The notes beneath the pieces were generated by a model, which saw nothing but the letters and a program-made list of their open reading frames with translations, did not search any database and had not been told where the DNA came from. A stretch of DNA of 33,117 nt from an uncultured Mediterraneibacter sp. (lineage in GTDB: Bacteria; Bacillota; Clostridia; Lachnospirales; Lachnospiraceae), in NCBI GenBank assembly GCA_944384505.1, contig CALWTQ010000041.1, forward strand, positions 1 to 33,117. Direction: 5' to 3'. Below are positions 1-33,117 of the stretch, piece after piece. The position numbers and the translations under genes are program-made. Within the stretch, counting starts at the first letter, position 1. Every line of letters starts with the position of its first letter.

Positions 1-66
1 GATGCGGGAAAGCCGCACGTCCGGATCTGAGAGGGGTAAGTCTCGCAAGGGGCTTATCTACTCAAC
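1..66 (+). ncRNA. Group II intron, 3' end (domain V part and domain VI), truncated by window edge
   Basis: The first bases read as the distal half of domain V: a GAAA-capped stem (GCGG-GAAA-CCGC type) followed by the CACGTCCGG strand. Then comes a domain VI hairpin, GTAAGTCTC-GCAA-GGGGCTTAT, and the terminal CTACTCAAC typical of bacterial group II introns. The 5' part, any reverse transcriptase and the 5' exon lie outside the window. The 3' boundary at 66 is inferred by aligning the next bases (CGCTCAGACAA) with uninterrupted copies of the same repeat near 26111 and 32733. The class cannot be assigned from this fragment. Confidence 0.75.
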
Positions 67-658
67 CGCTCAGACAAATCTCTCCGTCTGCCCCAACATC
101 CGTAACCGGAACTTCGAGTTTCACTAATTCCCTTCCGAAGGCGCCCGTCGCCATCCTCCATCCCCGCAGAATCTTTCTCGAAATGGGGCTGTTTTCTGGG
201 CTTCACAAATCGGACATCAGTGAATATATAGCTTCCAGAAGTAAGGCGCGGCCGGAAGACTTTCGCAATGGAAGGCCTCCAAGCCGCGCCAACTGCGCTT
301 TACAGCTCCGTTTAGGACAGTGACACTTCTGTCTGGGAATGCGCAGGAAGCGGAGCGGATATTTTGAGCGTATGATCTGAGGAAGGGGACAGGAGGGACA
401 TGCGCCTTTGGAGGAATCTGCTGGAAGATCTTAGAAGGCGGGGAGGTGTTGTTAAGCGGTACGGCGGGGTTGTTTGAGTGAAACGAGTTCCCCGGCGTAC
501 CGCTTTGCTGTTAAACAACTCTTCGGCTTCTTAGATTCTTCCCAGATTCCGGAACGAAGCATGGTACTCCTGTTCCCTTCATCAGAATACGCGTTACAAA
601 ATATCTGTTCCGCTTCCGGATGATTTCAGATGGAAAGTGTTAGTGAACTAAATAGCTG
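67..658 (-). mobile_element. Copy 1 of a gene-free, TIR-bounded giant-hairpin element (inverted, interrupted by the intron)
   Basis: This is the reverse complement of the elements at 25935-26693 and 32558-33079. Its outer end is the terminal repeat at 639-658 (GTTAGTGAACTAAATAGCTG). Hairpin 1 spans about 346-618; its outer arms are GGAAGCGGAGCGGATAT and ATATCTGTTCCGCTTCC. Its tip is at 478-484 (GTGAAAC). The second hairpin (about 67-200) is cut at its tip by the group II intron, so only one arm is visible. No credible gene is present: the 68-codon minus-strand reading frame at 312-518 is hairpin-arm sequence. The element ends 8 bp before the -35 box of the padR promoter, so it forms the whole upstream boundary of that operon. 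Confidence 0.8.
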
Positions 659-666
659 TAGGTATC

Positions 667-695
667 TTGACATATATCGACTACCTATATATAAT
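667..695 (+). promoter_or_regulatory. Near-consensus sigma-A promoter of the padR operon
   Basis: TTGACA at 667-672 and TATAAT at 690-695 are separated by exactly 17 bp. Both hexamers match the consensus perfectly. The expected start of transcription is near 702, inside the inverted repeat at 672-724, so a bound repressor would cover the -10 box and the start point. Confidence 0.9.
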
Positions 696-724
696 TAAAG
701 CAAATATATAGATGATCGATATAT
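672..724. promoter_or_regulatory. Large inverted-repeat operator, probably for the PadR protein
   Basis: The left arm at 672-692 begins ATATATCGA and ends CTATATAT. The right arm at 704-724 begins ATATATAG and ends TCGATATAT. The right arm matches the reverse complement of the left at 18 of 21 positions, and each arm is itself a rough ATATAT...TATAT palindrome. The arms overlap the promoter spacer, -10 box and start point. PadR dimers commonly bind AT-rich dyads over their own promoters, so autorepression is the natural inference; binding itself is not shown. Confidence 0.7.
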
Positions 725-766
725 AACGGCCGCCGTTGTCGGTCATCCATCAAAGGAGGAGTGAAT

Positions 767-1114
767 ATGGCAGTAGATAAGAGTTTGATTTCGGGCAGCA
801 CGGCCATGCTGATTCTTAAGCTTCTTGCGGAGAAGGATATGTATGGCTACGAGATGATCGAGACGCTCAGAAGCCGCTCGAACAATGTGTTTGAGCTCAA
901 GGCCGGGACTTTATATCCCCTGCTTCACGGACTGGAGGAGAAGGGAGCCCTCACGGTGTATGAGAAGCCGGTGGGAGCCAAAGTGCGCAAGTACTACAGC
1001 ATAACGAAGCAGGGGCGCAAAGCCCTCAAGGAGAAAGAGGAGGAGTGGGAAACCTATTCCCGTGCTGTTGCGGATGTGCTGAGCTTTACAGCTGCGGAAG
1101 GAGGGTTCGAATGA
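767..1114 (+). CDS. PadR family transcriptional regulator
   Basis: A 115-residue winged-helix protein of the short PadR type. Visible family features are MYGYEMIETL (residues 25-34), the recognition and wing region GTLYPLLHGLEEKG (47-60), and RKYYSITKQG in the wing strands (about 74-83), followed by an acidic helical tail for dimerisation. ATG 767 is chosen because AAAGGAGGA lies 6 bp upstream; GTG 761 in the same frame would abut the Shine-Dalgarno. The stop overlaps the start of the next gene (ATGA at 1111-1114), indicating translational coupling. PadR proteins repress neighbouring genes, often membrane stress or efflux proteins, and release DNA on ligand binding. Here the target is probably its own operon through the dyad at 672-724. 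The ligand is unknown. Confidence 0.93.
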   Translation: MAVDKSLISGSTAMLILKLLAEKDMYGYEMIETLRSRSNNVFELKAGTLYPLLHGLEEKGALTVYEKPVGAKVRKYYSITKQGRKALKEKEEEWETYSRAVADVLSFTAAEGGFE

Positions 1115-2532
1115 GAACGGAAGAACAGAATGATATGAGGACGGAAGAGTATCTTAATATTCTGACAGATCAGATCAGATGCAGAATGGCGCGGGGGGAC
1201 GTGAAAGAGGAGATGCGCGCGCATATAGAGGATCAGACCCGGGCTTTTATGAGCGAAGGCATGGAGCGGGATGAGGCAGAGCTGAGGGCTGTCCGAGAGA
1301 TGGGAGACCCGGTGGTAACGGGTAACGAGCTCGATAAGATCCACAGGCCGGAGATGCCCTGGGGAATGCTGGCGCTGATCACTATTCTGACAGCCTGCGG
1401 ATATCTGGCGATGTGTCTGCTGGATCAGAAGATGGTAGAAGCAGGCGGAGCGGAGGCGGCGCAGATGTATGTCTTCGGGAATGTGCAGCGCCAGCTTTTC
1501 TTTACTGCAATTGGCTTTTTAGCGATGGTGGGAGTGTGTTTCATTGATTATACCCGGATTGCGGAGCGGGCCGAGTGGCTGATGGCAGGATTGATCGTGG
1601 CAGCGGGAGCAGGGCGGACATTTTTAGGTATTTCCATGAATGGAGCCCAGCGCTGGATCAATTTAGGATTTTTCACAGTGGATATTGCAATGCTGATGCT
1701 CGTGACAGTTCCGATTTATGCGGCCATCCTGTATGGATACCGGGGCGAAGGCGGCCGGGCGGTGCTGAAATCCGTTTTCTGGATGCTGCCGGGAAGCATT
1801 ATGACCTTTTGCGTATATTCGCTCTGGATGACAGCGGTTTTGCTTCTGACTTATATTATTATATTTGCAATTGCGGCATACCGGGGGTGGTTCCGGGTTT
1901 CCAGGATGCTCTGTCTTGGAGGGGCCGCGGCCGCGGCCGTTCTCCTGCCCTTGGCGTCGGCATTTTATCTCTGGTTTTTTACAGGCGGAGCGGGGAGCTA
2001 TTACAGAGACAGACTGGCCGCAATGTTCGGCATGACAGGGGAAGACGGAAGTTCCTATTCGGTTCACTTTGTCAGAGAGTGGCTGACGGGCAGCAGGCTT
2101 TTAGGAGAGGGACGAAATCTCCCGGATGTGGCGTCCATGCCTTCGCCGAATGACACAGTTCTTGCCTGGATTGCCGGATACTATGGAATACTGGCGGCAG
2201 TCGCGGTGGCCGGCCTGCTTCTGTTCCTGCTCTTTAAGTTTTTTCACCTGTCCCTGCATCAGAGAAACCAGCTCGGAATGCTGATGGGAGCGGGATGCTC
2301 CATTGTATTCCTGATCCAGACAGTGATTTACATTTTAAATAATCTGGGAATTTTCTATCTCGGGAATTTCTGTCCGTTCTTGACAGCAGGCGGAAGCGGC
2401 ACCATAATAAACTACGTGCTGTTCGGCATCCTGCTGAGTATATGCAGATATCGGAACACGGCGCCTGAGAGGCGCAGGGCAGAAGGGATTTCCCTGAAAA
2501 TGAAATGGAAAAACAGGAGAATGATGGAGTGA
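1111..2532 (+). CDS. HAAS-like N-terminal domain fused to a SEDS (FtsW/RodA/SpoVE) family membrane protein
   Basis: Residues 1 to about 80 form a charged helical domain (EEYLNILTDQIRCRM, then EEMRAHIEDQ and DEAELRAVREMGDP) of the kind that often precedes membrane segments in partners of PadR regulators. The remaining part has about ten hydrophobic segments. Two SEDS signatures are recognisable: GAQRWINLG and, near the C-terminus, PFLTAGGSGTIINYVLFG, corresponding to the PFISYGGSS block of FtsW/RodA. Asp348 in PNDTVLAWIAGYYG sits where the HTDF motif with the catalytic Asp lies in true glycosyltransferases, so activity is possible but not shown. The start at 1111 has GGAAGGAGGG upstream and overlaps padR. 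Its 3' end overlaps the next gene by 28 bp. A role in cell-envelope synthesis under PadR control is inference. Confidence 0.82.
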   Translation: MRTEEQNDMRTEEYLNILTDQIRCRMARGDVKEEMRAHIEDQTRAFMSEGMERDEAELRAVREMGDPVVTGNELDKIHRPEMPWGMLALITILTACGYLAMCLLDQKMVEAGGAEAAQMYVFGNVQRQLFFTAIGFLAMVGVCFIDYTRIAERAEWLMAGLIVAAGAGRTFLGISMNGAQRWINLGFFTVDIAMLMLVTVPIYAAILYGYRGEGGRAVLKSVFWMLPGSIMTFCVYSLWMTAVLLLTYIIIFAIAAYRGWFRVSRMLCLGGAAAAAVLLPLASAFYLWFFTGGAGSYYRDRLAAMFGMTGEDGSSYSVHFVREWLTGSRLLGEGRNLPDVASMPSPNDTVLAWIAGYYGILAAVAVAGLLLFLLFKFFHLSLHQRNQLGMLMGAGCSIVFLIQTVIYILNNLGIFYLGNFCPFLTAGGSGTIINYVLFGILLSICRYRNTAPERRRAEGISLKMKWKNRRMME

Positions 2533-3050
2533 GTGAAAACAGAAAAGAAAATGAAGGAATCATTCAGAGTAAGGGCGAGGTGAAATGCAGCGGAGAAAAA
2601 GACTTTTCCGGCCGTTGGACTAAGCTATGGGAGGAATTCGGTTCAGGGAGAAAGATGGTTCTTTCCACATCGATGAACGATCAGGTAACTTCCAGGATGA
2701 TGAGTGTTGTGCAGCAGGGCGGAGTGCTGTATTTTCAGACAGATTGTACATTTCGAAAATATAAGCAGCTGAAGGAAAATGAAAAAGCGGCGCTGTGCAT
2801 TGATAATATTCAGATCGAGGGCACCTGCCGGGAGATTGGCCATCCGCGGGAACATGAGGCGTTTATGACGCTTTTTAAAGATAATTTTATGAATTCTTAT
2901 GAGCGGTATACGCATTTGGGCAATGAGCGGCTGTTTGAGTTTACACCATCCTATGTGAAACGCTGGATATATCGGGATGGACTGCCTTATGAGGAGATTT
3001 ATGAGGTGACGGAAAAGGCATATAAGCTTATTAGGTACCAGGGAGAATAA
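2505..3050 (+). CDS. Pyridoxamine 5'-phosphate oxidase-fold (split-barrel FMN-binding) family protein
   Basis: A 181-residue protein whose core (about residues 33-140) resembles the PNPOx-like split barrel: KMVLSTSMNDQVTSRMMSVV, then GGVLYFQTDCTFRKYKQLKEN, AALCIDNIQIEGTCREIG and a C-terminal helix-rich region. In this superfamily such proteins bind FMN, F420 or heme, and many small clostridial members have no assigned substrate. The first about 30 residues are polar and probably disordered. The start is uncertain: ATG 2505 lies inside the previous gene with a poor ribosome site, while GTG 2580 in the same frame has a purine-rich stretch upstream and would give a tighter domain. It is the third gene of the padR operon, and a hairpin terminator follows. 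Confidence 0.75.
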   Translation: MEKQENDGVSENRKENEGIIQSKGEVKCSGEKDFSGRWTKLWEEFGSGRKMVLSTSMNDQVTSRMMSVVQQGGVLYFQTDCTFRKYKQLKENEKAALCIDNIQIEGTCREIGHPREHEAFMTLFKDNFMNSYERYTHLGNERLFEFTPSYVKRWIYRDGLPYEEIYEVTEKAYKLIRYQGE

Positions 3051-3062
3051 GAAGACACAAAG

Positions 3063-3097
3063 CTGCGGGGAATGATCCGGGAGGATCAGCCCCGCAG
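3063..3097. terminator. Hairpin between convergent genes
   Basis: CTGCGGGG (3063-3070) pairs perfectly with CCCCGCAG (3090-3097), with GATCC/GGATC in the inner part. It lies just after the stop at 3050 and is also downstream of the minus-strand rubrerythrin. There is no real T-run on the plus side and only a T-rich stretch on the minus side, so efficiency is uncertain. Confidence 0.6.
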
Positions 3098-3205
3098 TCT
3101 GCGACCCACGGGATGCGCACTCGCAAGAAGCAAAAACTTGCCGCTAAAGCGGCTGCGCCCAGTGCGGGCCGCCTGTGGAACTCTTTGTTAGATTTTCAGA
3201 TGTTT

Positions 3206-3802
3206 TCAGGCCTTATAACATGCCAGCTCCAGCGGGATGAAATAGCCCTGTTCATGCCGGCATACGGGGCAGACTTTCGGCGCCTGAATCCCTTCGTGAA
3301 TGTATCCGCAGTTGGTGCACATCCATGATGAATTATCTTCAGCCGCATAATACGTATTTTCTTCCAGCATCTTCGCCAACTTCCGGAAGCGCTCTTCATG
3401 GGTGTGCTCGATCTCCGCAATCTGATAAAAAGCGGAGGCGGCTTCCAGGAATCCTTCATCTTTTGCCGTATCTCCGAACGACGGGTATACATCCGCGAAT
3501 TCCTCGTGCTCATTGTGTTCAGCCGCCCGAAGAAGCCCGGCCAGGCTGTCCTGCTGGTCTATGGGATAGGCCCCGTCTATATGGATCGTTTCTCCCGACA
3601 GGTCTTTTAACAGATCGTAAAAACGCTCCGCATGAGCCCGCTCCTGATCTGCGGTATAGCGGAAAATATCAGCGATTGTCAGCATACCTTCCTTCTCTGC
3701 CCGCTCCGCGGCTATAGTATACCGGTTACGAGCCTGGCTTTCGCCGGCAAAAGCACGCATCAGATTTTCTTTGGTCTTGCTTTCTGAAAAATTAACAGAC
3801 AT
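3206..3802 (-). CDS. Rubrerythrin
   Basis: A 198-residue non-heme diiron peroxidase that reduces hydrogen peroxide in the cytoplasm of anaerobes. The N-terminal four-helix ferritin-like domain carries Glu21 in AGESQARNRY, the ExxH pair Glu54/His57 (DQERAH), and the second-half motifs EHEEF and EIEHTHEERF. The C-terminal rubredoxin domain has CTNCGY (Cys162, Cys165) and CPVC (Cys178, Cys181), which would bind the Fe(Cys)4 centre. Length is normal for the family. ATG 3802 is preceded by AAAAAGGAG with a 9-bp spacer. The ribosome site is part of the leader element at 3813-3853, shared with the AEC transporter gene. It appears monocistronic and convergent with the PNPOx-fold gene. Confidence 0.96.
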   Translation of the reverse strand: MSVNFSESKTKENLMRAFAGESQARNRYTIAAERAEKEGMLTIADIFRYTADQERAHAERFYDLLKDLSGETIHIDGAYPIDQQDSLAGLLRAAEHNEHEEFADVYPSFGDTAKDEGFLEAASAFYQIAEIEHTHEERFRKLAKMLEENTYYAAEDNSSWMCTNCGYIHEGIQAPKVCPVCRHEQGYFIPLELACYKA

Positions 3803-3812
3803 TGGTCAACAC

Positions 3813-3853
3813 TCCTTTTTGCAACAGTTCCGCCATCAGGGAGGAGCTGTTGC
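3813..3853 (-). promoter_or_regulatory. Rubrerythrin leader hairpin containing the ribosome binding site (shared leader element, copy A)
   Basis: On the minus strand GCAACAGCTCC (3853-3843) can pair with GGAACTGTTGC (3831-3821), leaving AAAAAGGAG free. Alternatively CTCCT in the left arm can pair with AGGAG of the ribosome site. Positions 3813-3840 match 31747-31774, ahead of the AEC transporter, at 26 of 28 bases. A 14-codon reading frame (MAELLQKGVLTNVC, 3836-3792) runs through it and overlaps the rubrerythrin start, but has no Shine-Dalgarno. On the plus strand the same hairpin is followed by TTTTTT and would resemble a terminator for antisense transcripts. Confidence 0.55.
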
Positions 3854-4021
3854 GCTTTTTTAAGAGTATGCGCTGATAAAGAGAAAAATATGCATAAATC
3901 AGCCGGAGTGATTATAAATGGATGCTGAACTGATACTGAATGGAGGCTGAATAGATGCGAAGAAGCGGGAAAAGAGGAATGCCGGGGCATCCCTCTTTTC
4001 TGCTTCTTTCCTGTGAGTGTG

Positions 4022-5038
4022 TCAGTTGAATCCGATCAGTCGTCTTGCCACGCTGTATGCCAGCGATGAGACCTTACGTCCGGGGCGTCCGGGCAGATTC
4101 ATGGTCTGGCCGAGGATGCCATAGCGGATTTTCAGATATATTTTGTAGTCTTTTTTCTTCAGATACTCCCATAGCTCTTTTTTCTTTACCAGGTTTTCCT
4201 GCTTTTTAGAGCGGATACACAGGATAGAAGAAACGGTCATCATGATGGCAAGGTAGTTTATCATATATTTGCGCAGCTTTTTGCTTGTGATCATACGCAG
4301 CTCATACATGGAGATCATGGATCTTGTGACGAAAAGCTGCTGATCAATCCGGCTGATCATGACCTTTTCATTGACAGACTGATCCTCGCGCCCGATAAAA
4401 TATCTGTAGAAGTCGACATTCAGATAATACAGAGTGCGCACGTGGGGCAGAGGATAATACACGTAAATATTGTCCACATAGAATGTGTGCTTCGGGAGCC
4501 TGAGCTGGCAGAGCTTGAGCATTTCCGTGCGGTAAATGACAGAGTGCATCAGAATATACTGATCCAGTCGGAAATGTCCGATGTCATCCCAGCGGAAAAT
4601 CTGGTTTTCCGGAAGTACGTTATCATAGCGGATGACCTTCTTGTGTTCCATTCCGACTTTTTCGTACACATAATTTGAGATAATCATATCAACCTGGGAA
4701 TCTGCCTCAACGAATCCCTTTACCGCATCCAGGATCTTGAGCAGGGAGTCCTTGTCAACCCAGTCGTCACTGTCAACTACTTTAAAATACTTTCCGGTCG
4801 CATGTTCCAGTCCGCAGTTGACTGCGTCCCCGTGTCCGCCGTTCTCCTTGTTTACGGCTTTGACAATTGTAGGATATTTTTCCTGAAATTCTTCGGCAAT
4901 CTTCTGAGTATTATCCTTGGAGCCGTCATTGACGATGATGATCTCCACATCTTCCCCGCCTTCTAAAATCGAATTGACGGCTTTGGCCATATATGCTTCC
5001 GAATTGTAGCATGGAATGGCAAAAGATATATATTTCAT
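4022..5038 (-). CDS. Family 2 glycosyltransferase
   Basis: A 338-residue GT-A fold enzyme that transfers a sugar from a nucleotide-sugar donor. Visible are the N-terminal strand FAIPCYNSEAYM (6-17), VNDGSKDNT (36-44) for nucleotide binding, the ENGGHGDAVNCG loop (65-76), and the metal-binding DSDD motif (89-92) followed by Trp. The C-terminal half is basic, with RxxRYGILGQ-like sequence and no obvious membrane segments. This resembles GT2 enzymes of capsule, teichoic acid or exopolysaccharide synthesis; the acceptor is unknown. ATG 5038 is chosen for the GAGAGGAGG site just upstream; the TTG 14 codons earlier in frame would bypass it. It stands alone, without other polysaccharide genes nearby. 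Confidence 0.88.
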   Translation of the reverse strand: MKYISFAIPCYNSEAYMAKAVNSILEGGEDVEIIIVNDGSKDNTQKIAEEFQEKYPTIVKAVNKENGGHGDAVNCGLEHATGKYFKVVDSDDWVDKDSLLKILDAVKGFVEADSQVDMIISNYVYEKVGMEHKKVIRYDNVLPENQIFRWDDIGHFRLDQYILMHSVIYRTEMLKLCQLRLPKHTFYVDNIYVYYPLPHVRTLYYLNVDFYRYFIGREDQSVNEKVMISRIDQQLFVTRSMISMYELRMITSKKLRKYMINYLAIMMTVSSILCIRSKKQENLVKKKELWEYLKKKDYKIYLKIRYGILGQTMNLPGRPGRKVSSLAYSVARRLIGFN

Positions 5039-5052
5039 AAATTTTCCTCCTC

Positions 5053-5094
5053 TCAGAGATACTGTAAAAAGTCTCTGCAATTCAGCTCCGCCAT
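5053..5094 (-). other. Possible leader reading frame upstream of the glycosyltransferase
   Basis: ATGGCGGAGCTG opens a 13-codon frame (MAELNCRDFLQYL) ending 14 bp before the glycosyltransferase start. Its beginning resembles the shared leader elements ahead of rubrerythrin and the AEC transporter (ATGGCGGAACTG and ATGGCCGAACTG), allowing a 2-base insertion. The second half can form the hairpin CAGAGAC/GTATCTCTG. There is no clear Shine-Dalgarno, so translation is doubtful. Confidence 0.25.
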
Positions 5095-5144
5095 TCCTGA
5101 TGGCTGAGCCGTTACCCGATCATTATACCATTGTTCTTTATATA

Positions 5145-5173
5145 TTGTAAAATTATATTTTTTCCGTTATAGT
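5145..5173 (+). promoter_or_regulatory. Promoter of the phosphofructokinase gene
   Basis: TTGTAA (5145-5150) and TATAGT (5168-5173) are separated by 17 bp in an AT-rich tract. The start of transcription would fall near 5180, about 38 bp before the ATG, leaving room for the TAAGGAGG site at 5204-5211. Confidence 0.7.
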
Positions 5174-5217
5174 AGAGATGCATTATTGCGAATGAAATAT
5201 CTTTAAGGAGGAAATGA

Positions 5218-6441
5218 ATGAAAAAAAGTGTGATCGTAGGACAGTCCGGCGGCCCGACTGCCGTAATTAACGCAAGCCTGTACGGTGTAGTGAAGGAGGC
5301 TCTTGAAAGAGAGTCATCATTTGATAAAGTATACGGCATGATCAATGGAATTGAGGGCTTTTTAAATGGACGGATCATGGATATGAAACCTCTGGAGCAG
5401 TCCGGGGAACTGGAACTGATCCGGACGACGCCGGGCTCTTATCTCGGATCATGCAGGTATAAGCTGCCGGAAGATTTAAAAGATCCGGTATATCCGAAAC
5501 TGTTTGAAAAGTTTGATGAGTACGGAATCGGATTTTTCTTCTATATCGGCGGGAATGACTCTATGGATACAGTGAGCAAGCTCTCCCGGTACGCGGAGTC
5601 GATTGGGAGCGAAGTGCGCTTTATCGGGATCCCGAAGACCATTGACAATGACCTGGTGCATACGGATCATACGCCGGGATATGGAAGCGCGGCAAAATAT
5701 GTAGCGTCTACAGTGCGGGAGATCGGAGTGGACGCATCTGTCTACGATAACAAAAAATCTGTGACTATTGTAGAGATCATGGGACGCCATGCGGGATGGC
5801 TGACGGCGGCTGGTGTGCTGGCGCGTAAGTATGAGGGGGACAACCCGGTCCTGATCTATCTGCCGGAAACAGCGTTTGATACGGACCGTTTCATACAGGA
5901 TGTGGAAAAGGCCCTTGAAAAGACCCCGAACCTTGTGGTGTGTATTTCCGAGGGAATCAACGACGGAAAGGGGGCATTTATATGTGAGCTTGCCAGCGAC
6001 GTCGGTGTAGACACTTTCGGGCATAAGATGCTTACAGGATCCGGAAAATATCTGGAAAATCTCGTGAAAGAGCGCCTGGGGGTAAAGGTGCGATCCATCG
6101 AGCTGAATGTAAACCAGAGATGCTCTTCGTCCATGCTCTCAGCAGTGGATCTTACCGAGGCGGCTGAGTCGGGCGCATATGGTGTCGGCGCTGCACTCGC
6201 GGGCGAGACAGGAAAGATGGTTTCATTCCGGCGCCGTCCGGGGAAGGAGTACGGTCTTGATTATGCGGCAGAGGATGTGACACTGATCTGTAATAAGGAA
6301 AAAACCGTACCGCTGGAGTGGATTACCAGGGATGGGGCGGATATTGGCCAGGAGTTTATTGATTATGCTCTCCCGCTCATCCAGGGAGAAGTGGAGGTGC
6401 CGTCTGAGAACGGCCTGCCGCTGTTTGCGTACAGGAGATGA
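5218..6441 (+). CDS. pfp: 6-phosphofructokinase, pyrophosphate-dependent type
   Basis: A 407-residue cytoplasmic enzyme phosphorylating fructose 6-phosphate to fructose 1,6-bisphosphate. Motifs are GQSGGPTAVINAS (8-20), GGND (111-114), PKTIDND (139-145) and MGRHAGWL (188-195). In ATP enzymes the phosphate-donor site reads GGDG and GTIDND. Asp at the last position of GGND and Lys in PKTID are the residues known to favour pyrophosphate, so the donor is inferred to be PPi. That would make the step reversible and save ATP in fermentation. The start has TAAGGAGG 7 bp upstream and its own promoter. It is convergent with the D-lactate dehydrogenase gene (stop-to-stop gap 26 bp), with no clear terminator between. 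Confidence 0.92.
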   Translation: MKKSVIVGQSGGPTAVINASLYGVVKEALERESSFDKVYGMINGIEGFLNGRIMDMKPLEQSGELELIRTTPGSYLGSCRYKLPEDLKDPVYPKLFEKFDEYGIGFFFYIGGNDSMDTVSKLSRYAESIGSEVRFIGIPKTIDNDLVHTDHTPGYGSAAKYVASTVREIGVDASVYDNKKSVTIVEIMGRHAGWLTAAGVLARKYEGDNPVLIYLPETAFDTDRFIQDVEKALEKTPNLVVCISEGINDGKGAFICELASDVGVDTFGHKMLTGSGKYLENLVKERLGVKVRSIELNVNQRCSSSMLSAVDLTEAAESGAYGVGAALAGETGKMVSFRRRPGKEYGLDYAAEDVTLICNKEKTVPLEWITRDGADIGQEFIDYALPLIQGEVEVPSENGLPLFAYRR

Positions 6442-6467
6442 GCGGGAGAAGGGGCAGATAAAGCAGT

Positions 6468-7451
6468 TCAGCACAGCTGTGTCGCGCACGCTTTCCCCTC
6501 GGCCATCTCAACAAGCCCGCGGACGCCGCATTCTACCATACTCTTTACGGCGCTGTCCGTATAGAACGCCATATGCTGAGTGTGAATTACATTTTTAAAC
6601 TGGCGTAAATAGGCCATATCACGGTTGGAGAAGATATCTGTACGAAGATCTTTGTGTACAATATCTTCTTCATATTCGATACAGTCAAGTCCGAGAGCGC
6701 CGATCTGCTCTGACTCAATTCCTGCGATGAGAGATTTAATATCAGTGAGAGCGCCCCGGGCGCAGTTAATGAGGACGACGCCTTTTTTCATCTTTGCAAG
6801 TGAATCTGCGCTGATCATGTGATAAGTATCCGGCAGGAGCGGGACATGAAGCGTGATCACGTCGGATTCTCTGTACAATGTGTCAAGTTCTACATATTCG
6901 GCAAGAGCCTTTACATCCGGATTTTCGTGCCCGTCATAAGCCAGAATGTGGCAGCCAAATCCGGAGAGCTCTCTCACGACAGTGCTTCCGATCTGTCCGG
7001 TGCCGATCACGCCTATGGTCAGGTCTTTGATTTCCCTTCCGATCAATCCCGTTAAAGAAAAGTCATTTACCTGTGTGCGCCATAACGCCTGTTTGTAATT
7101 GCGCAGGCAGAGCAGGATCATCATGATCGTATAGTCCGCTACCCCGTGGGGATCATAGCGGGCATTGCACACGTGGATTCCGATCTGCTTCGCGTATTCA
7201 ATGTCAATGTGATTATACCCGATGGTGCGGGTGGAGAGAAAGCGGATCCCCTGCTTTTTCATAAGATCCAGTTCCGGTTTCCTGTAGTGATACATCCCCA
7301 GAATACTGACCCCGGATCCATTTTCAAGATTTCGTATACGATCCATGGTCAGCCCTTCCGAGTGAAGCTCAAGCCCGATCCCGGGCAGGGCCAAAAGATT
7401 GTCAAAATATTCAATTTCATCCTTTCTGACTTCAAATGCATAGATCTTCAT
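6468..7451 (-). CDS. D-lactate dehydrogenase (D-2-hydroxyacid dehydrogenase family)
   Basis: A 327-residue NAD-dependent enzyme, most likely reducing pyruvate to D-lactate. The Rossmann fingerprint is GTGQIG (150-155), with Asp173 (AYDGHEN) placed to bind the NAD ribose. The catalytic set is Arg232 (NCARGAL), Glu261 (DCIEYEED) and His293 (HTQHMAFYT). The TRTIGYNHID segment (74-83) and overall length match LdhA/VanH-type D-lactate dehydrogenases. VanH is a close relative, but no D-Ala-D-Lac ligase or D,D-dipeptidase gene is nearby, so fermentation is the better reading. ATG 7451 is used since it begins the conserved MKIYAFEVR; the GGAGG site is about 12 bp upstream, somewhat far. The longer frame from 7520 adds an unlikely N-terminal tail. 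Confidence 0.9.
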   Translation of the reverse strand: MKIYAFEVRKDEIEYFDNLLALPGIGLELHSEGLTMDRIRNLENGSGVSILGMYHYRKPELDLMKKQGIRFLSTRTIGYNHIDIEYAKQIGIHVCNARYDPHGVADYTIMMILLCLRNYKQALWRTQVNDFSLTGLIGREIKDLTIGVIGTGQIGSTVVRELSGFGCHILAYDGHENPDVKALAEYVELDTLYRESDVITLHVPLLPDTYHMISADSLAKMKKGVVLINCARGALTDIKSLIAGIESEQIGALGLDCIEYEEDIVHKDLRTDIFSNRDMAYLRQFKNVIHTQHMAFYTDSAVKSMVECGVRGLVEMAEGKACATQLC

Positions 7452-7617
7452 AGGGTGGATTAACCTCCATTTCTTATATATTGATTCCATCGCTGATGCA
7501 GGCTGAGATATTATTGCCAAAATGCAGTATAAAAGACATGGGAATCCCTGTCAATGCGGGGCTTTGACGTGGTGAACCGCAGCGGGGTGAAGCGGGGAAG
7601 TCGGAAAGAGGGGGCGG

Positions 7618-8532
7618 CTATTGGGTCCCCTGTCCCTCTGAATTCAACTGTCTCTGGACGGAACGCATTTTCCCCGGTGACTGTCCGTACTTCCTTTTGA
7701 AGATCCGGTTGAAATAGGACAGGTTGTCAAATCCGCTCTGCTGGGCGATCTCTGTGATGGGAGCGTCGGAGATGTGTAGCATCCGCTCTGCCATGGTGAG
7801 GCGGTAGTCGTTCAGGTAGTCGATAAAACCAGTACCCATATGGGCCTTGAAGAATTTCATAAAATGGGACTTGCTGTAATAGGTCAGAGCCGCCATGTCA
7901 TCGATTGTGACGTGTTCTGGATAGTGTTCTTCTACATATTTAAGGACAGTTTTCATTTTCTCCAGAGACTTTGCCTGAGATGCCGACTGTGCATTTTCCA
8001 TTTCCTTTTGGTTGGAGATCAGAAGAAAGAAAAACTGGAACAGAAGTCCCTTGACGCCAAGCTGGTATCCGACGGGGCGGGTTCCGCATAAAAGGTCGAT
8101 CTGCCGGATGCATTCCGCGATCTCCTGGTAAAAGGAGAGGGCAGGGGTTAAGAAGGACTCGCAGGAGACTTTTCCCTCCATAAACGGGACGATGAACTGT
8201 TCGGCACAGAGGTCAGCTTTCCCGGAGATCAGAAGTTCCGGTTTCATGATGATATTTTCGTATTCCATACTATACCCGCGGTCCTGATCAATGGAGTGGA
8301 GGCGTCCCGGGCGGATCAGGATAATATCCCCTGAGGTGACGGGGCGTTTTGTAAGGTCAGCGGACACGATCCCGCGGCCCTTTTTTATTACAATCAGCTC
8401 CAGTTCCGAGTGCCAGTGGAGGGGAACGGAAGGGAAGTCCATGGGAATGGAGCAGAGATAAGTATTATAGGGAAACTCCGCAGTGGTGTGGGATTTTGTC
8501 TCGTGGTAGTTCTGATATTCATTTAGATTCAT
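7618..8532 (-). CDS. AraC family transcriptional regulator with N-terminal cupin domain
   Basis: A 304-residue one-component regulator. Residues about 20-110 form a cupin-like ligand domain (DFPSVPLHWHSELELIVIKKG, with the HWHSELEL metal or ligand-site signature, then GDIILIRPGRLHSI). The C-terminal part, about 190-295, has two helix-turn-helix motifs: VTIDDMAALTYYSKSHFMKFFK and the AraC signature ITEIAQQSGFDNLSYFNRIFKR, followed by GQSPGKMR. ATG 8532 has GGAGG 7 bp upstream. It is divergent from glgP, separated by 250 bp, so control of the glycogen/maltodextrin operon is a reasonable guess, though the downstream D-lactate dehydrogenase is another possible target. The inducer is unknown. Confidence 0.93.
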   Translation of the reverse strand: MNLNEYQNYHETKSHTTAEFPYNTYLCSIPMDFPSVPLHWHSELELIVIKKGRGIVSADLTKRPVTSGDIILIRPGRLHSIDQDRGYSMEYENIIMKPELLISGKADLCAEQFIVPFMEGKVSCESFLTPALSFYQEIAECIRQIDLLCGTRPVGYQLGVKGLLFQFFFLLISNQKEMENAQSASQAKSLEKMKTVLKYVEEHYPEHVTIDDMAALTYYSKSHFMKFFKAHMGTGFIDYLNDYRLTMAERMLHISDAPITEIAQQSGFDNLSYFNRIFKRKYGQSPGKMRSVQRQLNSEGQGTQ

Positions 8533-8666
8533 AAGGGCCTCCGTAAATGCATATTCTGACAGCAGGCGTCCGGGAATGGAACAGAGCGGGCTGCGTCAAA
8601 ACAAGTTTTGATAGTATTGTACAATAATATGAAATTATATTGCAAGAAATTTCCGGGGAAACGTAC

Positions 8667-8672
8667 TATAAT
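8667..8672 (+). promoter_or_regulatory. Likely -10 box of the glgP-malQ operon
   Basis: A perfect TATAAT lies 111 bp upstream of glgP in the region shared with the divergent araC-type gene. I see no good -35 hexamer 16-18 bp upstream, which would fit an activator-dependent promoter. The AT-rich stretch 8600-8645 (ATTGTACAATAATATG) may hold the opposing promoter or regulator sites. Confidence 0.5.
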
Positions 8673-8782
8673 GCATAATAGTTCAGTTATCTGCCATCAG
8701 GAGACATTTTTATGATTAGTGCGGACTGAATTGCTATTAAGGCTGTAAAGGCAAACGGATTTTTGAAAGGAGAAAATCAGTT

Positions 8783-11035
8783 ATGAACATTCAGGAAAGA
8801 TTAGAAGCTTATCTTGGGAAACCGGTATCTCAGGCGTCCAATGAGGAGATTTACGGCGGACTGCTCACGATCGTTCAGGACATGGCGTCTGAGAAGGAGC
8901 GCACGGACAGCAAAAAGAAAGTGTATTATATATCAGCAGAATTCCTGATCGGGAAGCTGCTCTCAAACAATATGATTAATCTTGGTATCTATAAAGAAGT
9001 AAAGGAGATGCTGGAGAAGAACGGGAAAGATATCTGCGAGATCGAGGAGATCGAGGCTGAGCCCTCACTTGGTAACGGCGGTCTTGGAAGACTGGCGGCA
9101 TGTTTCCTTGATTCCATGGCTACTCTGGGACTTGCGGGGGACGGCATTGGACTGAACTATCACCTGGGACTTTTCAAACAGGAGTTTGAGAATCATCTTC
9201 AAAAAGAGACTCCGAATCCATGGATGGAGGAGAAGTCCTGGCTGAAAAAGACGGATGTGATGTACCCGGTTGACTTCAGAGGCCTTAAGGTGAATGCGAG
9301 GATGTACGACATCGAGGTGACAGGATACAACAACCGGACAAATAAGCTGCACCTCTTTGACCTTGATTCCGTAGATGAGACAATTGTAGAAGACGGAATT
9401 GACTTCAATAAAGAGGATATCCAGAAGAACCTGACTCTCTTCCTCTATCCGGATGACAGCGACGAGCAGGGACGGCTTCTGCGTATTTATCAGCAGTATT
9501 TCATGGTCAGTGCCGGCGCGCAGTTTATCCTTGATGAGTGCACGGCTAAGGGCTGTAATCTCTATGACCTGCCGGATTATGCGGTGATCCAGATCAATGA
9601 CACGCATCCGACGATGGTGATCCCGGAACTGATCCGCCTCCTTGTGGCAAGAGGCCTGGAGATGGACGACGCGATTGATGTGGTTTCCAGGACATGTGCA
9701 TATACAAACCACACAATCCTGGCGGAGGCCCTGGAAAAATGGCCAGTTGCATACCTGAAAAAGGTGGTTCCGCAGCTTATGCCGATCATTGAGGTGCTTG
9801 ACGACAAAGTAAGAAGGGAATTCGAGGACGAGAGCGTTGCGGTAATCGACAGGAACGATATAGTTCATATGGCTCATATTGATATTCATTATGGATTCAG
9901 CGTAAACGGCGTTGCCGCTCTGCACACGGAGATCCTGAAGAACTCTGAGCTGAATAATTTCTACAGGCTTTATCCTGAGAAATTTAACAATAAGACAAAC
10001 GGAATCACATTCCGCCGCTGGCTGCTTCACTGCAACCCGCTTCTGACAGAGCTTCTGGACGAGACGATCGGAGAAGGCTATAAGAAAGACGCGGCGGAGC
10101 TTGAGAAACTTCTGGAATACAAAGATGATGAGAACATCTTAAATAAACTGCTTGAGATCAAGCACAAAAATAAGGAAGCTCTGGCATCTTACCTGAAAGA
10201 GACACAGGGGATCGAGATCAGTCCGGATACGATTTACGATATCCAGGTGAAGCGTCTCCACGAGTACAAACGCCAGCAGCTCAATGCGTTGTATATTATT
10301 GATAAATATCTGGAGATCAAAGGCGGAAAGAAACCGGCAGTTCCGGTTACAGCGATCTTTGGCGCAAAGGCAGCTCCGGCATATGTGATTGCGAAGGACA
10401 TAATCCACCTCATCCTCTGCCTGCAGGAGATCATTAACAATGATCCGGAGGTAAGCCCGTATCTGAAAGTTGTTATGGTAGAGAACTACAATGTGACAAA
10501 GGCAGGAAAGCTGATTCCGGCCTGTGATATCTCTGAACAGATATCCCTTGCCTCCAAAGAGGCGAGCGGCACAGGAAACATGAAGTTCATGTTAAACGGA
10601 GCAGTGACTCTGGGAACAGAGGACGGCGCAAACGTGGAGATCCACGAGGCGGTAGGCGACGACAATATTTTCGTGTTCGGCGCATCCAGCGATGAGGTTA
10701 TCGAGCATTATGCAAAGGCGGATTATGTGTCAAAGGATTATTATGAGAAAAATCCGGCGATCAAAGAGGCGGTTGACTTTATCACAGGTGAGGAGATGAT
10801 GAAAGTCGGCTGCGAGGAGAATCTTACAAGACTGAAAAACGAGCTGATCAATAAAGATTGGTTCATGACGCTTCTTGATTTTGACTCCTACAAGGAGACG
10901 AAAGAGAAGGCGCTGGCAGCATATGCTGACCGGAGGGCATGGGCGAAGATGACGCTGGTTAATATTGCGAAGGCAGGATTCTTCTCATCAGACAGAACGA
11001 TTGAAGAGTACAACAGAGATATCTGGAAATTATAG
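8783..11035 (+). CDS. glgP: Glycogen/maltodextrin phosphorylase
   Basis: A 750-residue GT35 phosphorylase releasing glucose 1-phosphate from the non-reducing end of alpha-1,4-glucans. Family landmarks are [13 protein letters not shown] near residue 50, [21 protein letters not shown] (about 93-113), the [12 protein letters not shown] block, and the pyridoxal-phosphate site [15 protein letters not shown], with the Schiff-base lysine at residue 601. It is somewhat shorter than the about 800-residue enterobacterial enzymes, as is common in clostridia. GAAAGGAG precedes the ATG. It is followed 11 bp later by malQ, an arrangement that degrades stored glycogen or imported maltodextrins to glucose 1-phosphate and glucose. 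A divergent AraC regulator lies upstream. Confidence 0.97.
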
Positions 11036-11046
11036 GAGGAAAAGTG

Positions 11047-12534
11047 ATGAAAAGAGCAAGCGGAGTTTTACTGCCGGTATTTTCCCTTCCGTCAAAATAC
11101 GGGATCGGATGCTTTTCCAAAGAGGCGTACAAATTTATTGATCTGCTGCAAGAAGCAGGGCAGAGCTGCTGGCAGCTTCTGCCGCTTGGACCGACTGGCT
11201 ACGGGGATTCCCCGTACCAGTCTTTCTCCACATTTGCAGGGAATCCGTACTTTATTGATCTGAAAACACTGATCAAGGAGGGACTCCTGACAAAGAAAGA
11301 ATGTAAGGAGTATGATTTCGGGGAGAACGCAGGGTACGTTGACTATGAGAAGATCTACCGGGCGCGGTTCAAGGTGCTGAAAAAGGCGTATGGACGGTTT
11401 CAGAAGGACGAGACATATGAGAAGTTTGTAAAAGAGAATGCTTATTGGCTGGATGATTACAGTCTCTACATGGCGGTGAAAGACAGCCAGGGCGGAGCGG
11501 CATGGACTGAATGGAACACAGCCTTAAAGAACCGGGAGGAAAGCGCGCTTGCACAAGCCCGGGAAAAACTGGCGGATGAGATCGGATTCTATCAGTTCCA
11601 GCAGTACGAATTCGACCGCCAGTGGAAAAAGCTTCATGCGTACGCGAACAGCAGGGGAATAAAAATTATTGGGGACATTCCGATCTATGTGGCCTTTGAC
11701 AGCGCGGATACGTGGGCAGCGCCTGAGATGTTCCAGTTTGATGAGAACAATGAGCCCATCGGAGTGGCCGGGTGTCCGCCGGATGCATTTTCCGAGACCG
11801 GGCAGCTCTGGGGGAACCCGCTCTACGACTGGGAATATCAGAAAAAGACAGGATATGAGTGGTGGATCAGGAGGATTGAATACTGTTTCAAGCTCTATGA
11901 CGTTGTACGGATCGATCATTTCCGCGGATTTGACGAGTATTATTCTATCCCTTACGGGGATAAGACCGCGGTAAATGGAAAGTGGATGCCAGGACCCGGG
12001 ATGGAGCTCTTCCGCGCAGTGGAGGAGAAGCTTGGCAGACCGGAGATCATAGCGGAAGACCTGGGATTCCTTACTCCGGGCGTGTACAAACTGCTTGAGG
12101 ACAGCGGATTCCCGGGGATGAAGGTGCTGCAGTTCGCTTTTGATTCCAGAGATTCCGACACGTATCTGCCTCATACTTACCCAAGAAACTGTGTAGTATA
12201 CACAGGAACTCATGATAATGATACGACAAAAGGCTGGTATCATACTGCGGGGAAGGATGTTCACGATTTTGCGAAAGAGTACATGGACAAACCGAGACTC
12301 GATGAAGACGGTCTGGCCGGAGACTTTATCACTATGGCCATGTCAAGCGTGGCAGACCTGTGCGTGATCCCTATGCAGGATTATCTGGGCCTTGGAAGTG
12401 AGGCGAGGATCAATGTCCCATCCACCCTTGGCGGGAACTGGTGCTGGCGGATGAGAAAAGGCCAGTTTGATAAGAAGACGGCGAAAGAAATGAGACGGCT
12501 GACAAAGCTGTATGGAAGGAAAGTCTCTGAGTGA
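11047..12534 (+). CDS. malQ: 4-alpha-glucanotransferase (amylomaltase)
   Basis: A 495-residue GH77 enzyme that disproportionates maltodextrins, lengthening chains so that the phosphorylase can act. The N-terminus (SGVLLPVFSLPSKYGIGCFS) and QLLPLGPTGYGDSPYQ are typical of the family. Catalytic residues are Asp290 in VVRIDHFRGFDEY, Glu337 in IIAEDLGFLTPGV and Asp390 in GTHDNDTTKGWY. ATG 11047 is chosen because AGGAGG at 11035-11040 gives correct spacing; GTG 11044 in the same frame is less likely. The gap to glgP is 11 bp, so the two are co-transcribed, and a strong terminator follows. Confidence 0.97.
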   Translation: MKRASGVLLPVFSLPSKYGIGCFSKEAYKFIDLLQEAGQSCWQLLPLGPTGYGDSPYQSFSTFAGNPYFIDLKTLIKEGLLTKKECKEYDFGENAGYVDYEKIYRARFKVLKKAYGRFQKDETYEKFVKENAYWLDDYSLYMAVKDSQGGAAWTEWNTALKNREESALAQAREKLADEIGFYQFQQYEFDRQWKKLHAYANSRGIKIIGDIPIYVAFDSADTWAAPEMFQFDENNEPIGVAGCPPDAFSETGQLWGNPLYDWEYQKKTGYEWWIRRIEYCFKLYDVVRIDHFRGFDEYYSIPYGDKTAVNGKWMPGPGMELFRAVEEKLGRPEIIAEDLGFLTPGVYKLLEDSGFPGMKVLQFAFDSRDSDTYLPHTYPRNCVVYTGTHDNDTTKGWYHTAGKDVHDFAKEYMDKPRLDEDGLAGDFITMAMSSVADLCVIPMQDYLGLGSEARINVPSTLGGNWCWRMRKGQFDKKTAKEMRRLTKLYGRKVSE

Positions 12535-12539
12535 ATCAG

Positions 12540-12593
12540 CGCCTTTAGCTGTGGCGGATGCCCATGGCTAAGGGCGTTTTAGGTTCTTTTTTT
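12540..12593 (+). terminator. Rho-independent terminator after malQ
   Basis: CGCCTTTAGC (12540-12549) pairs with GCTAAGGGCG (12567-12576), with one mismatch and an inner GGC/GCC stem. It is followed by TTTTAGGTTCTTTTTTT. It starts 5 bp after the malQ stop codon. Confidence 0.88.
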
Positions 12594-12757
12594 AATTGAA
12601 TTTTCTCCACATCTATGATAAACTCCATTCAAAGCATATTTTCTTTAATTTCAAATGAACCGGCCATGCTGTTCTTTCAGATGAGTCTATACAGCTTTTG
12701 ATTTGAAAGGCTGTACCTTTCAGAAAATTCATGCTTTTGATGTTCCCACATTTATCA

Positions 12758-12792
12758 GCAGGAGTTTTCCGGAAGGGTTGGAAACTTCCTGC
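12758..12792 (+). promoter_or_regulatory. Stem-loop just upstream of the Rpn-type gene
   Basis: GCAGGAGTTTTCC (12758-12770) pairs with GGAAACTTCCTGC (12780-12792) at 11 of 13 positions. It ends about 12 bp before the Shine-Dalgarno at 12806-12812 and would lie in the mRNA leader. There is no T-run, so it is not an obvious terminator. The rest of the AT-rich 12594-12818 gap shows only a small GAAAGG/CCTTTC hairpin near 12706. Confidence 0.4.
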
Positions 12793-12818
12793 ACATTCAA
12801 TGAAAAAAGGAGGTTTTC

Positions 12819-13772
12819 ATGACAGAAGAAAAGAGAAAGACCCTGCGATGGCATCCAGCGTTTTACGCCGGAATCCAGATCGAATTCCGGGGGGAGGCCG
12901 ACTGCCTCGAGTTCATCCAGGAACATACGCTCGGAACAGAACCGGTTCGCACAGACATGCTGATTATCAAAAAGTCCGGCAGCCGGCCGCTCCAGAAAAA
13001 TATCGGCAGAATCTTCCGGACGTACAATGTAATTGAGTACAAAAGCCCGGACGACAGCTTATCAATTGATGCATTCTACAAAGCATATGGATATGCTAAT
13101 TTTTACAAGTCACTGACAGGCGGACCGGATCAGGTGAAAATAACGGAAGTAACACTCACCCTTGTATGTTCTCACTACCCCAGAAAACTGATCCGTCATC
13201 TGAGAGAGATCCGCGGATACCAGGCATCCCCTACTTTCCCGGGAATATATAAAGTTACCGGGGACATTATCCCCATTCAGATTCTGGTAACCGGAAAGTT
13301 GGCAGAGGAAGAAAACCTCTGGCTTAAAAACTTAACAACTCATATTGCAGGAGCCGATTCGATCAGCCATCTGCTGGCAGATTACGGTCCACACAAAGCG
13401 AATCCGCTGTACCGCACCATTATGGACACTATTGTGCGGGCAAATCAAAAGGTATTTAAGGAGGTGCAGCCTGAAATGTGCGATGCTTTAATGGAACTGA
13501 TGAGAGATGAATTAAAAGACGAATTTGATAAAATACGGGCCGATGCACATACTGCCGGCGAGACACTCGGAATGCAGGAAGGACTTGCCGCCGGACGCAG
13601 AGAAGGCCTCAGAGAGGGTCAGGTTCAGGAACGCAAAGAAGGGATAAAGGCTCTCATCGCGACCTGCCGGGATCTCAATGCTTCTAAAGAGAGTGCAGTA
13701 TCTCAGCTTATGGTCAGATATTCCCTGAATCAGGAATCAGCCATGGAATGTGTTGAAAAATACTGGAAGTAA
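12819..13772 (+). CDS. Rpn-like PD-(D/E)XK nuclease family protein
   Basis: A 317-residue protein with the core of the recombination-promoting nuclease (Rpn/YhgA-like, PD-(D/E)XK) superfamily. Asp46 (RTDMLIIKK) and Glu73-Tyr-Lys75 (YNVIEYKSPDDSLS) form the D...ExK active site, and FYKAYGYANFYKSL follows. The C-terminus has the glycine/glutamate-rich helical repeats typical of the group (EGLAAGRREGLREGQVQERKEG, about 250-271) and a final helical segment. Database entries for such clostridial proteins are often mislabelled as metabolic enzymes. Rpn proteins cut DNA and have been linked to RecA-independent recombination and to phage defence; the role here is not known. AAAAAAGGAGG precedes the ATG. 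It is a single-gene unit between two terminators. Confidence 0.8.
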   Translation: MTEEKRKTLRWHPAFYAGIQIEFRGEADCLEFIQEHTLGTEPVRTDMLIIKKSGSRPLQKNIGRIFRTYNVIEYKSPDDSLSIDAFYKAYGYANFYKSLTGGPDQVKITEVTLTLVCSHYPRKLIRHLREIRGYQASPTFPGIYKVTGDIIPIQILVTGKLAEEENLWLKNLTTHIAGADSISHLLADYGPHKANPLYRTIMDTIVRANQKVFKEVQPEMCDALMELMRDELKDEFDKIRADAHTAGETLGMQEGLAAGRREGLREGQVQERKEGIKALIATCRDLNASKESAVSQLMVRYSLNQESAMECVEKYWK

Positions 13773-13810
13773 ATTATACAAAGTCAGGGATATGAGCTTA
13801 AATAATGAAA

Positions 13811-13865
13811 AAAGAGAGCGGTCAGCGCCTGTGAAGAGCGGGAGCTGACCGCTCTCTTTTTGTTA
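13811..13865. terminator. Strong bidirectional-looking terminator after the Rpn-type gene
   Basis: AAAGAGAGCGGTCAGC (13811-13826) pairs perfectly over 16 bp with GCTGACCGCTCTCTTT (13844-13859). The plus strand continues TTTTTGTTATTTT and the left flank is A-rich, so it could act in both directions. Confidence 0.93.
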
Positions 13866-14117
13866 TTTTATGGTTTTGCTGTACTTCACAAAGATATGTG
13901 GATATTGAAATAGATATGCCGGAACTGCTCCTGGTATGTGCGTTATGCACAAAAAATAATACATAAAATAGTATTTCTGCACTAAAATATCCTGACATGG
14001 CGCAAAAAAATTTAATAATCTAAAAATAATTGCATCATCAAAAGAAATGCCTCTTTCTGATCCGGATTCATGTCTGTATTCTGAAAGCATCAAAAGAGAA
14101 CCGGGAAGGAGGTGTGA
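13866..14117. other. AT-rich gene-free region upstream of the CoA-transferase operon
   Basis: About 250 bp of AT-rich sequence. It must contain the promoter of the operon starting at 14118, but no pair of hexamers with correct spacing stands out. AT-rich clusters such as ATAATACATAAAATAG occur near 13957-13972. A 98-codon minus-strand reading frame across it has no ribosome site or family resemblance and is not annotated. Confidence 0.4.
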
Positions 14118-15281
14118 ATGACAATGAAATGTATGCTGAAAGGAATCACATGGGATCACCCGAGAGGATATGAATCTATAGAAGCTGTTTCAAGAGAATA
14201 TACAAACATTCATCCTGAAGTATGTTTCCAGTGGGATAAACAGTCCCTTAAAAATTTCGGAGATTACCCGGTGGAGAAGCTGGCGGAAAAATACGATCTG
14301 ATCATGCTGGATCACCCTCATATAGGAAATGCGGTGAAAGCGAATGCTCTCCTTGCTCTGGATGAATGGCTGGATGAGGATACGATAAAGGAACAGAGTG
14401 AGAATTCTGTTGGAAAGAGTTTCATCAGCTACCAGAGGGACGGACACCAGTGGGCGCTTCCGGCTGACGCCGCGGCGCAGGTGAGCGCATATCGGAAAGA
14501 TCTGATGGAAGCGCGCAGCTTAAAGCTTCCGAAAACATGGATGGAACTTCTTAAACTGGCGTCTGATCTGGCTGGGAGCGGGGAGGGGCCGAGAGTGGGG
14601 ATTCCGCTGTGCCCGACGGATATTTACTGTACCTTGATTTCCCTGTGCGCGAATCTCTCCGGCGATGGCTTTTTTACTGAACAGGGAATCGATCACGGTA
14701 CGCTGGTCCAGGCGCTGGAATTCTTAGGAGAACTGGCGGAATATCTTCATCCCCGGTCGCTGGAGTTAAATCCGATCCAGATGTTGGAGATCATGGCAGA
14801 AACAGATGAGATCGCTTATGTCCCGTATCTGTTCGGGTACTCGAATTACGCGAGGAAGGACAGAAAGACGAAGAACTGTGTTTACTTTACGAATATACCC
14901 GGAAGCAGAGGAGAGCCGGACGGCGCCCTGCTTGGCGGCGTTGGGATCGGAGTTTCATCCGGATGTGCTTTCCCGGAAGCGGTCTGTGACTTTGCCCGGT
15001 ATGCGGTGAGCGCTGAGGTACAGAAGGGAATCTACTATGAGAATGCAGGCCAGCCGGGGCATCTTGCGGCCTGGACGAATGAGAAGATCAATGAAGACAG
15101 CAATGGATTTTTCGCAGATACCCTTGAGACTTTAAAGAGAGCTTACCTGCGTCCGCGGTATGAAGGATACAATGAATTTCAGGAGGAAGCGGGAGCGCTT
15201 TTGAATGAGGCTTTCAGAGAAAAAATGTCAGCGGAAGAGACTGCCGGGAGAATAGAGAACCTGTTAAATGGAGGTGTATGA
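14118..15281 (+). CDS. Solute-binding-protein-like protein without signal peptide, first gene of the CoA-transferase operon
   Basis: A 387-residue protein that looks like a family 1 extracellular solute-binding protein (ABC sugar-binding type): GITWDHPRGYESIEAVSREYTNIHP at the start, DLIMLDHPHIG, LLALDEWLDEDT, WALPADAAAQVSAYRKDLME, PKTWMELLKLASDL and GGVGIGVSSGCAFPEAVCDFARYAVS are the usual lobe and hinge segments. It lacks an N-terminal hydrophobic signal or lipobox: the fold begins directly at residue 5. The start has AAGGAGGTGTGA just upstream. It should therefore be cytoplasmic. No ABC permease or ATPase accompanies it. Its stop overlaps the next start, so it is translationally coupled to a CoA-transferase. 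A role as an intracellular substrate carrier or metabolite binder is speculation. Confidence 0.78.
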   Translation: MTMKCMLKGITWDHPRGYESIEAVSREYTNIHPEVCFQWDKQSLKNFGDYPVEKLAEKYDLIMLDHPHIGNAVKANALLALDEWLDEDTIKEQSENSVGKSFISYQRDGHQWALPADAAAQVSAYRKDLMEARSLKLPKTWMELLKLASDLAGSGEGPRVGIPLCPTDIYCTLISLCANLSGDGFFTEQGIDHGTLVQALEFLGELAEYLHPRSLELNPIQMLEIMAETDEIAYVPYLFGYSNYARKDRKTKNCVYFTNIPGSRGEPDGALLGGVGIGVSSGCAFPEAVCDFARYAVSAEVQKGIYYENAGQPGHLAAWTNEKINEDSNGFFADTLETLKRAYLRPRYEGYNEFQEEAGALLNEAFREKMSAEETAGRIENLLNGGV

Positions 15282-16510
15282 TGGGAACATTGCTAGAGGG
15301 AATTAAAGTGATAGATCTGAGTCACCATATGGCAGGCCCGGTTACATCTCAGCGGCTCGGGGATATGGGAGCGGACGTGATCAAGGTTGAGCCGCTGGGG
15401 CAGGGCGAATGGATGCGTGTCCGTCCTATTGGAAACGGATGGGTAAGCAGCGAGATGAATACATCTTTTTTAAGCTGTAACAGGAATAAGAGAAGCCTGA
15501 CACTCAATCTGAAGAGCGGGGAAGGACATAAGATCATTATAGATATGATATCCGGAGCGGATATTGTGATTACTAATTTCAGGCCGGCAGTGAACAAACG
15601 CCTCGGGGTGGATTACGAGACGTTAAAAGAGATCAATCCGGGCCTGATCTACTGCTCGATCACAGGATATGGGCAGGATGGTCCCTATGAGAACAGGCCG
15701 GGGCAGGATCTGATCGTGCAGGCCCTCTCCGGAGTCGTGTGGAACGCGGGAGTGAAGGGCGGTCCGCCTGTCCCGCTGGGGACATTTGTAGCGGATGCAA
15801 TGGCAGGACAGAATGCGGCCCAGGGGATCTTAGGAGCTCTTTACTACAGAGAGAGAACCGGGAAAGGCCAGTTCATCGCCGTTGACCTTCTCTCAAGCCT
15901 GATTGAAGTGCAGACCCAGGAATATACGACTTATCTGAATTCCGGGCAGCTGCCCGAGAGGACCGGAGAACTGCTTGCTCATCCTCTGATCAACAGTCCT
16001 TATGGAATCCATAAGACAAAAGACGGCTATCTGGCTCTGAGTATGGCGCCTTTTGAAAAGCTGGCAGACGCCCTGGACTGTCCGGAACTGCTCAAATATC
16101 AGGCGTGGGAGGACGGGCAGATCTACAGGGATGAGATATTCAGGGCGACAGCGGAGGCAATTGCGAAGAAGACGACACAGGAGTGGATCGACCATCTGGT
16201 GAAAAAGGATGTATGGTGTTCGGAGGTGTTGACTTATCCGCAGGTTGCAGAGAACCCGCAGGTGAAGCATCAGGAGACATTCCGGGAGATGGAAAGTGAC
16301 GACTACGGAAAGATCCGGATCGTAAGCAATCCGATCCATTTCAGCGAGACTCCCGTGACATACAGAAGCGCCCCTCCGCTTCTGGGGAAGCATAACCGGG
16401 AGATCCTGGAAGAGTACGGATATTCTGAGGAAGAGATCGAGGAACTTGGAAAAAAAGGAGTGATCCAGCTCAGAGATAAGGAGGAGAAAGATGGAAACAA
16501 TCACCTATAA
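15281..16510 (+). CDS. Class III CoA-transferase, CaiB/BaiF family (first copy)
   Basis: A 409-residue enzyme moving CoA between carboxylic acids. Visible family features are GIKVIDLSHHMAGPVTSQRLGDMGADVIKVE, NRNKRSLTLNLKS, DIVITNFRPAVNKRLG, YCSITGYGQDGPY and GALYYRERTGKGQFIAVDLL. The likely catalytic aspartate is Asp172 in TFVADAMAGQ, close to Asp169 of formyl-CoA transferase and CaiB. Two adjacent ATGs are possible (15278 and 15281); the second has better spacing from GGAGG at 15270-15274. It is coupled to the preceding gene and overlaps the hydratase by 20 bp. The acid activated cannot be read from sequence; CaiB uses carnitine or crotonobetaine, but no BCCT transporter or acyl-CoA reductase is present here. 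Confidence 0.93.
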   Translation: MGTLLEGIKVIDLSHHMAGPVTSQRLGDMGADVIKVEPLGQGEWMRVRPIGNGWVSSEMNTSFLSCNRNKRSLTLNLKSGEGHKIIIDMISGADIVITNFRPAVNKRLGVDYETLKEINPGLIYCSITGYGQDGPYENRPGQDLIVQALSGVVWNAGVKGGPPVPLGTFVADAMAGQNAAQGILGALYYRERTGKGQFIAVDLLSSLIEVQTQEYTTYLNSGQLPERTGELLAHPLINSPYGIHKTKDGYLALSMAPFEKLADALDCPELLKYQAWEDGQIYRDEIFRATAEAIAKKTTQEWIDHLVKKDVWCSEVLTYPQVAENPQVKHQETFREMESDDYGKIRIVSNPIHFSETPVTYRSAPPLLGKHNREILEEYGYSEEEIEELGKKGVIQLRDKEEKDGNNHL

Positions 16511-17261
16511 AAAAGAGGGATATGTGGCAACGATCAGCTTTAACCGGCCGGAAAAGATGAACGCCATTACACCGGATATGATGGTACAGCTCTATGACTG
16601 TGTAGAGGCGATTAATGCGGATATGGATATCAGGGCCGTTGTGGTTACGGGAGGCGAGAAGGTATTCTGCGCAGGCAGTGATATAAAAAAGCTTGTAACC
16701 TATGACACTCCCTGGGACTTCCATAACAGGCAGAAGGACTATCCGACGTCGATTCGCCTGATCAGAAAGCCCGTGATCGCCATGGTGAACGGATACTGTC
16801 TTGGCGGAGGCCTGGAGATGGCGATCAGCGCGGACATGAGATATGCGTCAAAGACCGCGAAATTCGGCGCGCCGGAGATCAATCACGGATGGATCGGAGG
16901 GGGCGGAGGCAGCCAGATCCTTCCACGGCTTGTCGGCCCCGGACTGGCGGCGGAGATGCTTTTATCGGGCAGGACATATGATGCGGAAGAAGCGAAAGAG
17001 ATGGGGCTGGTAGACCGGCTCTTTGAGACCCCGGAGGAGCTGGAGGAGAAGACCTATGAGATGGCGCGGCTTCTGGCGTCAAAGGCTCCGATTGCGGCGC
17101 AGGTGATCAAGAAGGCGGTGAAAGTCTCCCAGAATATCGGCCTGGATGCAGGACTTGATTATGAGAATGAACTGGTTTACATCACTTTCAGCACTGAGGA
17201 CAAGGAAGAAGGCCAGAGGGCATTTATCGAAAAAAGAGAGCCTGTATTCCGCGGGAGATAA
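16491..17261 (+). CDS. Enoyl-CoA hydratase/isomerase family protein (crotonase fold)
   Basis: A 256-residue crotonase-fold enzyme. Oxyanion-hole segments are CAGSD (60-64) and YCLGGGLEM (102-110). Both acidic residues of a working hydratase are present: Glu109 in GGGLE and Glu129 in GAPEINHGW. It should therefore add water to, or remove it from, an alpha,beta-unsaturated acyl-CoA. The GWIGGGGGSQILPRLVG stretch resembles CaiD-like members, and the C-terminal helices (DYENELVYITFSTEDKEEG) are complete. It has AAGGAGG before the ATG and lies between two CoA-transferases, so the pathway is probably CoA loading, hydration or dehydration, and CoA return. The substrate is unknown. Confidence 0.93.
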   Translation: METITYKKEGYVATISFNRPEKMNAITPDMMVQLYDCVEAINADMDIRAVVVTGGEKVFCAGSDIKKLVTYDTPWDFHNRQKDYPTSIRLIRKPVIAMVNGYCLGGGLEMAISADMRYASKTAKFGAPEINHGWIGGGGGSQILPRLVGPGLAAEMLLSGRTYDAEEAKEMGLVDRLFETPEELEEKTYEMARLLASKAPIAAQVIKKAVKVSQNIGLDAGLDYENELVYITFSTEDKEEGQRAFIEKREPVFRGR

Positions 17262-17320
17262 GAAGAAACCGGGATAAGAAAGGAAGGACGATAAGAAGAG
17301 CCGGAAAATAAGAAAGGACG
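17258..17320 (+). repeat. Imperfect tandem duplication in the gap between hydratase and second CoA-transferase
   Basis: A 33-bp purine-rich unit (17258-17290, beginning ATAAGAAGAAACCGGG and ending AAGGACG) is followed by a 30-bp relative (17291-17320, beginning ATAAGAAGAGCCGG and ending AAAGGACG). Each carries ATAAGAA twice and an AAAGGA that could act as a Shine-Dalgarno. The actual ribosome site of the next gene, TAAGGAAG, follows directly. Confidence 0.65.
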
Positions 17321-17328
17321 TAAGGAAG

Positions 17329-18522
17329 ATGGAACAAATATTAAAAGGTGTGAAAATACTGGATTTTACACAGTATAAGGCAGGTCCTATGGGAACGCAG
17401 ATCCTGGGAGACATGGGAGCGGATATTGTCAAGATTGAGCGGTGCGGGGGAGGCGATCTGGAGCGAAGCTTTTCCGCGTTCGGCATGGTGACGGAAGGCG
17501 GGGACAGCCCGTTCTTTCTGGCGATGAACAGAAATAAAAAGAGCCTGGCGCTGAATCTGAAAACCCCGGAGGCCAAAGAGGTGATCTATAAGCTGGCAGA
17601 TGAAGCGGATGTGGTTGTTCAGAATTTCAGGCCGGGAGTATTGAAAAAACTGGGGTATGGATACGAAGACTTTAAGAAGATTAACCCGTCGGTCATCTAC
17701 TGCTCCAACAGCGGGTATGGGCTGGACGGACCGTATGTACAGAGGCCGGGGCAGGATCTTCTGGCACAGTCCATGTCCGGGCTGGTGCTGATGAACGGGA
17801 CAGAAGAGAATCCTGTGGCTGTAGCGACGTCTGTTGCCGACGCGGCGACAGCGCTGTACCTGTGCATTGCCATTCTGGGCGCCCTTTATCATAAGAAAAA
17901 TACCGGGGAAGGCCAGGAAGTCGATGTGGACCTCTTAAGCAGCACCATCGCCATACAGCAGGAGGAAATCAGCGCCTATCTGAACCTGAAGCCAAGGCCG
18001 GAATTCAAGCGGTCAAAAACAGGGCTTGCGGCGCCCTGGAATGGAGCTCCGTACGGGATATACAGAACTTCGGACGACAAGTTTATCGCACTGGGCGTTA
18101 TCCCGATGGAGAAGCTGGCAAAGCTGATCGATGAGCCGGATCTGGCAGAGTATAAGACTCTGGAAGAGTCCTTTGCGGCAAGAGATGAGATCAGGCAGGT
18201 TGTAGAGAAACATATCAGAGAGAATACACAGAAATACTGGGTGGACTATATGCTTTCATTTGATGTGTGGTGCGCGCCGGTCAATACATATGAAGAGATG
18301 TTAAATGACCCTCAGGTCGTCCACAATCAGAATATCAGAGAAATTGAACATCCGGAACTTGGCAGTATCGGGATCATAACAACGCCCATACGATATGCGA
18401 AGACTCCGCTGAAATACGATATGGCTCCGCCGCTTGTGGGCGAGCATTCGGAAGAGATACTGAAAAGCCTCGGATATTCCAAAGAAGAGGCGGCAGCTGT
18501 CATATCCAGACAGGAAAAATAA
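17329..18522 (+). CDS. Class III CoA-transferase, CaiB/BaiF family (second copy)
   Basis: A 397-residue paralogue of the enzyme at 15281-16510, aligned along its whole length: GVKILDFTQYKAGPMGTQILGDMGADIVKIE, NRNKKSLALNLKTP, VVVQNFRPGVLKKLGYG, YCSNSGYGLDGPY and GALYHKKNTGEGQEVDVDLLSS. The likely catalytic aspartate is Asp171 in TSVADAATAL. The two copies are clearly diverged, so they probably load different acids or act in opposite directions, rather than being a recent duplication. Family III enzymes usually form interlocked dimers, so a heterodimer is also possible. The start has TAAGGAAG at 17321-17328, directly before the ATG, with further purine-rich sites in the duplicated sequence upstream. 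Confidence 0.92.
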   Translation: MEQILKGVKILDFTQYKAGPMGTQILGDMGADIVKIERCGGGDLERSFSAFGMVTEGGDSPFFLAMNRNKKSLALNLKTPEAKEVIYKLADEADVVVQNFRPGVLKKLGYGYEDFKKINPSVIYCSNSGYGLDGPYVQRPGQDLLAQSMSGLVLMNGTEENPVAVATSVADAATALYLCIAILGALYHKKNTGEGQEVDVDLLSSTIAIQQEEISAYLNLKPRPEFKRSKTGLAAPWNGAPYGIYRTSDDKFIALGVIPMEKLAKLIDEPDLAEYKTLEESFAARDEIRQVVEKHIRENTQKYWVDYMLSFDVWCAPVNTYEEMLNDPQVVHNQNIREIEHPELGSIGIITTPIRYAKTPLKYDMAPPLVGEHSEEILKSLGYSKEEAAAVISRQEK

Positions 18523-18552
18523 AAAGGGAAGAGAGAGGAAAGGAGAAACAGT

Positions 18553-19944
18553 ATGGAATATGTAATAGGTGCTATTTTACTGCTGTCATTTTTCGGACTG
18601 GCATTTTACTGTGTCAAAGGATACAACCTGATGATGGGATTTATCATCATGGCAACACTGTGGACGGTCCTGCCAGTGGCCGGTTCATTTATAGCAAGCG
18701 ACAGCTTTATCGCGGCGAATCCGATTCTCCAGTTTGATTCGGACAATACAATCGTACAGGTGATTAATACGATCTTTCAGACGGCGCCTGAAGGATGGGG
18801 AAATATCCTGGTTAATATCTGCTTTGGTTCCTGGTTCGGACGCGTGCTTCTGGATACCGGCATTGCTTCCACACTGATCAGAAAGACCGTAGAGCTGGGA
18901 GGAGACAAGCCAATTGTGACTATCGCGCTGCTGAACATCGTATGTTCTCTCATCTTTACGGCTATGATCGGCGCAGGTCCGACAATCGCCATCGGCGTTA
19001 TCGTGCTTCCGATCCTGATGTCGCTGGGCGTGCCGAAACCCATCGCCATGTTTACCTTCATGGGCTCTGTGGCATCCGGCGTATTCTTAAACCCTGTAAA
19101 TTTTGCACAGTACCGCGCATATTTCCTGGCGACAGACGAAATGCCGGAGTTCAATGTAAACTGGTATGTAAGACACTGGGGCTGGGCTGCTATGGTGATC
19201 ATGCTTATTTGTGTTACTCTTCTTACGGCGATTTATTTAAAGAGAGCAAAGACGACCCGCTCCTGGGCGGCGCAGACAAAAGATGTAAGTGCACAGACAA
19301 GAAAGGATGCTCCGCTTTATACACTTATCCTCCCGGTTGTACCGGTTATTTTAAAGATCTGTCTGGACTTCTCAGTAATCGGAGGCTTTCTGCTCTGTGG
19401 TTTCCTTGCACTCTTCCTGTGCGGAAGAATGAAGGGCGGATTTAAAGAGTGCTGCCAGCTCGTGAACAAGCTGTACTATGACGGAGTTGTAGACACAGCG
19501 CCGCTGATCGGCTTCCTTCTCGTGCTGCCGATGTTTAACCAGTCTGCGTCTTACGCGTCACCGTACTTTGAAGTGCTTCTCGGGAATATTATGCCGAAGT
19601 CAGAGCTTACGGTCTGCATCATCTTCGCAGCGCTTCTGTTCCTCGGATTCTTCCGCGGACCGCTGACGCTGGTCGGATGTGGAGCTGCTACGCTGGGGGT
19701 TCTCTCCAGAGTGGGTTCCTTTACAGTACCGTTTTTGTATGGCGTATTTGCGATCCCGACGATTACGATCAATCACGGATGCTGTATCACAGCTTCCTGG
19801 GTGGCATGGGGACTGGCCTATACAAAAGTAGAGTCAAGAGACTATCTGAAACTGACGATACCAAGCGGGTATCTGAGCGGTATTATACAGTACGCGGCCG
19901 TATATCTGATGCTGGGAGGCCTCGGGGCGGCATGGATGCTGTAG
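18553..19944 (+). CDS. Membrane transporter of the ion transporter (GntP/CitMHS-like) type
   Basis: A 463-residue, very hydrophobic protein with about 11-12 predicted membrane segments, starting MEYVIGAILLLSFFGLAFYCVKGY. The half-repeats with re-entrant-like loops (IFTAMIGAGPTIAIGVIVLP in the first half; FFRGPLTLVGCGAATLGVL in the second) and the GSWFGRVLLDTGIASTLIRK segment resemble carboxylate transporters of the ion transporter superfamily (gluconate or citrate permease types). It most likely imports the organic acid handled by the CoA-transferases, by proton or sodium symport. AGGAAAGGAG precedes the ATG. It follows the second CoA-transferase by 30 bp, so it belongs to the same operon. 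The exact family is not certain; a DctM-like TRAP large subunit is an alternative. Confidence 0.72.
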   Translation: MEYVIGAILLLSFFGLAFYCVKGYNLMMGFIIMATLWTVLPVAGSFIASDSFIAANPILQFDSDNTIVQVINTIFQTAPEGWGNILVNICFGSWFGRVLLDTGIASTLIRKTVELGGDKPIVTIALLNIVCSLIFTAMIGAGPTIAIGVIVLPILMSLGVPKPIAMFTFMGSVASGVFLNPVNFAQYRAYFLATDEMPEFNVNWYVRHWGWAAMVIMLICVTLLTAIYLKRAKTTRSWAAQTKDVSAQTRKDAPLYTLILPVVPVILKICLDFSVIGGFLLCGFLALFLCGRMKGGFKECCQLVNKLYYDGVVDTAPLIGFLLVLPMFNQSASYASPYFEVLLGNIMPKSELTVCIIFAALLFLGFFRGPLTLVGCGAATLGVLSRVGSFTVPFLYGVFAIPTITINHGCCITASWVAWGLAYTKVESRDYLKLTIPSGYLSGIIQYAAVYLMLGGLGAAWML

Positions 19945-19983
19945 CGGCGGAAATGATACTTTTGGTTTAAAGCAGTGATATGA

Positions 19984-20028
19984 TATAATTAACATGATGC
20001 AGAGCTGTCACTCTGTGTCATGTTAATT
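19984..20028 (+). promoter_or_regulatory. -10 box and long palindrome before the DctP gene
   Basis: TATAAT (19984-19989) overlaps a 42-bp dyad. AATTAACATGA (19987-19997) is a perfect inverted repeat of TCATGTTAATT (20018-20028), and inside it CAGAG pairs with CTCTG around the loop CTGTCA. In RNA the two remaining positions are G-U pairs, giving an 18-bp stem. The -35 region (TTTGGT near 19961) is weak. It could be an operator over an internal promoter for dctP and the regulator, or a leader hairpin; no T-run follows, so it is not a standard terminator. Confidence 0.6.
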
Positions 20029-20062
20029 GTGTTTAGGGAAACTGCTTCAAGGGGATGACAGA

Positions 20063-21193
20063 ATGAGAAAAAGAATTTGGATATCCGGCATATGGATTCT
20101 GACGCTCCTGCTTACCGCGTGCAGCGGGAGAGGGGAGGGCGCAGGCACGGGCAGCCAAGTGCAGGACGAAACCGCGCGGGAAGGCGGGGCACAGAACGAA
20201 ATGACCCAGGAAGGCGATGTGCAGAACGGCGATGCGCAGAAGGGGACAGCTCAGGCGGAGGGCAGCGGGAAAGACCGGACGCTGATTCTGGCCCATATCC
20301 AGCCCGCCGATTCAGTGGCGAATGAGAGCCTGACCATGCTGGAACAGGAGATTGAAGCACAGGAGGATATCAGCCTTGGAATCGAGGTGTACCCGGACGC
20401 GGCGCTGGGCAGCGAGAGTGATCTGCTCAAGGGACTGTCGCTAGGGAGCATTGATATGGCTTTTATCTCGAATACGTTTCTGGAGCAGTATGAACCGCAG
20501 TTTGCGATTTTCAGTCTGCCGTATCTGTTCGAGAATTATGAACATGTCCACAGATATGTAGAGAGCGGCCTGGCGCAGGAGATGATGGAGCGGCTCACGA
20601 ATGATTATGATATAAGGGTGCTTGGCTTTTATGACCAGGGATTCCGGCAGATATGGAACAACGTACAGCCGGTGAGCACTGTTTCCGATCTGCGGGGAAT
20701 GCGGATCCGGGTTCCGGAGTCCGGCATATATGAGGCCACACTGGAGGCGCTGGGAGCGGAGACGGCCGTTCTGCCCTGGGAGGAGCTGTATACATCGCTC
20801 CAGACCGGCGTTGTCGACGGATATGAAGTATATCTGGAATCCGTAGTGGCCAACGGGACATATGCAGTTACGAAATACGGGACTCTGACGAACCACCTCT
20901 ATGCGGGAGGCGTTCTTCTGATCAACGAGGAAGTATATCAGAGCCTCTCAGAGGAGGAGCAGGAGAAACTGGCTTCGGCCGCGGCGTCTTCAGCAGAGTA
21001 TAACAATCAGGCCATTGTGAAAAATGAGGAAGAATATCTGAATACTCTGACAGAGGCCGGAGTGGAGATCAACAGCCTGTCTGGGGACGCCCTGGAGGAA
21101 TTTCGCGCGTCTGTAATGACGGTATACGAGGAGTATGGGGAAAGGGCAGGCGGTATGGATCTGATAGAGAAGGTAAGAGAGCTGGAAGAGTGA
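20063..21193 (+). CDS. TRAP-type DctP-like solute-binding lipoprotein (orphan)
   Basis: A 376-residue lipoprotein. The signal peptide ends in the lipobox LTAC with Cys20. A Gly/Glu/Gln-rich linker (about 21-72, with repeated EGxAQ- and DVQNGDAQ-like units) leads to the binding domain. DctP features are HIQPADSVANESLTMLEQEIE, GSIDMAFIS, FSLPYLFENYEHVHRYV, GFYDQGFRQIWNN, LRGMRIRVPES with the ligand-binding Arg, and LPWEELYTSLQTGVVDG. The binding domain is complete. No DctQ or DctM gene is in the window. It sits on the membrane next to a transporter of another class and immediately before a membrane-bound AraC sensor, so it may be a sensory receptor rather than a transport component. ATG 20063 is chosen because it begins the signal peptide and has AAGGGG upstream. 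Confidence 0.88.
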   Translation: MRKRIWISGIWILTLLLTACSGRGEGAGTGSQVQDETAREGGAQNEMTQEGDVQNGDAQKGTAQAEGSGKDRTLILAHIQPADSVANESLTMLEQEIEAQEDISLGIEVYPDAALGSESDLLKGLSLGSIDMAFISNTFLEQYEPQFAIFSLPYLFENYEHVHRYVESGLAQEMMERLTNDYDIRVLGFYDQGFRQIWNNVQPVSTVSDLRGMRIRVPESGIYEATLEALGAETAVLPWEELYTSLQTGVVDGYEVYLESVVANGTYAVTKYGTLTNHLYAGGVLLINEEVYQSLSEEEQEKLASAAASSAEYNNQAIVKNEEEYLNTLTEAGVEINSLSGDALEEFRASVMTVYEEYGERAGGMDLIEKVRELEE

Positions 21194-21216
21194 GGCGGGT
21201 TGAAGGGATGAACAGG

Positions 21217-23466
21217 ATGAGGAAATCAAGTATCTCCAGAAAAATATTTTTGCTGCTGATGGTTACATTTCTTTTGCTGATCGGAATCAATAATGTGGTG
21301 ATTCTGCGAGAAAACGTGAAAAGAGAAGAGCAGAAGACGGACGAGAGCAACGAGAACCTGATGCGTAAAATAAGCGATGTGACAGACCTTATTTTCAGTC
21401 AGATTGAGGAGCAGATGAATCAGACTGCTTTCTCGGAGAATGTGATGAATATGATGCTTATCCCGGAGTATGATGATTCTGAACGGAACTTCCAGGTGAC
21501 TCAGGCTCTGAGATCTCTTGTGCAGAGCAATGCCTACATCAGCTCTGCTTATCTGTATATTCCCTATAATGATAAGATATTTACATCTTCCCAGGAAATC
21601 ATAGACCTGGATGATTTCTCTGACAGAGCATCGGTGGAAGAAACGGCAGATGCAGGCACATCTTCAAACCGGATTCTGCGGGAGATGACAGGCAGCGGAG
21701 GAGAGACAGAACATCAGCTGACGCTCTTTCGGAACTATCCCAGCGAGGGAACGGGGAAAATGGGGCGTCTCATCGTGAACATCGATATGGAAAGCCTGTA
21801 TGCGAAAATTGTGGAAGGAATTGACGCTGCGGAGAACAGAATCCTTGTGACGGATGAGGAGAGCCGCGTCGTGCTGGCCGATGATACGGATTTTCTGGGA
21901 AAACAGTTCCGTACACAGGTGGGAGGCGAATACAGAGACGCAGAGGGAAGGTACACGGTATCTCAGAGATGCAGCTTTGGCGGCGGATGGACATACCTGC
22001 TGCTGGAGAATGCGGAGCTGGACACCGGGGAGGCGGCCGAGATCATAGCTCAGATCCTGGGGATATCGGTGCTGTTTTTCCTGCTGGGGATTGTCTGTAC
22101 AAGAGTTCTGGCGTATTGGATCTATAAACCGATCAAAAATCTGACAGATCTTGCGAAAGAATATTTCAAGCAGGCGGCAAACGGGAACAAAAATGAGTTC
22201 GACTTCCTGCAGACTGCATATACAGAGGCACGGGATACGATAGATACGATGGGCGCCTTTATCGAGAAGATCAAGCCGGACCTGCTGGGAAAGACGCTGG
22301 AGAGGTATTTAAAGGGAGAACCCATAGAAAAGCGTGAGACTGACCTGATCCGGGACGCATACACAGACAGTATCTTTGTGGTGTGTGTGCTGGAGCCGGA
22401 CCATGGCAGGGACATTATAATGAAGAGCGGCTCTAAGAGCGTGGAACGGGCTATTGAGAAAATCGGGGTAAAATTCCGGACGCAGTTCCCGGAAGGCTGT
22501 GTTTATTATTTTAGTCCCGGAGGCGTCAGGATGGCATTTATCCTCTGCGTGAAAGTGGAAGACGGCGAAGGACTGCAGGAGAAAGCCGTGCAGGAAGTGG
22601 ATTCCCTGGAGGCCGGGGAGGATTTCCCGTCTACGCTGAGCTATGCGGTCAGCGGGGAGGAAACCGGGATTGAGCAGCTGAGAGCAGCTTATCAGAGGAC
22701 GCTTATGCGGATCGAAGAGAAATTCTATTATGGAAACGGTTTTCACGCAGTGGAAGAGGACGAAGAGGTGCCTGGCACTCCGGAGAAAAACGTAAGGGAG
22801 GTTGTCGCGCCCGGCGCGAAGAGTGCGCTTGAAAGCATAAGGAAAGGGGACGTGGAGGCAGTCTCAGAAGCGGTGAAAGAGATATTTGGCAGTATTTACA
22901 AAAACGGATACTGCACAAAGGCAGAAGTGACAGAGGCATTGTCGGATCTGTTTAAAGATCTGCACCCTCTGGCGCAGGAAAAAGGGATCGATATACAGAC
23001 GCTCCGCGGCACGGCAGTTCCTCTTGAGGAAGAGGCGGCGGAACAGGAGACGCTGGAGGATATGGAGCGGTGGCTTGTGATCCTCGGAATGCGGCTGGCG
23101 ATGGAAATCGGCGCGGCGGACCGGAAGAAGTCAAACAAATATGTCGGCCGCATTGAGCGGTATTTGAACGAGAATTATTCAAACAGCGAACTGTCACTGA
23201 GTGTCCTGGCGGATCATCTGGGATTGAATACTGCATATCTGAGCAAAACATTTAAAGAGGGATTTGGTGAGAATTTTGTAGACTATCTGAATAAAAAGCG
23301 AATAGAAGAGGCGAAGAAACTTCTGCGTGAGACAAAGTATACTGTCAAGGAAATAAGCCAAAAGTCGGGATTTAATACAGTACAGAATTTCATGAGGGTA
23401 TTTAAAAAGCTGGTGGGAACTTCCCCGGGGATGTACAGGGAAGAGCATCTGTCAGATGAAGAGTGA
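21217..23466 (+). CDS. Membrane-anchored AraC family regulator (YesS-like one-component sensor)
   Basis: A protein of about 749 residues. One membrane helix (about 10-30, KIFLLLMVTFLLLIGINNVVIL) leads to an extracellular sensor domain (about 31-270, dCache-like by layout). A second membrane helix follows (about 275-300), then WIYKPIKNLTDLAKEYFK, a HAMP-like or linker region, a large cytoplasmic region, and a C-terminal AraC DNA-binding domain (about 641-744, LSVLADHLGLNTAYLSKTFKE and VKEISQKSGFNTVQNFMRVFKK). B. subtilis YesS and YtdP have this layout. Start choices are GTG 21190, ATG 21208 and ATG 21217; GAAGGG at 21202-21207 spaces best with 21217. It directly follows the dctP gene, so it probably reads the substrate outside the cell and activates the 14118 operon. 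Confidence 0.9.
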   Translation: MRKSSISRKIFLLLMVTFLLLIGINNVVILRENVKREEQKTDESNENLMRKISDVTDLIFSQIEEQMNQTAFSENVMNMMLIPEYDDSERNFQVTQALRSLVQSNAYISSAYLYIPYNDKIFTSSQEIIDLDDFSDRASVEETADAGTSSNRILREMTGSGGETEHQLTLFRNYPSEGTGKMGRLIVNIDMESLYAKIVEGIDAAENRILVTDEESRVVLADDTDFLGKQFRTQVGGEYRDAEGRYTVSQRCSFGGGWTYLLLENAELDTGEAAEIIAQILGISVLFFLLGIVCTRVLAYWIYKPIKNLTDLAKEYFKQAANGNKNEFDFLQTAYTEARDTIDTMGAFIEKIKPDLLGKTLERYLKGEPIEKRETDLIRDAYTDSIFVVCVLEPDHGRDIIMKSGSKSVERAIEKIGVKFRTQFPEGCVYYFSPGGVRMAFILCVKVEDGEGLQEKAVQEVDSLEAGEDFPSTLSYAVSGEETGIEQLRAAYQRTLMRIEEKFYYGNGFHAVEEDEEVPGTPEKNVREVVAPGAKSALESIRKGDVEAVSEAVKEIFGSIYKNGYCTKAEVTEALSDLFKDLHPLAQEKGIDIQTLRGTAVPLEEEAAEQETLEDMERWLVILGMRLAMEIGAADRKKSNKYVGRIERYLNENYSNSELSLSVLADHLGLNTAYLSKTFKEGFGENFVDYLNKKRIEEAKKLLRETKYTVKEISQKSGFNTVQNFMRVFKKLVGTSPGMYREEHLSDEE

Positions 23467-23561
23467 ATAACCGGACAGGTTTTGGACGCTGATTCGTCTT
23501 TGCGCATGCAGGTGGAGCGGGGCATGAAAAGTAATGTAAAGTTCCTTTTCACAGTAACAAC

Positions 23562-23592
23562 GTTAAGAAAATTTAGGTTAAGAAAATTTAAC
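23562..23592 (+). repeat. Tandem 14-bp direct repeat, possible regulator site
   Basis: GTTAAGAAAATTTA occurs at 23562-23575 and again at 23577-23590, a period of 15 bp. The second copy extends to a palindrome, GTTAA-GAAAAT-TTAAC (23577-23592). It lies in the 292-bp gap between the YesS-like gene and the phospholipase-like gene; tandem half-sites are a common arrangement for AraC-type proteins. The rest of the gap holds a possible -10 TATGAT at 23642 without a clear -35. Confidence 0.5.
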
Positions 23593-23758
23593 AGATCAAA
23601 CAGTGCGGACGTCTGGATTTTTTGTGCGGGATGTGTGATAATATGATACGAGTGTCAAAAGGTCACGCAGGCGGCTTCCGCACGAGGCAATCTGCGTATC
23701 ATGTATGTCAGAATACCTTTTGATGCCTTAATAAATACATGAGAAAAGGGGTAATCAT

Positions 23759-24580
23759 ATGCCTACAACCTATGCACATTATAAATTCGGAAGGGAAGTT
23801 ATAAGCGCGCTTCCCCGCCCGCTCCAGAGTTCGATCGAGAACAACAGGGAACTCTTTGACATCGGAGTGCATGGTCCAGATATTCTTTTTTATTACCACC
23901 CGCTGAAGAAAAATCCAGTGAGCGGCCAGGGCTATGCCCTTCATGAGCGGCCGGCAGATGAATTTTTCCGGCGCGCCGTCTCGGTGATCAGGGAGGCGGA
24001 CAATCCGGCTGCCGCCAGGGCGTATATTTATGGGTTTATCTGCCATTTCGCGCTGGACAGCGAGTGCCACCCGTATGTTGAAAAGATGATTCAGGAGAGC
24101 GGGATCACTCATTCTGAAATTGAGATGGAGTTCGACCGCCTTCTGCTGAAAGAAGACTATATTAATCCGGTCCGGTATCTGGGGACAAAGCACATTCATC
24201 CATCCGGGGATAATGCCGGTGTGATCGCGCCGTTTTTTGAGGATATTGCACCGGAGAGTGTAGAGAAAGCACTGAAAGGGATGATCTTTTATCATAAGAT
24301 GTTCCTTGCTCCGGGTATGTTTAAGAGAAAGGCTCTTTTTGCAGGGATGAAACTTATCGGACGGTATGAAGGAATGCACGGGATCGTGATGAGTCTCGAG
24401 CCGAACCCGGCATGCAGGGACTACTGCCAGCTTCTTAAAAGGCTGTACGCAGGCGCGGTGACGGCTGCTGCGGGTCTGATCATTCAGTATCAGAAAGTAC
24501 TTTTCGATGATGCGGAGATGCCGGAGCGCTTCCACAGGACGTTCGGCGCGGGGGAAGGCTGGGAGAATCTGCGCCTGTAG
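23759..24580 (+). CDS. Zinc-dependent phospholipase C family protein
   Basis: A 273-residue protein of the zinc-dependent phospholipase C/P1 nuclease-like fold seen in many clostridial hypothetical proteins. Candidate metal ligands are His7 (TYAHYKFG), His38 and Asp41 (GVHGPDILFYYHP), His47, and the His96-Asp100-His104 group in CHFALDSECHPYV. No signal peptide is visible, so unlike secreted toxins such as alpha-toxin it is probably cytoplasmic and not a virulence factor. Its substrate is unknown. ATG 23759 begins the conserved MPTTYAHYKFG; the upstream site AAAAGGGG is weak but usable. A 112-bp gap separates it from the transporter gene, which may share its transcript. Confidence 0.82.
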   Translation: MPTTYAHYKFGREVISALPRPLQSSIENNRELFDIGVHGPDILFYYHPLKKNPVSGQGYALHERPADEFFRRAVSVIREADNPAAARAYIYGFICHFALDSECHPYVEKMIQESGITHSEIEMEFDRLLLKEDYINPVRYLGTKHIHPSGDNAGVIAPFFEDIAPESVEKALKGMIFYHKMFLAPGMFKRKALFAGMKLIGRYEGMHGIVMSLEPNPACRDYCQLLKRLYAGAVTAAAGLIIQYQKVLFDDAEMPERFHRTFGAGEGWENLRL

Positions 24581-24692
24581 CGCAATTTCCGGGCAGAGGA
24601 ATTCCCGATCCGGGACGTGGCCGGGAGGGGCCGGCTTTGCGGCGGCAGATGGCTGCAGCGTTTTATATAGCAAGAAAGAAGGAAATGAGAAT

Positions 24693-25928
24693 ATGAAATT
24701 CAGACTGACTCCGCTGGAGAAAAAGTGGGTGCTCTATGATGTGGGGAATTCCGCGTTTACAATGATGGTATCTACAATCTTTCCGATCTATTTTAATTTC
24801 CTGGCCGGAAATGCAGGGATTTCGGATGTGGATTATCTTGCCTACTGGGGGTATGCTACATCTGTCTGTACACTGCTTGTAGCTATTCTCGGACCAACGC
24901 TTGGAGCGGTGGCTGATACAAAGAATTTTAAGAAAATTATATTTTCTGCTGCAATGGGAATAGGGGTAACAGGCTGTGTGCTGCTGGGATTCTTGTCTTC
25001 CTGGATCTGGTTTCTGGGCGTCTTTGTTCTGGCGAAGACGGGATATTCAGCCAGTCTGATCTTTTATGACGCTATGCTGACGGATGTAACAGAGCCGGAC
25101 CGGATGGACGCCGTATCTTCCCATGGATATGCGTGGGGATATATCGGAAGCTGTATTCCTTTTGTGGCCTGTCTCGGCGTCGTGCTGGGGGCGGGCGGCC
25201 TTGGAATCAGTATGCAGACGTCCATGATCCTTGCGTTTATTATTACAGCTATGTGGTGGCTGCTTTCATCAGTTCCGCTGCTGCGGTCCTATCAGCAGAA
25301 GTATTTTTCTGAGACGGGGACTCACGTAGTGAGAAACAGCTTCAAACGGCTGGGACATACCTTTGCGGAACTGACAAAGCAGAAAAGTATACTTGTATTT
25401 CTGCTGGCGTTTTTCTTCTACATCGACGGTGTGTATACAGTGATTGATATGGCGACAGCCTATGGTCAGGCGCTCGGCCTGGACAGTACGGGGCTTCTTC
25501 TGGCTCTTCTTGTGACTCAGATTGTGGCCTTCCCGTCTGTTCTGATTTTCAACCGGCTTGTGAAGAAGGTGACGCCGGAGAGAATCATCACTGTCTGTAT
25601 TGCGGCGTATTTCTGCATCGCGGTGTACGCCTACTGGCTGGATACACAGTTTGATTTCTGGCTCCTTGCCGTTCTGGTGGGAATGTTCCAGGGAACTATC
25701 CAGGCGTTGTCCAGATCATATTTTGCAAAGATAATTCCAGCGGAGAAGTCAGGAGAGTATTTCGGAATCTACGATATCTGCGGGAAAGGAGCGTCAGTAA
25801 TCGGAACTGCGCTCGTATCCTTTTTAAGCCAGGTGACAGGCAGCATTAACTTCGGAGTCAGCGCGCTGTCAGTTATGTTTCTGATCGGACTTGTGCTGTT
25901 TCAGTTTTCCACAAGACTCAATCAATGA
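24693..25928 (+). CDS. UMF1 (Atg22-like) family MFS transporter
   Basis: A 411-residue protein with about 12 membrane segments. The N-terminus EKKWVLYDVGNSAFTMMVSTIFPIYF is the signature opening of the UMF1/Atg22-like branch of the major facilitator superfamily. VAILGPTLGAVADTKNFKK is the loop 2-3 motif, and GMFQGTIQALSRSYFAKIIPAEKSGEYFGIYDICGKGASVIG is the conserved second-half block. Bacterial members have no firmly known substrates; yeast Atg22 exports amino acids from the vacuole. ATG 24693 is chosen for AAGAAGGAAATGAG upstream and for the start of the conserved sequence. The much longer frame from 24507 reads through the end of the previous gene and is not used. The gene ends 6 bp before element copy 2. 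Confidence 0.88.
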   Translation: MKFRLTPLEKKWVLYDVGNSAFTMMVSTIFPIYFNFLAGNAGISDVDYLAYWGYATSVCTLLVAILGPTLGAVADTKNFKKIIFSAAMGIGVTGCVLLGFLSSWIWFLGVFVLAKTGYSASLIFYDAMLTDVTEPDRMDAVSSHGYAWGYIGSCIPFVACLGVVLGAGGLGISMQTSMILAFIITAMWWLLSSVPLLRSYQQKYFSETGTHVVRNSFKRLGHTFAELTKQKSILVFLLAFFFYIDGVYTVIDMATAYGQALGLDSTGLLLALLVTQIVAFPSVLIFNRLVKKVTPERIITVCIAAYFCIAVYAYWLDTQFDFWLLAVLVGMFQGTIQALSRSYFAKIIPAEKSGEYFGIYDICGKGASVIGTALVSFLSQVTGSINFGVSALSVMFLIGLVLFQFSTRLNQ

Positions 25929-25934
25929 AATGAA

Positions 25935-26693
25935 CGGCTATAAAGTTCAATAACACTTTCCGGCAAAATGTGTCCGGAAGCGGAGCGGATGTTTTGCGAT
26001 ATGTGTTCTGTGAAAGGAGACAGCCGTAAGACGTTCCGTTCCAGAATCCGGAAAATCTAACAGGCCGAAGAGATGTTTAAAGGCAAAGCGGCGCTCCGGG
26101 CAACTCGCTGCGCTCAGACAATCCCTGCGCGCCGCTTAACAACATCTCTCCGCCCTTAAGCTTTTCAGCGGATTCCTCCAAAGTCACATCTTCCGGCTGT
26201 CTCCTTCCCCAGAAAGTGTACTCAAACCGTCCGCTCCGCTTCCTGCGTATTTCCTGTCGGAAGAGTTATTGCCCAAATAGGCTGAACCGTGAAGTTGGCG
26301 CGGCTTGTCGGCTTTCCGTTACGGAAGTCTTCCGGCCGCACCTGCTTCTTGTGACAGCTATATATTCACTGGCTTTCGGCTTGAAAAGCCCAGAAAACAG
26401 CCCCATTTCGAGAAAAATTCTGCGGGGATGGAGGATGGCGACGGGCGCCTTCGAAAGGGGATTAGGGAAAGTTAAAGCTGCGGCGACAGACGTTAGGGCT
26501 GACGGTGGAATTGTCTGAGCGAAGCGAGTTGTCCACCGTCAGTCCTTGCTTTTAGTCTGTCGCCGCAGCTTTTAGTTTCCCTTATCCCCTGGAGCGAAGC
26601 CCTGAGCCATCCTCCATCCCCGCAGAATACGTCTTGAGAATTGACTCTGTTTTCGGACGTTTTACACGTGGAAGTTATTGAACTTTATAGCTG
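25935..26693 (+). mobile_element. Complete copy 2 of the gene-free, TIR-bounded giant-hairpin element
   Basis: Ends are CGGCTATAAAGTTCAATAAC (25935-25954) and GTTATTGAACTTTATAGCTG (26674-26693), inverted repeats with one mismatch and 18 bp perfect. Hairpin 1 spans 25976-26243 (arms GGAAGCGGAGCGGA / TCCGCTCCGCTTCC); its tip is GCTGCGC at 26107-26113. Hairpin 2 has a perfect 23-bp pair (26417-26439 with 26606-26628) and a long inner stem in which 33 of 36 bases pair. Its tip is GCGAAGC at 26519-26525. No ORF is credible: the 100-codon frame at 26216-26518 lies across hairpin arms. No target-site duplication is evident. It lies between the UMF1 gene and the ABC operon. Confidence 0.85.
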
Positions 26694-26744
26694 AAAAAAA
26701 TATGAAATAAATCTGAATTCTATCAATTCTTATGATTCTCATGC

Positions 26745-26787
26745 TATAATACATAACAGGAGATCAGGGGTGTTTCCCCTGTCTGAT
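26745..26787 (+). promoter_or_regulatory. -10 box and leader inverted repeat of the ABC transporter operon
   Basis: A perfect TATAAT at 26745-26750 has no strong -35 partner. Just beyond the expected start point, GATCAGGGG (26762-26770) pairs with CCCCTG-TCT-GAT (26776-26787) around TGTTT. The position, +5 to +30, suits an operator or leader hairpin. The promoter starts about 50 bp beyond the end of element copy 2. Confidence 0.5.
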
Positions 26788-26854
26788 TACGGTATATGCG
26801 GGCGGAATTCACAGATCTGCCTGCGGAGGCGAGAAGCTGACGGGAGAATACAAT

Positions 26855-27559
26855 ATGGAAGAATTTGTAAAGCTGGAGAATATCACAAAGATCTATAAGA
26901 TGGGAGAGGTGGAGATCCGGGCAGTGGATCATATCAGTTTTTCGATTAGCAAAGGCGAGTTCGTTGTTATTGTGGGGCCCAGCGGAGCGGGAAAAACTAC
27001 GGTTCTGAATATTCTGGGCGGGATGGACACTGCGACAGAGGGGACGTTGATTGTGGACGGAAACGACGTCACGGCCTATAATGCAAAGCAGCTCACCGGT
27101 TACCGCAGGGAAGACATCGGCTTTGTATTTCAGTTCTATAATCTGGTGCCTAACCTAACGGCGCTGGAGAATGTTGAGCTGGCGCTGCAGATCTGTAAAG
27201 ATCCTCTGGACGCGAAAGAGGTTCTGGAAGAAGTTGGTCTAGGGGAGAGACTGGACAACTTTCCGGCGCAGCTTTCCGGCGGGGAGCAGCAGAGAGTCTC
27301 CATCGCCAGAGCGCTTGCCAAGAATCCGAAGCTTCTGCTCTGTGACGAGCCGACAGGGGCGCTGGACTATAATACAGGAAAATCTATTTTGAAGCTTCTT
27401 CAGAATATGTGCAGGGAGCGGGGGATGACGGTCATTGTGATTACACATAACCAGGCGCTTGCGCCTATGGCGGACAGGCTCATACATATTAAAAACGGCC
27501 AGGTATCTAAGATGCAGATGAATGAGAACCCGATGTCTATTGATGATATAGAATGGTAG
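26855..27559 (+). CDS. ABC transporter ATP-binding protein (MacB/LolD type)
   Basis: A 234-residue ATPase. Walker A is GPSGAGKTT (41-49), the Q-loop is [16 protein letters not shown] (about 102-117), the ABC signature is LSGGEQQRV (140-148), Walker B is [12 protein letters not shown] with Asp164 and Glu165, and the switch is [20 protein letters not shown] is typical of the MacB/LolD/FtsE group, whose type VII permeases drive mechanotransmission rather than moving substrate through the membrane. The start follows GGGAGAATACAAT. It is 9 bp before the permease gene, so the two form one transporter. Confidence 0.96.
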
Positions 27560-27568
27560 GAAATACGG

Positions 27569-30500
27569 ATGAAGAAAAAGGCGTTGAGAAAAGACTTTTA
27601 TATGGAGATCCGGCGCAGTATGGGGCGTTTCCTGTCTATTTTCTTTATTGTTGCCATCGGATGTGCTTTTTTTTCGGGAATCAGGGCTTCAGAGCCGGAT
27701 ATGAGATATTCCGGAGACGCATATTTTGACAGCAAGGATCTCATGGATATTCAGGTGATCAGTACCATGGGGCTGACAGACGACGATCTTGCCGCGATCG
27801 AGGCAGTGGACGGAGTAGAGAGCGCAGAAGGGGGATACTCGGTGGACGCGCTCTGTTCTGAGGGCGATAATCAGATCGCCGTTCATGTAATGGGGCTGAT
27901 GCAGGAGATGAATCAGGTGCAGCTCGAGGACGGACGGCTTCCGGAGAATGCGGATGAGTGTGTGGTGGATGTGAACTATCTGGATGAAAGCTCGCTTGAG
28001 ATCGGGGATCAGGTTACACTATCGAGCGGTACTGATGATGACATAACGGATACGCTTTCCACAGATACCTTTACAATTACGGGTGCGGTGAGCAGCCCGA
28101 GCTATATTTCTTTCCAGAGAGGAAGCACGAATATCGGTACGGGAACGGTCACAGCTTTTTTGTGTGTTCCGGAGGAAAGTTTCGTACTGGATGTTTATAC
28201 GGAGATCGCGGTGAAAGTCGCCGGAGCGAAAGCGCTGACCTCATTTACGGATGAGTATGACGACCGTGTGGCGGAAGTGCTGGATCGTGTAGAAGCGATC
28301 AAAGAAGAACGGGAGGACGCGCGTTATACCGAGATTGTAGACGAAGCGAACGAAGAGCTTGAGAAAGCGCGCCGGGAAGTGTCTGACGCTGAGGCAGAGC
28401 TGGAACAGGGAAAGGTGGACGCTGAGAAGGAGCTTACGGATGCAAGGCAACAGCTGGAAGATGCCCAGGCTCAGCTGGACAGCGGGAAAAGTCAGCTGGA
28501 AGCTTCAAAGGCTCAAATCGCCTCTTCCAGACAGGAACTGACGAATCGCCAGGCAGAGCTGGAGCAGGGAACTTCCGAATTGAATGCTCAGATTGATCAG
28601 CTGAACGCTCAGATCGACCAGTTAAATGCCGCGAAGGACCAGTACAATGCTCTCGCGGCCAGCGGTCAGACAGACGATGTAACAATGGCCACGCTCAGAG
28701 AAATGTACAGCCAGATCCAGAGCGGAGAAGCAGCGGTCTCGCAGGCCCAGGCTCAGATTGACTCGGCTAAGACACAGCTTGAATCCGGTCAGCAGCAGAT
28801 AAACAGAGGCTGGGATCAGATTGCGTCCGGGGAACAGCAGATTGCGGACTCGGAAGCTCAGATCGCATCCAGTGAGCAGGAGATTACGGACGGCTGGAAT
28901 GAGTATTATGAAGGGGAGGCAGAGGCAGAAGCAGAGATTGCGGATGGAGAGCAGAAAATTGCGGACGCAAAGGAGGAACTCTCAGACGCAGAGCAGGAGA
29001 TTGCGGATCTGGAAAAGCCGGAATGGTATGTCTATGACCGAAGCAATCTCCCGGAATATACGGGATACGGGGAGAATGCAGACCGAATGCGCGCGCTCGG
29101 TGAGGTATTTCCGGTAATTTTCTTCCTCGTTGCAGCGCTGATCAGTCTGACGACTATGACGCGTATGGTTGAGGAGCAGAGAACCCTGATCGGAACATTG
29201 AAAGCGCTGGGCTATGAACGCCATTCCATTGCGGGCAAATATCTTGGCTATGCGCTTCTTGCAACTATATCTGGAAGCATTGCCGGTATTCTGTTTGGCG
29301 AGAAGGTATTTCCGTATATTATTATTAATGCGTATGGGATTATGTACCAGCATATGCATGAGATCCGGCTGCCGTATAATCTGGAGTACGGCCTGGGCGC
29401 CGCGGCCGCGGCTCTGGCCTGCACTCTGATCGCCACTTTCGTGGCATGCTTTAACGAGCTGCGTGAGCAGGCGGCAGAGCTGATGCGGCCGCCGGCGCCA
29501 AAACAGGGGCAGAGGGTGCTTCTGGAGAGAATTCCATTTATCTGGAAAAGGCTTAACTTCTCATGGAAAGCCAGTATCAGAAATCTTGTGCGGTATAAGA
29601 AGCGGTTCTTTATGACGATCTTCGGTATCGGAGGCTGTATGGCGCTGATGCTGGTAGGGTTCGGGCTGAAAGATTCTATCTTTGCTATTGTGGACATCCA
29701 GTATGAAGAAATTCAGCTCTATGACGGTACCGTGATTATGCAGGAAAATGCCACGGATGAACAGAAGGAGGCTGTCCTGGAGGCATTGGAGGATGATAAG
29801 GAAGTTTCAGGCGCCGGAGAAGGCGTTCTCACACAGATAACAGTGGGAAACGGAGAAGAATGGCATGATGTCTATCTCGATGTACCCAAAGACGTGGACA
29901 GCTTCCCGGAATTTAATGTGCTGAAAGACCGTGTGACAGACGAAGAATATTTCCTGGATGATGAGGGTGCGGTCCTCACGGAGAAAATGGCAAAAGAATT
30001 AGACGTGGAAGCAGGGGATACCATTATCATCAGGGATGACAGTCAGGGCGATCTTGAAGTGAAGCTGAGCGCTGTCTGTGAGAATTATATGGGACATTAT
30101 CTCTATATGACGCCAAAGCTATACGAGAAACTGTATGGGGAAGCGCCGTCCTATAACTCAATATTCTACAGTACGGCAGACCGTATTACGGAAGAGGCAG
30201 AACGGGTAGGCGAAGAGGCGTTAAAGCTGGACGGAACGCTCAGTGTCATCTATACGACAGATTTAAAAGAACAGGTAGATACCATGCTCGGAGCGCTGGA
30301 TCTTGTCATCGTAGTGCTGATCATATCTGCGGGAATGCTTGCTTTTGTTGTATTGTATAACCTGAATAACATCGCGATTACGGAGCGCAAGAGAGAACTT
30401 GCAACGCTGAAAGTGCTGGGCTTCTATAACAATGAAGTCACGGCTTATGTATACAGAGAGAATATTGTGCTGACTCTGCTTGGCTCTGTGTTCGGCATGC

Positions 30501-30697
30501 TGCTGGGCTGGGTGCTTCACCGCTTCGTTATCGTGACTGTGGAGATTGAGTCAGTTATGTTCGGAAGAATTATCAATGTCAGCAGTTATCTGTTCAGCTT
30601 CCTGCTGACTGTGGCATTTTCCGTTGTAGTGAACGGGGCGATGTACTTTAAACTCAAGAAAATTAATATGGTGGAATCTCTGAAAAGTGTTGAATAG
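27569..30697 (+). CDS. Large FtsX/MacB-type ABC permease with coiled-coil ectodomain
   Basis: A 1042-residue permease. One membrane helix (about 18-38, RFLSIFFIVAIGCAFFSGI) is followed by an extracellular region (about 40-505). This begins as a MacB-periplasmic-core-like domain and continues as a coiled coil of about 230 residues (240-480) rich in QLEDAQAQLDSGKSQLE-type heptads and EQQIADSEAQIASSEQEI repeats. The first FtsX domain follows (helices starting about 512, VFPVIFFLVAALISLTTMT). A helix near 690 (MTIFGIGGCMALMLVGFGL), a second ectodomain and the last FtsX domain (about 910-1040) complete it. This gives eight helices overall. The substrate is unknown; related Gram-positive systems handle antimicrobial peptides, lipoproteins or cell-wall hydrolase activation. 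Confidence 0.92.
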   Translation: MKKKALRKDFYMEIRRSMGRFLSIFFIVAIGCAFFSGIRASEPDMRYSGDAYFDSKDLMDIQVISTMGLTDDDLAAIEAVDGVESAEGGYSVDALCSEGDNQIAVHVMGLMQEMNQVQLEDGRLPENADECVVDVNYLDESSLEIGDQVTLSSGTDDDITDTLSTDTFTITGAVSSPSYISFQRGSTNIGTGTVTAFLCVPEESFVLDVYTEIAVKVAGAKALTSFTDEYDDRVAEVLDRVEAIKEEREDARYTEIVDEANEELEKARREVSDAEAELEQGKVDAEKELTDARQQLEDAQAQLDSGKSQLEASKAQIASSRQELTNRQAELEQGTSELNAQIDQLNAQIDQLNAAKDQYNALAASGQTDDVTMATLREMYSQIQSGEAAVSQAQAQIDSAKTQLESGQQQINRGWDQIASGEQQIADSEAQIASSEQEITDGWNEYYEGEAEAEAEIADGEQKIADAKEELSDAEQEIADLEKPEWYVYDRSNLPEYTGYGENADRMRALGEVFPVIFFLVAALISLTTMTRMVEEQRTLIGTLKALGYERHSIAGKYLGYALLATISGSIAGILFGEKVFPYIIINAYGIMYQHMHEIRLPYNLEYGLGAAAAALACTLIATFVACFNELREQAAELMRPPAPKQGQRVLLERIPFIWKRLNFSWKASIRNLVRYKKRFFMTIFGIGGCMALMLVGFGLKDSIFAIVDIQYEEIQLYDGTVIMQENATDEQKEAVLEALEDDKEVSGAGEGVLTQITVGNGEEWHDVYLDVPKDVDSFPEFNVLKDRVTDEEYFLDDEGAVLTEKMAKELDVEAGDTIIIRDDSQGDLEVKLSAVCENYMGHYLYMTPKLYEKLYGEAPSYNSIFYSTADRITEEAERVGEEALKLDGTLSVIYTTDLKEQVDTMLGALDLVIVVLIISAGMLAFVVLYNLNNIAITERKRELATLKVLGFYNNEVTAYVYRENIVLTLLGSVFGMLLGWVLHRFVIVTVEIESVMFGRIINVSSYLFSFLLTVAFSVVVNGAMYFKLKKINMVESLKSVE

Positions 30698-30745
30698 ATT
30701 CTAAAATTTGAAATCCGTATATCTAGATGAAGAAACTGAAAAAAG

Positions 30746-30795
30746 AATCCCGGGAGAGGCCGTAAATCCGGCAGTCTTTCCCGGGATTTTTCTGA
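30746..30795. terminator. Bidirectional terminator between convergent genes
   Basis: AATCCCGGGA (30746-30755) pairs perfectly with TCCCGGGATT (30779-30788), with GCCG/CGGC inside. The right flank is TTTTTCT and the left flank AAAAAAG, so it has a T-run on both strands, serving the ABC operon and the minus-strand AEC/PduL genes. Confidence 0.92.
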
Positions 30796-30816
30796 ATCAG
30801 CCAAGCGCCCGCGCAC

Positions 30817-31734
30817 TTACAGGATCCTTTCCGCCAGCATTACCACAAGGGGAATAGCCGCTACAGACAGTACCGTAGACATGGCAAAAATCTCGGATGA
30901 ATATGTATAGTTCTGCTTGTAGCGGATAGCCAGCATAGTGCCGGTGGCGGCAACCGGGCAGGATGCGGCGATGAGTATTGTCATGGACACTTCGTAGGGC
31001 AGCCGCATGACAAGGAATACCGGGATCATAAGAAGCGGTATGATGAAAAGCTTCGCAGCTGAAATAAGGTAGATCCGCGCATTGCGGATCAGCATTCCGA
31101 TATCGGACTGGGCCACAGAAAAACCTGCGATCATCATAGCGAGAGGGGTATTCATATCAGCTACATAATTCATGGTATCGAGCAGGACAGCAGGGATCCT
31201 GAACTGGACGAAAAACAGGATAACCGCAACGATACTGGAGATAAACATAGGGGAGAGAAATCCTTCTCTGAGATTTTTCAGAGTGCACTTCTTTTCCATC
31301 AGAAAGATTCCGTGTGTCCAGGAAAAGAGATTAAACATGATCATGTAAGCTGTCACATAGAACACACCGGTATCTCCGAGAACACTTCTGATCAGAGGAA
31401 TTCCGATAAACCCGCAATTGGAATACATAATACTGTACCGCTCAATGCCATAATCCGGACCGCTGGAGGGGCGTACAAGAATGGTGGATACTATGACGCC
31501 AATAACGTGGGTCACCGCTGCGGCGGCAAAGGCGAGCAGCAGGCCGTGTACCAGCTCCGGATTATACTCTGTCTGATATACAGTCAGGATAACACACGGA
31601 TTTACAACCATGAGAAGCAGGTTGGACAGGGAGCTGTTCCCTTCCTGACTGACCAGTTTTAGTTTGTAACACATAATTGCGAGCAGCATGATGAAAAACA
31701 TTTTCACCAGCTGCTCAAAAATTAATAGAAACAT
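30817..31734 (-). CDS. AEC (auxin efflux carrier) family permease
   Basis: A 305-residue membrane protein with about ten helices. FLLIFEQLVKMFFIMLLAIMCYKL at the N-terminus, LLMVVNPCVILTVYQ, the central SNCGFIGIPLIRSVLG and the C-terminal AASCPVAATGTMLAIRY are typical of AEC carriers such as malate or 2-hydroxyacid exporters. Anaerobic bacteria use these for organic-acid exchange, but the substrate is not predictable. ATG 31734 is preferred because it starts the first helix and follows AAAGGA by 12 bp. The longer frame from 31770 would add MAELLQKGNLKS, which runs through the shared leader element and has no Shine-Dalgarno. Its start is 81 bp downstream of the PduL stop codon at 31815, and it may be co-transcribed with it. 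Confidence 0.88.
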   Translation of the reverse strand: MFLLIFEQLVKMFFIMLLAIMCYKLKLVSQEGNSSLSNLLLMVVNPCVILTVYQTEYNPELVHGLLLAFAAAAVTHVIGVIVSTILVRPSSGPDYGIERYSIMYSNCGFIGIPLIRSVLGDTGVFYVTAYMIMFNLFSWTHGIFLMEKKCTLKNLREGFLSPMFISSIVAVILFFVQFRIPAVLLDTMNYVADMNTPLAMMIAGFSVAQSDIGMLIRNARIYLISAAKLFIIPLLMIPVFLVMRLPYEVSMTILIAASCPVAATGTMLAIRYKQNYTYSSEIFAMSTVLSVAAIPLVVMLAERIL

Positions 31735-31746
31735 AGATTTAAGATT

Positions 31747-31788
31747 TCCTTTCTGCAACAGTTCGGCCATCAGGGGCAGGAGGAACTG
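31747..31788 (-). promoter_or_regulatory. AEC gene leader with hairpin over the ribosome binding site (shared leader element, copy B)
   Basis: On the minus strand CAGTTC (31788-31783) pairs with GAACTG (31764-31759). Alternatively TTCCT can pair with AGGAA of the ribosome site AAAGGAA. Positions 31747-31774 match the rubrerythrin leader (3813-3840) at 26 of 28 bases. The two copies differ in CTCCT/AGGAG versus TTCCT/AGGAA in a way that keeps the second pairing, which supports a real structure, though two copies are few. Confidence 0.55.
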
Positions 31789-31814
31789 AAATGTTTACTG
31801 TTCTTTTGCGGATA

Positions 31815-32456
31815 TTATCGATAAATACCGGACTGCAGTTCATCTGCCCAATTCTGCAGACTGTAAGTGTGCCCGTTAAATAATTTCAGGATGACTCCTG
31901 TCGGGTTTTCCTCATTGGCAAATGCGTTGGCTTCATCTGTGTCTACATGCATAGCAAGAGAATAGGAAGGACTGACACGTACTACAACATCGGAAAAGAT
32001 GAGGGACCTCTCATAACTGGTAGTAATGACAAACACAATATCATTGTCCTTTACATGGGCGCGGATGGCGTCAACCGGCGTCATGTGGATGTGGCGCTTC
32101 GCCACGATCACTCCTTTAGAAAGCTCGATCTTCCCCCTGGGGCCGATCAGCGTGCATCCGGGAGTACCCTCCAGATCACCGGACTGGCGGATCACACTTT
32201 TGATTCCAAGCCGTCTGGCGTCTGTCACAGAGATCTCAACCTGCGTTTCCTTCCTGCACGGCCCGAGAATCACAACTTTTTCAAATCGCCCTTTCGGCCC
32301 GACGACCGTCAGACGCTCCCGGCAGGCATACTGCCCCGGCTGGCTTAACTCCTTGGCAAATGTGGGTTTCGTCCCCGCCCCGAACAGCGTTTCAAAGTCT
32401 TCCTGAGTGATGTGAATGTGGCGGGCAGAAGTTTCAATCGGTATTTTTAAACTCAT
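31815..32456 (-). CDS. PduL-type phosphate acyltransferase
   Basis: A 213-residue enzyme that transfers an acyl group between CoA and phosphate (propionyl or acetyl), giving acyl-phosphate for substrate-level ATP formation. Zinc-binding motifs are SARHIHIT (10-17), AKRHIHMTP in the middle and AMHVDTDEANAF near the C-terminus. There is no N-terminal encapsulation peptide, and no microcompartment shell genes are nearby, so it is probably a cytosolic acetate or propionate enzyme. ATG 32456 is chosen because AAGGAG lies about 11 bp upstream; GTG 32468 would overlap the Shine-Dalgarno. It precedes the AEC permease on the same strand, with which it may share a promoter. Confidence 0.93.
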   Translation of the reverse strand: MSLKIPIETSARHIHITQEDFETLFGAGTKPTFAKELSQPGQYACRERLTVVGPKGRFEKVVILGPCRKETQVEISVTDARRLGIKSVIRQSGDLEGTPGCTLIGPRGKIELSKGVIVAKRHIHMTPVDAIRAHVKDNDIVFVITTSYERSLIFSDVVVRVSPSYSLAMHVDTDEANAFANEENPTGVILKLFNGHTYSLQNWADELQSGIYR

Positions 32457-32557
32457 GATATGCTTCACTCCTTAGTGGCATAGAACAGAAAAATTCCGTA
32501 TTATTGCCGCTTTTAAAATTTTAGCAGAATAAATTGGTCATTTCAATAGAGGATTTT

Positions 32558-33079
32558 CAGCTATTTAGCGCACTAACATTTCCTGTGACTCATGTCCGGA
32601 AGCGGAGCGGCTGGTCTGCGATACGTATTCTGTGAAAGGGGGGCAGCCGTGCGATGTTCCGTTCCAGAATCCGGAAAATCTAGCAGGCCGAAGAGATGTT
32701 TAAGGGCAAAGCAGCGCTCCGGGCAACTCGCTCTGCTCAGACAATCCCTGCGCGCTGCTTAACAACATCTCTCCGCCCTAAAGATTTTCAGCGGATTCCT
32801 CCAAAGTCACATCTCCCGGCTGCCCCCTTCCTCAGAAAGTATACTCAAACCATCCGCTCCACTTCCTGCGTATTTCCAGACGGAAGTGTTATTGCCTAAA
32901 TAGGCTGAACTGCGAAGTTGGCGCGGCTTGAGGGCTTTTCGACTGCGAAAGTCTTCCGGCCGCGCCTGCTTCTTGTGGCAGCTATATATTCATTAACTTC
33001 CGGCTCGAAAAGCCCAGAAAACAGCCCCATTTCGAGAAAGATTCTGCGGGGATGGAGGACGGCGACGGGCGCCTTCGGA
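32558..33079 (+). mobile_element. Copy 3 of the giant-hairpin element, broken off in its second hairpin
   Basis: The left end is CAGCTATTTAGCGCACTAAC (32558-32577), closer to the copy 1 end than to copy 2. Hairpin 1 (about 32590-32870) has the tip GCTCTGC at 32730-32736. The middle section (GGCGCGGCTTG, ATTCTGCGGGGATGGAGGA) matches the other copies up to about 33079, where copies 1 and 2 continue differently. The 68- and 67-codon reading frames across it are not genes. The element lies beyond the PduL gene, whose promoter is probably in the 101-bp gap between them. Confidence 0.8.
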
Positions 33080-33117
33080 GTCTGCAAATAAAAAGTCAAG
33101 CAGAAATTAATTAATTT
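33080..33117. other. Unrelated AT-rich sequence replacing the rest of element copy 3
   Basis: From GTCTGCAAATAAAAAG on, the sequence no longer follows the element, and the window ends 38 bp later. It could be the edge of an insertion or a deletion junction. It does not begin with a group II intron 5' consensus (GTGYG). Confidence 0.4.

What the first reader, a model, noticed from the sequence alone, without database searches (positions are those of the whole stretch)
25935..26693. Gene-free TIR element made of two giant hairpins, three copies in 33 kb
The sequence shows a 759-bp unit with near-perfect 20-bp terminal inverted repeats and two long imperfect palindromes, repeated at 67-658 (inverted) and 32558-33079. 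It has no transposase or other gene. Stems exceed 100 bp, larger than typical MITEs or REP elements. Sequence differences between copies, such as GGAGCGGAT/CTGTTCC, often keep pairing, suggesting the structure matters. It may be a non-autonomous mobile element that moves as a folded strand, or a large structured RNA. I know of no named family that matches.
Basis: partly seen in the sequence, partly recalled or inferred. Interest (0 to 1): 0.72.

Follow-up and report, generated by a model that had tools for sequence, protein, structure and literature searches.

The report
Giant paired-hairpin repeat element
The window carries a gene-free 759-base repeat, present well over a hundred times in its genome, made of two related giant hairpins facing opposite ways; its folding is kept by evolution mainly on one strand, which points to an unnamed family of mobile DNA that spreads as a folded single strand by means of an enzyme that was not found.

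Summary
The 759-bp unit is real, non-coding and highly repeated: a piece of its hairpin-2 arm occurs 137 times in the genome, its end motif 386 times (reversed-pattern control 0). It is two homologous hairpins in inverted orientation (H1 read on -, H2 on +) plus a small hairpin linker. Pairing is kept by many two-sided changes. G·T outnumbers A·C, on opposite strands in H1 and H2: the strand that carries the tip TTGTCTGAGCG..GCGAGTTG. So the selected form is most likely a folded single strand, not a cruciform. Alleles shared by several copies mostly keep pairs; private ones break about half, so selection acts mainly on propagation. The element is missing in G026 at 5 of 6 sites compared, shows no target duplication, and usually abuts stop codons. 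A model built from H2 finds relatives in 47 of 58 genomes of the genus and inverted pairs in two other genera. No Rfam family, plasmid or phage matched. The mobilising enzyme was not identified; a RAYT of the genome has other ends, and one copy contains an IS200-type insertion. Closest known: BIMEs/REPINs and Caulobacter CIRs, all much smaller.

The parts
25935..26693 (+). complete 759-bp element: H1 + small hairpin linker + H2
25935..25954 (+). left terminal inverted repeat (CGGCTATAAAGTTCAATAAC; usual form in the genome CAGCTATTTAGCGCACTAAC)
26674..26693 (-). right terminal inverted repeat (read on -: CAGCTATAAAGTTCAATAAC)
25935..26300 (-). hairpin unit H1; folds better, and shows more G.T than A.C, on the - strand (last bases overlap the linker; exact inner limit not fixed)
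   Evidence: homologous to H2 in inverted orientation
26031..26189 (-). upper part of H1 found by a model built from H2 copies only (94.5 bits)
26101..26122 (-). tip motif of H1 (ATTGTCTGAGCGCAGCGAGTTG on -)
26265..26284 (+). end-like sequence closing H1 on the inside (GTTATTGCCCAAATAGGCTG)
   Evidence: sequence; inference
26297..26342 (.). linker with small G+C-rich hairpin (GGCGCGGCTTG .. CCGGCCGCACC)
26355..26693 (+). hairpin unit H2; folds better on the + strand; also occurs alone, starting exactly at its inner end
26355..26374 (+). inner end of H2 (CAGCTATATATTCACTGGCT), a third terminal-repeat-like sequence
26443..26602 (+). upper part of H2 covered by model R1 (member of its training set)
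26510..26531 (+). tip motif of H2 (ATTGTCTGAGCGAAGCGAGTTG)
1..658 (-). second copy, inverted, cut by the contig start; H1 at 400-562 (+)
32558..33117 (+). third copy, cut by the contig end; H1 at 32654-32812 (-)
24507..25928 (+). neighbouring MFS transporter gene; its stop codon ends 6 bp before the element

Best explanation
The unit is a non-autonomous mobile element of an unnamed family, built like an oversized BIME/REPIN: two homologous hairpins of about 340-370 nt in inverted orientation around a small-hairpin linker. SHOWN: high copy number, no coding capacity, insertions present in one species and absent at the matching place in others, no target duplication, pairing kept by two-sided changes, strand-biased constraint with the better fold for H2 on the + strand and for H1 on the - strand, occurrence of H2 alone, and constraint much stronger on alleles that have been multiplied than on private ones. 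INFERRED: an enzyme acting in trans recognises the folded single strand (tip, conserved inner sequences, ends CAGCTA..TAGCTG) and moves or copies it into intergenic DNA, probably while donor or target is single-stranded at a replication fork; the inverted pair means that either strand presents one correctly folded hairpin. Insertion mostly directly behind stop codons is partly preference and partly what compact intergenic regions leave free. The enzyme is unknown.
For: Copies. Homologous inverted units: H1(-) v H2(+) local score 34, shuffled 10.5 +/- 1.4, H1(+) 9; a model built from H2 finds H1 on the opposite strand at 92-107 bits, while the wrong strand of H2 gives 46-68. Covariation: cells changed on both sides 287 v 85 shuffled (H2, 33 copies, 5 genomes) and 213 v 66 (H1, 30 copies), 0 of 500 shuffles as high; slid structures fall to 38-52% paired. 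Strand: with Watson-Crick-only consensus structures, pair columns with more G.T than A.C against the reverse are 63:21 (H2,+) and 53:20 (H1,-), and the tip strand folds better in 32 of 33 and 30 of 30 copies; p 5e-6 and 1e-4. Own copies alone: H2 162 v 41, H1 (read on -) 185 v 76. Private alleles break pairs in 47 of 88, alleles in 2-3 copies in 13 of 41, alleles in 4-23 of 47 copies in 30 of 140; first against last p 1.5e-6. No target duplication in 60 copies. H2-only copies with the exact inner end: L074, L085. Element absent in G026 at 5 of 6 own sites compared.
Against: No enzyme was tied to the element. The RAYT-like gene of the genome has its own unrelated inverted repeats, and RAYT presence does not follow element presence (10 of 13 v 12 of 23 genomes by DNA match, G007's weak RAYT match counted as none, p 0.18; by R1, 33 of 47 v 5 of 11, not tested). 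One copy (L039) holds an IS200-type transposase gene between H1 and the linker; read here as a nested insertion, but an autonomous form is not excluded. Part of the strand bias could be mutational: in unpaired columns H1 shows the same direction for both kinds of transition and H2 for C>T over G>A, though not for A>G over T>C; G005 shows no clear bias. Private alleles are also rarer at paired than unpaired sites (0.23 v 0.33 per site), so some selection may act in place. One of the six sites is shared with G026 and G005, so some copies are old or the site is a hot spot. No empty site of a very close relative was available; at the best resolved one about 27 extra bases lie on the far side. G.U tolerance is what an RNA would show too.
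Confidence: 0.6

Rival explanations
1. Structured RNA of 3' untranslated regions: the element is transcribed from the gene whose stop codon it abuts and its distal hairpin, folded on the sense strand, stabilises, processes or ends the mRNA; it spreads or is kept because of that service.
For: 36 of 53 gene 3' ends that face an element lie within 10 bp of it, against 7 of 61 gene 5' ends (genes are the longest open frames, called mechanically); stop codon between -10 and +32 of the edge in 47 of 78 candidate frames; in 4 of 10 convergent pairs the genes are separated by little but the element (L045, L076, L016, L061); invariant U.G pairs 33/33 and 30/30; an element fills a convergent gap in another genus too (L136).
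Against: Private mutations break pairs in 47 of 88. H1 and H2 would each be read in the right sense only after the other hairpin. No T-run directly after the element in most flanks listed and no promoter shown. No RNA data. Compact intergenic regions explain part of the stop-codon contact: 90 element-free tandem pairs have a median spacer of 21.5 bp.
Confidence: 0.25
2. Classical MITE of a DDE-transposase IS with the same terminal inverted repeats.
For: Near-perfect 20-bp terminal inverted repeats; 13 of 60 copies are shorter (403-598 bp) with both ends kept.
Against: No signal of a target duplication of 2 to 16 bp in 60 copies; no DDE-type IS with these ends seen among the loci fetched, though not every open frame was annotated; constraint on the whole fold and on one strand is not needed for such elements.
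Confidence: 0.08
3. Passive palindromes: the arms are kept complementary by hairpin-templated mutation or gene conversion, without selection on a fold.
For: Long palindromes do undergo such correction (general knowledge); repeated deletions take out much of one hairpin; the unpaired columns show part of the same transition bias.
Against: Correction alone would not leave G.T in excess on one strand, and on opposite strands for H1 and H2; conserved unpaired tip and inner sequences; a model of sequence and structure finds the hairpin across genera.
Confidence: 0.05

Closest known systems
BIMEs / REPINs with RAYT (TnpA-REP) transposases
   Same: Two related palindromes in inverted orientation with a spacer, high copy, extragenic, compensatory changes, G.T pairs noted, ends that can supply stop codons (passages of PMC3116915, PMC3733652 and PMC6006769 seen)
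   Different: REPs are 20-40 bp with a GTAG tag, and RAYT genes are often flanked by them; here units of 340-370 bp, ends CAGCTA..TAGCTG, no GTAG tag at the unit ends, and the RAYT of the genome has other ends
Caulobacter CIR repeats (CerM-associated intergenic repeats)
   Same: Two long inverted-repeat arms joined by a linker, conserved motif at a tip, intergenic (passages of PMC2229807)
   Different: The review gives about 100-200 bp for the repeat families it covers; its tip motif GANTC is absent from the tip here; here the arms are homologous, inverted and strand-biased
Bacterial MITEs (RUP, Correia/NEMIS, ERIC)
   Same: No gene, terminal inverted repeats, intergenic, stable fold
   Different: 70-300 bp, mostly with target duplications (passages of PMC3733652 and PMC2229807); no duplication here
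TIRYT-associated terminal repeats (TIRtrons)
   Same: Repeat families tied to Y1 transposases without REPs; the own genome holds such a gene (passages of PMC3733652)
   Different: The inverted repeats of that gene (GGGGACGTAGTAAAAT..) are unrelated to the element
IS200/IS605 family
   Same: No target duplication, hairpins recognised on one strand (general knowledge; passage of PMC6006769)
   Different: No transposase gene of its own; the one IS200-type gene found inside a copy has its own end hairpins

Membership tests
BIME/REPIN | two homologous palindromic units in inverted orientation forming hairpins | tested here: met
BIME/REPIN | REP of 20-40 bp with GTAG/CTAC tag beside the hairpin | tested here: not met
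   unit ends are CAGCTATATATTC.. / ..TTTATAGCTG; read from the alignments
BIME/REPIN | RAYT gene flanked by the same repeats | tested here: not met
   tip motif absent in the fetched loci around 11 RAYT-like or weakly matching Y1 genes in 8 genomes; own RAYT flanked by other repeats; undetected RAYTs not excluded
DDE-type MITE | target site duplication | tested here: not met
   60 copies, lengths 2-16, boundary shifts up to 8
DDE-type MITE | autonomous IS with the same ends | tested here: inconclusive
   none seen in the fetched loci; not all 386 end motifs were inspected and not all frames annotated
IS200/IS605-like ssDNA transposition | no target duplication | tested here: met
IS200/IS605-like ssDNA transposition | hairpins recognised on one strand | tested here: inconclusive
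   strand-biased constraint shown; recognition itself not tested
IS200/IS605-like ssDNA transposition | fixed short target beside one end | tested here: inconclusive
   weak AACAGTT consensus outside both ends
IS200/IS605-like ssDNA transposition | Y1 transposase gene between the element's ends | tested here: inconclusive
   one copy (L039, L191:14888-16320) holds one, with its own end hairpins; 8 other Y1 loci (L172-L179) hold no R1 hairpin; element-rich G026 has no strong IS200-type match
Caulobacter CIR | GANTC at a terminal loop | tested here: not met
   tip is TTGTCTGAGCG..GCGAGTTG
Rfam structured RNA family | match at gathering score | tested here: not met
   only sub-threshold hairpin matches

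The most novel reading that the evidence does not exclude
One class of giant-hairpin elements, marked by the tip UUGUCUGAGCG(2-4 nt)GCGAGUUG, has invaded unrelated bacteria (Lachnospiraceae, Mucispirillum, Pseudomonadales, Gastranaerophilales, Elusimicrobia) with different stems but the same tip, because an undescribed and widely transferred enzyme recognises that tip on a folded strand (ssDNA, or an RNA that is copied back): a new transposition system with strand-specific inverted hairpin pairs.
Probability: 0.27. Interest if true: 0.87.

Novelty: new variant of a known kind. Interest (0 to 1): 0.68.

Why it matters
Bacterial non-autonomous repeats are thought of as small. Here hairpins of about 340 nt, in pairs of about 760 bp, stand well over a hundred times in one genome and recur, with conserved inner sequences and tip, across the genus and in other genera, without a name in the sources searched here. 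The strand bias and the private/shared allele contrast give a way to ask from sequence alone whether such repeats are selected as ssDNA, as RNA, or not at all. If a common enzyme recognises the tip, it would be a new single-strand mobility system that places DNA directly behind genes.

Tried and rejected
Cruciform or plain palindrome: judged unlikely because of the opposite strand bias of H1 and H2, with the caveat on mutational bias given above. The first G.T count on RNAalifold structures favours G.U by construction, so it was replaced by Watson-Crick-only structures. RAYT as partner: the Y1 family matched in 15 of 21 genomes given (G026 and G093 proved to be one genome, so 14 of 20), but in none of six that carry the tip motif (G083, G084, G085, G088, G089, G091), and the tip was absent around 11 such genes; the RAYT of the window's genome has homologues in 38 of 58 genus genomes with no clear link to the element and has its own ends. 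IS200 as partner: one of the Y1 genes of the genome lies inside an element copy, but with its own end hairpins, no R1 hairpin at 8 other Y1 loci, and only weak Y1 matches in element-rich G026 and G005; noticed late and not followed further. Two frames between a weak and a good end motif in L245 are no transposase. Common neighbour gene across phyla: shared proteins were listed by similarity only and not given family searches; none was recognised as a transposase. Plasmid, phage and viral sources: no match to the element in plasmids and phages, no exact tip in viral contigs; 2 viral hits to the end motif were not followed. Rfam: nothing at gathering, only hairpin look-alikes below it. Coding: rejected; open frames are long (87 to 232 codons in 47 copies), and 25 of 47 have an open frame over 282-584, but most carry frame-breaking indels against the window's frame and there is no codon rhythm. 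Empty site of the G021 copy: 12 relatives lack the element, but the junction could not be aligned to the base. Stop-codon targeting as the mechanism: kept only as partial, since element-free tandem spacers are short and at one site (L024) G005 has almost no room between stop and promoter-like sequence. Deletion breakpoints of short variants lie on opposite arms but are mostly not exact pair partners, so they are not used as proof of hairpins in vivo. End repeats: the inner part differs between species, often on both sides (own CACTAAC, G005 CATTAAC), but the two ends of one G026 copy may differ, so this is not used as evidence. Papers: ten searches; a search for GAGCGAAGCGAG anywhere in the text gave three papers unrelated by title (listing only).

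Full report
WHAT IS THERE. The unit at 25935-26693 is as described: 20-bp ends with one mismatch, two long imperfect palindromes, no gene. The window is a complete contig of a draft genome (G000, 141 contigs, 3.95 Mb), and both of its ends lie inside further copies, so those two copies are cut: 1-658 and 32558-33117. In the genome a 35-nt piece of the hairpin-2 arm occurs 137 times (control 0), the end motif 386 times with up to one mismatch (control 0), the tip motif 159 times exactly (control 0). Only 40 of 340 candidates were scored in the BLAST search. If all 137 were full length they would make about 2.6% of the genome. Of 60 copies with both ends in the stretches I fetched (chosen mostly from the first 100 listed sites), 47 are 757-771 bp long and 13 are shorter (403-598 bp); in the 12 of these compared with the window's copy, part or all of one hairpin is missing.

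ANATOMY. The element is two units. H1 (about 25935-26300) and H2 (26355-26693) are homologous in inverted orientation: H1(-) against H2(+) scores 34, shuffled H1 10.5 +/- 1.4 (maximum 18 in 200), H1(+) 9. Between them is a small G+C-rich hairpin. H2 begins at a third end-like sequence CAGCTATATATTCAC, and H2 alone occurs with exactly that start in L074 and L085. Conservation over 13 sequences from five genomes is highest at 101-120 (1.83 bits) and at the two tips (1.72 and 1.77), and lowest just inside the ends (0.84 and 0.95; mean 1.44).

ONE STRAND IS FAVOURED. For H2 on + (33 copies) and H1 on - (30 copies), 95.9% and 97.8% of cells pair; cells with both sides changed are 287 (shuffled 85.4) and 213 (66.4), no shuffle of 500 as high; sliding the partner by 1-3 columns leaves 38-52% paired. 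These alignments used 33 and 30 of the 60 full-length sequences in hand (47 own, 13 of other species), chosen to span species; three G005 copies with a different H1 were left out of the second. Structures drawn without G.U, so as not to favour one strand, still give more G.T than A.C: columns 63:21 for H2(+) and 53:20 for H1(-), p 5e-6 and 1e-4. In the 47 own full-length copies, on the + strand, H1 shows 185 A.C against 76 G.T and H2 41 against 162. Controls and exceptions: in unpaired columns H1 shows the same direction of transitions, H2 shows it for C>T over G>A but the opposite for A>G over T>C, so mutation bias may add to the effect; G026, G021 and G081 agree in direction, G005 does not clearly. 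The tip strand folds better in 32 of 33 and 30 of 30 copies. A double-stranded palindrome or cruciform exposes both strands and predicts no such difference, so the form that selection sees is most likely a folded single strand, DNA or RNA.

WHEN SELECTION ACTS. In the same 47 copies, alleles found once (mutations after insertion, or sequencing error) leave a broken pair in 47 of 88 cases, with G.U:A.C 25:17 (p 0.28). Alleles found in 2-3 copies break 13 of 41. Alleles found in 4-23 copies break 30 of 140, with G.U:A.C 25:7 (p 0.002). First against last: p 1.5e-6. Private alleles are still somewhat rarer at paired sites (0.23 v 0.33 per site). The plain reading is that the fold matters most for being multiplied and less, if at all, afterwards.

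INSERTION. No direct-repeat signal of 2-16 bp flanks the element in 60 copies, allowing boundary shifts up to 8. A weak consensus AACAGTT lies outside both ends, nearly uncorrelated between the two sides; some copies carry a second partial end 9-16 bp further out. Six own sites were compared with G026: at five no element was found there (three by alignment and BLAST; two only by absence of an R1 match beside the orthologous gene), at one it is present. At that site G005 also has it, and 18 other genomes fetched show no R1 match; 15 of these align over the junction: the element sits 7 bp behind the stop codon, before what looks like the next promoter, nothing is lost, and about 27 extra bases stand on the far side. 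Element edges lie within 10 bp of the stop codon at 36 of 53 gene 3' ends, and within 10 bp of the start at only 7 of 61 gene 5' ends (58 of 60 copies had enough flank; genes are the longest open frames of each flank, cut at the element edge). In 13 of 78 candidate frames the stop lies inside the element; many of the 78 are chance frames shorter than the antisense one. In 4 of 10 convergent pairs there is little but the element between the stops; 20 convergent pairs without an element have a median distance of 136 bp. Compact spacers and protection of promoters may explain part of this.

RELATIVES. By the tool's grouping the genome shares its genus with G026, which is Candidatus Mediterraneibacter vanvlietii, by identical coordinates with the genome behind L154 and L162. 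By DNA similarity 14 of 60 other genomes match (13 of 36 in the genus). A model built from 21 H2 upper stems (R1) finds H1 on the opposite strand at 92-107 bits, against 46-68 bits for the wrong strand of H2, and relatives in 47 of 58 genus genomes (own included) at E 1e-3 or better; own and G026 reach the limit of 50 scored candidates. The best match of each of the 47 has E 4e-15 or lower, which by extrapolation lies above the wrong-strand level. Outside the genus it finds Lachnospiraceae UBA1818 (L136, 7e-26 and 3e-19, a -/+ pair between convergent open frames), Blautia sp. Marseille-P3087 (L165, a -/+ pair at about 5e-11 and a further match at 1e-17) and Blautia sp. MSJ-19 (L151, 3e-10). 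So the inverted pair is not a quirk of one genome.

THE TIP. The exact tip with two free positions, 20 fixed bases, was found in 41 stretches of the GTDB-220 collection: besides Lachnospiraceae also Mucispirillum, Pseudomonadales/Porticoccaceae, Gastranaerophilales and Elusimicrobia. About 0.5 would be expected by chance (2.57e11 bases, both strands, even composition; my arithmetic). In 15 of 16 stretches folded it stands at the top of a hairpin; the stems differ between phyla. Of 31 of the 41 stretches given to R1, those outside Clostridia match only marginally (best 2e-4 in a Gastranaerophilales MAG and 4e-4 in a Pseudomonadales MAG; 6e-5 in an unclassified MAG), largely through the tip. In 390 other genomes of the class the tip was absent. 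A patchy but recurrent motif fits a transferred recognition system; this is inference.

THE ENZYME. None was tied to the element. The single RAYT-like gene of the genome has other ends. One copy (L039; L191:14888-16320) is longer by about 670 bp because an IS200-type transposase gene (PF01797, 9e-40) with hairpins of its own lies between H1 and the linker. I read it as a nested insertion: it interrupts the inner end of H1, 8 other Y1 loci carry no R1 hairpin, and G026, rich in elements, has only weak Y1 matches. That it is an autonomous form is not excluded.

MECHANISM AND STANDING. I commit to a non-autonomous mobile element whose moving form is a folded single strand, by analogy with REP/BIME and IS200/IS605 systems, with an unknown enzyme. 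It works like a giant BIME, but is not filed as one: the GTAG tag and the RAYT flanked by the repeats were tested and not met. It is not a DDE MITE as far as target duplication goes. No Rfam family, plasmid or phage record matched. Papers were seen as search listings and passages only (passages of PMC3116915, PMC3733652, PMC2229807, PMC6006769); that no named family matches rests on the ten paper searches and on Rfam. The comparison with hairpin-templated mutation and with ssDNA at replication forks rests on general knowledge.

LIMITS. The genome is a draft with contigs that often end in the copies; the alignments are of related copies, so pair counts are not independent; E-values of R1 are rough; private alleles include assembly error; not all copies or end motifs were read; transcription was not observed.

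Noticed in passing
L131-L171: The 22-nt tip TTGTCTGAGCGNNAGCGAGTTG stands at the top of hairpins with different stems in several phyla, often in several copies per genome.
   Followed up: partly
L039:701-2133 = L191:14888-16320: One element copy holds an IS200-type transposase gene (about 670 extra bp) between H1 and the linker; the left hairpin of that insert, CCCCAGCTATGCTGGGG, contains CAGCTAT, the first seven bases of the element's ends, perhaps by chance.
   Followed up: partly
L180:2265-3032 (G000:C50:19267-20031): Single RAYT-like Y1 gene flanked by inverted repeats GGGGACGTAGTAAAAT (TIRYT-like), unrelated to the element; homologues in 38 of 58 genus genomes.
   Followed up: partly
L015, L017, L028, L058, L084, L089: Some copies carry an extra partial copy of the element end, mostly 16 bp outside the true end and on one side only; origin unexplained.
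   Followed up: no
L247:4116, L251:4113, L257:4405: Solitary element ends of about 20-50 bp with no hairpin behind them.
   Followed up: no
L101, L102, L103 (G005): Full-length elements in G005 whose H1 is not similar to own H1 while H2 is conserved, as if one hairpin had been exchanged.
   Followed up: partly
L206, L207 against L191:6493-6960: One insertion site shared by G000, G005 and G026: either an old vertical copy or a hot spot.
   Followed up: partly
window 1 and 33117; contig ends: Contigs of this draft genome often end inside element copies, so the repeat limits its assembly.
   Followed up: no
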